Both the position numbers and the translations under genes were made by a program. The notes beneath the pieces are model-generated. The model saw nothing but the letters and a program-made list of their open reading frames with translations. It ran no database searches and was not told the DNA's origin. A DNA stretch of 40,547 nucleotides from Candidatus Nomurabacteria bacterium (GTDB taxonomy: Bacteria; Patescibacteriota; Minisyncoccia; Phycocordibacterales; UBA9973), in assembly GCA_943354905.1 (NCBI GenBank), contig CALRDL010000006.1:1-40547 (forward strand), in the 5' to 3' direction. This document shows, piece by piece, positions 1 through 40,547 of this stretch; position 1 is the first letter of the stretch; every line of letters starts with the position of its first letter.

Positions 1-78
1 CTCGATCCATTTGCTCTCAGGAAAGAAATTGATGAGCTTGTACACAAAATCCAAAAGCTTTCCAAATGGCATTTATGA
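1..78 (+). pseudogene. C-terminal end of an unidentified CDS cut by the window edge
   Basis: Frame 1 is open from the first base and stops at TGA 76-78, giving 25 residues that begin LDPFALRKEIDELVHKIQ. The segment is helical and charged. I cannot name the protein. A tail of this style (L-x-P-F-x-L-R/K-x-x-I-D) would suit an integrase-type transposase, but that is only a guess. It may be an intact gene that continues outside the window; only the 3' end can be seen. Confidence 0.45.
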
Positions 79-182
79 TATACTTTTTGTATTAAAAACT
101 TAATCCGCCCAGATTAATTCTTGGTAACATTATTAGATGAGGCCATACGTTGAGATTAAGTTAGGAAAAGCCACTATTTTGC

Positions 183-211
183 CTCTTCCTATGTTAGCAA
201 CATAGGAAGAG
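183..211. repeat. Perfect 13-bp dyad upstream of hsdM (possible operator)
   Basis: CTCTTCCTATGTT (183-195) and AACATAGGAAGAG (199-211) are exact reverse complements around a 3-nt centre. An 11-nt direct repeat, AGTTAGGAAAA, occurs at 159-169 and 210-220, the second copy touching the dyad. No T-run follows, so it is a poor terminator for the upstream gene. It lies 21 nt before the -35 box of hsdM, a suitable place for an operator read by the HTH domain of HsdM itself (inference). Confidence 0.6.
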
Positions 212-232
212 TTAGGAAAAAGTGTATTACGC

Positions 233-261
233 TTGACATTTGAAACGAATGGGTATATACT
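233..261 (+). promoter_or_regulatory. Consensus sigma70-type promoter of the hsd operon, leaderless
   Basis: TTGACA at 233-238 and TATACT at 256-261 are separated by exactly 17 nt. Six nt separate the -10 box from the ATG at 268, so the predicted +1 is at or next to the A of the start codon. No Shine-Dalgarno sequence is possible in such a short leader. Confidence 0.8.
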
Positions 262-267
262 ATCCTT

Positions 268-1965
268 ATGACTAACAATTATTCAATTAAACAAGCAGCG
301 AAACTATTAGGGGTTAATGAAGATACTTTACGCAACTGGGAAGAAAAGGGTCTTATTAAGCCATTACGTGTTGGAATAAGGCAAGATAGAAAATTCACTC
401 AAGATATAATAAATGAAATAATTGAGAAGGGTTTAGCTCATCCAATTTTAAGTTTAGATAAAGACGCTCCAGAGAAAAAAGAAAAAATGAAATTACCAGA
501 ACTTCAAGCATTTTTATGGAAAAGTGCAGACATACTTCGTGGTAAGGTTGACAGTGGAGATTATAAAACATACATTTTCGGACTTCTTTTTTTAAAAAGA
601 TTAAGTGATACATGGGATGAAGAGTATGAAGATCTTTTAGCAAAATTTCACGATGAAGAACTTGCCAATGCCGACTACAATCATAAATTTCAAATGCCAA
701 AAGATTGTCGCTGGGCAGAAATTCAAAAAGAAGCCATCAATATTGGAGCAAAACTCAATGATGTTTTTGATAAATTAACCACAGCAAACAATCCAAAACT
801 TGATAAGATTTTTAATAATTTAAATTTTGGAGACAAAGATCGTTTTCCAAATGAAACACTTCAACGACTTATAAATCATTTTTCAAGATATAATTTTGGA
901 AACACTTATATTAATTCCGATATTCTTGGTGACGCGTATGAATATCTTATAAAACAATTCGCTACTGATGCAGGCAAAAAAGGAGCAGAGTACTACACTC
1001 CACGCGAAATTGAAAGAGTAATTATAAAAATAATAAAACCTGACGCCAAAAGTCATGTGACAGATATAACATGTGGCTCGGGTGGGTTTTTATTGGAAGC
1101 TTACCATTACGTTCGGGAAAAATTTGGAGACAAAGAAGCTCGCAAAATGTATTTATCAGGACAAGAAATAAATATAGGCACTTATGCAATTGCAAAAATA
1201 AACATGTTCTTGCACGGGCTTGAAAGCACCGACATCCGCCGAGGAGATACACTTGCAGATCCTCAATTCTTAGACAAGGCAGGGAAAATTCAAACTTTTT
1301 CTCATGTGGTTGCAAATTTCCCTTATTCAATCAAAGAGTGGGAATGGGAAACTTTTACACACGACAAACATGCTCGCACAGATGGATACGAACTTCCCCC
1401 AAAGAAAAATGCTGATTACGCCTTTATTCTTCATATCATCAAATCTTTAAACGAAAATGGCAAAGCCGGCATCGTTGTACCTCATGGCGTGCTTTTCAAA
1501 TCCGACACTTCTGGTAGAATTCGCGAACAAGTTTTAAAAAATGACTTGATAGAAGCTATCATCGCAATGCCCGCAAAACTCTTTTCTGGTGTTGGTATTC
1601 CTGTTGCTCTTGTAATACTAAATAAAAATAAGCCAGAAAATCATAAAAACAAAATAATGTTTATTGATGCAGAGCGATATTATCAAGAAGGCAAAAATCA
1701 AAATTCGTTACGTAATCAGGATATAGAAAAAATAGTCTCTGCTTTTGATAATTGGAAAGATATAAATAAATACGCTCGAGTGATTAGTGCTGAAGAAATA
1801 AAAGAAAATGATTATAACTTAAATGTTCGTAGATATATTGACTCGTCGGAGATAGAGGAAAAAATTGATGTTTCTATTGTGTGGAAAGAGTTGAAACAAA
1901 TTGAAAAGGAGAAAGAAGAAATTAACAAAAAAGTCGAGGGATACTTAAAAGAATTAAAATATTAA
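268..1965 (+). CDS. hsdM: Type I restriction-modification DNA methyltransferase (HsdM) with N-terminal MerR-type HTH
   Basis: This is the modification subunit of a type I R-M complex, an N6-adenine methyltransferase that works with HsdS. Residues 5-53 form a MerR-like winged HTH (YSIKQAAKLLGVNEDTLRNW, then a basic wing). Residues 75-230 match the HsdM N-terminal helical domain. YTPRE (243-247) precedes SAM motif I, DITCGSGG (266-273). Motif IV reads NFPY (350-353) instead of the usual NPPF/NPPY. The C-terminus (about 530-565) is a charged coiled coil. At 565 aa it is somewhat longer than a standard HsdM because of the HTH. dinD follows 4 nt downstream. Family assignment is secure. A regulatory role for the HTH is inference. 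Confidence 0.93.
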   Translation: MTNNYSIKQAAKLLGVNEDTLRNWEEKGLIKPLRVGIRQDRKFTQDIINEIIEKGLAHPILSLDKDAPEKKEKMKLPELQAFLWKSADILRGKVDSGDYKTYIFGLLFLKRLSDTWDEEYEDLLAKFHDEELANADYNHKFQMPKDCRWAEIQKEAINIGAKLNDVFDKLTTANNPKLDKIFNNLNFGDKDRFPNETLQRLINHFSRYNFGNTYINSDILGDAYEYLIKQFATDAGKKGAEYYTPREIERVIIKIIKPDAKSHVTDITCGSGGFLLEAYHYVREKFGDKEARKMYLSGQEINIGTYAIAKINMFLHGLESTDIRRGDTLADPQFLDKAGKIQTFSHVVANFPYSIKEWEWETFTHDKHARTDGYELPPKKNADYAFILHIIKSLNENGKAGIVVPHGVLFKSDTSGRIREQVLKNDLIEAIIAMPAKLFSGVGIPVALVILNKNKPENHKNKIMFIDAERYYQEGKNQNSLRNQDIEKIVSAFDNWKDINKYARVISAEEIKENDYNLNVRRYIDSSEIEEKIDVSIVWKELKQIEKEKEEINKKVEGYLKELKY

Positions 1966-1969
1966 ATTT

Positions 1970-2800
1970 ATGGATAAAGCACTTATACAAATACAAGAAG
2001 ATTTAGAATCAATAAAAAGAACATCGAATGATAAGGATTCAATGGAGTTTTGGCACGCTCGTGATTTGATGCTGGTGCTTGGATATACAACATGGCGACA
2101 GTTTGCAGAAGCTATTGAGAGAGCAAAAGAAGCTTGTAAAATAAGCAATCAGCCTGTGGATAACCACTTTTTGCCGGCGCCAGCAAAAAGTTCCGGTGGT
2201 CGCCCTAAAGAGGACTTTTTCCTTACTCGTTATGCATGTTATCTCATTGCTCAAAATGGCGATCCCAGAAAACCGCAAATTGCTCTCGCTCAGACATACT
2301 TTGCGACACAAACTCGTAAACAAGAATTGCTTGAACATAGAGAGTACGAAAATAAAAGGCTAGAAGCACGAGCAAAATTAAAAGATACTGAAAAAGGTAT
2401 TGAATCTACAATATATCAGCGAGGAATTAAACTTTCTGTGGAGTTCGCAACATTTAAAAATAAACACATAGAAGCATTGTATGGCGGTGTCACAGCAAGC
2501 CAGTTAAAAAGAGTTAGAAAAATTCCCACAGGTAGATCCTTGGCGGATTTTGACAGTCACGTTGAATTAAAAGCAAAAGATTTTGTGCTCGCGATGACAG
2601 ATCATAATATTAAAGAGAAAAATCTTCAAGGCCATTATCAAATGACCGAAGAAGTGATAAAAAACAGTAAAGCTACAAGGCAGACGCTTTTGTCTCGTGG
2701 AATAAAACCAGAAAATCTTAAAGCAGAGGAAGATTTGAAAAAGATTGAAAGTCGAAGAAAAAAAGAATTAAAAGCATCTGCGGTTAAAAAATTAAAATAA
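1970..2800 (+). CDS. dinD: DinD-like DNA damage-inducible protein D
   Basis: The 276-aa protein has the layout and length of E. coli DinD (274 aa). The N-terminal Bro-N-like part contains FWHARDLMLVLGYTTWRQF (about 26-44) and a GRPKEDFFLTRYACYLIAQNG block (about 76-96). A helical basic C-terminal half ends in a Lys-rich tail. In E. coli DinD is SOS-induced and has been linked to inhibition of RecA filaments; the substrate here is unknown. dinD genes are recurrent passengers of type I R-M operons, and this one sits between hsdM and a DUF2130 gene with 2-4 nt spacing, so it is almost certainly cotranscribed. Confidence 0.85.
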   Translation: MDKALIQIQEDLESIKRTSNDKDSMEFWHARDLMLVLGYTTWRQFAEAIERAKEACKISNQPVDNHFLPAPAKSSGGRPKEDFFLTRYACYLIAQNGDPRKPQIALAQTYFATQTRKQELLEHREYENKRLEARAKLKDTEKGIESTIYQRGIKLSVEFATFKNKHIEALYGGVTASQLKRVRKIPTGRSLADFDSHVELKAKDFVLAMTDHNIKEKNLQGHYQMTEEVIKNSKATRQTLLSRGIKPENLKAEEDLKKIESRRKKELKASAVKKLK

Positions 2801-2802
2801 AA

Positions 2803-3984
2803 ATGAAAAACGATACAAAAAATATAAACTGTCCGAATTGTGGTGAATTGATTTCAATCGACGATGCCTTGACGAGCCAAATGGAAGCAAAGTATAAAAA
2901 AGAATTTGAAGAAAAAGAAAATATATTAAGAAGTTCAATTGAAAAAGAAAATGGAGAAAAACTTCTTGAACAAGAAAAACTTCTTGAAAAACGTGTTAAA
3001 CAAAAAATAGAAAAAGAATCAGAGTCCGAAAAGAAATATATGGCGGAACAATTAACTGAAACAGAAGCGAAACTTAAAGAAGCTCGAAAAGATGCACTTG
3101 AAGCTATAAAAGAAAAACAAAAAATTAAAGACGAAAAAGATGCTTTTGCGTTGGAGAAAGAAAAACAATTAAATGAAGAAAGAAAAAAGATAGAAGAAGA
3201 AGCATCTAAAAAAGCGACAGAGGCAAAACAGGCTGAAATTGATCAATATAAAAAACAAGTTTCTGATGCTCAGAAGGCTAACGATGAATTAAATAGAAAA
3301 CTAGCCCAAGGCTCACAACAGACACAGGGGGAAGTGCAAGAAATAATTTTAGAAGAACTTTTAAAATCTGAATTTATATATGATGACATAGCTCCTGTTC
3401 CCAAAGGGGTTAACGGTGCTGATGTGATACAAACTGTTAAAACAAAAAATAGTATTGAATGCGGTAAGATAATTTGGGAATCAAAGAAAACTAAAACTTG
3501 GACAGAAGGTTGGATACAGAAGCTCAAAGATGATCAAAGATTAGTAAAAGCTGACCTTGCAGTGATTGTTACTTCTGCTATGCCTCAAGGAACCAGCGGC
3601 ATCATACAAAAAGATGGTGTTTGGATTTGTGATATCAAACTTGCAATATCAATCGCTACGCTACTAAGACAATCTCTTGAAGCTGTTTCCAGAGAAAAAA
3701 CAATGTCTGTAGGTAAAAACGAAAAAATAGAGATTTTGTATTCCTATATAAATAGTACTGAATTTAGACAAAGAATAGAAACTATTGTTGAAACTTTTTC
3801 TTCAATGAAATTATCTTTAGATAAAGAGAAAGTCTATTTTGAAAAATCTTGGGCGGAACAAGAAAAACAAATTCAGAAAGTTATTAAAAATACTGTCGGT
3901 ATTTATGGTGACATGAGCGGCATTGTTCAATTACAAAAGATTGAAGCGTTAGAATTACCAGAACCATCTAAAAAGAAGAATTAA
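2803..3984 (+). CDS. DUF2130 protein: coiled coil plus PD-(D/E)XK-like domain
   Basis: The N-terminus carries a half zinc ribbon (CPNCG, residues 10-14). Residues about 28-170 form a long, highly charged coiled coil. The C-terminal domain has the DUF2130 pattern SEFIYDDIAPVPKGVNGADV, then IIWESKKTKTW, in which the E-x-K pair fits a restriction-endonuclease-like fold. The protein has 393 aa. No reaction is established for the family, but it is frequently encoded next to type I R-M genes. It lies 2 nt after dinD. A TATAAT-like hexamer at 3986-3991 after the gene might start a shorter downstream transcript. Family call is good; nuclease activity is inference. Confidence 0.8.
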   Translation: MKNDTKNINCPNCGELISIDDALTSQMEAKYKKEFEEKENILRSSIEKENGEKLLEQEKLLEKRVKQKIEKESESEKKYMAEQLTETEAKLKEARKDALEAIKEKQKIKDEKDAFALEKEKQLNEERKKIEEEASKKATEAKQAEIDQYKKQVSDAQKANDELNRKLAQGSQQTQGEVQEIILEELLKSEFIYDDIAPVPKGVNGADVIQTVKTKNSIECGKIIWESKKTKTWTEGWIQKLKDDQRLVKADLAVIVTSAMPQGTSGIIQKDGVWICDIKLAISIATLLRQSLEAVSREKTMSVGKNEKIEILYSYINSTEFRQRIETIVETFSSMKLSLDKEKVYFEKSWAEQEKQIQKVIKNTVGIYGDMSGIVQLQKIEALELPEPSKKKN

Positions 3985-4006
3985 TTATAATTAATAATAA
4001 AAAAAT

Positions 4007-4321
4007 ATGAAAGAAAAATTTCTACACGCAATTGATAATAAATTAAAGATAAGCATTACTTTTAATGCAAAGAAAAAAGGTCAAATAACAAGAGAATGCA
4101 TACCTTTTGACTTTGGGGCTTCTCAAAAGATAGATGCTATTAATAAAATAGAAAAATATCATATTTGGGATTTGAATAGTCCTGATGGTCCCCATAATCT
4201 TGCCTTAAATCCTGATGAGGTTATTGAGATAGAAGTTTTAAATGAAAATTTCGACCCGGCTGATTATGTGACTTGGCAACCAAAATGGATATATAAAAGA
4301 GATTGGGGAAATAAGTCATAA
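4007..4321 (+). CDS. Small conserved-looking protein of the R-M operon, function unknown
   Basis: A 104-aa acidic protein, probably a single beta-rich domain: a run of short strands (KISITFNAKKKG, RECIPFDFG), then KYHIWDLNSPDGPHNLALNP and a Trp-rich end (WQPKWIYKRDW). The pattern loosely recalls a WYL/Sm-like fold, as in small regulators of defence loci, but I do not recognise a named family. The start is the first ATG after a 22-nt gap. The stop codon overlaps the hsdS start by one base (TAATG), implying translational coupling. A role in controlling or assembling the R-M complex is only context inference. Confidence 0.6.
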   Translation: MKEKFLHAIDNKLKISITFNAKKKGQITRECIPFDFGASQKIDAINKIEKYHIWDLNSPDGPHNLALNPDEVIEIEVLNENFDPADYVTWQPKWIYKRDWGNKS

Positions 4322-4884
4322 TGTATATGAAAACTAATTTATTACAAAAAAGTATTTCAAATGGCTGGCAAGTAAAATCATTTAATGATTGTTTTGATGT
4401 TGCATCTAAATTACAAGGCTTAAAAAAAATTGATTATAGAGAACAAGGAAAATATCCAATTATTGATCAAGCACAGAATTTTATTACTGGCTACACAGAT
4501 AGTAATGATTTAATTCAAGAAAAAATACCAGCAATAGTTTTTGGTGACCACACAAGAATACTAAAATACATTGATTTTCCTTATGTACTGGGAAACGATG
4601 GAACTAAAATAATTTGGGCAAAAAAAGAAAATGACCCAAAGTTTTTATTTTATTCTTTACTAAGATTGGAAATTCCAAATACGGGATACAATCGCCATTT
4701 TAAATATTTAGAACAATCAAGATTTTCTCTTCCATTGAAACCTGAGCAAGTAAAAATCTCTGAAATTCTTTCATCCGTTGATGAGAAAATCTCGGTTAAT
4801 AAAAAATTAAAAGAGAAACTTACACAATTAAAAAAGGGATTAATGTCGGATCTTTTGAGTGGAAAAGTTAGAACAAATAAATGA
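4321..4884 (+). CDS. hsdS: Half-size type I specificity subunit (HsdS, one target-recognition domain)
   Basis: HsdS chooses the DNA site of the complex. The 187 aa contain one target-recognition domain: GWQVKSFNDCFDV (about 14-26), YPIIDQAQNFITGYT (about 44-58), the central VFGDHTRILKYIDFP, and YNRHFKYLEQSRFSLPL near its end. One conserved helical spacer follows (EILSSVDEKISVNKKLKEKL) and ends LLSGKVR. Typical HsdS has two such units in about 400 aa, so this one would have to dimerise and read a palindromic site, or it is a truncated derivative. ATG 4321 overlaps the upstream stop; M3 at 4327 is an alternative start. Its own stop overlaps the next ATG (ATGA). Confidence 0.85.
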   Translation: MYMKTNLLQKSISNGWQVKSFNDCFDVASKLQGLKKIDYREQGKYPIIDQAQNFITGYTDSNDLIQEKIPAIVFGDHTRILKYIDFPYVLGNDGTKIIWAKKENDPKFLFYSLLRLEIPNTGYNRHFKYLEQSRFSLPLKPEQVKISEILSSVDEKISVNKKLKEKLTQLKKGLMSDLLSGKVRTNK

Positions 4885-5537
4885 ATACAATAACACAATT
4901 ACATACAACTTTTTCACCAACCCCAACAGATACTCTTCAAAATTATCTTTGGAAGAAAATAGACAATACGTGGAATTCAGAATCTTACGAATATGCTTTG
5001 AGAAAAAATATAGCCTATTATTTTCAATATTTACAGTACTTGGATTATGAAATTAATAGAGATTTAAGTAGACATGTAGTAATAGTTAAAATGCTTTATA
5101 AAACTTTTATTATAGTTGCCTTTAGTATTATAGAAGCATTGATTTATCATGACTTGAAAAAGAAAAATTTAATTAAGAAGGAAGAGTATGAAGAAATAGG
5201 AAAATATTGTAATAATATACAAAATTCAGACTTACGAATCAATACAATTGTCTTTAAAAAGAAGAATGACGGAGTATTGCTTGACGAATTTTTGAAAACG
5301 AAGGATTTATTTAGAAGGGCAAAGGATAGTGATCTTTTTGGAAACGATAGTGGCTTGTACTCTAAATTTAATGGTATGAGAAAATTGAGGGATAAAGTAC
5401 ATATTCATATTTCTGATCTTCAAAAAGAAACAGATTATAATATGTTTAATAAAGAAGTGTATAAAAGAAACAAAGAAACATTTTTATATATTTATTCAGT
5501 TTATTTTGGTTTAGAAGATTTAACATTAGCAATATGA
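4881..5537 (+). CDS. HEPN-like protein inserted between hsdS and hsdR (candidate RNase effector)
   Basis: A 218-aa, mostly helical protein that I do not recognise by name. A hydrophobic helix IIVAFSIIEALIYHDL lies at about 77-92. Residues 166-176 read MRKLRDKVHIH, giving R170-D-x4-H176 (and R167-x6-H174). This matches the Rx4-6H signature, with a polar residue after Arg, that marks HEPN RNases. HEPN proteins often act as toxins or abortive-infection effectors. ATGA overlaps at both ends (4881-4884 with hsdS, 5534-5537 with hsdR) show that it is built into the operon and translationally coupled. The position recalls PrrC, an anticodon nuclease kept next to a type Ic hsd locus, but this protein lacks the ABC ATPase part. 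Activity is inference. Confidence 0.65.
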   Translation: MNTITQLHTTFSPTPTDTLQNYLWKKIDNTWNSESYEYALRKNIAYYFQYLQYLDYEINRDLSRHVVIVKMLYKTFIIVAFSIIEALIYHDLKKKNLIKKEEYEEIGKYCNNIQNSDLRINTIVFKKKNDGVLLDEFLKTKDLFRRAKDSDLFGNDSGLYSKFNGMRKLRDKVHIHISDLQKETDYNMFNKEVYKRNKETFLYIYSVYFGLEDLTLAI

Positions 5538-8452
5538 AATTCAACGAACAATATACAATTGAAAATCACATTATAGAGTTTATTCAAAAAGAGCTTGGTT
5601 TTGAATATATCAAGCCAGAGATTTTTGAGAAGTTTCACTATTATGAAAATGAATATATTGCAGAACCACTTTTGCAGGATGCTATTCGCAAAATTAATGG
5701 AAAAGTAGAAAGCGGAGAGATGAGAAATATTATTCAAATAATTCGTAGAGTGGAAACAAATAAAGAATTTTTAAATTTATTGCGAAAAGGTGTTGATCTG
5801 ATAGATTCTGATACTCGCAAAACAAAAAATTATAAAATTATTGATTTTGATAATATAGACAATAACCATTTTGTCGTTACTAATCAATTTTATTTTGCGG
5901 GGAATGCTGAAAACATCCGACCCGACATTATTATTTTCTTAAATGGGATTCCAATAGTTGATATTGAAGCCAAAAGTCCCACAGCTTCCGAGCAAGTTGA
6001 TTACGCTATTGCTATAGGACAGATAAAACGTTATGAAAGAAACGCAAAAAGCCTTTTTATCTCAAATTGCTTTAACATCGCCACAGATGGCATCAAAACG
6101 GTTTATGGGGCTACTTTTGCACCAGAATTGGGTTTTCTAGAGTGGAAAGACAAAGAGCTTGAAGAACAATATGGGGGCAAATTGGAGAGCACTCTTGTTT
6201 CTCTCTTAGCTCCACGTAATTTATTAGATATAATTCAAAATTTTATAGTTTTTGAAGATACAGACGATGGTTCAATTAAAAAAGTAGCGAGATATCAACA
6301 ATTTAGGGCGACAAATAAAATTTTTGAACGTGTTAAAGAAGGAAAACAAAAGAGAGGTCTTGTTTGGCACACTCAAGGGTCAGGAAAAAGTTTGACTATG
6401 TTTTTCACAGCTTGGAAATTACGTTACGAAAAACTTTTACAAAATCCTAAGGTTTTTGTGTTAGTGGATAGAGTAGATTTAGATGATCAAATTTTTGAAA
6501 CTTTTTTAAACTGCGGTGGGGAAAATGTTGAAAGAGTGACGTCTAGAGAGCAATTATTAAAAGTTATTGGATCAGACGAAGCTGGAATTTTTATTTCAAC
6601 AGTTCACAAGTTTGATGAAAATATTAAAGATATAAAAAATGAAGCCTCAAATATTATTGTTTTAATTGACGAAGCACACCGTACGCAATACGGAAGCATG
6701 GGCATATTTTTAAGACATGCTTTACCAAATGCCAGTTTTATTGGATTTACTGGAACTCCAATATCTAAAACGCATGAAGAATTTGGGCTTTTAACTTCCG
6801 GTAATCCTGAAAGATATCTTGATTATTATTCTATAAAACAAGCAATAGAAGACAATGCTACTGTTCCTGTCGTTTATGAAGCAAGATTGTCAAAATTCTC
6901 AATTGATGAAAAAGAAATTGATGCTCAATTTGATATGGCAACAAGTGATTTATCAGTAGAACAAAAAGATTTGCTTTCTAAAAAATATAGCAAAAAAGAA
7001 GCTTTCACTAAACTAGAAAAAAGAATGGAAGCTATTGCCAGAGATATTTATGAACATTTTAATACCTATGTTGCTCCTGCGGGATTTAAGGCACAAGTTG
7101 TTTGCTATGACAGAGAAACCACGGCTAGATATAAAGAAATTTTTGATCAAATAATGCCAAAGGAATATTCTGAAGTTATTTATTCACCGGGCGAAGTCAA
7201 TACTGATTCTCCTGAACTCAGTAAATATAATAAAACTAAAAGTGAGATAAAAGAAGCCGTAAAGAAATTTAAGGATAAAAATAATCCACTTAAATTTTTA
7301 CTTGTGTGCGATATGCTTTTGACTGGATTTGACGCCCCTGTTGAACAAGCTATGTATTTAGATAAACCCTTGCAACATCATAATCTTTTGCAGGCAATTG
7401 CACGCACGAACAGAACCTATCCGCAAAAAACAAACGGTTTGATAATTGACTATTATGGTATTACTAGAAATTTAAAAGACGCCTTAGATTTTGATGAAAG
7501 CGAAATAGCAGATTCTATGATAGATATGGATTCTATTAAAAAAGATTTTGAAATCAGTTTTGAAAAAGTAAATAAAATCTTTCATAGAATAAATACCGAA
7601 GATCCTAGAATGGAAAACTTGCGAAAATGCTTCGATATTTTTCGAGATAATTCTGAAAAACAAGAAGATTTTAAAGAAGGATGGAATAAGTTAAAAATAT
7701 TTTACGAAATAATTTCCCCAGACCCTTATCTTTTACCATTTACAAGACAAGTGGAGTGGTTTGCTTGTTTTTATATAGCCTTTAAAAAAGAATTTGAAGC
7801 AGACACTCGAGATGTTCACGCACTTCTTTTTGAATATGGTTCAAAACTAAAATCAATAATTCAATCCAAGGTAGACTACGAAGGAATTATGAAAAACTAT
7901 ACACCTATCAGGCTAGATCAGCTTGCAGAACTTGAAAAATACAAAGACCCAGATGAAGACAAAGCTAGAATGCTTGAGCGAGCTTTAAATTATGAAATTT
8001 CAATAAATTTTGACACAAGCCCAATATTCAAGAAATTTTCTGAAAGATTAACACTTATTAAAACAGAGTTTGAAAAGCGTCAGGTAGCTTTACAAGAAAC
8101 ACTAAAAAAATTACATATCCTAGCGGATGATATTAAAAAAGTTGATGTTGAAGCAAAGGACTTAGGTCTTAATATGGAACAATTTGCACTTTATTCTTTA
8201 TCAAGGGAAGAGGGCTATGTGAAAGAAGTTGAAAAAGATGCACTTAAACAATTTTCAATTGATTTATCTAAATATTTAGATGATTTACTGGATGAAGGTT
8301 GGCAAGATACAATTAGAAGAGAAGACTTACTAAAAGATATAAAAAGACAAGTCCAACAAATGCTCCTACAAGAATATAAAGAAAGTTTGATAGTTAATAA
8401 TTTTCAGAAATATCTTAATAGATTAATTGATATAATTTTGAAAAAGTTTTAA
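5534..8452 (+). CDS. hsdR: Type I restriction endonuclease and translocase subunit (HsdR)
   Basis: HsdR uses ATP to pull DNA through the bound complex and cuts it at a distance. The N-terminal PD-(D/E)XK nuclease shows D131 and E145-A-K147 (RPDIIIF, IVDIEAKSP). The SF2 motor shows Walker A HTQGSGKS (279-286), the LIDEAHRTQYG box (377-387), motif III FTGTPI (405-410) and, in the second RecA lobe, CDMLLTGFDAP and an Arg-finger segment IARTNRTYP. The C-terminal helical part (about 700-972) would contact HsdM/HsdS. The 972-aa length is normal and no catalytic residue appears lost, so restriction should be active. It overlaps the HEPN-like gene by 4 nt. Confidence 0.96.
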   Translation: MKFNEQYTIENHIIEFIQKELGFEYIKPEIFEKFHYYENEYIAEPLLQDAIRKINGKVESGEMRNIIQIIRRVETNKEFLNLLRKGVDLIDSDTRKTKNYKIIDFDNIDNNHFVVTNQFYFAGNAENIRPDIIIFLNGIPIVDIEAKSPTASEQVDYAIAIGQIKRYERNAKSLFISNCFNIATDGIKTVYGATFAPELGFLEWKDKELEEQYGGKLESTLVSLLAPRNLLDIIQNFIVFEDTDDGSIKKVARYQQFRATNKIFERVKEGKQKRGLVWHTQGSGKSLTMFFTAWKLRYEKLLQNPKVFVLVDRVDLDDQIFETFLNCGGENVERVTSREQLLKVIGSDEAGIFISTVHKFDENIKDIKNEASNIIVLIDEAHRTQYGSMGIFLRHALPNASFIGFTGTPISKTHEEFGLLTSGNPERYLDYYSIKQAIEDNATVPVVYEARLSKFSIDEKEIDAQFDMATSDLSVEQKDLLSKKYSKKEAFTKLEKRMEAIARDIYEHFNTYVAPAGFKAQVVCYDRETTARYKEIFDQIMPKEYSEVIYSPGEVNTDSPELSKYNKTKSEIKEAVKKFKDKNNPLKFLLVCDMLLTGFDAPVEQAMYLDKPLQHHNLLQAIARTNRTYPQKTNGLIIDYYGITRNLKDALDFDESEIADSMIDMDSIKKDFEISFEKVNKIFHRINTEDPRMENLRKCFDIFRDNSEKQEDFKEGWNKLKIFYEIISPDPYLLPFTRQVEWFACFYIAFKKEFEADTRDVHALLFEYGSKLKSIIQSKVDYEGIMKNYTPIRLDQLAELEKYKDPDEDKARMLERALNYEISINFDTSPIFKKFSERLTLIKTEFEKRQVALQETLKKLHILADDIKKVDVEAKDLGLNMEQFALYSLSREEGYVKEVEKDALKQFSIDLSKYLDDLLDEGWQDTIRREDLLKDIKRQVQQMLLQEYKESLIVNNFQKYLNRLIDIILKKF

Positions 8453-8454
8453 TT

Positions 8455-9015
8455 ATGAAAAGAAAACTTTTAATAAAAAATCAAAATATTACTGTTGACA
8501 TCAAAAAAAGCAAGAGAGCCAAGCGTATGAGAATTGCCGTATATTGTGATGGTTCAGTTGTGGCTGTGCATCCAGACAACATAAGTTTTTCTAAGATTTT
8601 ATTAATTATTGAAAATAAGATTAGTTGGATTAAGGAAAAAATTGATTTTTTTAATTCAAGACCAAATATCCCTATTTTTAAAGGAGGGAAAAGAGAATAT
8701 ATTAAAAATAAGGATAATGCTTTTGAATTGGTTAAAAATAAAGTTGAGTATTTTAATCAATTTTACAAATTTCACTACAATAAAATAAATATTAAAAATC
8801 AAAAGACACGCTGGGGTAGCTGTTCAAGCAAAAAGAATTTAAATTTTAATTATAAAATAATTTTCCTTTCTGAAGAATTACAAAATTATTTAATTGTTCA
8901 TGAATTATGTCATTTAAAAGAATTTAATCATTCCAAAAAATTTTGGGATTTGGTTAGGTTAAAAATTACAAACCTTAACCAAATCAGTAAAATTTTAAGA
9001 AAGCATATAAGATAA
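8455..9015 (+). CDS. YgjP-type zinc metallopeptidase (DUF45/M48-like)
   Basis: The 186-aa protein has the two hallmarks of the YgjP family: TRWGSCSS (118-125) and HELCHLKEFNH (149-159). In these H149, E150, H153 and probably H159 build the zinc site. The N-terminal half is a basic beta domain with KRAKRMRIAVY. It starts 2 nt after hsdR, a placement seen repeatedly for this family in type I R-M operons; its role there is unknown (processing or turnover of R-M subunits is one idea). It is the last gene of the operon. A GC-rich hairpin at 9019-9047 follows directly, without a T-run. Confidence 0.88.
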   Translation: MKRKLLIKNQNITVDIKKSKRAKRMRIAVYCDGSVVAVHPDNISFSKILLIIENKISWIKEKIDFFNSRPNIPIFKGGKREYIKNKDNAFELVKNKVEYFNQFYKFHYNKINIKNQKTRWGSCSSKKNLNFNYKIIFLSEELQNYLIVHELCHLKEFNHSKKFWDLVRLKITNLNQISKILRKHIR

Positions 9016-9393
9016 TAAGCCCGCATTCCCCCAAACCCCCTGCGGGCAGAATTCGAAATCTCACCGAAAAGATACAGTTAAGGAAAATGGAAATCCTAAT
9101 CCCCAAAATATTTGTTTCCATTTTCCGAGTCCATTTGAATTAAAACATTAGTCGAGCGTAGTAGAAAAATTAGAAGAAAAATAGTCGTAGAGCGTAAGAT
9201 TAGCTTTCTTGCTTTTCAAAAAAAGTTCGCGTAAAGGACATTAATACATCACAAAACTTTGTGACTACAAATAATTTTTCGTCGCCACTCAAAATTTTCG
9301 CAGTCCGCCCCTCGTGGTTTTACAAGCTTGCAAAACATCACTGCGGTCGTCACCAAACATAAAAAGACTGGAGCAGTCCAGTTTTTTTATGTT
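9016..9393. other. Gene-free stretch with several inverted repeats
   Basis: No convincing ORF was found on either strand. Structures seen: GCCCGCA/TGCGGGC (9019-9025 and 9041-9047); a perfect 12-bp repeat GGAAAATGGAAA/TTTCCATTTTCC (9082-9093 and 9115-9126); CACAAA/TTTGTG near 9254-9267; a near-palindrome GTTTTACAAGCTTGCAAAAC at about 9317-9336; and the 24-bp repeat described separately. This may be a degraded end of the R-M island or a structured RNA. Nothing decides between these. Confidence 0.5.
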
Positions 9394-9400
9394 TGGTGAC
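9349..9400 (-). terminator. 24-bp inverted repeat at the 3' end of tRNA-Glu(UUC), probable terminator
   Basis: The arms 9349-9372 and 9377-9400 pair over 24 positions with one G-T pair and a 4-nt loop. Read on the minus strand, the core is ACTGGA-CTGC-TCCAGT followed by CTTTTT, the form of an intrinsic terminator just after tRNA-Glu. The arm is unusually long because it takes in the last bases of the tRNA (GTCACCA), so the tRNA 3' end has an inverted copy downstream. Confidence 0.65.
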
Positions 9401-9468
9401 CCCACAGAGAATCGAACTCTGATTATCGGATTGAAAACCCGGTGTCCTAACCGTTAGACGATGGGGCC
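9394..9468 (-). tRNA. tRNA-Glu (anticodon UUC)
   Basis: On the minus strand the 75-nt sequence folds as a cloverleaf. The acceptor stem is GGCCCCA/TGGGGTC with one G-U pair, the D arm is GTC...GAC, the T arm is CAGAG-TTCGATT-CTCTG, and CCA is encoded. The anticodon loop TTTTCAA gives anticodon TTC (9433-9435 on the plus strand reads GAA). The anticodon stem has one mismatch (C27-A43) and one G-U pair. The D-loop and variable loop match bacterial tRNA-Glu. Together with tRNA-Glu(CUC) at 24431 it gives two Glu isoacceptors in this window. Confidence 0.93.
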
Positions 9469-9522
9469 AATAAAAACTTATGCCTCATCGTCCTGAAAAT
9501 ATTGAACGGGCGATGGGGCCAA
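9457..9522 (-). repeat. Partial copies of the tRNA-Glu 5' end in its leader
   Basis: The 12-mer CGATGGGGCCAA at 9459-9470 (5' end of tRNA-Glu, reverse sense) recurs exactly at 9511-9522. Between them, GCCTCATCGTC (9482-9492) is complementary to tRNA bases around positions 2-12 (9457-9467), with one imperfect pair. The minus-strand transcript therefore contains both a duplicate and an antisense copy of the tRNA 5' strand. Confidence 0.6.
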
Positions 9523-9530
9523 ACACAGAT

Positions 9531-9558
9531 ATAATAGCATTTTTTAGAGAAAATGCTA
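9531..9558 (-). promoter_or_regulatory. Possible extended -10 promoter for tRNA-Glu(UUC), within a hairpin
   Basis: The minus strand reads TGCTATTAT (9531-9539), an extended -10 motif with no clear -35 box. It would make a transcript with a leader of roughly 60 nt before the tRNA. TAGCATTTT/AAAATGCTA (9535-9543 and 9550-9558) also forms a 9-bp hairpin. Weak assignment. Confidence 0.3.
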
Positions 9559-9610
9559 GCCTCTGTAGCGGAGCGACCGTTGACTCATAGCTATATTCTC
9601 ACATAAAGGG

Positions 9611-9616
9611 TATAAT
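9611..9616 (+). promoter_or_regulatory. TATAAT -10 box ahead of the small Cys-rich ORF
   Basis: A perfect TATAAT lies 72 nt before the ATG at 9689. No -35 is found at the normal distance; TTGACT at 9580-9585 is 25 nt away, too far. If it is used, the mRNA has a 5' leader of about 65 nt. Confidence 0.35.
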
Positions 9617-9688
9617 GATAATCTAGGTGAGGCAAAGTTTAGTCAACATGCCTATCTGTAGATTTATTATTAAATATCTTTTAAAATT

Positions 9689-9802
9689 ATGAGTGAAGAA
9701 ACAACAACACCATGTACTGCTTGTGGCAATAGCCCTTGTACTTGTGCTCCAGCTGATACAACTGCTCCTGCTGATGTAAGTGCTCCAACCTCACAAGAAT
9801 AA
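9689..9802 (+). CDS. 37-aa Cys-rich microprotein
   Basis: ATG 9689 opens 37 codons ending at TAA 9802. The N-terminal part is Thr/Glu-rich. Residues 9-19 read CTACGNSPCTC, giving C9-x2-C12-x4-C17-x-C19, a compact four-Cys pattern fit for one zinc or iron ion. The remainder is an Ala/Pro/Thr-rich tail with the repeat APADTTAPADVSAP. I know no matching family. Support for expression: a TATAAT upstream and a strong intrinsic terminator 14 nt after the stop. No clear Shine-Dalgarno sequence is visible. Confidence 0.6.
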   Translation: MSEETTTPCTACGNSPCTCAPADTTAPADVSAPTSQE

Positions 9803-9815
9803 ATTATTCTTGAGG

Positions 9816-9862
9816 CAAAATAAAAAACACCCTGAGTTTATCGAAGGGTGTTTTTTATTTTG
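9816..9862. terminator. Bidirectional intrinsic terminator shared by the Cys-rich ORF and trxB
   Basis: An 18-bp perfect inverted repeat: arms 9816-9833 and 9845-9862, core ACACCCT/AGGGTGT, with A-runs on the left and T-runs on the right, so each strand ends the stem in a U-tract. It lies between the convergent microprotein gene (+) and trxB (-). Confidence 0.92.
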
Positions 9863-9895
9863 TAAATTATATTTAATTATATATTCAAAAATAAC

Positions 9896-10828
9896 TTATT
9901 TTGCATGCAAATATAAATAAATATCCTCAAGAGCTCGGACTGCGTCACCGGAAGCTATATTGTTTTGATGGTAGAGGACATTGGTGCAATCCCCAGCAGC
10001 CCAGATGCCTTTGGTTTCAGTTTTTTGAGTCATAGGGTCTATCTTGACTTGGCCGTAGTCATTTAAAGCTACGACATTTTTTGCAAAATCCGTATTTGGG
10101 ATCTGACCTATTTCTACGAAAATCCCAGAGACTTTGAGTTCGGTTTCTACTCCGGTGGTCTTGTCTTTATAAATTATTCCTTCTACAAATTTATCTCCTT
10201 TAATTTCTAAAATCTCCACATTTTTAATAGCTTTCATTTTCGAATTACTTAAAACTTTCTCCACAGTAACTTCGTCGGCGCGAAAAGAATCACTTCGATG
10301 AAGGAGAGTTACGGATTTACAGTAAGCCAGAAGTTGGGAAGCGGATTCAAATCCAGCATTACCTCCACCGACGACGACTACATCCATATCAGAGAAAAGT
10401 GGACCATCGCAAGAAGCGCAATAGGTTAGCCCCTTGTGTTCGAGTTGGTCTGCGTTTTTGGCTTCTAACTTTCTGCGTCCACTACCTGTGGCTATCAAAA
10501 TAGTTTTGGTTTCAAATTCTGTACCGGATTCTATTTTTACTTTAAAACTAGTTTCAGTTTTTTCGATTATTGTGGCTTTTTCTCCCTCTTTTATTTCTAA
10601 GGTTTGGCCGACTCCTGTATTGGCTACGACATGTTTTTTTAAATTGTCCGCTAGTTCTGACCCTGAAATAGTTGGAGTTCCGATCCAGTTGTAAATCTTT
10701 TCTGAGACTATACTTTGTCCTCCCCATTCGGAAGTTATAAAAAGGGTATTTAGTCTTTTACGGGAAGCGTAAACCCCAGCCGAGACCCCAGCCGGTCCAC
10801 CACCGATAATTATTAAATCGTAAATCAT
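9896..10828 (-). CDS. trxB: Thioredoxin reductase-like flavoprotein
   Basis: NAD(P)H- and FAD-dependent disulfide reductase, probably recycling a thioredoxin in the cytosol. The sequence begins MIYDLIIIGGGPAG (first dinucleotide-binding loop). The redox motif CASC lies at residues 137-140 in this numbering, followed by the second nucleotide-binding loop VVVVGGGNAG. The end carries GIWAAGDCTN, the FAD-contact motif. I chose the second ATG (10828). A TATAAT box (10836-10841, minus) overlaps the first ATG and lies 7 nt before the second, and family members start MYDLIIIGGG. The gene follows ftsZ on the same strand but has this promoter of its own. The length (310 aa) is normal. Confidence 0.93.
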   Translation of the reverse strand: MIYDLIIIGGGPAGVSAGVYASRKRLNTLFITSEWGGQSIVSEKIYNWIGTPTISGSELADNLKKHVVANTGVGQTLEIKEGEKATIIEKTETSFKVKIESGTEFETKTILIATGSGRRKLEAKNADQLEHKGLTYCASCDGPLFSDMDVVVVGGGNAGFESASQLLAYCKSVTLLHRSDSFRADEVTVEKVLSNSKMKAIKNVEILEIKGDKFVEGIIYKDKTTGVETELKVSGIFVEIGQIPNTDFAKNVVALNDYGQVKIDPMTQKTETKGIWAAGDCTNVLYHQNNIASGDAVRALEDIYLYLHAK

Positions 10829-10835
10829 ATTCTTC

Positions 10836-10841
10836 ATTATA
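10836..10841 (-). promoter_or_regulatory. -10 box of trxB, leaderless
   Basis: The minus strand reads TATAAT, then 7 nt, then ATG at 10828. The upstream ATG at 10837 is part of the hexamer itself and would lie before the transcription start. A -35 resemblance (TTTTGA) is weak. Confidence 0.6.
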
Positions 10842-10878
10842 CACTAAAAAATAGAATTCAAAATACTCTTTTCGAATT

Positions 10879-12087
10879 TTATTTCTTCCTTCTTAGAAAT
10901 GCTGGAACAGCGCTCCAGTCATCTGTGTCATCGTCGATGATGATATCTTCGATAACATTCTCTTTCTTTTCTATCTTTTTTATAAAGTCGTTGTTGTTTA
11001 GAACACTTCCGCTTTTGACAGCGTTGATCGTATTATTTATTTCTTTTTTTGCAACCACAGCATTTTCTTCTTTGAGGATAGTTTGACCGACAGTTCCAAG
11101 ATTTGCGCTAAAGAGATTTTTCTTTGGCATATCAGAAGGGAAGTTGGTAGCGATGACTGTGACTGTGAGTTCGCCTTTCTTGATTTTTTCATCACGAATA
11201 GTTCCGAAAATAATTTTGGCATCTTTGTCGATGGATTCGGTGATGATCTTGGCTGCTTCTTGGATCTCGTGGATAGTGACGTCGTCGCCACCAGAGATGG
11301 CAAAGAGAACTCCCTTTGCTCCATGGATAGATATCTCAAGGAGGGGAGAATTGATAGCTGCAAGAGCAGCTTTCTCCGCACGTTTTTCTCCAGAAGCAGT
11401 ACCTATACCCATAAGTGCAGAACCTGCGTCTGACATAACAGCTTTAATATCGGCAAAGTCTACATTGATGACACCAGGAGTGGTGATCAAGTTTGAGATA
11501 CCTTCGACAGCTTGACGCAAGACATCGTCAGCAGAAGCGAAAGCATCTTTGAAATTTGTATTTTTGTCAGCGAGTTGGAGAAGTTTGTCATTTGGAATGA
11601 CGATGATAGCATCGACTTCTTTGGAAAGTTCTTCGATACCTTTCTCAGCAATTTTCATCCGATGATTTCCTTCAAAGAAAAATGGTTTGGTTGTGACAGC
11701 GACAGTGAGTATTCCTTGCTCTTTGGCAGCTCGAGCGATGATCGGAGCGGCACCTGTACCAGTGCCTCCACCCATACCACAAGCGAGAAAGATCATATCT
11801 GCACCCTTGATCACGTCTTGGATTTCAGATTTTGTTTCTTCGGCAGCTTTTTTACCAATTTCCGGATCCATCCCTGCACCGAGACCTTTGGTTAAGTTTT
11901 TTCCGATGTGAATTTTCTTTTCAGCGAGAGAGTGGTGTAAATCTTGAGTGTCAGTATTCATACAAATAAAACTAACGCCTTTGACTTTAGAATTTATCAT
12001 ATGGTTTATGGCGTTTTTCCCAGATCCACCAACACCGATGACCATAATCCGTGCAAAACTTTCTATTTCTTGGTTTATTTTTGGCAT
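10879..12087 (-). CDS. ftsZ: Cell division GTPase FtsZ
   Basis: Tubulin-like GTPase that forms the division ring at midcell. Visible parts: the GTP-binding start VIGVGGSGKNAINHM (16-30), the tubulin signature GGGTGTG (106-112), the T7-loop region NVDFADIKAVM, a linker, and the C-terminal peptide VPAFLRRKK (about 394-402) that docks on FtsA. Length is 402 aa. ftsA ends 39 nt upstream on the same strand. A separate minus-strand -10 box (TAGTAT, 12095-12100) lies 7 nt before the ATG, so ftsZ may also be made from its own leaderless transcript. Long antisense ORFs over this gene are frame shadows. Confidence 0.98.
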   Translation of the reverse strand: MPKINQEIESFARIMVIGVGGSGKNAINHMINSKVKGVSFICMNTDTQDLHHSLAEKKIHIGKNLTKGLGAGMDPEIGKKAAEETKSEIQDVIKGADMIFLACGMGGGTGTGAAPIIARAAKEQGILTVAVTTKPFFFEGNHRMKIAEKGIEELSKEVDAIIVIPNDKLLQLADKNTNFKDAFASADDVLRQAVEGISNLITTPGVINVDFADIKAVMSDAGSALMGIGTASGEKRAEKAALAAINSPLLEISIHGAKGVLFAISGGDDVTIHEIQEAAKIITESIDKDAKIIFGTIRDEKIKKGELTVTVIATNFPSDMPKKNLFSANLGTVGQTILKEENAVVAKKEINNTINAVKSGSVLNNNDFIKKIEKKENVIEDIIIDDDTDDWSAVPAFLRRKK

Positions 12088-12091
12088 ATAA

Positions 12092-12100
12092 AGTATACTA
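12092..12100 (-). promoter_or_regulatory. -10 region of ftsZ, leaderless
   Basis: The minus strand carries overlapping TAGTAT (7 nt before ATG) and TATACT (4 nt before ATG). The -35 is unclear. Position fits the leaderless pattern of this window. Confidence 0.45.
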
Positions 12101-12126
12101 GCATCAGAACAAAAAAAAGCAACTTT

Positions 12127-13302
12127 CTACGGCATCAGTTGTTTTATGCTTGATTTTATTGCACCTTTTATTTCTTTAAAGAGATTCGTGAAAGAACCTT
12201 CGGCGTAGGCGTTGAAGTCTTTACTTCCGATTATTAAACCAAGAGCTACGAACCAAGATGAGTCTCGAAGTTTGGTTTTTGTATTTCCAAATATTCCTGT
12301 TGTACCTATACTTGTCGGAAGTTTTAAAATTGATTTAGATAATTCTTCGATGTTTGGAGTATTTGCTCCACCACCGACAAAAACAATACCAGCCGGTAAG
12401 AGCTCAGATCTTTTTATTTTTTTCAAATGATTTTCTAACAATTCAAATATATCTGACAGACGAGCTTCGATTATCTCATCCAATTTTTTCTTTGGATTTC
12501 CTGCCTGCGCAGGCAGGTCCTCGAGAATTCCACGTTTCAAACTCTCAGCTTTATTTAAAGGAATTTTAAATCCGAGGGCTATGTCGTTTGTGATATCTGA
12601 AGAGCCGATGGAAAAGCTGTGGATTGATAATGGTAGTCCATTTTCAAAAATAGAGATGGTAGTGGTTTCGGATCCGATGTTTACCAAAGCAACCCCGACT
12701 ATTTTTTGTTTTTCTGATAAAACGACTTCCGCTCCGGCAATAGGAGCGCTCACGACATCTATAGTCTCTACTCCAGCTTGGGCCAAGATCTCTACAAGAT
12801 CTTCTAAATGTTGGATCGAATATGTCATCACCAAATTCTTTACTTCGAGTTTGGTGCCGTGCATGCCTTCTAGTCTACCGAGAACTTCTTTATTGTCGAG
12901 ACGAAAAGAAATAGGGAAACTCTCTATAACTTTTTTATTATTTAGATTAAGGTTGTTCTCCGAATCTTCTAAAGCTTTGTTTACATCGAGAGTAGTGACT
13001 TCACCATCAGCTTTTGAAACTATAGCCGAACCATAACTCATCTCTCCACGGAGAGATGTACCACTGACCGAGATGAATGCGCGTTTGATTTTTACAAGAG
13101 AAGATGACTCAGCCATTTTGATAGCACTCTGTACAGAAATTAAGGCCAAGCTCGGGTCTACGATATATCCATGACGCATTCCACGAGTTTCGCTCTCACC
13201 CACGCCAATAATTTTAGGATTTTTTTCTCCTTTTAAAAATTCTCCGACGACTACTCTGGTCATTGCGGATCCCACGTCTATGCCGATTGAAATATTTCTC
13301 AT
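12127..13302 (-). CDS. ftsA: Cell division protein FtsA
   Basis: Actin-like ATPase that anchors FtsZ to the membrane. The N-terminus MRNISIGIDVGSAMTRVVVGEF is the phosphate-1 region. The later VFVGGGANTPNIEEL is the adenosine site. The C-terminal amphipathic helix FKEIKGAIKSSIKQLMP is the membrane-targeting tail. I chose the second of two tandem ATGs because a TAGTAT box lies 7 nt before it. The protein contains an in-frame insertion coded by an 18-nt palindrome (LPAQAG, about residues 263-268) in a loop before the segment LDEIIEARL. It follows ybeY by about 65 nt and precedes ftsZ. Confidence 0.96.
   Translation of the reverse strand: MRNISIGIDVGSAMTRVVVGEFLKGEKNPKIIGVGESETRGMRHGYIVDPSLALISVQSAIKMAESSSLVKIKRAFISVSGTSLRGEMSYGSAIVSKADGEVTTLDVNKALEDSENNLNLNNKKVIESFPISFRLDNKEVLGRLEGMHGTKLEVKNLVMTYSIQHLEDLVEILAQAGVETIDVVSAPIAGAEVVLSEKQKIVGVALVNIGSETTTISIFENGLPLSIHSFSIGSSDITNDIALGFKIPLNKAESLKRGILEDLPAQAGNPKKKLDEIIEARLSDIFELLENHLKKIKRSELLPAGIVFVGGGANTPNIEELSKSILKLPTSIGTTGIFGNTKTKLRDSSWFVALGLIIGSKDFNAYAEGSFTNLFKEIKGAIKSSIKQLMP
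12500..12517. repeat. 18-nt palindrome inside ftsA (copy A)
   Basis: CCTGCCTGCGCAGGCAGG is a perfect palindrome. It is read in frame within ftsA as (D)LPAQAG. Close relatives occur in murF (21775) and rsmH (18108). Confidence 0.8.
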
Positions 13303-13309
13303 CATTCTG

Positions 13310-13315
13310 ATACTA
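13310..13315 (-). promoter_or_regulatory. -10 box of ftsA, leaderless
   Basis: The minus strand reads TAGTAT, 4 nt before the first ATG and 7 nt before the second (13302). No strong -35 in the AT-rich region behind it. Confidence 0.4.
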
Positions 13316-13367
13316 AAATTTTAAATTCTAATTTTAATATTTTTATTATATCACTTAATTAAAAATT

Positions 13368-13715
13368 TCAGAAAGACTTACTGCGGGACAAGTACTTTTT
13401 CTCTAATTTCTCCATTTTCCCCCCATGAGTCAATCCTTTTAAGTGAAGCATTCCGTGGATAACTAAAAAAAGTAAAAATTCGTCGAAAGTTTTGTCAAAA
13501 TCTTTAGCTTCTCTTTTTATAACTGGTTTACAAAAAACCAACTCTCCCAAGTTTTCTTTCAGTGAAAAAGACAAGACGTTTGTCGACTTATCTTTCTTTC
13601 TATATGTTTTATTTAACTCTCGAGATTTCTTTTCAGAAACGAAAGCGATAGATAGTGAATATTCTTTGCCTAGAATATCATTTTTTATTTTTTCAATTTG
13701 ACTTGCTAGGAGCAT
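13368..13715 (-). CDS. ybeY: Endoribonuclease YbeY
   Basis: Single-strand-specific, zinc-dependent RNase involved in 16S rRNA 3' maturation and ribosome quality control. The catalytic signature HGMLHLKGLTH (H-x3-H-x5-H) lies near the C-terminus, at about residues 89-99. The family block TNVLSFSLKE lies at about 45-54. At 115 aa it is a short member with a brief tail after the metal site. It starts 2 nt after the bS21 stop and is therefore cotranscribed, pairing a small-subunit protein with a small-subunit rRNA nuclease. Confidence 0.9.
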   Translation of the reverse strand: MLLASQIEKIKNDILGKEYSLSIAFVSEKKSRELNKTYRKKDKSTNVLSFSLKENLGELVFCKPVIKREAKDFDKTFDEFLLFLVIHGMLHLKGLTHGGKMEKLEKKYLSRSKSF

Positions 13716-13717
13716 TT

Positions 13718-13951
13718 TTATTTTGCCACCATTTTACCGAGTTTTTTGAGCTTTTCTATCTCTTTTCTACGATCCATTTTTTTGAGAGCACTTTTTTTCA
13801 TCTTGAGCTTTGATTCTTTGCGGAGGTTGTAGCGAGAACCTTTGACTTTACGGATAATACCAGATTCTTGGATTCTGCGAGAAAAACGTCGCAAAATGCT
13901 CGAATTGTTCTCATTTGAGTTTTTCTTGATTTCGATTACTGTTTTTGCCAT
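13718..13951 (-). CDS. rpsU: Small ribosomal subunit protein bS21
   Basis: A 77-aa, strongly basic protein with the S21 pattern: MAKTVIEIKKN, FSRRIQESGIIRKVK, RYNLRKESKLKMKKS. An upstream in-frame ATG (14101) would add 50 hydrophobic residues unlike bS21 and would cross the greA promoter, so it is rejected. The start is fixed by homology and by a strong promoter 7 nt before it. First gene of the rpsU-ybeY(-ftsA-ftsZ) row. Confidence 0.92.
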   Translation of the reverse strand: MAKTVIEIKKNSNENNSSILRRFSRRIQESGIIRKVKGSRYNLRKESKLKMKKSALKKMDRRKEIEKLKKLGKMVAK

Positions 13952-13958
13952 ATAAAAG

Positions 13959-13987
13959 ATATTATCATAGAAATTATTTTTTGTAAA
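13959..13987 (-). promoter_or_regulatory. Extended -10 promoter of rpsU, leaderless
   Basis: The minus strand has TTTACA (13982-13987), a 17-nt spacer, and TAATAT (13959-13964) preceded by TGA (extended -10). Seven nt separate the box from the ATG. It is divergent from the greA promoter in the same 108-nt gap. Confidence 0.75.
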
Positions 13988-14023
13988 CTTCTTATTTTTT
14001 TTCTTATTTCTTTTATCCCAAAA

Positions 14024-14051
14024 TTGACTTTTTAAGAAAAAAAGATAATAT
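14024..14051 (+). promoter_or_regulatory. Promoter of greA-lysS, near-leaderless
   Basis: TTGACT (14024-14029), 16 nt, TAATAT (14046-14051), then 8 nt to ATG 14060. Predicted 5' leader of 0-2 nt. Confidence 0.7.
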
Positions 14052-14059
14052 ATTAAGAT

Positions 14060-14539
14060 ATGAATCCGAAAGATGATTATATAACCGAAGAAAAAAGACA
14101 CGCACTCGAAATCGAGCTCGCTGACCTAGAAGGTCCAAAAAGGCAAGAAGTTTTGTCGGCTTTGGCCTATGCGAAATCTTTAGGAGACCTTTCCGAAAAT
14201 GCTGAATACCATCAAACTCGTGAAGATCAAGGCAAACTTGAAGGACGAATCACAAAAATCAAAGAAATTTTACAATCTTCAAAAACTGTTTCCAAGACAG
14301 GAAGTGATACTGTGGAGATCGGCTCTATCGTCGTCGTAAAAAAAGACGTAAAAGAGCAAGAGAGTAATGAAACAAAAACTTACGTAATAGTCGGTTCGGA
14401 AGAGGCGGATATGTCTCTTGGAAAGATCTCAAACCATTCTCCATTTGGTATGGCTCTTTTTGGCAAGAAAAAAGGAGAGAATATTTCCTTCCAAACTCCT
14501 AAAGGTGTGGTAAAATATAATATAATCAGTGTAGCTTAG
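14060..14539 (+). CDS. greA: Transcription elongation factor GreA
   Basis: Rescues stalled RNA polymerase by stimulating cleavage of backtracked RNA. The N-terminal coiled coil contains ELADLEGPKRQEVLSALAYAK and the acidic tip motif GDLSENAEYH (D and E reach the active site). The C-terminal globular FKBP-like part contains VGSEEADMSLGKISNHSPFG, the usual GreA signature. Its 159 aa is the family length. lysS follows 13 nt downstream. Confidence 0.97.
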   Translation: MNPKDDYITEEKRHALEIELADLEGPKRQEVLSALAYAKSLGDLSENAEYHQTREDQGKLEGRITKIKEILQSSKTVSKTGSDTVEIGSIVVVKKDVKEQESNETKTYVIVGSEEADMSLGKISNHSPFGMALFGKKKGENISFQTPKGVVKYNIISVA

Positions 14540-14552
14540 TTTTTTAAAATTT

Positions 14553-16013
14553 ATGTCTTCAATTGATGAAATTCGGGACAGCAGAATACAGAAATTAGAA
14601 ATCTTAAAAAAAAGAGGTCTGAATCCGTATCCAGCCGAATCATATCGGGAGTTAAGTCTAAAAGAAGCGATAGAGGATTTTGAAAATTTAGAAAAAAATA
14701 AAGATGTAAAATGGATTGCTGGACGTATTATGTCTATCCGTGGACAGGGAGCGATTATTTTTGTTACTCTTTATGATGGCACGGCTAGTTTTCAAGGTTT
14801 ACTTAAAAAAGATGTTATTGGTGATGAAAAATTAAATTTTTGGAATGAAGTTGTTGATATCGGAGACTTTGTTGAAATTCAGGGGAAATTTTTTACTACC
14901 AAAAGAGGTGAGAAGACTCTCGAGGTCACAGATTGGCATATGCTTAGCAAGAGTTTACGTCCGCTTCCAGAAAAATGGCATGGGCTTGTCGATATCGAAG
15001 AGAGATTTCGAAAAAGATATTTGGATATTTTAATGAATGGAGAGTTAAAAGATATTTTTGAGAAGAAAGCAAAATTCTGGGATACTGTACGTGAATTTAT
15101 GAAGAGTAAAGGTTTTCTAGAAGTAGAAACACCAACACTCGAGACGACGACCGGGGGAGCAGAGGCTACGCCATTCAAAACTCATCACAATGATTTTGAC
15201 CTAGACGTTTATCTCCGAATTTCCATCGGAGAATTGTGGCAAAAGCGTTTGATGGCTGGAGGATTTTCTAAAACTTTTGAAATAGGTAGGGCTTATAGAA
15301 ATGAAGGCTCTAGTCCAGAACATACTCAGGAATTTACTAATATGGAATTCTATTGGTCTTATGCAAATTACAAAGACGGGATGAAACTCGTTCGAGAACT
15401 TTATATTGAAATAGCCGAAAAAGTTTTCGGTACTACAAAGTTTACCAGTCATGGACATGAATTTGATTTGAGTAATGAGTGGGAAATTATTGATTATGTA
15501 AAAAAAGTAGAAGAGATGACTGGTATAAATGTACTGACTTCAAACGAGAAAGACATGATGAATAAACTCGATGAATTAAAAGTAAAATACGACGGCACAA
15601 ATAAAGAACGCTTGACTGACTCCCTCTGGAAATATTGTCGCAAGCAGATTTCTGGTCCAGCTTTTTTGATCAATCATCCGACTCTTATCGCTCCTCTTTC
15701 CAAAACAAACGAAGATATTCCTATGACCACTCAAAGATTTCAACCCATCATCGCGGGGAGCGAAGTCGGGAATGGATATTCAGAATTAAATGATCCGATA
15801 GATCAAAAAGAAAGATTTATTGCCCAACAGAAATTAATAGTAGAGGGGGACACTGAAGCTATGATGATGGATAATGAATTTATAGAAATGCTTGAACACG
15901 GTATGCCTCCGACTTGTGGTTTTGGTTTTGGGGAAAGACTTTTTGCTTTTTTTGTAGACAAACCTCTACGCGAGACACAAATGTTTCCCCTTATGCGTCC
16001 AAAGAGTGAGTGA
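14553..16013 (+). CDS. lysS: Lysyl-tRNA synthetase, class II
   Basis: Charges tRNA-Lys. The N-terminal OB-fold anticodon-binding domain includes IAGRIMSIRGQGAIIFVTL (about 55-73). The class II core shows motif 1 around FLEVETPTLETTTGGAEATPF, motif 2 FEIGRAYRNEGSSPEHTQEF and motif 3 GFGFGERLFAFF at the end. The 486-aa length is normal. It is probably cotranscribed with greA; no Shine-Dalgarno sequence is visible in the 13-nt gap. A 23-nt palindrome (REP copy 1) lies 11 nt after the stop. Confidence 0.96.
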   Translation: MSSIDEIRDSRIQKLEILKKRGLNPYPAESYRELSLKEAIEDFENLEKNKDVKWIAGRIMSIRGQGAIIFVTLYDGTASFQGLLKKDVIGDEKLNFWNEVVDIGDFVEIQGKFFTTKRGEKTLEVTDWHMLSKSLRPLPEKWHGLVDIEERFRKRYLDILMNGELKDIFEKKAKFWDTVREFMKSKGFLEVETPTLETTTGGAEATPFKTHHNDFDLDVYLRISIGELWQKRLMAGGFSKTFEIGRAYRNEGSSPEHTQEFTNMEFYWSYANYKDGMKLVRELYIEIAEKVFGTTKFTSHGHEFDLSNEWEIIDYVKKVEEMTGINVLTSNEKDMMNKLDELKVKYDGTNKERLTDSLWKYCRKQISGPAFLINHPTLIAPLSKTNEDIPMTTQRFQPIIAGSEVGNGYSELNDPIDQKERFIAQQKLIVEGDTEAMMMDNEFIEMLEHGMPPTCGFGFGERLFAFFVDKPLRETQMFPLMRPKSE

Positions 16014-16024
16014 TAAAACTTTCT

Positions 16025-16047
16025 ACCCCGAAGAAAGTCTTCGGGGT
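16025..16047. repeat. REP-like palindrome, copy 1
   Basis: The stem is ACCCCGAAGA/TCTTCGGGGT (10 bp) with loop AAG. It lies between lysS and the pilin gene. No T-run follows. Confidence 0.85.
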
Positions 16048-16078
16048 AAAACGACTGGTGAATTTACTTTTATAAAAA

Positions 16079-16636
16079 ATGAAAATAGAAAATAATTCCA
16101 AAAAGATAAGAGGTTTTACTCTCATAGAACTGCTTATGGTTGTCGCCATCATCGGGTTGCTCTCTAGTGTTGTTTTAGCCAGTTTAAACAGTGCAAGAAC
16201 AAAGGCCAAATACGCGAAAGGTAAGACTGATATCAAGCAGATTACGCTTCTCGTCGAGGTGGCAAAAGGCCAAAGCGGAAAACATTTCGGCGAAATCACT
16301 GGGTCTTACTGCACAGAATGCGCTTGTCGTGGTAAGGGCAATGTCCAACTTTTGCCAAAATCAGATTCTTGCTGGACTACGTCCGATTCAGCTATTTCTT
16401 TGCTTAATACTGCTGCAGGTGGGGTTGTTAAATTTAGAAGTGGGGTTTCCGATCCATGGGGAGGGCCATATTTATTTAACGAAAATGAAAATGAAGGTGG
16501 CACTTGTTATACAGACAATATCTTGTCTGCCGGACCTAATGGTATTTATTATGATTCTGATGACATTGTTTATAATTTACCAGTTATAAACTGTTCTCCT
16601 GCCCTCGGCTCACATCATCCTAATGTAAATTTCTAA
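16079..16636 (+). CDS. Type IV pilin / pseudopilin (GspG-like)
   Basis: A short basic leader ends at G12. F13-TLIELLMVVAIIGLLSSVVLASL is the class III prepilin helix, with E5 of the mature protein at residue 17. A prepilin peptidase would cut between G12 and F13. The body contains four Cys in a short stretch (CTECACRGKG... then C around 100). The C-terminus has SAGPNGIYYDSDDIVY, resembling the calcium-binding end of GspG-type major pseudopilins. It would sit in the membrane before assembly into a fibre for surface attachment or DNA uptake. No other pilus gene is nearby; it is framed by REP copies 1 and 2. Confidence 0.9.
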   Translation: MKIENNSKKIRGFTLIELLMVVAIIGLLSSVVLASLNSARTKAKYAKGKTDIKQITLLVEVAKGQSGKHFGEITGSYCTECACRGKGNVQLLPKSDSCWTTSDSAISLLNTAAGGVVKFRSGVSDPWGGPYLFNENENEGGTCYTDNILSAGPNGIYYDSDDIVYNLPVINCSPALGSHHPNVNF

Positions 16637-16684
16637 TCACATTTAAGGATTTATGTAGGATTCGACTTCCACAACAATTTCTCT

Positions 16685-16707
16685 TCCCCTAAGACTGTCT
16701 TCGGGGT
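16685..16707. repeat. REP-like palindrome, copy 2 (degenerate)
   Basis: The same 23-nt unit with substitutions (CCCCTAAGA-CTG-TCTTCGGGG). Its last base is the first base of TACAAT, the -10 box of the transposase gene. Confidence 0.75.
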
Positions 16708-16712
16708 ACAAT
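16707..16712 (+). promoter_or_regulatory. -10 box of the RAYT gene, leaderless
   Basis: TACAAT followed by 6 nt and ATG 16719. The REP copy occupies the -35 region, so a protein bound there could shut off the gene. Confidence 0.45.
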
Positions 16713-16718
16713 ATAAGT

Positions 16719-17444
16719 ATGGGATTAAGAAAAATACCAATTTTAAATGGTGAGTTCTATCATATATATAATCGTGGTAACAGTCGTCAGAAAATATTCT
16801 TTGACGAAGAAGATTATCAGCATTTCATAAAATTACTTTTTATTTGTAATTCTATAAAACAGGTGAGTTTTCGTGATGATATTATTGAAAAAAAAATTGA
16901 CGCGTGGGATTTTGATAGAGGAGAAACTATAGTCTCGATAGGTGCGTGGGTGTTGATGCCAAATCATTTTCATATTTTCATGACTTCTAATAAATCCCCC
17001 GAAGAAAGTCTTCGGGGTGAATCAAATATTACTATTTTTATGCGTAAGTTTTGTACAGCTTATTCAAAATATGTAAATACTAAATATAAACGCACAGGAT
17101 CACTTTTTGAAGGTAAATTTCAGGCGGTTCATGTAGTGAGTGATGCTCAAGCAAAGTATCTTTTTGCGTATGTTCATTTAAATCCTGTGAAATTGTTGCA
17201 AAAAGATTGGAAAGAAAATGGTATAAGTAATAAAAAAAGAGCTCTATTGTTTTTGGAAAAATATAAATGGAGTAGTTATCTTGATCACTTGTCTCTAGCT
17301 AGGTTAGAAAGTCGATTATTAGATCGAGAGAATTTTATAAGTTGCTCGACTAATGAAAAGGATTTTAAAAAAGAAATTTTTGAATGGTTTGAACTCTACC
17401 CCGAAGAAAGTCTTCGGGGTAATTTCGATTTAAAAAAGTACTAA
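16719..17444 (+). CDS. REP-associated tyrosine transposase (RAYT, Y1_Tnp/Transposase_17)
   Basis: A 241-aa HUH-family single-strand DNA nuclease. It has the N-terminal FYHIYNRGNSRQKIFF block, the HUH motif PNHFHIFM (H83 and H85), and the region FCTAYSKYVNTKYKRTGSLFEGKFQ. YLFAYVHLNPVK follows; the catalytic Tyr is probably in one of these last two blocks. RAYTs are domesticated relatives of IS200/IS605 transposases that act on REP palindromes. Two REP copies lie inside the ORF, in the same frame, and encode PEESLRG at residues 94-100 and 228-234. The first interrupts the region just after the HUH motif, so either it falls in a tolerant loop or it weakens the enzyme. Confidence 0.9.
   Translation: MGLRKIPILNGEFYHIYNRGNSRQKIFFDEEDYQHFIKLLFICNSIKQVSFRDDIIEKKIDAWDFDRGETIVSIGAWVLMPNHFHIFMTSNKSPEESLRGESNITIFMRKFCTAYSKYVNTKYKRTGSLFEGKFQAVHVVSDAQAKYLFAYVHLNPVKLLQKDWKENGISNKKRALLFLEKYKWSSYLDHLSLARLESRLLDRENFISCSTNEKDFKKEIFEWFELYPEESLRGNFDLKKY
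16996..17018. repeat. REP-like palindrome, copy 3 (inside the transposase ORF)
   Basis: CCCCGAAGA/TCTTCGGGG stem with loop AAG, read in frame as PEESLRG. Confidence 0.85.
17398..17420. repeat. REP-like palindrome, copy 4 (near the 3' end of the transposase ORF)
   Basis: Identical over all 23 nt to copy 1 and read in the same frame as copy 3 (PEESLRG), seven codons before the stop. Confidence 0.85.
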
Positions 17445-17478
17445 GTCAAATTTGCTGAAACCTATAAAATCTTATGAG

Positions 17479-17487
17479 TTATCCACA
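17479..17487 (+). promoter_or_regulatory. Perfect DnaA box upstream of mraZ
   Basis: TTATCCACA matches the DnaA-box consensus 9/9 and lies 19 nt before the -35 of the mraZ promoter. It is a single box, so an origin is unlikely; it might link division-gene expression to DnaA-ATP. Confidence 0.45.
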
Positions 17488-17506
17488 GTTTTTGAGGGCT
17501 GGTTTC

Positions 17507-17534
17507 TTGTGTTATTTCGTAGGTGGTTTATAAT
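17507..17534 (+). promoter_or_regulatory. Promoter of the mraZ division cluster
   Basis: TTGTGT (17507-17512), 16 nt, TATAAT (17529-17534). The predicted +1 is near 17541, giving a leader of about 48 nt, unlike the leaderless genes nearby. Two MraZ boxes begin right at the start site. Confidence 0.65.
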
Positions 17535-17543
17535 GTATATCAG

Positions 17544-17559
17544 GTGGGAAAAAGTGGGA
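17544..17559 (+). promoter_or_regulatory. MraZ operator (two GTGGGA boxes)
   Basis: GTGGGA at 17544-17549 and at 17554-17559, a 10-bp period as known for MraZ sites (TGGGN repeats). A weaker GGTGGTT lies at 17522-17528. The position over +3 to +19 suits autorepression by MraZ. Confidence 0.75.
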
Positions 17560-17588
17560 AATAATAATTTTAGGAAAAAAAGAAATTT

Positions 17589-18038
17589 ATGTTGATCGGC
17601 GAATACATACATACCATAGATGAGAAAAACAGAGTTTCTTTGCCCGCAAAATTTCGAAAAGAAATGGGCAAAAAAATTATTATCACTCCAGGGCTTGGGC
17701 AATGCCTTTTCATTTTTACCCTGAAAGAATGGGAAAAAGTGAGTCATAAACTTTCTGACAGTAACGCAGACCTTTCTTTTTTAAAAGCAGATCAGAGAAG
17801 TTTTAATAGATACATGTTCGGACGAGCAGCGGAAGTAGAAGTGGACTCTATCGGACGAATATTGATACCAGAATTTTTACAGGAAGGAATAAAGTTGCGA
17901 GGACTGGCGGTGATCATCGGAGTTCAAGATCGTATTGAAGTTTGGAATGAGAAAGCCTGGGGTGAGCAAAAGGAAAAGATAGGGAAGGAAGCGGATCAAT
18001 TAGCAGAAAAGTTGGGCAATATAAATCAGAGGAATTAG
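17589..18038 (+). CDS. mraZ: Division-cluster transcriptional regulator MraZ
   Basis: AbrB-like double-domain DNA-binding protein that forms rings and represses its own dcw operon. The first repeat has MLIGEYIHTIDEKNRVSLPAKFR; the second has AAEVEVDSIGRILIPEFLQE. Both show the D-x-x-x-R-[IV]-x-[IL]-P core. Length is 149 aa, as in the family. An AGGA at 17572-17575 is a distant Shine-Dalgarno candidate (13 nt). The stop is directly followed by the rsmH ATG. Confidence 0.96.
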   Translation: MLIGEYIHTIDEKNRVSLPAKFRKEMGKKIIITPGLGQCLFIFTLKEWEKVSHKLSDSNADLSFLKADQRSFNRYMFGRAAEVEVDSIGRILIPEFLQEGIKLRGLAVIIGVQDRIEVWNEKAWGEQKEKIGKEADQLAEKLGNINQRN

Positions 18039-18989
18039 ATGCACGAGAAAATTTTTTCAGTACATAAGACAGTTCTTTTACAAGAAACAATAGATGGTCT
18101 AAATTTACCTGTCCGCGTAGGCGGGAGTGAGTCTATAGTCGTAGTAGACGGCACATTTGGTGGCGGAGGACATAGTGCCGAGATTTGCAAAAGGTATCCA
18201 CAAACAAAGATCATAGCCATAGATCAAGACAAGAGAGCTTGGAAATTAGCAGAACATAAATTTATAGATTCAAAGTGTGACATTGTTTTTATTAATGAGA
18301 ACTTTCGAAACATAGATAAAGTTTTGAAAGAAAAAAAGATTAGGCAAGTGGATGGAATTATTTTAGACCTAGGTTTGAGTTCAGATCAGTTGAGTTCGCC
18401 AGCTGACGGATCTGGAAGAGGATTTTCTTTTATGAAAGATGAGCCTTTATTTATGCAAATGAAATTTTCAGATAAAGAAAGTCATTCAGAGGAGGATATA
18501 ACGGCAGAAGAGATAGTGAATGATTGGAGTGAAGAGACTTTAGCCGACATTATCTATGGTTATGGTGAAGAGAGATATAGTCGCAGAATTGCCAAAAGGA
18601 TAGTAGAAGTTAGAGGTAAAATCAGAATCAAAACTACATTTGATCTGGTTGGGATCATAGAAAGTGTAGTGCCGAATGTTTACAAAAGAGGGAAGATACA
18701 TTTTGCGACCAGAACTTTCCAAGCATTACGGATAGCAGTCAATGATGAATTGGGAGCATTGAAAGAAGGTTTGGATAAAAGTTTTAAGTTTTTAAAAGAG
18801 GGAGGACGGATTTCAGTAATTACTTTTCATAGTTTAGAAGACAGGATAGTCAAAAGATTTTATAAAGAGAAAGAAAAAAATGGTGAGGCGAGATTGATAA
18901 ATAAAAAGGTAATAACAGCAAGTGAAGCAGAGCTAAAAAATAATCCACGTTCGCGAAGTGCAAAGTTGAGGATTTTATCCCGCTTATAA
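18039..18989 (+). CDS. rsmH: 16S rRNA m4C1402 methyltransferase RsmH (MraW)
   Basis: Methylates N4 of C1402 in the decoding centre using SAM. It has HKTVLLQETIDGL at the start, SAM motif VVDGTFGGGGHS (35-46), ILDLGLSSDQL, RGFSFMKDEPLFM (usually RGFSF..DGPLDMRM) and the end FHSLEDRIVKRFY...NPRSRSAKLRIL. The 316-aa length is normal. A good Shine-Dalgarno (AGAGGA) lies inside the mraZ end, 6 nt before the ATG. An 18-nt palindrome relative encodes PVRVGG (24-29), an extra loop just before the SAM motif. Confidence 0.96.
   Translation: MHEKIFSVHKTVLLQETIDGLNLPVRVGGSESIVVVDGTFGGGGHSAEICKRYPQTKIIAIDQDKRAWKLAEHKFIDSKCDIVFINENFRNIDKVLKEKKIRQVDGIILDLGLSSDQLSSPADGSGRGFSFMKDEPLFMQMKFSDKESHSEEDITAEEIVNDWSEETLADIIYGYGEERYSRRIAKRIVEVRGKIRIKTTFDLVGIIESVVPNVYKRGKIHFATRTFQALRIAVNDELGALKEGLDKSFKFLKEGGRISVITFHSLEDRIVKRFYKEKEKNGEARLINKKVITASEAELKNNPRSRSAKLRILSRL
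18108..18125. repeat. 18-nt palindrome relative inside rsmH (copy B, reversed)
   Basis: The reverse complement, CCCGCCTACGCGGACAGG, differs from the murF copy at three positions. It is read in frame as PVRVGG. Confidence 0.55.
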
Positions 18990-19006
18990 CGGGACCCAGC
19001 CAAGGC

Positions 19007-19023
19007 GGTGGGAAAAAGTTGTA
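19007..19023 (+). promoter_or_regulatory. MraZ-box-like sequence between rsmH and ftsL
   Basis: GGTGGGAAAAAGT (19007-19019) is a 13-nt exact match to the mraZ operator. The second box is degenerate (GTTGTA at 19018-19023). A 5-bp hairpin over the rsmH stop (TCCCG/CGGGA) precedes it. Could be a secondary MraZ site. Confidence 0.35.
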
Positions 19024-19037
19024 TATTTTAAAATAAA

Positions 19038-19412
19038 ATGCAAATAATTAGTGAAAAATTTAATATATATACGAGCAATATCAAAAATACTACAGTGATG
19101 AGTAATAATTTTTCTAGTATTGCTCTCAAATCCATCTTGGGATTTTTCGGCCTATTCGCTGTCTGTTATATTTTTATTTTAGGCAATATGGTCGTGAATA
19201 TCATAGCTCGGAAGGGTTTTGATATTAATTCTAGGTCTTTGTCCAGCGAAGTTAATGATCTAGAATTGAAATATCTAGCTCTCTCTAATAGTTTGGATAT
19301 CCCTTTTTCTTATTCTCTCGGCTTCAAAGAAGTAAAAACGACTTTTGCCGTTCGTAAAACTTTTGGATTTAGAACTTCTAGTGATATTCAAGTAGTTCAA
19401 AATGATCTATAG
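19038..19412 (+). CDS. FtsL/DivIC-like bitopic division protein
   Basis: The 124-aa protein has an N-terminal cytoplasmic tail, one membrane segment (about residues 32-55, LGFFGLFAVCYIFILGNMVVNII) and a short extracellular heptad-like stretch (SSEVNDLELKYLALSNSLD). Sequence identity to named FtsL is not obvious. The call rests on topology and on its slot between rsmH and ftsI, the usual ftsL place. The start may instead be M21 (MSNNFSS). It ends 3 nt before ftsI. Would link FtsI to the divisome. Confidence 0.7.
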   Translation: MQIISEKFNIYTSNIKNTTVMSNNFSSIALKSILGFFGLFAVCYIFILGNMVVNIIARKGFDINSRSLSSEVNDLELKYLALSNSLDIPFSYSLGFKEVKTTFAVRKTFGFRTSSDIQVVQNDL

Positions 19413-19415
19413 TTT

Positions 19416-21143
19416 ATGAAGAACAATTTTACATTGAGGTCAAAGATTATTATTTTATGTATTTTTGTTTTCTCTTTGATATTACTTGCAAAACTTTTTT
19501 TGGTTCAAGTTATCAATAAAAATGTCTATAAAGAATCTGCTGACAGGCAGTATGCTACCAATTCCAGTAATATTTTCGAACGTGGGACCATTTTTTTTCA
19601 AAATAGAGACAAAGATGGTGATGGTGGACAACTGATATCGGGAGCGACTCAAACTTCCGGATTTAAAATAGCTATAAACCCTAGCAAGATTATCGACAAA
19701 GAAGAAGTCTATAAAAAGTTAGTAAAAATAATCCCTCTCGATTACACTGATTTCATAACTCGGGCGAATAAAAAATCTGATCCATATGAAGAAGTCGCAA
19801 ATCATATTGGGAAAGATTCTGCCGATGCTATCTCGGCTATAAAGATTCCAGGTGTTAGTATTTTTAAAGAAAAATGGCGTTTTTATCCTGGAGAATCTCT
19901 TGCGTCTCATACTCTCGGATTGGTTGCTTATAAGGATTCGGAACTTGGTGGGCGTTATGGTTTAGAGCGACAGTATAATACCGAATTAGCCCGAAACAAC
20001 AACGAACCCTATGTAAATTTCTTTGCTGAAGTTTTTTCAAATATCAATAAAACTTTTTTTGAAAAAGAAAAAAGAGAGGGAGATGTCGTGACGACTATCG
20101 AACCGCAAGTGGCGAATTTCTTGGAGAAAAAATTAGAAGAAGTGAAAAAAAAGTATCAAGCGGACTCCATCGGAGGGATCATCATGAATCCGATTGATGG
20201 AGCTATCTATGCTATGGCGGTCAAGCCAGATTTTAATCCAAATGATTTTTCTCAAATTAAAAATAGTATGACTTTCTCCAATCCTTTGGTAGAAAATGTT
20301 CTTGAATTCGGCTCGGTGGTCAAACCACTCGTCATGGCGAGCGCCCTTGATTTTGGAGTAGTTAGAGCTGATACCACATACAATGACAAGGGTTCGGTGA
20401 TTATTGAAAAAAAAGAAATATTTAATTTCGATAAAAAAGCAAGAGGTTCGAATATTAGTATGCAAGAAGTCTTAAATCAATCTCTAAACACAGGGATGGT
20501 CTATGTGATGCAAAAACTCGGTCGAGAAAATATGCGGGATTATTTATTATCTTTTGGGATTAAAGACAAGACTGGTATTGATCTACCAAATGAGACCAGT
20601 GGTCTGATATCAAATTTAAATAGTCCGCGAGAAATAGAATATGCCAACGCAGCTTTCGGTCAGGGGATAGCATTGACGCCGATCCAGATGATTCGGGCAC
20701 TTGCCTCACTCGCAAATGGAGGAAATCTGGTCGTTCCACATCTGGTAGAGAAAATAAAATACAGTGATGGAACTTCCACTACAAAAGAATATCCAACTAT
20801 TCCAACTAAAATCAAAAAAGAAACTGGCGAAGAGATAACCCGGATGTTAGTGGAAGTTATGGATAAATCTATCAAAGGAGGTTTAGGGAAATTTGAAAAT
20901 TTTAGTGTAGCAGTGAAGACTGGTACGGCTCAAGTTGCAAATAACACAAATGGCGGGTACTATGAAGATCGACACACCCATTCATTTTTTGGTTATTTTC
21001 CAGCCTATGATCCAAAATTTATTATTTTATTGTATGCTGTAAATCCAAAAGGTAGTCCATATGCTGCGACGACTTGGTCCGATCCATTTTTAGAAATTAC
21101 AAAATTTTTATTAAGTTATTATGAACTACCACCAGACCGATGA
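19416..21143 (+). CDS. ftsI: Peptidoglycan D,D-transpeptidase FtsI (PBP2-type)
   Basis: Crosslinks septal peptidoglycan on the outer face of the membrane. It has a short cytoplasmic start, a membrane helix at about 11-32, and a dimerisation/pedestal domain including ERGTIFF. The transpeptidase domain has S300-V-V-K303 (FGSVVKPL), S356-L-N358 (QSLNTG) and K501-T-G-T (AVKTGTAQ). All catalytic motifs are intact; 575 aa is normal. An Asp/Gly-rich insert (NRDKDGDGGQL, 63-73) after the RGTIFF motif is slightly unusual and could bind calcium (guess). The stop overlaps murF by 4 nt. Confidence 0.96.
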   Translation: MKNNFTLRSKIIILCIFVFSLILLAKLFLVQVINKNVYKESADRQYATNSSNIFERGTIFFQNRDKDGDGGQLISGATQTSGFKIAINPSKIIDKEEVYKKLVKIIPLDYTDFITRANKKSDPYEEVANHIGKDSADAISAIKIPGVSIFKEKWRFYPGESLASHTLGLVAYKDSELGGRYGLERQYNTELARNNNEPYVNFFAEVFSNINKTFFEKEKREGDVVTTIEPQVANFLEKKLEEVKKKYQADSIGGIIMNPIDGAIYAMAVKPDFNPNDFSQIKNSMTFSNPLVENVLEFGSVVKPLVMASALDFGVVRADTTYNDKGSVIIEKKEIFNFDKKARGSNISMQEVLNQSLNTGMVYVMQKLGRENMRDYLLSFGIKDKTGIDLPNETSGLISNLNSPREIEYANAAFGQGIALTPIQMIRALASLANGGNLVVPHLVEKIKYSDGTSTTKEYPTIPTKIKKETGEEITRMLVEVMDKSIKGGLGKFENFSVAVKTGTAQVANNTNGGYYEDRHTHSFFGYFPAYDPKFIILLYAVNPKGSPYAATTWSDPFLEITKFLLSYYELPPDR

Positions 21144-22465
21144 TCAAAAATATTTTTAAAATAATTATAATTTTTATATTACAAATTGAAGCCAAACTTG
21201 TGATTTTGAAATATAAACCCAAGATAGTGGCTATCACTGGATCGGTGGGTAAGACTTCGACCAAGGATGCTGTATATGCGGCCATCTCCCAATTTTCTTA
21301 TGTTCGCAAAAGCGATAAGAGCTACAATAGCGAGATCGGACTTCCACTCACTATTCTCGGTATTCCAAATGGATGGAACAATCCAATTGTATGGTTGAAA
21401 AATATTTTAAAAGGTCTATGGCTCATACTCATGCCCCAGAAATATCCCAAATGGCTCGTGCTCGAAGTCGGAGTGGGTAAACCAGGCGATATGCGGAAGA
21501 CTGCTTCTTGGTTGACTACTGATGTGGTCATTATCACAGCTATAGGAGAGACTCCGGCTCACATAGAATTCTTTAATTCACGCAAACACCTAATCGAAGA
21601 AAAAAGTCAGTTGATAAATACTTTGAAAAAGGACGGACTTCTTATTTTGAATGCAGACGACGAGGATGTGTTAGCAATGAAAAATAATAATAAACATCGA
21701 ACTATCACTTATGGGTTTACAGACGGTAGCGATGTACATTGTTTTGGAGATAGTATTTCCTATGATGACAATGGCCTGCCTACGCAGGCAGGTATTCCAA
21801 AAGGAATAGTTTTTCGAGTCGATGAGGGTGGAAATAGTTTTCCGGTAGTTATCCAAGGTGTTTTTGGCAGGAATCATGTTTATGCATCGCTCGGGGCGCT
21901 CGCCCTCATTTCTGGTTTGAAATTAAATATTTTAAATGCGATAGATAGTCTGGTGGATTATAATGTCTCTCCAGGTAGGATGAAATTATTTCGAGGGATA
22001 AATGAAACTCTCATCATTGACGATACTTACAATTCTTCTCCTTTTGCTTGCATCGCTTCACTTAGAACTTTACAAGAAGTGAAAGGAAATGGTAGAAAAA
22101 TAGTTGTGTTAGGAGACATGCTCGAACTCGGTCACCACACACAAGAAGCTCATAGAAAGATCGGCAAAATTGTCAAAGAAATATTGCAAGAAAAAGATAT
22201 TCTCGTCGTTGTCGGTATGAGAGCCAAGGATATAAAGGAAGGAGCTCTGGAAGAAGGATTCAAAGAAGAAAACATTTTTGAATTTTTAGATTCATACCAA
22301 GCTGGAAGTTTTATAAAAAACTTTTTAGAGGTGGGGGATATAGTGTTAGTCAAAGGCTCGCAAGGTATCCGTATGGAGAGAATAGTAGAAGAAATAATGC
22401 TTGAAAAAGAAAATAAAGAGAGTCTTCTGGTTCGTCAAGAACCAGAATGGCTGGAAAAAAAGTAA
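21140..22465 (+). CDS. murF: MurF-like Mur ligase lacking the N-terminal domain
   Basis: ATP-dependent ligase that would add D-Ala-D-Ala to the UDP-MurNAc-tripeptide. The P-loop TGSVGKTSTKD begins at residue 33, so the N-terminal nucleotide-sugar-binding domain of about 80-100 aa is absent. In its place is a hydrophobic stretch, FKIIIIFILQIEAKLVIL (about 6-23). Central and C-terminal parts are present: LEVGVGKPGDM, GVFGRNHVYASLGALALI, DDTYNSSPFACIASLRTL and GDMLELG. The four-base ATGA overlap with ftsI supports its place in the dcw operon. An in-frame 18-nt palindrome encodes LPTQAG (about 213-218). Substrate is inferred. Confidence 0.85.
   Translation: MIKNIFKIIIIFILQIEAKLVILKYKPKIVAITGSVGKTSTKDAVYAAISQFSYVRKSDKSYNSEIGLPLTILGIPNGWNNPIVWLKNILKGLWLILMPQKYPKWLVLEVGVGKPGDMRKTASWLTTDVVIITAIGETPAHIEFFNSRKHLIEEKSQLINTLKKDGLLILNADDEDVLAMKNNNKHRTITYGFTDGSDVHCFGDSISYDDNGLPTQAGIPKGIVFRVDEGGNSFPVVIQGVFGRNHVYASLGALALISGLKLNILNAIDSLVDYNVSPGRMKLFRGINETLIIDDTYNSSPFACIASLRTLQEVKGNGRKIVVLGDMLELGHHTQEAHRKIGKIVKEILQEKDILVVVGMRAKDIKEGALEEGFKEENIFEFLDSYQAGSFIKNFLEVGDIVLVKGSQGIRMERIVEEIMLEKENKESLLVRQEPEWLEKK
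21775..21792. repeat. 18-nt palindrome inside murF (copy C)
   Basis: CCTGCCTACGCAGGCAGG, a palindrome apart from the centre, is read in frame as (G)LPTQAG, the same frame as the ftsA copy. Confidence 0.75.
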
Positions 22466-22504
22466 TAAGAAAAGAGGAGAACTTCTTTTTTATGCAGAAA
22501 AATG

Positions 22505-22510
22505 TTATAT
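22505..22510 (+). promoter_or_regulatory. -10 box of the methyltransferase gene
   Basis: TTATAT, 7 nt, ATG 22518. No good -35. Fits the leaderless pattern only by position. Confidence 0.35.
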
Positions 22511-22517
22511 ATGTTAT

Positions 22518-23129
22518 ATGAAGTTTTATAAACTGATAAACGGATTTCTATACGATAAGCTCTTTGGACCTTTTTGGTTCCGTCCATTTTATTCTGCCTT
22601 AATGAAAGAGGTAAAAAAATATTTTATTGAAAAACAAATCCAGAATCCAATTATTCTTGATGTTGCGTGTGGTACTGGGAATGTGCTTTTTTTACTAAAA
22701 AACATTACTATTGAAAATAATTTATATGGTACGGATTATTCTAAAAATATGACTAAGGCTACAATTCAAAAACTTCCTAATGCACATATTGAAACTGTAT
22801 CATCTGAAATAATGCCATTTCAAAATATATCTTTTGACTGTGTGGTCAATACTATATCATTTCATCATTTCCCTCACCAATTAGAAACGATAAAACAAAT
22901 GAAATCTGTTTTAAAAAATAATGGGTTATTGGTGATAATTGATGTTGTTCCATTTTCTTATTTACCATATTTTTTTACTAAACTTTTTCACTCGTTTGAT
23001 GGAGCTTTTCATGTTTGTTCTAAAAAAGAAATGACTGATATGATTGAAAATGTCTTTCATAAAAAGCCGACAGTCGTACAGCTTTCTCATTTTCCATTAC
23101 CTGTTTTTATGTATTCTGTTCACTCTTAA
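22518..23129 (+). CDS. Class I SAM-dependent methyltransferase
   Basis: The 203-aa protein has SAM motif LDVACGTGN (47-55), then NLYGTDYSKNMTKAT (motif II), and FDCVVNTISFHHFPH (motif IV region), followed by LLVIIDVVPFSYLPYFFTKLFH. The layout resembles UbiE/COQ5-type small-molecule methyltransferases; the substrate is unknown. Start chosen at ATG 22518 (MKFYKLINGFLYD); the 39 residues upstream in frame overlap murF and are not methyltransferase-like. The end overlaps a possible small minus-strand ORF. Confidence 0.8.
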   Translation: MKFYKLINGFLYDKLFGPFWFRPFYSALMKEVKKYFIEKQIQNPIILDVACGTGNVLFLLKNITIENNLYGTDYSKNMTKATIQKLPNAHIETVSSEIMPFQNISFDCVVNTISFHHFPHQLETIKQMKSVLKNNGLLVIIDVVPFSYLPYFFTKLFHSFDGAFHVCSKKEMTDMIENVFHKKPTVVQLSHFPLPVFMYSVHS

Positions 23130-23244
23130 TATCATGAATGAATTCATTAGAAACAAAACGATAGTCAGCATTTTCTTCAATGTTAAATTCGACATCTTCC
23201 AGCCTTGTCGAAGCAAAAGGTGGACGAAATTCATCAAAGGTCAT
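23107..23244 (-). CDS. Possible 45-aa ORF downstream of the nucleotidyltransferase
   Basis: A minus-strand ATG at 23244, 8 nt after the nucleotidyltransferase stop, opens an acidic 45-aa frame beginning MTFDEFRPPFASTRLEDVEF. It overlaps the last 23 nt of the convergent methyltransferase. It fills an otherwise empty gap and has sensible codon use, but no domain can be recognised and no ribosome site is visible. It could also be the eroded end of a longer gene. Confidence 0.35.
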   Translation of the reverse strand: MTFDEFRPPFASTRLEDVEFNIEENADYRFVSNEFIHDIKSEQNT

Positions 23245-23252
23245 TCCAAAAA

Positions 23253-24053
23253 TTATTTATCTTCTTTTACCTCAAAATGGTTTGGTATTTCAGCGAGCAA
23301 CCACGCACCCAGATTATCTTGGATTTCTTTTATTTTCTTTTTATCTGCTGTTGGGTTAAGAGCTAAGTCTAGCACTTCTCTCATTTCAGATTCTTTTTCA
23401 GGATAGTATTCTGAAAAGGTTTCGTAACAACTATATAAATCGCGAGTATATTTTTGTGACCGTTCCATTGTAATCTCAAACCCTGTTCTAAGCATATCCT
23501 TTGCAAACCATACACAGGCAGACTTTATTGATTTTTCAGATTCAGCGTTCTGAAGTTTCTCCTTAAGCAATACTGCTCTACTTTTAAGGTTTGGAATATG
23601 AAACATCATATCTTTACCAGGTTTCACTTTTTGCACATCAATAGGCTTCCCATAGATACATACTGATTGATTTAGAAAAATTATATTCATGGAACTAATA
23701 GCAAAAGGGCGACATATTAATTCAACACCTTCAATAAAAGGATACTTCTTTTCTATCTTATTTCTTGCTTCTTCTTTCCATTCTGTATCAATGGAATCTC
23801 TTGGTAAATCGATATAAGAAACTGAATCAACATCTGAAATGTTTTTGATCGCTTCTCCTTTTGCGACGGAACCTCGGATATAAACATTTTTCAATTTCTG
23901 ACCAAAATGATTTTTGTATGCTTCAACAATATCATCCACCACAGGCTTCCATTCTTCCTGAATCTTTTGGAGAGAGGCAGGATTTATCAAAAAACCATTC
24001 TCATCGATTTGAAAATATGATTCTTTTGGTTGTATTTCAATTTTATTTTTCAT
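23253..24053 (-). CDS. Nucleotidyltransferase-fold protein (minimal NTase type)
   Basis: A 266-aa protein with the pol-beta NTase signature: IRGSVAKGEAIKNISDVDSVSY (about 60-81), that is GS-x3-G followed by D-x-D. This resembles the aminoglycoside-nucleotidyltransferase and MNT groups. A helical C-terminal half (about 150-250) recalls the substrate-binding helices of KNTase/HEPN pairs. Target unknown. I start at ATG 24053; a TTG two codons upstream is possible. It is followed by a possible 45-aa ORF and preceded by the GIY-YIG gene on the same strand. Confidence 0.75.
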   Translation of the reverse strand: MKNKIEIQPKESYFQIDENGFLINPASLQKIQEEWKPVVDDIVEAYKNHFGQKLKNVYIRGSVAKGEAIKNISDVDSVSYIDLPRDSIDTEWKEEARNKIEKKYPFIEGVELICRPFAISSMNIIFLNQSVCIYGKPIDVQKVKPGKDMMFHIPNLKSRAVLLKEKLQNAESEKSIKSACVWFAKDMLRTGFEITMERSQKYTRDLYSCYETFSEYYPEKESEMREVLDLALNPTADKKKIKEIQDNLGAWLLAEIPNHFEVKEDK

Positions 24054-24076
24054 AGGCAAGCAAGTTACTGATTATT

Positions 24077-24316
24077 TTATATTAATCTTTTATTTCTAAA
24101 GGCAAACCCAGAACTTGATTTTAAATATTTTTCAAAACTGTAAGCTTTTTCTTTATTATTAAAAACACTATACCAAACTAATTTATAAGGACCAGACCAA
24201 GAAGTGAAATTAGAATTACCTGAATTATGTTCTTTTAGTCTTCGTTTTAGATTATCCGTAACTCCAGAATAATATTTTTTGATCTTTTCACTTTTTAAAA
24301 TATAAACATAATACAT
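24077..24316 (-). CDS. GIY-YIG domain protein (UPF0213/YhbQ-like)
   Basis: A 79-aa protein beginning MYYVYILKS, followed by YYSGVTDNLKRRLKEHNSG and then WSGPYKLVWYS and AYSFEKYLKSSSG. This is the single-domain GIY-YIG nuclease fold, with Y and G of the motif, the Arg in the NLKRRLKEH helix and the E of FEKYLKS. Such proteins are common in CPR genomes and their role is undefined (DNA repair or exchange is proposed). The start was moved 11 codons in from the longest frame because the family starts MYYVYIL and the upstream codons lie in an inverted repeat. Confidence 0.88.
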   Translation of the reverse strand: MYYVYILKSEKIKKYYSGVTDNLKRRLKEHNSGNSNFTSWSGPYKLVWYSVFNNKEKAYSFEKYLKSSSGFAFRNKRLI

Positions 24317-24342
24317 ATTCCACTTCACTTCGTTTCGCGGAA

Positions 24343-24436
24343 TCACCACTTCGCAAAGTAAAAAAAATTAATATTATTATAATAACATGTTTGTGCGTGC
24401 ACCGCGTAGCTCTTATGCTTAAGAGCGAAGTGGTGA
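24343..24436. repeat. Inverted copy of the tRNA-Glu(CUC) 3' end
   Basis: TCACCACTTCGC (24343-24354) and GCGAAGTGGTGA (24425-24436) are exact 12-bp inverted repeats 70 nt apart. The right arm contains the CCA end of tRNA-Glu(CUC). Inside lies a second hairpin, GCTCTTA/TAAGAGC (24409-24426 area). Still further downstream on the minus strand lie an AT-rich stem and a T8 run near 24360, which may be the tRNA terminator. Confidence 0.55.
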
Positions 24437-24505
24437 CTCTACAGAGAATCGAACTCTGATTTGATCCTTGAGAAGGATCCGTCCTGACCGTTAGACGATA
24501 GAGCC
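24431..24505 (-). tRNA. tRNA-Glu (anticodon CUC)
   Basis: A 75-nt cloverleaf on the minus strand. The acceptor is GGCTCTA/TAGAGTC with one G-U, the D arm is GTC...GAC, the anticodon stem GATCC/GGATC is perfect, and loop TTCTCAA gives anticodon CTC (24470-24472 on plus reads GAG). The T arm is CAGAG-TTCGATT-CTCTG, identical to that of tRNA-Glu(UUC), and CCA is encoded. Confidence 0.94.
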
Positions 24506-24567
24506 ATGTATATTATTTCTAACATATTTTAGACTAATCTTCCATCTTCGCCTGCCTGACTGAACGA

Positions 24568-25614
24568 TCAGTCGTTTGAGTGGGGTCTATCCACTTCGAG
24601 TAATGAAAGTTCTGGAGAAGAGCCAGAAATGCGCAGGACGTCTTTGTCTATCTTTTTTAATTCTTTATTTGAAGCGTTGTAGTGGTTTACTACTGTGCCC
24701 AAAGCATTTCCGAGTTTGTTGTGATACTCGTCATAAGATTTTAAATGCTTGCCAAGGTCTTCGACTTTTTTTATTATTTCTTTGGCGGATTCTTCTATTT
24801 GAAGCGCTTTGAGTCCTTGCAACACAGTTTGTAAATATGCCAAGAATGAAGTGGGTGAAGTAATTATCACTTTGTATTTCCCAGCCGCTCTTTGAATTAA
24901 ATTTTCATTTTCATCGTCTTTGAGCGAACCGATTTTGTTTGTGATTAAGTCATAATAGATGGCTTCGTGAGGGATGAACATAAATGCAAAGTCTGTAGTG
25001 CCTTTGGTCGGCTGGATGTATTTAGAAGTTTCAGTGATTCTATTTTTTAAATCATTTACAAAAACAGTCTCGAGTCTTTTCTTTTCTGTTGAGTCTTTTT
25101 CTTCTACCATTTTATTGTAATTTTCTAGCGAGAACTTCGAATCTATCGGAATGATTTTTTCTTTGACGAAGACGACTGCGTCGACTATGCTCCCATCAGG
25201 AAAAGGGTATTGCATTTGGTAGCTTCCAGGAGGCAGAACATTTTTTAAAACTGTTTCCAAATAATATTCACCCAAGATTCCACGCTGTTTTGGATTTTTT
25301 AAAATATTTTCGAGGCTTTGGAGCTGGTCGGCGAAAGATATGACTTGTTTGTTTGTCTCGTCGAGGCGAGTCAGGCGTTCGGTAACGTCGCGAATTATTT
25401 TGTTGGATTCACTAGAATGAAATTTTAAACTTTCATTGACTTGTCTATGACTCTCGCCGATCTTATTGTCGACTGTGCGAGAGAGTTCATTGATCTGAGT
25501 TAAAATTAAATTCAACCCCACATCCTCATTTTTCTTCTCTTCTTTTTTATTTAAAATAAGATACACAAAAACCCCACCACCCACCACCCCCAAGATGATC
25601 CAAATAATTTGCAT
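24568..25614 (-). CDS. rmuC: RmuC-family DNA recombination protein
   Basis: The 348-aa protein has an N-terminal membrane helix (MQIIWIILGVVGGGVFVYLIL), a coiled coil (about 35-105) and the RmuC core. In the core, KNPKQRGILGEYYLETVL, then VDAVVFVKEKIIPIDSKFSLENY (the D-x-K restriction-fold site), TDFAFMFIPHEAIYY and ITSPTSFLAYLQTV are all standard. E. coli RmuC limits inversions at short inverted repeats, noteworthy in a genome full of palindromes. The start is the second ATG (25614), 6 nt after an extended -10 box; the first ATG touches that box. Confidence 0.92.
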   Translation of the reverse strand: MQIIWIILGVVGGGVFVYLILNKKEEKKNEDVGLNLILTQINELSRTVDNKIGESHRQVNESLKFHSSESNKIIRDVTERLTRLDETNKQVISFADQLQSLENILKNPKQRGILGEYYLETVLKNVLPPGSYQMQYPFPDGSIVDAVVFVKEKIIPIDSKFSLENYNKMVEEKDSTEKKRLETVFVNDLKNRITETSKYIQPTKGTTDFAFMFIPHEAIYYDLITNKIGSLKDDENENLIQRAAGKYKVIITSPTSFLAYLQTVLQGLKALQIEESAKEIIKKVEDLGKHLKSYDEYHNKLGNALGTVVNHYNASNKELKKIDKDVLRISGSSPELSLLEVDRPHSND

Positions 25615-25620
25615 ATTCAT

Positions 25621-25629
25621 ATTTTAGCA
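25621..25629 (-). promoter_or_regulatory. Extended -10 of rmuC, leaderless
   Basis: The minus strand reads TGCTAAAAT, then 6 nt, then ATG 25614. The same TGCTAAAAT motif precedes the exonuclease gene at 26497-26505. Confidence 0.5.
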
Positions 25630-25654
25630 TTTTAAATTTAGAAAAAGAAATCAC

Positions 25655-25673
25655 CCACAAGTCCGACTTGTGG
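25655..25673. repeat. Short palindrome between exonuclease and rmuC
   Basis: CCACAAGT-CCG-ACTTGTGG, an 8-bp stem with a 3-nt loop in the 153-nt gap between two minus-strand genes. No T-run. Could be a REP-like unit of another family. Confidence 0.5.
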
Positions 25674-25773
25674 CTGGGGAAAAAATTCCTGCATAACGAA
25701 AGAGTCACCTTGTCCAGTCTTTTAATTTTTCAATTTCTACTATCTCGAACAGCTGTCGATTATCGTAGAAAAG

Positions 25774-26490
25774 TTAGATCTTTAAATAATGCTTTAATGT
25801 ATAAATCCAATCTTCGTCTATTTGATCACTCTCGAGTTTTTGTTTTAGGAGCCACTCTAGATAACCACGGTCGAGGTTGCAAACATCTTCTATTTTCTTG
25901 CCGATATGTTTACCAAAGTTAAAGGTGTGTAGAAGAGATGGATGAGAAGATATTTCAATCATTTTGTTTAACGCCTCATCATCGCCCATATGTTCGGTCT
26001 CTTTCAATTTCTTTTTTAATCTTTCAAAAAGTTGCTCGAGGACCAAGACGTCGCCGAGAGCGTCGTGGGCAGTGGCTTCGATTTCTATTTCGAGTAAGTA
26101 TCGCAAGTATTGCAGATTATATTTTTCTATTTTTCCTTCGGGGTCGAGGTAGCGAGCCACACGCAGAGTGCAGATGAATTTTTTTGGCTCTATGTTTTCC
26201 TTTTTTATAATCATCAAATCAAAGGGTGCATTGTGGGCAACGACTATGCTATTTTCATCTTCAAAAAGTTTTTTGATTTTCATCTGATCGCCACTATCGA
26301 AGAAAGATGGCTTGTCGGCGATCATTTTATTTGTGATGTGGTGGATGGCGGAGGCTTCGGGCGGGATTTTGAGTTCTGGTTTATACAAACCAGTGAAAGA
26401 TTCTTCACCATTTTTGTATGCAATCTGGACTAAAAAGTCTTTTTGCTCGTTACCAGTAGTTTCGGTATCAAAAAATATTATTTTATTCAT
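25774..26490 (-). CDS. DEDDh 3'-5' exonuclease with ExoX-like C-terminal domain
   Basis: Cleaves DNA (or RNA) from the 3' end using two metal ions. Exo I FFDTETTG (6-13) gives D and E. Exo II AHNAPFDLM gives the second D. Exo III AHDALGDVLVLEQLF gives H and D, so it is DEDDh as in Pol III epsilon/ExoX. The C-terminus HIGKKIEDVCNLDRGYLEWLLKQKL matches the small domain following the nuclease in ExoX-like proteins. At 238 aa it is a stand-alone nuclease. Its promoter is an extended -10 on the minus strand, divergent from yqeY. Confidence 0.9.
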   Translation of the reverse strand: MNKIIFFDTETTGNEQKDFLVQIAYKNGEESFTGLYKPELKIPPEASAIHHITNKMIADKPSFFDSGDQMKIKKLFEDENSIVVAHNAPFDLMIIKKENIEPKKFICTLRVARYLDPEGKIEKYNLQYLRYLLEIEIEATAHDALGDVLVLEQLFERLKKKLKETEHMGDDEALNKMIEISSHPSLLHTFNFGKHIGKKIEDVCNLDRGYLEWLLKQKLESDQIDEDWIYTLKHYLKI

Positions 26491-26496
26491 TTGGAT

Positions 26497-26505
26497 ATTT
26501 TAGCA
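26497..26505 (-). promoter_or_regulatory. Extended -10 of the exonuclease gene, leaderless
   Basis: The minus strand reads TGCTAAAAT followed by 6 nt and the ATG at 26490. The -35 is poor. Confidence 0.5.
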
Positions 26506-26516
26506 TATTTTGGTAT

Positions 26517-26632
26517 AATATAAAAAGTAAATTGTTGTTTTTGGGGTCGCATAATTTTTTGCTAAAAATTTGCTCATTCTCAGCTCGTCAGTCTGCGAAA
26601 GTCCCCAAAAACAACAATTTACTTTTTATATT
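26517..26632. repeat. Perfect 30-bp inverted repeat in a divergent promoter region
   Basis: Arms 26517-26546 and 26603-26632 are exact reverse complements over 30 bp, with a 56-nt centre. The arm core is GTAAATTGTTGTTTTTGGGG. The trinucleotide TAT flanks both outer ends and could be a target duplication. The right arm supplies the -10 (TATATT) of yqeY. No ORF inside. Confidence 0.85.
26627..26632 (+). promoter_or_regulatory. -10 box of yqeY, leaderless
   Basis: TATATT, 7 nt, ATG 26640. It is the outer end of the right arm of the inverted repeat. Confidence 0.45.
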
Positions 26633-26639
26633 TATATTT

Positions 26640-27089
26640 ATGCTACACGAACAAATAAAAAATGGAATAAAAGATGCGATGATGAAGAAAGATACAGTCC
26701 TGCTCGAGGTTTTGCGAGGTATGGTTTCAGCTTTTATGAATGAATTAGTGGCTAAAAATCGTAAACCAAATGAAATGCTCTCTGACATTGATGCTCTCGT
26801 AGTTATCACTCGTCTTTCTAAACAAAGAAAAGATTCAATCGAACAATTTACAAAAGGCGGGCGAGAAGACTTGGTCAAAGAAGAATCTGAGCAACTTGCT
26901 ATCCTCGAGACTTATTTACCAAAATTGATGGACAAAAGTGAAGTGGAGAAAATCGCTAAAATAAAAAAAGAAGAACTTGGTATATCTGATGCGACAAAAA
27001 AGGGGATATTGATGTCGGCACTTATGAAAGATCTGAAAGGCAAGGCTGATGGAAGTATTGTGAAAGAAGTCGTTGACGCCTTATTTTAA
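26640..27089 (+). CDS. yqeY: GatB/YqeY domain protein
   Basis: A 149-aa stand-alone YqeY protein: MLHEQIKNGIKDAMMKKDTVLLEVLRGMVSAF, then KQRKDSIEQFTKGGREDLVKEESEQLAILETYLPKLM and a C-terminal KGILMSALMKDLKGKADGSIVKEVVDALF. The domain resembles the tail of GatB, which contacts tRNA; gatB itself lies 2 kb downstream. Precise role unknown. Start at ATG 26640 rather than the in-frame one at 26532, which would translate the inverted repeat. MYG1 follows 13 nt downstream. Confidence 0.92.
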   Translation: MLHEQIKNGIKDAMMKKDTVLLEVLRGMVSAFMNELVAKNRKPNEMLSDIDALVVITRLSKQRKDSIEQFTKGGREDLVKEESEQLAILETYLPKLMDKSEVEKIAKIKKEELGISDATKKGILMSALMKDLKGKADGSIVKEVVDALF

Positions 27090-27102
27090 AATCTTATCCA
27101 AA

Positions 27103-28029
27103 ATGAATAAAGAATTAAAATTAATCAAAAAGTTAATCACCCACAATGGGTCTTTCCATAGTGATGATATTTTTGCGGCGGCCACATTATCTTTATTTTT
27201 GGAAAAGCAGGGTGAAGAGTTTGAGATCATTCGTACTCGTGATGAAGAGATAATAAAAACTGGCAAAAAAGAAGGTCAGTATGTTTTTGATGTGGGTGGA
27301 GTCTACGATGCCGAGCAAAATAGATTCGATCATCATCAAATAGGCGGAGCGGGAACACGTGATAATGGAATAAAATATTCATCTTTTGGTCTTATTTGGA
27401 AGAAATTTGGTGAAGAGGTTTCCGGCAATAAAGAAATTAAAGATTTTATAGAACAGAAACTAGTCATGGTCATAGATGCAAATGACAACGGTATTGATTT
27501 ATATAAAAATAATTTTGAAAATGTATCTTTATATACAATAAATGACGCCATGTCCATTTTTTCTCCAACGGCATTGGAAGATATGGATAAAGATCAGCAA
27601 TTTTTAAAAGCTGTTGTTTGGGCTAAAGAAATATTGAAAAGGGAAATAAAAAAAGCTAATGACCGAATAGAAATCAGAAAGATTATTCAAGATTTTTATA
27701 AAAATAGTGAAGATAAAAGATTAGTAGTTGTAGAAAAGCCAAAAGTTTCTAGACATGAAATTTGGGACGCTCTTCAAGATTTTCCAGAATCTCTCTTTGT
27801 GGTGTATGGTGACGATGAAGATTGGTCGGTTGTGGCGATGAGAAAAGAAAAAAATAGTTTTGGAAATAAAAAAGATATGCCAACTAGCTGGGCAGGACTA
27901 AGAGGAAAAGAATTACAAGATATTACTGGTGTCCTAGATGCAATTTTTTGTCATAACAATTTATTCTTGGTTGTAGCTAAATCCAAAGAGGGGGCTATCA
28001 AATTAGCGCAAATTGCGGTATCATCTTAA
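27103..28029 (+). CDS. MYG1/GAMM1-family metal-dependent hydrolase (DHH-like)
   Basis: The 308-aa protein begins MNKELKLIKKLITHNGSFHSDDIFAAATLSLFL. The HNGSFHSDD motif is the MYG1 metal site (H-x-G-x-FH-x-DD). VFDVGGVYDAEQNRFDHHQ provides further metal ligands (D and DHH). WAGLRGKELQDITGV near the end is also family-typical. In eukaryotes MYG1 is a 3'-5' RNA exonuclease; bacterial members are uncharacterised. The start is set at the second in-frame ATG (27103); the first lies inside yqeY. The stop is 2 nt before obg. Confidence 0.88.
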   Translation: MNKELKLIKKLITHNGSFHSDDIFAAATLSLFLEKQGEEFEIIRTRDEEIIKTGKKEGQYVFDVGGVYDAEQNRFDHHQIGGAGTRDNGIKYSSFGLIWKKFGEEVSGNKEIKDFIEQKLVMVIDANDNGIDLYKNNFENVSLYTINDAMSIFSPTALEDMDKDQQFLKAVVWAKEILKREIKKANDRIEIRKIIQDFYKNSEDKRLVVVEKPKVSRHEIWDALQDFPESLFVVYGDDEDWSVVAMRKEKNSFGNKKDMPTSWAGLRGKELQDITGVLDAIFCHNNLFLVVAKSKEGAIKLAQIAVSS

Positions 28030-28031
28030 GA

Positions 28032-29069
28032 ATGGCTTTTATAGATGAAATAAAAATATATGCAGAAGCAGGTCGCGGTGGCGACGGTGTGGTGCGGTGG
28101 CGTCAAGAAAAATTTGTTCCTAAAGGTGGACCTTCTGGTGGTGATGCTGGGCGAGGCGGAGATTTTTATGTGCTGGCAGTGCGTGATGTGCATATACTTT
28201 CCAAATATAAAGCTAAGAAAGAATTTTACGCTGAACGTGGTGAAGATGGTTCAAATAAAAGTTTGCACGGCAAAAATGGTGAGGATTTCTTTTTACAGTT
28301 GCCTATTGGTTCGATAATCACAAATACAGACACAGACGAAACTTGGCAACTGACTGAAGAAGGGCAGAAGATAATGTTGCTCAAAGGTGGGTACGGTGGC
28401 TTTGGCAATGAACATTTTAAAAGTTCGCTAAATACTACTCCGATGGAAGCTCGTCCTGGGGCTGATGGAGATAAAGGGAATTTTCAAATTGAATTGCAAC
28501 TCTTTGCAGACATCGGACTCATCGGTCTGCCGAATGCAGGAAAATCTTCTTTACTCAATACTCTGACAAATGCAGATGCAAAGGTGGGTGATTATGCTTT
28601 CACTACGCTAGATCCAAACTTGGGAGATTTTTACGGATACATAATTGCTGATATTCCAGGACTTATCGAAGGAGCGTCCGAAGGCAAAGGTCTCGGGGTA
28701 AAATTTTTGCGTCACATCAAACGCACAAAAATGCTCGCGCACTTGGTATCTTTCGAAAATCTAAAATCTTCTAGTCCAGCGGGGATGCTGAAAGTTTACA
28801 AAGAAATTCGCAAGGAGCTTGAGAAATACGATAAAAAAATGGACTTGGGTGATGAAGGGCTCTCTCAAAAAGAAGAAATAATTATTTTAACTAAAACGGA
28901 TGCAGTTTCTGACCAGAAAATAATCACAAAAGTTGTTAAAGAATTTGAAAAATTAAAAAGTAGTCAGAAAACTAAGAAAAAAATAAAAGTGTTTAGTTTG
29001 TCGTTATTTGATGATAAATCTATCAAAAAACTCCAAGATAATTTTACAAAGCTTTTAAAAAATAAGTAA
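28032..29069 (+). CDS. obg: GTPase Obg (CgtA), without C-terminal OCT domain
   Basis: Large-subunit assembly GTPase. The Gly-rich Obg fold covers residues 1-157 (GRGGDGVVRWRQEKFVPKGGPSGGDAGRGG region, LPIGSII). The G domain has G1 GLPNAGKSS (165-173), G2 at TTLDPNLG, G3 DIPGLIEGASEGKGLG (207-222), and G4 TKTD (about 298-301). The 345-aa protein stops after the G domain, so the variable OCT tail of some Obg proteins is absent. Tight coupling to MYG1 and 33 nt to gatB suggest one transcription unit from yqeY to gatB. Confidence 0.96.
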   Translation: MAFIDEIKIYAEAGRGGDGVVRWRQEKFVPKGGPSGGDAGRGGDFYVLAVRDVHILSKYKAKKEFYAERGEDGSNKSLHGKNGEDFFLQLPIGSIITNTDTDETWQLTEEGQKIMLLKGGYGGFGNEHFKSSLNTTPMEARPGADGDKGNFQIELQLFADIGLIGLPNAGKSSLLNTLTNADAKVGDYAFTTLDPNLGDFYGYIIADIPGLIEGASEGKGLGVKFLRHIKRTKMLAHLVSFENLKSSSPAGMLKVYKEIRKELEKYDKKMDLGDEGLSQKEEIIILTKTDAVSDQKIITKVVKEFEKLKSSQKTKKKIKVFSLSLFDDKSIKKLQDNFTKLLKNK

Positions 29070-29102
29070 AATCTAAAAATATCTTAGAATTTCGTTATCT
29101 TT

Positions 29103-30596
29103 ATGAATCAGAAATATTATGTAACTATCGGGCTCGAAATACATGCAGAATTAAAGACGAACACGAAAATGTTTTGTTCTTGCAAGAACGATCCGGATGA
29201 AGAGAAACCAAATGTAAATATCTGTCCTGTCTGTATGGCTCATCCAGGGACTTTACCTGTAATCAATAAAAAAGCTATCGAAAATGTTATCAAAGTGGGG
29301 CTTGCAGTCGGAGGAAATATTGCTGACTTTTCTGAATTTGATCGCAAGAATTATTTTTATCCCGATATTCCAAAAGGATATCAGATTTCTCAATACAAAT
29401 ATCCGATTGTTTCTGGTGGGCATTTTGCTGATATGGACATCACTCGTATTCATCTCGAAGAAGATACTGGAACAAATAAACATATTGATGGTGATACTTC
29501 GACCACACCTAGTACAGGCTTTTCTTTGATTGATTTCAATCGCGCTGGAGTGCCACTCATGGAGTTGGTGACTGAGCCACATACTTTTGAGTCTGCGGAT
29601 GTTGCATCCAAAGTGGCTTCAAATTTTGCCAAAGAGTTACAACTTATTCTATGGTATTTAGATGTTGGAGAAGCGAATATGGAAAAAGGTGAAATGCGAG
29701 TAGAAGCGAATGTTTCTATTTCTCCTGATAAAGATAAAAAATGGAAAAATTATGTGGAAGTAAAAAATCTAAATTCTTTTCGTAGTGTCGAACGAGCTAT
29801 AAAATATGAAGTCGAGAGAATGACAGAGTTGTTTGAGTTAGGTAAGGAAATAGAAATCGTCAAAGAAACTCGTGGTTGGGATGAAAATAAGCAAAAAACT
29901 TTTTCTCAGAGAAAAAAAGAATCCAGTGAAGACTACAGATATTTCCCTGATCCAGATCTACCAAAGATGAAGCTTCATGAGGCGTTTGATTTAGAAGCTA
30001 TGAAAAAAGCTTTACCGGAATTGCCGAGTGCTGTACGTAAACGCCTTGTAACTTATGGAATAAAACAAGAAGATGCTAATTTATTAGCCGCTGAACCAGA
30101 ATTAAGATTAGAATTTGAAGGGACACTTTTTTGTTTTAAAGAATTTTTTGGTGATAAAATAATACCTTATGATCCTAGATATGCTATTGCAATAGCTAAT
30201 TTTACACTTTCTGACATTCAGGCAATTCTTAAAAAAGATCCCAAAAAGGGACTTGTGAACGTTGATCAATTGGCAATTTTGATTCGTAAATTTGTCGATG
30301 GGCAAATCTCTTCTCGAGTAGTTAAAGATTTAATTGCAAGGTTAATATATGAACGTCCTGATGATCTCGAAGAGATTCTCATAAAAGAAAATCTTATCCA
30401 AAATAATAATCCAGAAGAATTGAAAGAAATTGTTCAAAAAATAATTTCAGAAAATCAACAAGTAGTGGCGACGTACAAAGCTGGAAAAGAAAATGCTATT
30501 ATGTCTCTCGTCGGAAAAATAATCAAAGAATCTAATGGTTCGGCAAATCCACAGATTGTTATAAAATTGCTCAAGGAAATGCTTACCCGTTCGTAG
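29103..30596 (+). CDS. gatB: Aspartyl/glutamyl-tRNA amidotransferase subunit B
   Basis: Kinase-like subunit of GatCAB, which converts Glu-tRNA-Gln and/or Asp-tRNA-Asn to the amides. It begins YVTIGLEIHAELKTNTKMFCSCKN; CPVCMAHPGTLP supplies Cys ligands of the zinc site together with the first Cys pair. YFYPDIPKGYQISQ and NRAGVPLMELVTEP are universal GatB blocks. The C-terminal tRNA-binding helical/YqeY part ends at about 497. gatA and gatC are not in the window. Confidence 0.97.
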   Translation: MNQKYYVTIGLEIHAELKTNTKMFCSCKNDPDEEKPNVNICPVCMAHPGTLPVINKKAIENVIKVGLAVGGNIADFSEFDRKNYFYPDIPKGYQISQYKYPIVSGGHFADMDITRIHLEEDTGTNKHIDGDTSTTPSTGFSLIDFNRAGVPLMELVTEPHTFESADVASKVASNFAKELQLILWYLDVGEANMEKGEMRVEANVSISPDKDKKWKNYVEVKNLNSFRSVERAIKYEVERMTELFELGKEIEIVKETRGWDENKQKTFSQRKKESSEDYRYFPDPDLPKMKLHEAFDLEAMKKALPELPSAVRKRLVTYGIKQEDANLLAAEPELRLEFEGTLFCFKEFFGDKIIPYDPRYAIAIANFTLSDIQAILKKDPKKGLVNVDQLAILIRKFVDGQISSRVVKDLIARLIYERPDDLEEILIKENLIQNNNPEELKEIVQKIISENQQVVATYKAGKENAIMSLVGKIIKESNGSANPQIVIKLLKEMLTRS

Positions 30597-30628
30597 CTTT
30601 TTGAGCGTTGGTGGGCTACAATAGTGGT

Positions 30629-30667
30629 ATGAATCCCGTTAGAGACCGCGATCACGAAGTAATATAA
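30629..30667 (+). CDS. Possible 12-codon leader peptide before the aldolase gene
   Basis: ATG 30629 encodes MNPVRDRDHEVI and stops at TAA 30667. A TACAAT -10 (30617-30622) ends 6 nt before the ATG, again the leaderless arrangement. The ORF covers the left arm of the inverted repeat whose right arm contains the fba start codon, so its translation could open that hairpin. It may equally be chance coding within a dispersed repeat. Confidence 0.3.
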   Translation: MNPVRDRDHEVI

Positions 30668-30753
30668 AAAATAATTCAATAAATTTATGACGATCAATAT
30701 TATAAAAAATAATTCACAAGTTGCGAAGATCGTGACCTGTCTCTAAACGGGAT
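30633..30753 (+). repeat. Inverted-repeat element (about 120 bp) ending at the fba start codon
   Basis: ATCCCGTTAGAGAC (30633-30646) pairs with GTCTCTAAACGGGAT (30739-30753), one bulged base. An inner stem TCACGA/TCGTGA (30652-30657 and 30730-30735) continues it. The AT-rich interior has a 16-nt direct repeat TATAAAAAATAATTCA at 30663-30678 and 30701-30716. The fba ATG (30752) is inside the right arm. Either a dispersed palindromic element or a start-codon-masking leader. Confidence 0.65.
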
Positions 30754-31618
30754 GAAAACACTTCGTGAATATATAAAGGAAGCAAATGATAAAAAAGTTG
30801 CCATAGGGCATTTTAATATTTCAAATTTAGAAACATTACATGCTGTTTATAACATGGCAAAAAAATTAAATGTACCAGTCATTATAGGCCTTTCTGAGGG
30901 TGAAGAAGATTTTGTCGGTAAGGTTGAAGCTGTGGCTATAATAAAAACTTTACGCGAAAAAGAAAATTTTCCGATTTTTTTAAATGCTGATCACCATTAT
31001 AGTTTTGATAGAGTTAAAACCTCGATCGATGCTGGTTTTGATTCAGTTATTTTTGATGGAGCAAATTTGAGTTTGGAAGAAAATATTAAAATTACTAAAA
31101 AGTGTGTAGACTATGCCCGCAAAGTCACAACGGAAACGGGACGCGATATTTTAGTCGAAGCCGAACTCGGATATATAGGTTCTGGTTCAAACATCAAAGA
31201 AACTATTCCCGAAGGCGCAGGCATCAAAACAAAACCCGAAGATGCAAGAAACTTCGTAGAAATGACCGGCATAGATATGCTGGCTCCATCTGTCGGTTCT
31301 ATTCATGGAATGATAAAAAGTGGCAAGCCCCACATCGATGGGGAATTAGTCGCAGAAATAAAAAAAGTGACTGGAGTACCTTTAGTATTGCATGGCGGTT
31401 CAGGTCTCCGTGACGAAGATTTTACAAATGGTATTAAGGCTGGAATAAACATCATCCACATAAGTACAGAGATACGTCTCGCCTACGACGAAGCTCTAAA
31501 GAAATCTCTAGCCGACAAACCCGACGAAGTCGCTCCATACAAAATCCTACAACCAGTAGTAGAGGCGATAGAAAAAGTGGTAGAGGATAGATTGAAACTT
31601 TTTAATAATTTATATTAG
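30752..31618 (+). CDS. fba: Class II fructose-bisphosphate aldolase family protein
   Basis: Zinc-dependent aldolase, most likely joining or splitting fructose-1,6-bisphosphate in glycolysis; tagatose-bisphosphate or related substrates cannot be excluded. Seen: AIGHFNISNLETL, FLNADHHYSF (catalytic D80, zinc His H81 or H82), DGANLSLEENI, VEAELGYIG, SVGSIHGMIKSGKPHID (zinc His) and VLHGGSGLRDEDF (zinc His, phosphate loop). Its 288 aa is typical. No Shine-Dalgarno sequence other than GGG directly at the ATG, which lies in the arm of an inverted repeat. Confidence 0.93.
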   Translation: MKTLREYIKEANDKKVAIGHFNISNLETLHAVYNMAKKLNVPVIIGLSEGEEDFVGKVEAVAIIKTLREKENFPIFLNADHHYSFDRVKTSIDAGFDSVIFDGANLSLEENIKITKKCVDYARKVTTETGRDILVEAELGYIGSGSNIKETIPEGAGIKTKPEDARNFVEMTGIDMLAPSVGSIHGMIKSGKPHIDGELVAEIKKVTGVPLVLHGGSGLRDEDFTNGIKAGINIIHISTEIRLAYDEALKKSLADKPDEVAPYKILQPVVEAIEKVVEDRLKLFNNLY

Positions 31619-31622
31619 ATAT

Positions 31623-31650
31623 ATCCCAACATTCGTACGAATGTTGGGAT
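31623..31650. repeat. Perfect 28-bp palindrome upstream of the winged-helix gene
   Basis: ATCCCAACATTCGT followed by its exact complement ACGAATGTTGGGAT, no spacer. It lies 5 nt after the fba stop and 8 nt before the ATG at 31659. A candidate promoter TTGAAA (31592-31597)/TAGATA (31616-31621) would put it over the start site, as an operator for the regulator. No T-run, so a poor terminator. Confidence 0.8.
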
Positions 31651-31658
31651 GAAAAAAT

Positions 31659-31937
31659 ATGAAAAATAAATTGGAATATAGAAAATTAGAAAGAATTGTC
31701 AAAGGATTTGCGAATCATCGCAGGTTGCAGATTTTAGAATTGCTCAAAAGGCAACCAGAACTTTCTATTCAAGAAGTTGCAGAGCAAGTTAAATCTGATG
31801 AAAAGAATGTTTCTTCACATGTAAATAAAATGGCGATATCTGGTTTGGTTATTAAAAGAAATGATATTAGATCTGTCAGATTAAAATTAACAAAACGCGG
31901 AAGTATCATTCTAAAGTTCGTTAGAATGTTAGAATAA
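31659..31937 (+). CDS. Winged helix-turn-helix regulator (ArsR/MarR-like)
   Basis: The 92-aa protein is essentially one winged HTH: ERIVKGFANHRRLQILELLKRQPELSIQEVAEQV (helices 1-3) and KNVSSHVNKMAISGLVIKRNDIRSVRLKLTKRG (recognition helix and wing). The NHRRLQILELL start is ArsR-like. No Cys pair for metal sensing is present, so the signal is unknown. A perfect palindrome just upstream suggests autoregulation. The next gene starts 7 nt after the stop, so it probably controls or accompanies the zinc-finger gene. Confidence 0.82.
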   Translation: MKNKLEYRKLERIVKGFANHRRLQILELLKRQPELSIQEVAEQVKSDEKNVSSHVNKMAISGLVIKRNDIRSVRLKLTKRGSIILKFVRMLE

Positions 31938-31944
31938 AATATTT

Positions 31945-33669
31945 ATGCAGAGTAAAACTCCAAAATTTGATATATTAATGAGTAGAATCTTAGATGAGCT
32001 TATTCCACATACGCAAATTTGTGGAGACTGTAAAAAAGATTTTAAAATTGAGAGTGAGGATATAGTTTTTTATAAAATGTTTCGAGTTCCTGCACCAAAG
32101 CTTTGCCCGAGATGTAGACAGAAGAGACGACTTTCTTTTGTAAATTATTCAAATATATACAAACGCAAATGTGATGTTCCTGGTCATAAGGATACGATGA
32201 TTTCACCTGTGGCGCCAGTTATGCCGTGGGTCACATATGATCATGAGACATACTTTAGTGATGTTTGGGATCCAACTTCATATGGTAGAGATGTAAGCGA
32301 TAAGCCTTTTTTTACTCAATTTTTAGATTTATTAAAAATTATTCCTCAACCCGGTGTTCGTAGAGGAGTAAATTGCGTGAATAGTGACTTTAGTTTTTAT
32401 GGAAAAAACATGAAAGATTGTTATTATGTTTTTGGTGGTAGAAATTCAGAAAATGTGATGTATGGTTCCTCAATTTATAAATCTAGACACGTTGTTGATT
32501 CTTATTTTGTAAAAAAAGTCGACATTGCATTTGAGAGTATACGCACAACTGATTCTTTTAAAACAAAATATTCCTATTTTTCTTCAAACTGTATTGATTG
32601 TGATTTTATTTTTGATTGTAGAAATTGTCAAAATTGTTTTGGCTGTGTAAATCTTCGTAATAAAAATTATTGCTGGGAGAACGTTCAACTTTCCAAAGAA
32701 GAATATCAAAAACGAAGAGCAAGTGTGGATCTAGGAAGTCGGGTAGTGAATAAAGAATATCAAAAAAAGTTTTGGGATTTAGTAAGGATAAGCCCTGTAC
32801 GGGCTACGAGAGTTCATCAATCACAAAATGTTTCTGGGGACGATATTATCACATCAAATAATTGCCAAAAATGTTTTCAAGTGGAAAATGGTGAAAATCT
32901 AAGATATGTGGCTTTTGCTGTAGTTAATTTAAAAGATTCAATGGATGTGGGTTATTCTGGAGGAGCGGAACGTATTTTTTGTTCACAAAATACGGGGGAT
33001 AAATCTTTTAATGTAAAATTCTCCTTTGCTGTCAAAGAATCTGTTGATTGTGAATATATGATGTCATCTAATAATTGTCATAATTGTTTTGGTTGTGTGG
33101 GTATAAAGAATGCCTCGTATACAATTTTTAATAAAAAATACTCTCCAGAAGAATATTGGGTTGTTTTAGATGATATAAAAACTAAGATGCTCGAAGACGA
33201 TATATATGGTGAATTTTTTCCAATGTCTTTTGCTCCCCACCCATACAACAGTTCTTTTGCAAATATTATTTATCCAATGACTGAAGCTGAAGCCAGAGAG
33301 CGAGGTTTGTATTGGCAAGGAGATGTTGATGTCGATATAAAATTTTTAAAAACTATATCAGTTGATGAGTTGCCAGATAATATTATGGATGTTACAGAGG
33401 ACTTATTTAATCTTGTTATTCTTGGCATAGAGTCAAAAAAACCTTTTAAAATTATTCCGCGCGAGGTTGAATTTTATAAACAAAATAAAATTCCATTACC
33501 GACAGATACGCCGTATCAGAGAATTATTAATCGTTTTAAAATTTTAAATAATTTTCAAATTCATCAGGAGAATTGTTTTGCGTGTAATAAAGTAATTGAC
33601 TCATCTTATAAAAAATCTGATGGTTATAAGCCATATTGTGAGGAATGTTTTCAAAAAGAAGTGTTATAA
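31945..33669 (+). CDS. Cys-rich multi-zinc-ribbon protein of CPR type, function unknown
   Basis: A 574-aa protein with an N-terminal zinc ribbon (C26-GD-C29 and C54-PR-C57) followed by QKRRLSFVNYSNIYKRKCDVPG, a block I associate with CPR genomes. The middle has Cys-dense repeats: NCIDCDFIFDCRNCQNCFGC (215-234) and SSNNCHNCFGCVGIKN (around 372-387), each followed by an N-K-x-Y...E-E-Y motif. The spacing suggests a repeating beta-solenoid or metal-studded fold. A LIM-like C-terminus has CFACNKVI and CEECF. No catalytic motif is recognised. No signal peptide, so probably cytosolic. It ends 7 nt before a GTG start. Confidence 0.75.
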   Translation: MQSKTPKFDILMSRILDELIPHTQICGDCKKDFKIESEDIVFYKMFRVPAPKLCPRCRQKRRLSFVNYSNIYKRKCDVPGHKDTMISPVAPVMPWVTYDHETYFSDVWDPTSYGRDVSDKPFFTQFLDLLKIIPQPGVRRGVNCVNSDFSFYGKNMKDCYYVFGGRNSENVMYGSSIYKSRHVVDSYFVKKVDIAFESIRTTDSFKTKYSYFSSNCIDCDFIFDCRNCQNCFGCVNLRNKNYCWENVQLSKEEYQKRRASVDLGSRVVNKEYQKKFWDLVRISPVRATRVHQSQNVSGDDIITSNNCQKCFQVENGENLRYVAFAVVNLKDSMDVGYSGGAERIFCSQNTGDKSFNVKFSFAVKESVDCEYMMSSNNCHNCFGCVGIKNASYTIFNKKYSPEEYWVVLDDIKTKMLEDDIYGEFFPMSFAPHPYNSSFANIIYPMTEAEARERGLYWQGDVDVDIKFLKTISVDELPDNIMDVTEDLFNLVILGIESKKPFKIIPREVEFYKQNKIPLPTDTPYQRIINRFKILNNFQIHQENCFACNKVIDSSYKKSDGYKPYCEECFQKEVL

Positions 33670-33670
33670 T
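33665..33670 (+). promoter_or_regulatory. -10 box of the FAD-linked oxidase gene, leaderless GTG
   Basis: A perfect TATAAT overlaps the stop codon of the zinc-finger gene; 6 nt follow, then GTG 33677. No clear -35. Confidence 0.5.
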
Positions 33671-33676
33671 AGATTA

Positions 33677-35425
33677 GTGAAAAAAGAAATTCAAAAATTT
33701 TTTAAGGGGGAGGTGGAGGATGGGGTGGAGACGCTTTCAAAATATTCGCATGATGCGAGTTTGCTTGAAGTGCGACCGAAAGTTGTGGTTTTTCCGAAAG
33801 ATAAAGAGGATATAAAAAATTTAATTAAATGGATAAATGCAAATAATACGAGAGCTGACCTAGTCGGTTTGTCTATCACTCCACGGTGTGCGGGGACGGA
33901 TATGTCTGGTGGAGCGATCGGTGAATCTATAATTATGGATTTTACTCGATATATGAATAAGCTGATCGGGGGGCCGCTTCCAATTAATAAATCCTCTTGG
34001 TCTATTACTGTCGAGCCCGGGATGTTTTATCGTGATTTTGAAAAAATTACTTTAAAGAAAGGTTTGATTTTGCCTTGCTATACAGCTTCGAAAAGTATTA
34101 ATGCTATGGGAGGTATGTTTGGCAATAATTCTGCTGGTGAACGAACCTTGAAATACGGGAAGACTGAGGATTATATTTTGGAATCTAAAGTAATTTTTGC
34201 AGATGGAAATGAATACATTGTAAAATCTCTAAATAAAAATGAATTAGAGCAAAAAATATCTCAAAATGATTTTGAAGGAAATGTTTACAAAAATATATAT
34301 AACCTCATAAAAGAAAATGAAAGTGACATAAAAAATGCCAAACCAAAAGTACACAAAAATTCTGCCGGATATTATATTTGGAATGTGATTTCTGAACGAA
34401 ATGAAGAAATCATCCCGAGAGCAATCGAGGGATCAAGAGAAAAGTATTTCGATCTAAATAAATTATTAGTGGGTTCGCAAGGAACTCTCGGGATTGTCAC
34501 AGAAATAACTTTTAAAATTATTCCGGACAATAAATATTCCAAACTTGTCGCTATATTTATGAACGATCTTGAACCTCTCGGGCGTTTAGTTGGAGAGATA
34601 CTTGAATTAAATCCAGAAACTATCGAAGCTTATGATGATAAGACTATGAAATTGGCAGTCAAATTCTTTCCAGATTTTTTAAAAAATAAAGGTTTGGTGG
34701 GAATGATGAAATTCGTATGGAGTTTTTTGCCAGAATTTTTTATGATGTTTAATAGTTTATTTGGTGGAGGATTTCCAAAATTAATTTTGCTTGTAGAATT
34801 TTCAGGAGAAAATGAGGAAGAAGTAAATGCGGAGTGTATAAAACTCGAAGAAAATATAAAAAATTTCAAACTTCAAGTTCGTATAACTAAAAATCAATCA
34901 GAAGCAAATAAATATTGGGACATTCGTCGAGAAAGTTTTGGCTTACTACGGAGGCATGTCAAAGGTACTAGGACAGCACCATTTATCGACGACATCATCG
35001 TGCGTCCAGAATTTTTACCTAAATTTATTCCAGAGTTGAATAATATTTTGAGTAAGTATGATCTGATATATACTATAGCTGGGCATGCGGGAGATGGAAA
35101 TTTTCATATTATTCCTCTCATGGATTTTTCACGCAATGATACCAAAAAAATCATTATGGAACTTTCTGAAAAAGTTTATGATTTAGTAGAGAGGTATCAT
35201 GGGTCTATCACTGCTGAGCACAACGATGGTATAATCCGCACACCGTATCTAAATAAAATGTTCAAATCTGAGATTTTGGATATTTTCAAGAGGATTAAAA
35301 ATATTTTTGATCCGAAAAATATTTTTAATCCAGGGAAAAAAGTTCCTACTCATTATATGGGGGGTACCAAGGAATATATATCTAACCATATCGCTATCGA
35401 ACATAAAATCATCCACAAAGTCTAG
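33677..35425 (+). CDS. FAD-linked oxidase (GlcD / D-lactate dehydrogenase type)
   Basis: Flavoprotein oxidising a 2-hydroxy acid such as D-lactate or glycolate. The PCMH-type FAD domain has FPKDKEDIKNLIKW, PRCAGTDMSGGAIG and MGGMFGNNSAGERTLKYGKTEDYI. The FAD-oxidase C-terminal domain has IAGHAGDGNFHIIPLMD (catalytic and metal His), then ITAEHNDGIIRTPYL and IFDPKNIFNPGKK. No Fe-S domain follows in the protein. The start is GTG 33677 (VKKEIQKFF); the upstream in-frame ATG would overlap the previous gene by 74 nt and lies before the -10 box. 582 aa. Confidence 0.9.
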   Translation: MKKEIQKFFKGEVEDGVETLSKYSHDASLLEVRPKVVVFPKDKEDIKNLIKWINANNTRADLVGLSITPRCAGTDMSGGAIGESIIMDFTRYMNKLIGGPLPINKSSWSITVEPGMFYRDFEKITLKKGLILPCYTASKSINAMGGMFGNNSAGERTLKYGKTEDYILESKVIFADGNEYIVKSLNKNELEQKISQNDFEGNVYKNIYNLIKENESDIKNAKPKVHKNSAGYYIWNVISERNEEIIPRAIEGSREKYFDLNKLLVGSQGTLGIVTEITFKIIPDNKYSKLVAIFMNDLEPLGRLVGEILELNPETIEAYDDKTMKLAVKFFPDFLKNKGLVGMMKFVWSFLPEFFMMFNSLFGGGFPKLILLVEFSGENEEEVNAECIKLEENIKNFKLQVRITKNQSEANKYWDIRRESFGLLRRHVKGTRTAPFIDDIIVRPEFLPKFIPELNNILSKYDLIYTIAGHAGDGNFHIIPLMDFSRNDTKKIIMELSEKVYDLVERYHGSITAEHNDGIIRTPYLNKMFKSEILDIFKRIKNIFDPKNIFNPGKKVPTHYMGGTKEYISNHIAIEHKIIHKV

Positions 35426-35448
35426 TCAGAGAGTGTAGTTAGATTTGA

Positions 35449-35477
35449 TTTGCATTTTTATTATTTTTCTGTATACT
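35449..35477 (+). promoter_or_regulatory. Promoter of bL25 gene, leaderless
   Basis: TTTGCA (35449-35454), 17 nt, TATACT (35472-35477), 6 nt, ATG 35484. The +1 is predicted at the start codon. Confidence 0.7.
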
Positions 35478-35483
35478 GTTTTT

Positions 35484-36143
35484 ATGTTTATAATCAAAGC
35501 TTCGAAGAGAAATAACGGTATAAAATTAGATGTTCTAAGAAAATCTGGAGTTATCCCAGCGGTTTTTTACGGAGTTGGAGAGGAGACCACTTCTATTTCT
35601 GTACCGACTATTGAGTTTAAGAAAGTTTGGAGAGACGCGGGAGAATCTTCTGCTGTCAAAGTAAATGTTGAGGGTAAAGATATTGATGTGCTTATCCATG
35701 AAGTTCAAGTCGACCCTGTTACTGACGAACCCATCCACGTAGACTTCTTGGCTATTGATATGAAGAAAAAAATCAAAGTCAAAGTTGAGGTTGTTTTTGA
35801 AGGTATTTCTGGTGCTGTCAAGAGTGGTATTGGAAACCTTGTTAAAGTTTTACATGAAATAGAAATCGAAGCTTTGCCTGCTGGTCTGCCACACAATCTC
35901 GTGGCTGATATTTCAAAATTAGAAGGTTTGGATAGTAGTATTTTAGTTTCTGATATAAAACTTCCTACTGGTGTCGTGGCTATCACTGATGGCGTTGATA
36001 TCGTAGCTTCTATTGTTGCTCAAGTTGAAGAAAAAGAAGAAGAAGTCGCTCCTGTTGACCTATCTGCTATTGAAGTAGAAAAGAAAGGCAAGAAAGAGGA
36101 GGAGGGTGTTGCGCCTGAGGGAGATGCTCCATCTAAGGAATAA
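35484..36143 (+). CDS. rplY: Large ribosomal subunit protein bL25 (CTC form)
   Basis: Binds 5S rRNA. The N-terminal L25 domain (1-90) starts MFIIKASKRNNGIKLDVLRKSGVIPAVFYG and contains VLIHEVQVDPVTDEPIHVDFLAI. The C-terminal TL5/CTC beta domain (95-185) and an acidic Glu-rich tail follow. 219 aa. The longest frame starts 13 codons earlier inside the promoter and is rejected. Confidence 0.93.
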   Translation: MFIIKASKRNNGIKLDVLRKSGVIPAVFYGVGEETTSISVPTIEFKKVWRDAGESSAVKVNVEGKDIDVLIHEVQVDPVTDEPIHVDFLAIDMKKKIKVKVEVVFEGISGAVKSGIGNLVKVLHEIEIEALPAGLPHNLVADISKLEGLDSSILVSDIKLPTGVVAITDGVDIVASIVAQVEEKEEEVAPVDLSAIEVEKKGKKEEEGVAPEGDAPSKE

Positions 36144-36158
36144 TTTTTTAATAAAATA

Positions 36159-36167
36159 TGTTATAAT
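36159..36167 (+). promoter_or_regulatory. Extended -10 of the peptidoglycan hydrolase gene, leaderless
   Basis: TGTTATAAT (TG-N-TATAAT) ends 7 nt before ATG 36175. The extended motif makes up for a poor -35. Confidence 0.65.
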
Positions 36168-36174
36168 AAAAGCT

Positions 36175-37533
36175 ATGACCACGAATAAAGTCATAGTTTT
36201 TGTTTTTATATTGTTTATTTTTGGTGCTTCTTTTCTACACAAAACTGAGGCATTTTTTGATTGTTTAAAATTAACTCCTTCTTCTGGTGAAAGTGAAAAG
36301 AATTATTGCAAAAATGAATTGGCTAATATTGAGGCTGAATTAATAAGACTTCTGGATTTACAAAAACAACAGCAAAAACAAACTGGTACATTGATAGGTG
36401 ATGTGAATTATCTCACTAGCCAGATCAATGCTTTAAAAGCAAAGATCAAAGCCAGATCTCTAGTCATTGCTCAACTCAAAGTACACATAACAGAAAAAGT
36501 AAAGACGATAGAGTCATTGTCTAAAAAGATTGAACGTGAACACGAATCCTTAGCTCAGCTTTTACGTCATACAAATGAATTCGATGATGAAAACATAGTG
36601 CATCTGATTTTATCGGATGATAGCATTTCCAATTTCTATATTGACATAGAAGCGTATTCTGTTATAAAACAAGCAGTCAAAGAATCTGCCGATCAGATAA
36701 GAGGTATAAAATCAGAAAATGAATTAGCTAAAAAGGATCTAGAAAAAAAACAAAATGCGGAGACTGACGCCAAAACAGAATTAGAAAATGCTCAAAAAAA
36801 AATTGTTCAAAGTGAAGCTGATAAAAAAGTTCTTTTAGCTGTCAGTAAACAACAAGAATCAGAATACCAAAAATTGGCTATTCAAAAAAAAGCTCAAGCC
36901 GACAAGATTCGTGTAGCTCTGTTTCCTTTGGCTGGAATATCCACAAAGATTGATTTTGGTACGGCTTTAAAATATGCGAATGAAGCTAAAGCTAAAGTAG
37001 GTATCGATCCAGCTTTCTTGCTCGCTATTTTAACCCAAGAATCAAATCTCGGAGCAAATGTCGGTCAATGTTATCTGACAAATCCTGAGACTGGTTCCGG
37101 AGTCGGTAAAAATACAGGGACACCTTTTTGGAATGTTATGAAGCCTACTCGTGATGTTGGTCCATTCACAGAGATCACGACTGCTCTCGGGGTAGATACA
37201 TACAAAACTGCTGTATCTTGTCCTATTGCTGGAGTCGTGGGCTGGGGTGGAGCTATGGGTCCTGCTCAATTCATCCCTTCAACTTGGAAAATTTTTGCAA
37301 AGCGTCTCGAACAGGCTTTGGGTCATTATGCAAACCCTTGGGCACCAGAAGATGCGTTTATGGCGTCCAGTATGTATCTGACAGATCTAGGAGGATTTGG
37401 CACTAGTCAAAGTGCTCAAAATATAGCTGCTTGTAAGTATTACGGTTCAGGAGGATCTAGTTGTACTTATAGTAAAGGCGTAGCTAATTTAAAGGCGAAG
37501 ATTCAAGCTAATATAGATTTGCTTTCGGAGTAG
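36175..37533 (+). CDS. Secreted coiled-coil protein with lytic transglycosylase domain
   Basis: A 452-aa envelope protein. A signal peptide or anchor (MTTNKVIVFVFILFIFGASFL) is followed by a long coiled coil (about 46-250), like the EnvC/PcsB-type regulator of wall cleavage. The SLT-type domain (about 265-450) has E289 in ILTQESNLG as catalytic acid, and GWGGAMGPAQFIPSTW (356-371) as the MltB-like substrate block. Cys pairs (C30/C45, C299/C349) could form disulfides outside the cell. Fusion of a PcsB-like coiled coil to a transglycosylase suggests self-contained septal wall remodelling. Start fixed by the -10 box; the longer frame overlaps bL25. Confidence 0.88.
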   Translation: MTTNKVIVFVFILFIFGASFLHKTEAFFDCLKLTPSSGESEKNYCKNELANIEAELIRLLDLQKQQQKQTGTLIGDVNYLTSQINALKAKIKARSLVIAQLKVHITEKVKTIESLSKKIEREHESLAQLLRHTNEFDDENIVHLILSDDSISNFYIDIEAYSVIKQAVKESADQIRGIKSENELAKKDLEKKQNAETDAKTELENAQKKIVQSEADKKVLLAVSKQQESEYQKLAIQKKAQADKIRVALFPLAGISTKIDFGTALKYANEAKAKVGIDPAFLLAILTQESNLGANVGQCYLTNPETGSGVGKNTGTPFWNVMKPTRDVGPFTEITTALGVDTYKTAVSCPIAGVVGWGGAMGPAQFIPSTWKIFAKRLEQALGHYANPWAPEDAFMASSMYLTDLGGFGTSQSAQNIAACKYYGSGGSSCTYSKGVANLKAKIQANIDLLSE

Positions 37534-37547
37534 ATTTGTGATAATAT
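37519..37547 (+). promoter_or_regulatory. Promoter of rpmE-prfA
   Basis: TTGCTT (37519-37524), 17 nt, TAATAT (37542-37547) preceded by TGA (extended -10). The predicted start near 37554 gives a leader of about 47 nt. The promoter overlaps the end of the hydrolase gene. Confidence 0.7.
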
Positions 37548-37556
37548 CTGGAAGTT

Positions 37557-37583
37557 ATGATCCTTCAATTAATTCAGGATCAT
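37557..37583 (+). promoter_or_regulatory. Hairpin in the bL31 leader
   Basis: ATGATCCT (37557-37564) and AGGATCAT (37576-37583) form a perfect 8-bp stem with an 11-nt AT-rich loop. It sits in the 5' leader between the predicted start site and ATG 37601. It could be an autoregulatory site for bL31. Confidence 0.5.
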
Positions 37584-37600
37584 GATGAAGAATTTGAATC

Positions 37601-37819
37601 ATGAAAAAAGACATTCACCCAAAATATGATATAAAAACAAAGGCTACTTGTGCGTGTGGGGCAGTTTTTGTCGTTGGTTCGACTATGCCTGATATCGCAA
37701 TGGAAATCTGCAGTCAATGCCATCCTTTTTATACTGGTAATGAAAAGATTATGGACACTGCTGGACGTGTAGAACGTTTCAATAAACGCAAAGCGGCGAC
37801 TATTAAAGCTAAGAAATAA
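37601..37819 (+). CDS. rpmE: Large ribosomal subunit protein bL31
   Basis: A 72-aa zinc-binding (C+) form of L31: [13 protein letters not shown] in [14 protein letters not shown] and [28 protein letters not shown]. The zinc ligands are a C-x-C pair and a C-x2-C pair. The stop is immediately followed by prfA, the usual rpmE-prfA pairing. Confidence 0.95.
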
Positions 37820-38791
37820 ATGTTAGATCTGGACGAACTTAAAAAAGATCACCGGACAAATTATCTAGCTCTTATGCTCGAGAAGATTTTGCGTGAAGAA
37901 GCTGAGGTGCGAGAGATGCTCGCTAGTGATGAAACTTTACATGAATTAGCTTCCAAAGAACTTAAAACTATTCAAGAAGAAAAAGAAAGGATCGAGAAGC
38001 AAGTAGAAGATATTTTAGAGAAGGATAAAGAAGAAGAGGAAGAATCACCAAATGAAATAGTCATCGAAGTGCGAGCTGGGGCTGGGGGAGACGAAGCCAG
38101 TCTTTTTGCGTGGGAGCTTGCTCATATGTATGAGAGATTTTGTGAGATGCAAGGTTTTAATTGGAAAACAAACTATGAATCCAAGAGCGATCTATCTGGA
38201 TACAAAGAAGCGAGTTTTGAAGTTAAAGGAAAAGATATTTATAATAAAATGCGTTATGAGACTGGAGTGCATCGTGTGCAAAGAATCCCAGCCACTGAAA
38301 AAAATGGCCGAGTGCATACTTCGACTGCGTCAGTAGCAGTTTTACCAATTAGAAAAAAAGTAAATTTTGTGATCAATCCGGCAGATTTTGATATGGAATA
38401 TTCTCGTTCTGGTGGAAAGGGAGGTCAGAATGTAAACAAAGTCGAGACAGCGGTACGCATCATCCACAAACCGACTGGTCTAGATGTGCGGTCTACAAAT
38501 GAACGTAGTCAGCTGGCAAATCGTGAGAAGGCTATGTCCATTTTGATTGCCAAACTTCAACAACTCGAAGAAGAAGTCGAGGCCAAGAAATATGCAGGAG
38601 TACGTAAAGAACAGATCGGTTCTGGAGATAGATCGGAAAAGATTCGCACTTATAACTTTGCTCAAGATAGAGTCACCGATCATCGTATTAAAAAATCTTG
38701 GCATAATTTACCCAAAATTCTTGATGGATATATTGGTGATATCATTGAATCTTTAAATTCCGGAGAAGTGGGAAATGCAGAAGAGGAATAA
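37820..38791 (+). CDS. prfA: Peptide chain release factor 1
   Basis: Recognises UAA and UAG and releases the finished protein. The stop-codon tripeptide PAT is in HRVQRIPATEKNGRVHTS (157-159). The GGQ peptidyl-hydrolysis motif is at 201-203 (SGGKGGQNVNKV). The PAT tripeptide rather than SPF identifies RF1 instead of RF2. At 323 aa it is shorter than E. coli RF1 (360 aa); the N-terminal helical domain is reduced. It begins directly after the rpmE stop. Confidence 0.97.
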   Translation: MLDLDELKKDHRTNYLALMLEKILREEAEVREMLASDETLHELASKELKTIQEEKERIEKQVEDILEKDKEEEEESPNEIVIEVRAGAGGDEASLFAWELAHMYERFCEMQGFNWKTNYESKSDLSGYKEASFEVKGKDIYNKMRYETGVHRVQRIPATEKNGRVHTSTASVAVLPIRKKVNFVINPADFDMEYSRSGGKGGQNVNKVETAVRIIHKPTGLDVRSTNERSQLANREKAMSILIAKLQQLEEEVEAKKYAGVRKEQIGSGDRSEKIRTYNFAQDRVTDHRIKKSWHNLPKILDGYIGDIIESLNSGEVGNAEEE

Positions 38792-38796
38792 AAAAT

Positions 38797-40374
38797 ATGA
38801 AAGAATTTAGTTCTCAAATTGAATATCCTAAAACTCCCAACACTCCTGTTTCTCCTGATTTTTACTATAAAGTAATGGCTGGAATATCTGAAAAGATTGG
38901 CGAAGATAGCCCAGTACAAAAAATGGCTTCCATTTTTTGTGATACTTTACAAATTCCTGTTGGGCCGACAAGCAGTTTAACAACTAGAAATATCAGACAT
39001 CAAAATGGAGAAATAGTTGGGGGGCTTCGCACAGAAGAAGATGTATCTAGAGACAGAATTATAGGCACAGTATTCGCAAATATCCCAGGTGTTTATGTTG
39101 GTATGGGAGAAAATAGACTAAAAGAACATGCTCCCATCATAACCTTAGATATAAATAAAATACTAGATGCTCTAGAAGAAAAAAAACAACTAGGAAATAT
39201 TGGAATTTCATTTCAACAATTTATAGAGGCATTACCAGAAAAAGAAAGGAGTATAATTTTAAGCGAAAGGAAACTACGAAAGGAAAAAAAAGGATTATTT
39301 CCCGGAATAAATGTGATTTTAGGAAAAATTAATCATTCTTTAGTTTATTTTGGACTTCCCGGAGGCGTAGGTATCTTTTTACGTGGATACGAACATCATA
39401 AAAGATGGCAGAAATTATATGGAACAGAATTAATAAAAATATATGCCCCCAACTCCTCTATCGCATTAATAGAAGGTTTGCATGATAACGATATTGGTAA
39501 ATCTTTAGAATATCGGTGGAAAGGATTTTTTGTGGATGGTGCTTATGATACTTTAATGAGGGGGATTATTGATAAAAACCCAAAAATACTATTTGGGGAA
39601 ATAGATGGACGAAATGATCAAAATGTTAAAATGGATACCAGTGATTATTTAAACTTTACAAATTTACCCCCAAAATTTTATGAAAATTATTATGAATATA
39701 TTTTAAAAATAAATCCAGAATTTATTAAAAAAGATCCGAGAGACTTAAAAAATATTTTGAAATTACAATCCACATCTTATCAAGGAACAGAGCAAAGAGA
39801 TATCACTAAGAGAGACAAATATACGGATATGAAATTTCATTCTTTTCCATCAGTAACTAGCGAAGGAAAAATATCATCACATATGACGGGGTTTGAATTA
39901 GGTCAAATGATGTATGCCGATGCACTATCTGCAGTAAAACTACATATGCTTGCAAAATTATCTACTGATGGGCATTTACCACCTGGCCCAATTGTTGATT
40001 TTCAGGGAGCTTTCCATCTTTCAGGTAAAACATTTTTTATGCAATATCCACAATATGCATTGATGGTTGTGTTAATGAATATACACGAATTAATGGCGGG
40101 CACAGCCAGAAAACTAGAAACAAACGATAAAACAGCTGTAGCGTATTCAGAAAAAATATTTAAAAATCCAAATTGGAAAGATGTAATAAAAGAAATATTA
40201 AAATTACCAATTATGGCTGTAGAACAAGACCCAAAAAAGACTGTAGAACCAGGATTAAATCAAAAAACATTAATTAACGTAAGTCCAGATTTTGCAAAGA
40301 TATATAATATAAATATAAATGAGATTGCAGGGAAATTAGAAGTTTTATTTAATTTGCATAAAAATAGTGCGTAA
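38797..40374 (+). CDS. Large protein of unknown function (weak TraB/GumN-like signatures)
   Basis: A 525-aa soluble-looking protein; no signal peptide or membrane helix stands out. I do not recognise it. Features: YFGLPGGVGIFLRGYEHHKRW (about 188-208), NSSIALIEGLHDNDIGKSLEYRWKGFFVDG (about 222-251), FGEIDGRND, and near the end VDFQGAFHLSGKTFFM (about 391-406). The pair (V/I)EG...H and GA-x-HLSG loosely recalls the Glu and GxxH motifs of TraB/GumN (Tiki-type) metalloproteins. It lies 5 nt after prfA but its codon use is more A-rich than that of prfA, so it may be a more recent neighbour. Confidence 0.5.
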   Translation: MKEFSSQIEYPKTPNTPVSPDFYYKVMAGISEKIGEDSPVQKMASIFCDTLQIPVGPTSSLTTRNIRHQNGEIVGGLRTEEDVSRDRIIGTVFANIPGVYVGMGENRLKEHAPIITLDINKILDALEEKKQLGNIGISFQQFIEALPEKERSIILSERKLRKEKKGLFPGINVILGKINHSLVYFGLPGGVGIFLRGYEHHKRWQKLYGTELIKIYAPNSSIALIEGLHDNDIGKSLEYRWKGFFVDGAYDTLMRGIIDKNPKILFGEIDGRNDQNVKMDTSDYLNFTNLPPKFYENYYEYILKINPEFIKKDPRDLKNILKLQSTSYQGTEQRDITKRDKYTDMKFHSFPSVTSEGKISSHMTGFELGQMMYADALSAVKLHMLAKLSTDGHLPPGPIVDFQGAFHLSGKTFFMQYPQYALMVVLMNIHELMAGTARKLETNDKTAVAYSEKIFKNPNWKDVIKEILKLPIMAVEQDPKKTVEPGLNQKTLINVSPDFAKIYNININEIAGKLEVLFNLHKNSA

Positions 40375-40547
40375 TAGTATGGTTAACTGTACACCCCCAG
40401 TATTTTCTAATCCAACTATGATACTCAAATAAATATATCATAAAGTGAAGTTTTTAAATAATTTCGACTTGTTAATTTGCATTTTTTGAGCACATTCGTT
40501 GTCGCTTTGTTCTACAGAAATTAGTTGGAGAGATGATATCGATATCT
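40375..40547. other. Window end without a recognisable gene
   Basis: AT-rich DNA after the last ORF. A GGAG followed by ATG at 40533 near the edge could begin another plus-strand gene, but only five codons are visible. No terminator-like hairpin is seen. Confidence 0.3.

Follow-up and report, generated by a model that had tools for sequence, protein, structure and literature searches.

The question raised by this locus is what a 218-aa protein, referred to here as P0001, does between hsdS and hsdR of a type I restriction-modification (R-M) operon in a Patescibacteria genome (750 kb in 31 contigs). An earlier note, made from the sequence alone, had proposed a HEPN-like RNase translated together with its neighbours. 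The window (the whole stretch of 40,547 nucleotides that was analysed) was examined for gene content, and P0001 for conserved residues, predicted fold, relatives and the gene neighbourhoods of these relatives.

Layout of the operon and of the embedded gene

Eight plus-strand genes are packed in the type I R-M operon (268-9015), with a tRNA-Glu gene nearby. The naming of hsdS and hsdR as the flanking genes agrees with the Pfam/NCBIfam calls, which also identify hsdM. The features are as follows:

233-261, plus strand: promoter-like TTGACA-17-TATACT, candidate promoter for the whole operon (consensus match 11/12)
268-1965, plus strand: hsdM (565 aa) with an N-terminal MerR-like helix-turn-helix at residues 5-49 (Pfam N6_Mtase 1e-102, HsdM_N 4e-25, MerR_1 5e-10; TIGR00497)
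1970-2800, plus strand: DinD-like protein with a Bro-N domain (NF008573 4.5e-82; Bro-N 1e-10; PADLOC PDC-S13)
2803-3984, plus strand: DUF2130 protein (Pfam 3e-59)
4007-4321, plus strand: 104-aa ORF without a match in Pfam or NCBIfam
4321-4884, plus strand: hsdS, half-length (187 aa), with one target recognition domain (Methylase_S 5e-14, whole profile covered once)
4881-5537, plus strand: P0001, 218-aa protein with a predicted HEPN fold and a beta hairpin insert (103-127), probable RNase (homologue alignment, model, fold search)
5379-5402, plus strand: RKLRDKVH, codons 167-174, putative active-site motif R-x-x-R-[N/D]-x-x-H (R170 and H174 in 28/28)
5534-8452, plus strand: hsdR (972 aa; TIGR00348 7e-164; Pfam HSDR_N, SWI2_SNF2)
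8455-9015, plus strand: YgjP/SprT-like metallopeptidase, last gene of the operon (Pfam 5e-34)
9394-9468, minus strand: tRNA-Glu(ttc), at the island edge (tRNA call)

The gaps along the operon are +4, +2, +22, -1, -4, -4 and +2. The 4-nt overlaps reported for the 218-aa ORF are both present, as ATGA at 4881-4884 with hsdS and at 5534-5537 with hsdR, and may make hsdS, the P0001 gene and hsdR one translational unit. Another -4 overlap occurs elsewhere in the window (at 21140); the overlap alone is thus ordinary compact-genome style. The promoter-like sequence lies 6 nt upstream of the hsdM ATG and is the top match in a 10-kb scan, a sigma-70-like search by consensus matching only in which the count of matches equals the shuffled expectation. 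The G+C content of hsdS, the P0001 gene and ygjP is 24-28% versus 35.5% for the remaining window, as expected for acquired defence genes. tRNA genes are typical integration sites, and the tRNA-Glu gene borders the low-G+C R-M island.

Three further features of the operon were observed. The MerR-like helix-turn-helix (Pfam 5e-10) opens the window HsdM (268-430), a helix-turn-helix-like start is also found in a same-genus HsdM (L074:8197-9993), and autoregulation is possible. The half-length HsdS with its single recognition domain implies a specificity subunit that would be homodimeric and would recognize a palindromic bipartite site. Finally, the DinD/Bro-N and DUF2130 genes (1970-3984) lie inside the operon, between hsdM and hsdS.

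Conserved motif and predicted fold of P0001

The HEPN proposal had been founded on the segment MRKLRDKVHIH, read as an Rx4-6H signature with R170 and H176 as the pair. P0001 contains three Rx4-6H pairs (60/65, 167/174 and 170/176) and at least one such pair is present in 46% of shuffled P0001 sequences, so that the motif, taken from one sequence, is near chance and is no evidence. Conservation was therefore counted in 28 aligned sequences from Patescibacteria, Absconditabacteria, Bacillota, Cyanobacteria and Bacteroidota; L070-L073, which are weak matches only, were excluded. The family is very divergent (15-34% identity to P0001). Four residues are invariant in 28/28 sequences: K74, E85, R170 and H174. 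The arginine of the proposed pair was thus correctly chosen; position 176, with H in just 7/28, was not, which rules out R170/H176 as the catalytic pair, and the invariant histidine is H174.

The resulting motif, R170-[N/D]-x-x-H174, has a spacer of 3 (R and H at i and i+4), one residue below the canonical Rx4-6H. R167-x6-H174 falls within the canonical range, yet R167 is not invariant (R in 21, K in 6 and I in 1 of the 28 sequences). R170 and H174 are regarded as the putative active site because they are invariant and because the R and H of the HEPN toxin SO_3166 are essential, as its mutants show. Residue 171 is N in 27/28 sequences and D solely in P0001. Where HEPN families have a conserved motif, the position after R is polar, in most cases N, D or H, and D at this place is usual in other HEPN families (PMC3710099); D171 could weaken the activity of the window copy, and caution is needed here.

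The AlphaFold (AF2) model of P0001 (mean pLDDT 85.8, pTM 0.78) has long helices at 36-59, 66-94, 157-173 and 191-209 and the beta hairpin at 103-127. Helix 157-173 has R170 close to its end, and H174 comes just after the helix. Among the 50 PDB matches listed by Foldseek for this model, only HEPN proteins have a TM-score to target above 0.5 (YutE 1ylm, 0.55; HEPN toxin 7ae9, 0.55; sacsin HEPN 3o10, 0.53). The model of a compact homologue, L037 (pLDDT 87.5, pTM 0.87), gave eight chains at 0.51-0.63, all HEPN, from six entries (8xeh, 5yep, which is SO_3166, 7bxo, 2hsb, 8yuf and 8xdj), none of the remaining matches listed exceeding 0.43 except HEPN 6m6w at 0.49. The structure prediction suggested as a check for the HEPN bundle therefore does lead to solved HEPN proteins, with Foldseek E-values that are all >0.1 against the PDB (P0001 and L037), none being significant alone. 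A BFVD fold search with P0001 gave nothing significant.

No family in Pfam, NCBIfam or PADLOC covers P0001 or its relatives, and PHROGs, searched with P0001 only, gave none either. P0001 has no match to a HEPN family HMM at cut-off. Weak Pfam matches of single members cover five HEPN-like families, the best for any member being HEPN_Swt1 (0.0076). A match at cut-off is how known HEPN families get assigned, not a trait that defines the superfamily. PDB sequence searches, both single and profile, returned nothing useful, nor was anything learned from aligning the family profile with two single HEPN sequences in hhalign. Since there is no HMM match at cut-off and the Foldseek E-values exceed 0.1, HEPN membership rests on fold and motif. 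With a HEPN-like fold in the models and the invariant R-[N/D]-x-x-H, the designation as a HEPN-like protein is supported, and P0001 very probably adopts the HEPN fold as modelled.

Relatives in R-M and other defence loci

Profile and tblastn searches found relatives in 13/380 genomes at the level of the phylum, the window's own genome being one of the 13, and in 8/307 at the level of the order. In Bacillota, Oscillospirales, Cyanobacteria and Flavobacteriaceae, 0.3-1.2% of the genomes sampled contain relatives, showing that the family is rare in these groups; relatives also occur in Absconditabacteria. A phage origin is without support: tblastn of phage records gave no hit, two viral-contig scans gave no relative, and BFVD gave nothing significant.

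The tree of the family has two halves of 16 rows each, separated by a moderately supported split (89/71). The first contains P0001 and relatives from several phyla; the second contains solitary proteins in Patescibacteria chromosomes. Among the loci inspected, 6/16 in the P0001 half are R-M loci versus 0/16 in the other half (Fisher's test about 0.02, hand calculation). We estimated by reasoning, not by a count, that no more than some 2% of randomly chosen genes would be this close to R-M genes; given this estimate, 6/32 in R-M loci by chance is very unlikely. The R-M-linked members are not one clade (6 changes on the tree), and linkage has therefore been gained or lost several times.

Members of the family recur in defence operons of several types, R-M operons among them. 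The R-M types are type I and type III (two cases each), type ISP and an Eco57I/GmrSD/PLD-helicase island. P0001 itself lies between hsdS and hsdR of a type I operon; L023 and L026 lie between DUF4391 and type III Mod/Res; L066 adjoins a type ISP enzyme, together with a further HEPN-like protein that carries ERNSVVH; L037 adjoins GmrSD, an Eco57I methylase and a PLD helicase. L076, from the same genus as the window, probably belongs to the family as a divergent member; it starts 2 nt downstream of hsdS in another type I operon, and its membership is weak (HMM bias equals the score in size; hhalign probability 69%). In addition, L028 adjoins a complete Gabija pair (GajA 6e-205, GajB 1e-124) and a TIR effector. 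The R-M linkage of homologues anticipated in the earlier note is thus found at several R-M loci, and beyond type I, but it is not universal: many relatives are solitary, on chromosomes and plasmids, without a common partner or antitoxin gene, and no R-M neighbour was seen for the long-form members in cyanobacteria and Tenacibaculum.

Some of these loci have features of their own. The second HEPN-like protein of L066 (8806-9309; 167 aa, canonical-looking ERNSVVH, no Pfam match at 0.001) is encoded between the type ISP R-M gene and the family member, so that two HEPN-like genes are adjacent. In L028 (8038-13480), the family member directly precedes GajA-GajB and follows a CBASS-type TIR effector and a MutM-like ORF. 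The type III operon of L026 holds, besides the family member, a Pfam HEPN gene (8456-9174), and the small ORF upstream of that gene resembles an MNT antitoxin. The solitary short forms (about 170-210 aa; L031-L044, L067 and L068) keep R-N-x-x-H and are found at ordinary Patescibacteria chromosomal loci, some of them by genes for ribosomal proteins, and have no antitoxin in common that would keep them harmless.

In three other genomes of the genus, the cargo of the type I operons differs, and includes the probable family member after hsdS in L076. In L074 an AbiJ_NTD4/PDC-S32 protein (AbiJ_NTD4 Pfam score 25 bits, below its cut-off) occupies the hsdS-hsdR slot and a PIN protein the hsdM-hsdS slot, i.e. 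there is RNase-type cargo at two slots (5140-8193). The cargo is an OLD-type ATPase in L075 and a Schlafen AlbA_2 protein in L077.

Proposed function and control, and comparison with known systems

Our best explanation, to which we give a probability of roughly 0.6, is that P0001 belongs to an uncatalogued family, is a ribonuclease that has the HEPN fold and stands alone, and serves as an embedded defence effector in the type I R-M operon. A role as a defence effector is likely, and RNase activity, as predicted from the model and the conserved residues, is probable. P0001 would cut RNA, of the host or of a phage, and so would stop growth or destroy phage RNA once restriction is blocked or overwhelmed, as a second line of defence behind it. 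Translation as one unit with HsdS and HsdR would tie the amount of P0001 to that of the restriction subunits in a constant ratio. These subunits would be the best candidates for holding P0001 inactive; this is the weakest step, because there are solitary relatives without an R-M partner, which argues that Hsd proteins need not hold it in check. Direct control by the Hsd subunits is accordingly doubtful.

The best explanation can be refined in two ways. The first, with a chance not far from even, is that P0001 is an independent embedded gene, an active effector that shares only promoter and mobility with the operon and has its own trigger and neutralisation, as for TgvAB and DarTG2 in type I operons. 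Solitary relatives on chromosomes and plasmids are in line with this, as is the unrelated cargo in equivalent slots of same-genus type I operons (L074, L075 and L077). Published cases point the same way: TgvAB of V. cholerae, embedded in a type I operon, is active without HsdR (PMC11411939), and in EPEC DarTG2 sits between hsdS and hsdR, a site termed a potential recombination hotspot (PMC12255303). Nevertheless, the gene is ATGA-coupled on both sides, and R-M systems of types I, III and ISP have recruited one family repeatedly; both points suggest something beyond accidental cargo.

The second refinement, PrrC-like control, is plausible by analogy, albeit unlikely: HsdMSR would bind and mask the nuclease and free it upon encountering anti-restriction proteins or phage DNA. 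P0001 lacks the ATPase or sensor domain of PrrC and its solitary relatives need no R-M, although the position of its gene and the translational coupling with hsdS and hsdR would suit such control, which has been proposed in general for R-M-linked HEPN proteins (PMC3710099).

That P0001 is a non-catalytic HEPN protein is improbable, be it a subunit with a structural or RNA/nucleotide-binding role or a remnant that is inactive and has D171. The R-x3-H spacing is outside the canonical range, D171 is unique to P0001 and some HEPN families are inactive (PMC3710099); against this, R and H are among only four invariant residues despite the low identity of the family to P0001, and a polar residue after R is typical of motif-bearing HEPN families (PMC3710099). 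A toxin-antitoxin pair of the MntA-HepT kind, suggested by fold matches that include MNT-associated HEPN toxins and by the Pfam HEPN gene and MNT-like ORF of L026, is rejected for the window, as no nucleotidyltransferase is among the annotated operon proteins (Pfam) and none is common to the relatives.

A more speculative proposal, which we consider rather improbable, is that one small HEPN family with a compact R-N-x-x-H would serve mechanistically different R-M systems (types I, III and ISP) as a plug-in back-up RNase, kept inactive by a feature that those enzymes share (the methylase-DNA complex or the SF2 translocase) and freed when restriction fails. If the best explanation is true, it adds an uncatalogued HEPN family whose active-site spacing is one residue shorter and suggests that Patescibacteria, with very small genomes, couple restriction with a growth-arrest back-up. 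The spread of the family over type I, III and ISP operons would make the 13-year-old prediction of second-line HEPN RNases testable with one small protein.

The earlier suggestion of an undescribed system is justified in part. What is new is a HEPN family uncatalogued in the libraries searched, its motif variant and the broad range of its R-M partners; the family is set apart by Pfam, NCBIfam, PADLOC and PHROGs and may coincide with one of those 2013 families (PMC3710099) that have no Pfam model. HEPN proteins beside R-M and the hsdS-hsdR insertion slot (PMC12255303) have already been described: R-M-linked HEPN proteins, in at least 16 clades, were proposed in 2013 as second-line RNases (Anantharaman et al. 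2013, PMC3710099). P0001 resembles these clades, and PrrC beside EcoprrI (type Ic R-M), as a predicted HEPN nuclease in an R-M operon with a proposed function in a second line of defence. It differs from both in its R-x3-H, its beta hairpin insert and the lack of a Pfam HEPN family at cut-off. PrrC is an ABC-ATPase fused to HEPN, whereas P0001 has 218 aa and no ATPase domain (Pfam). Like PrrC/RloC it is encoded in a type I hsd operon; PrrC/RloC are masked by Hsd proteins, as P0001 might be.

SO_3166/HepT toxins (5yep, 7bxo and 8xeh) share with the P0001 family the HEPN helix bundle, R followed by N (D in P0001) and the location of the motif at a helix end. Their spacer is 4 instead of 3, and they pair with an MNT antitoxin, for which the P0001 operon has no counterpart. 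DarTG2 is likewise defence cargo of a type I operon, in the same hsdS-hsdR slot, and TgvAB is cargo inside a type I operon; in both cases the proteins and their chemistry are unrelated to P0001. Among AbiJ-type proteins in R-M operons, the AbiJ_NTD4/PDC-S32 protein of L074 fills the slot of P0001 in a same-genus species, with another N-terminal domain and from another family.
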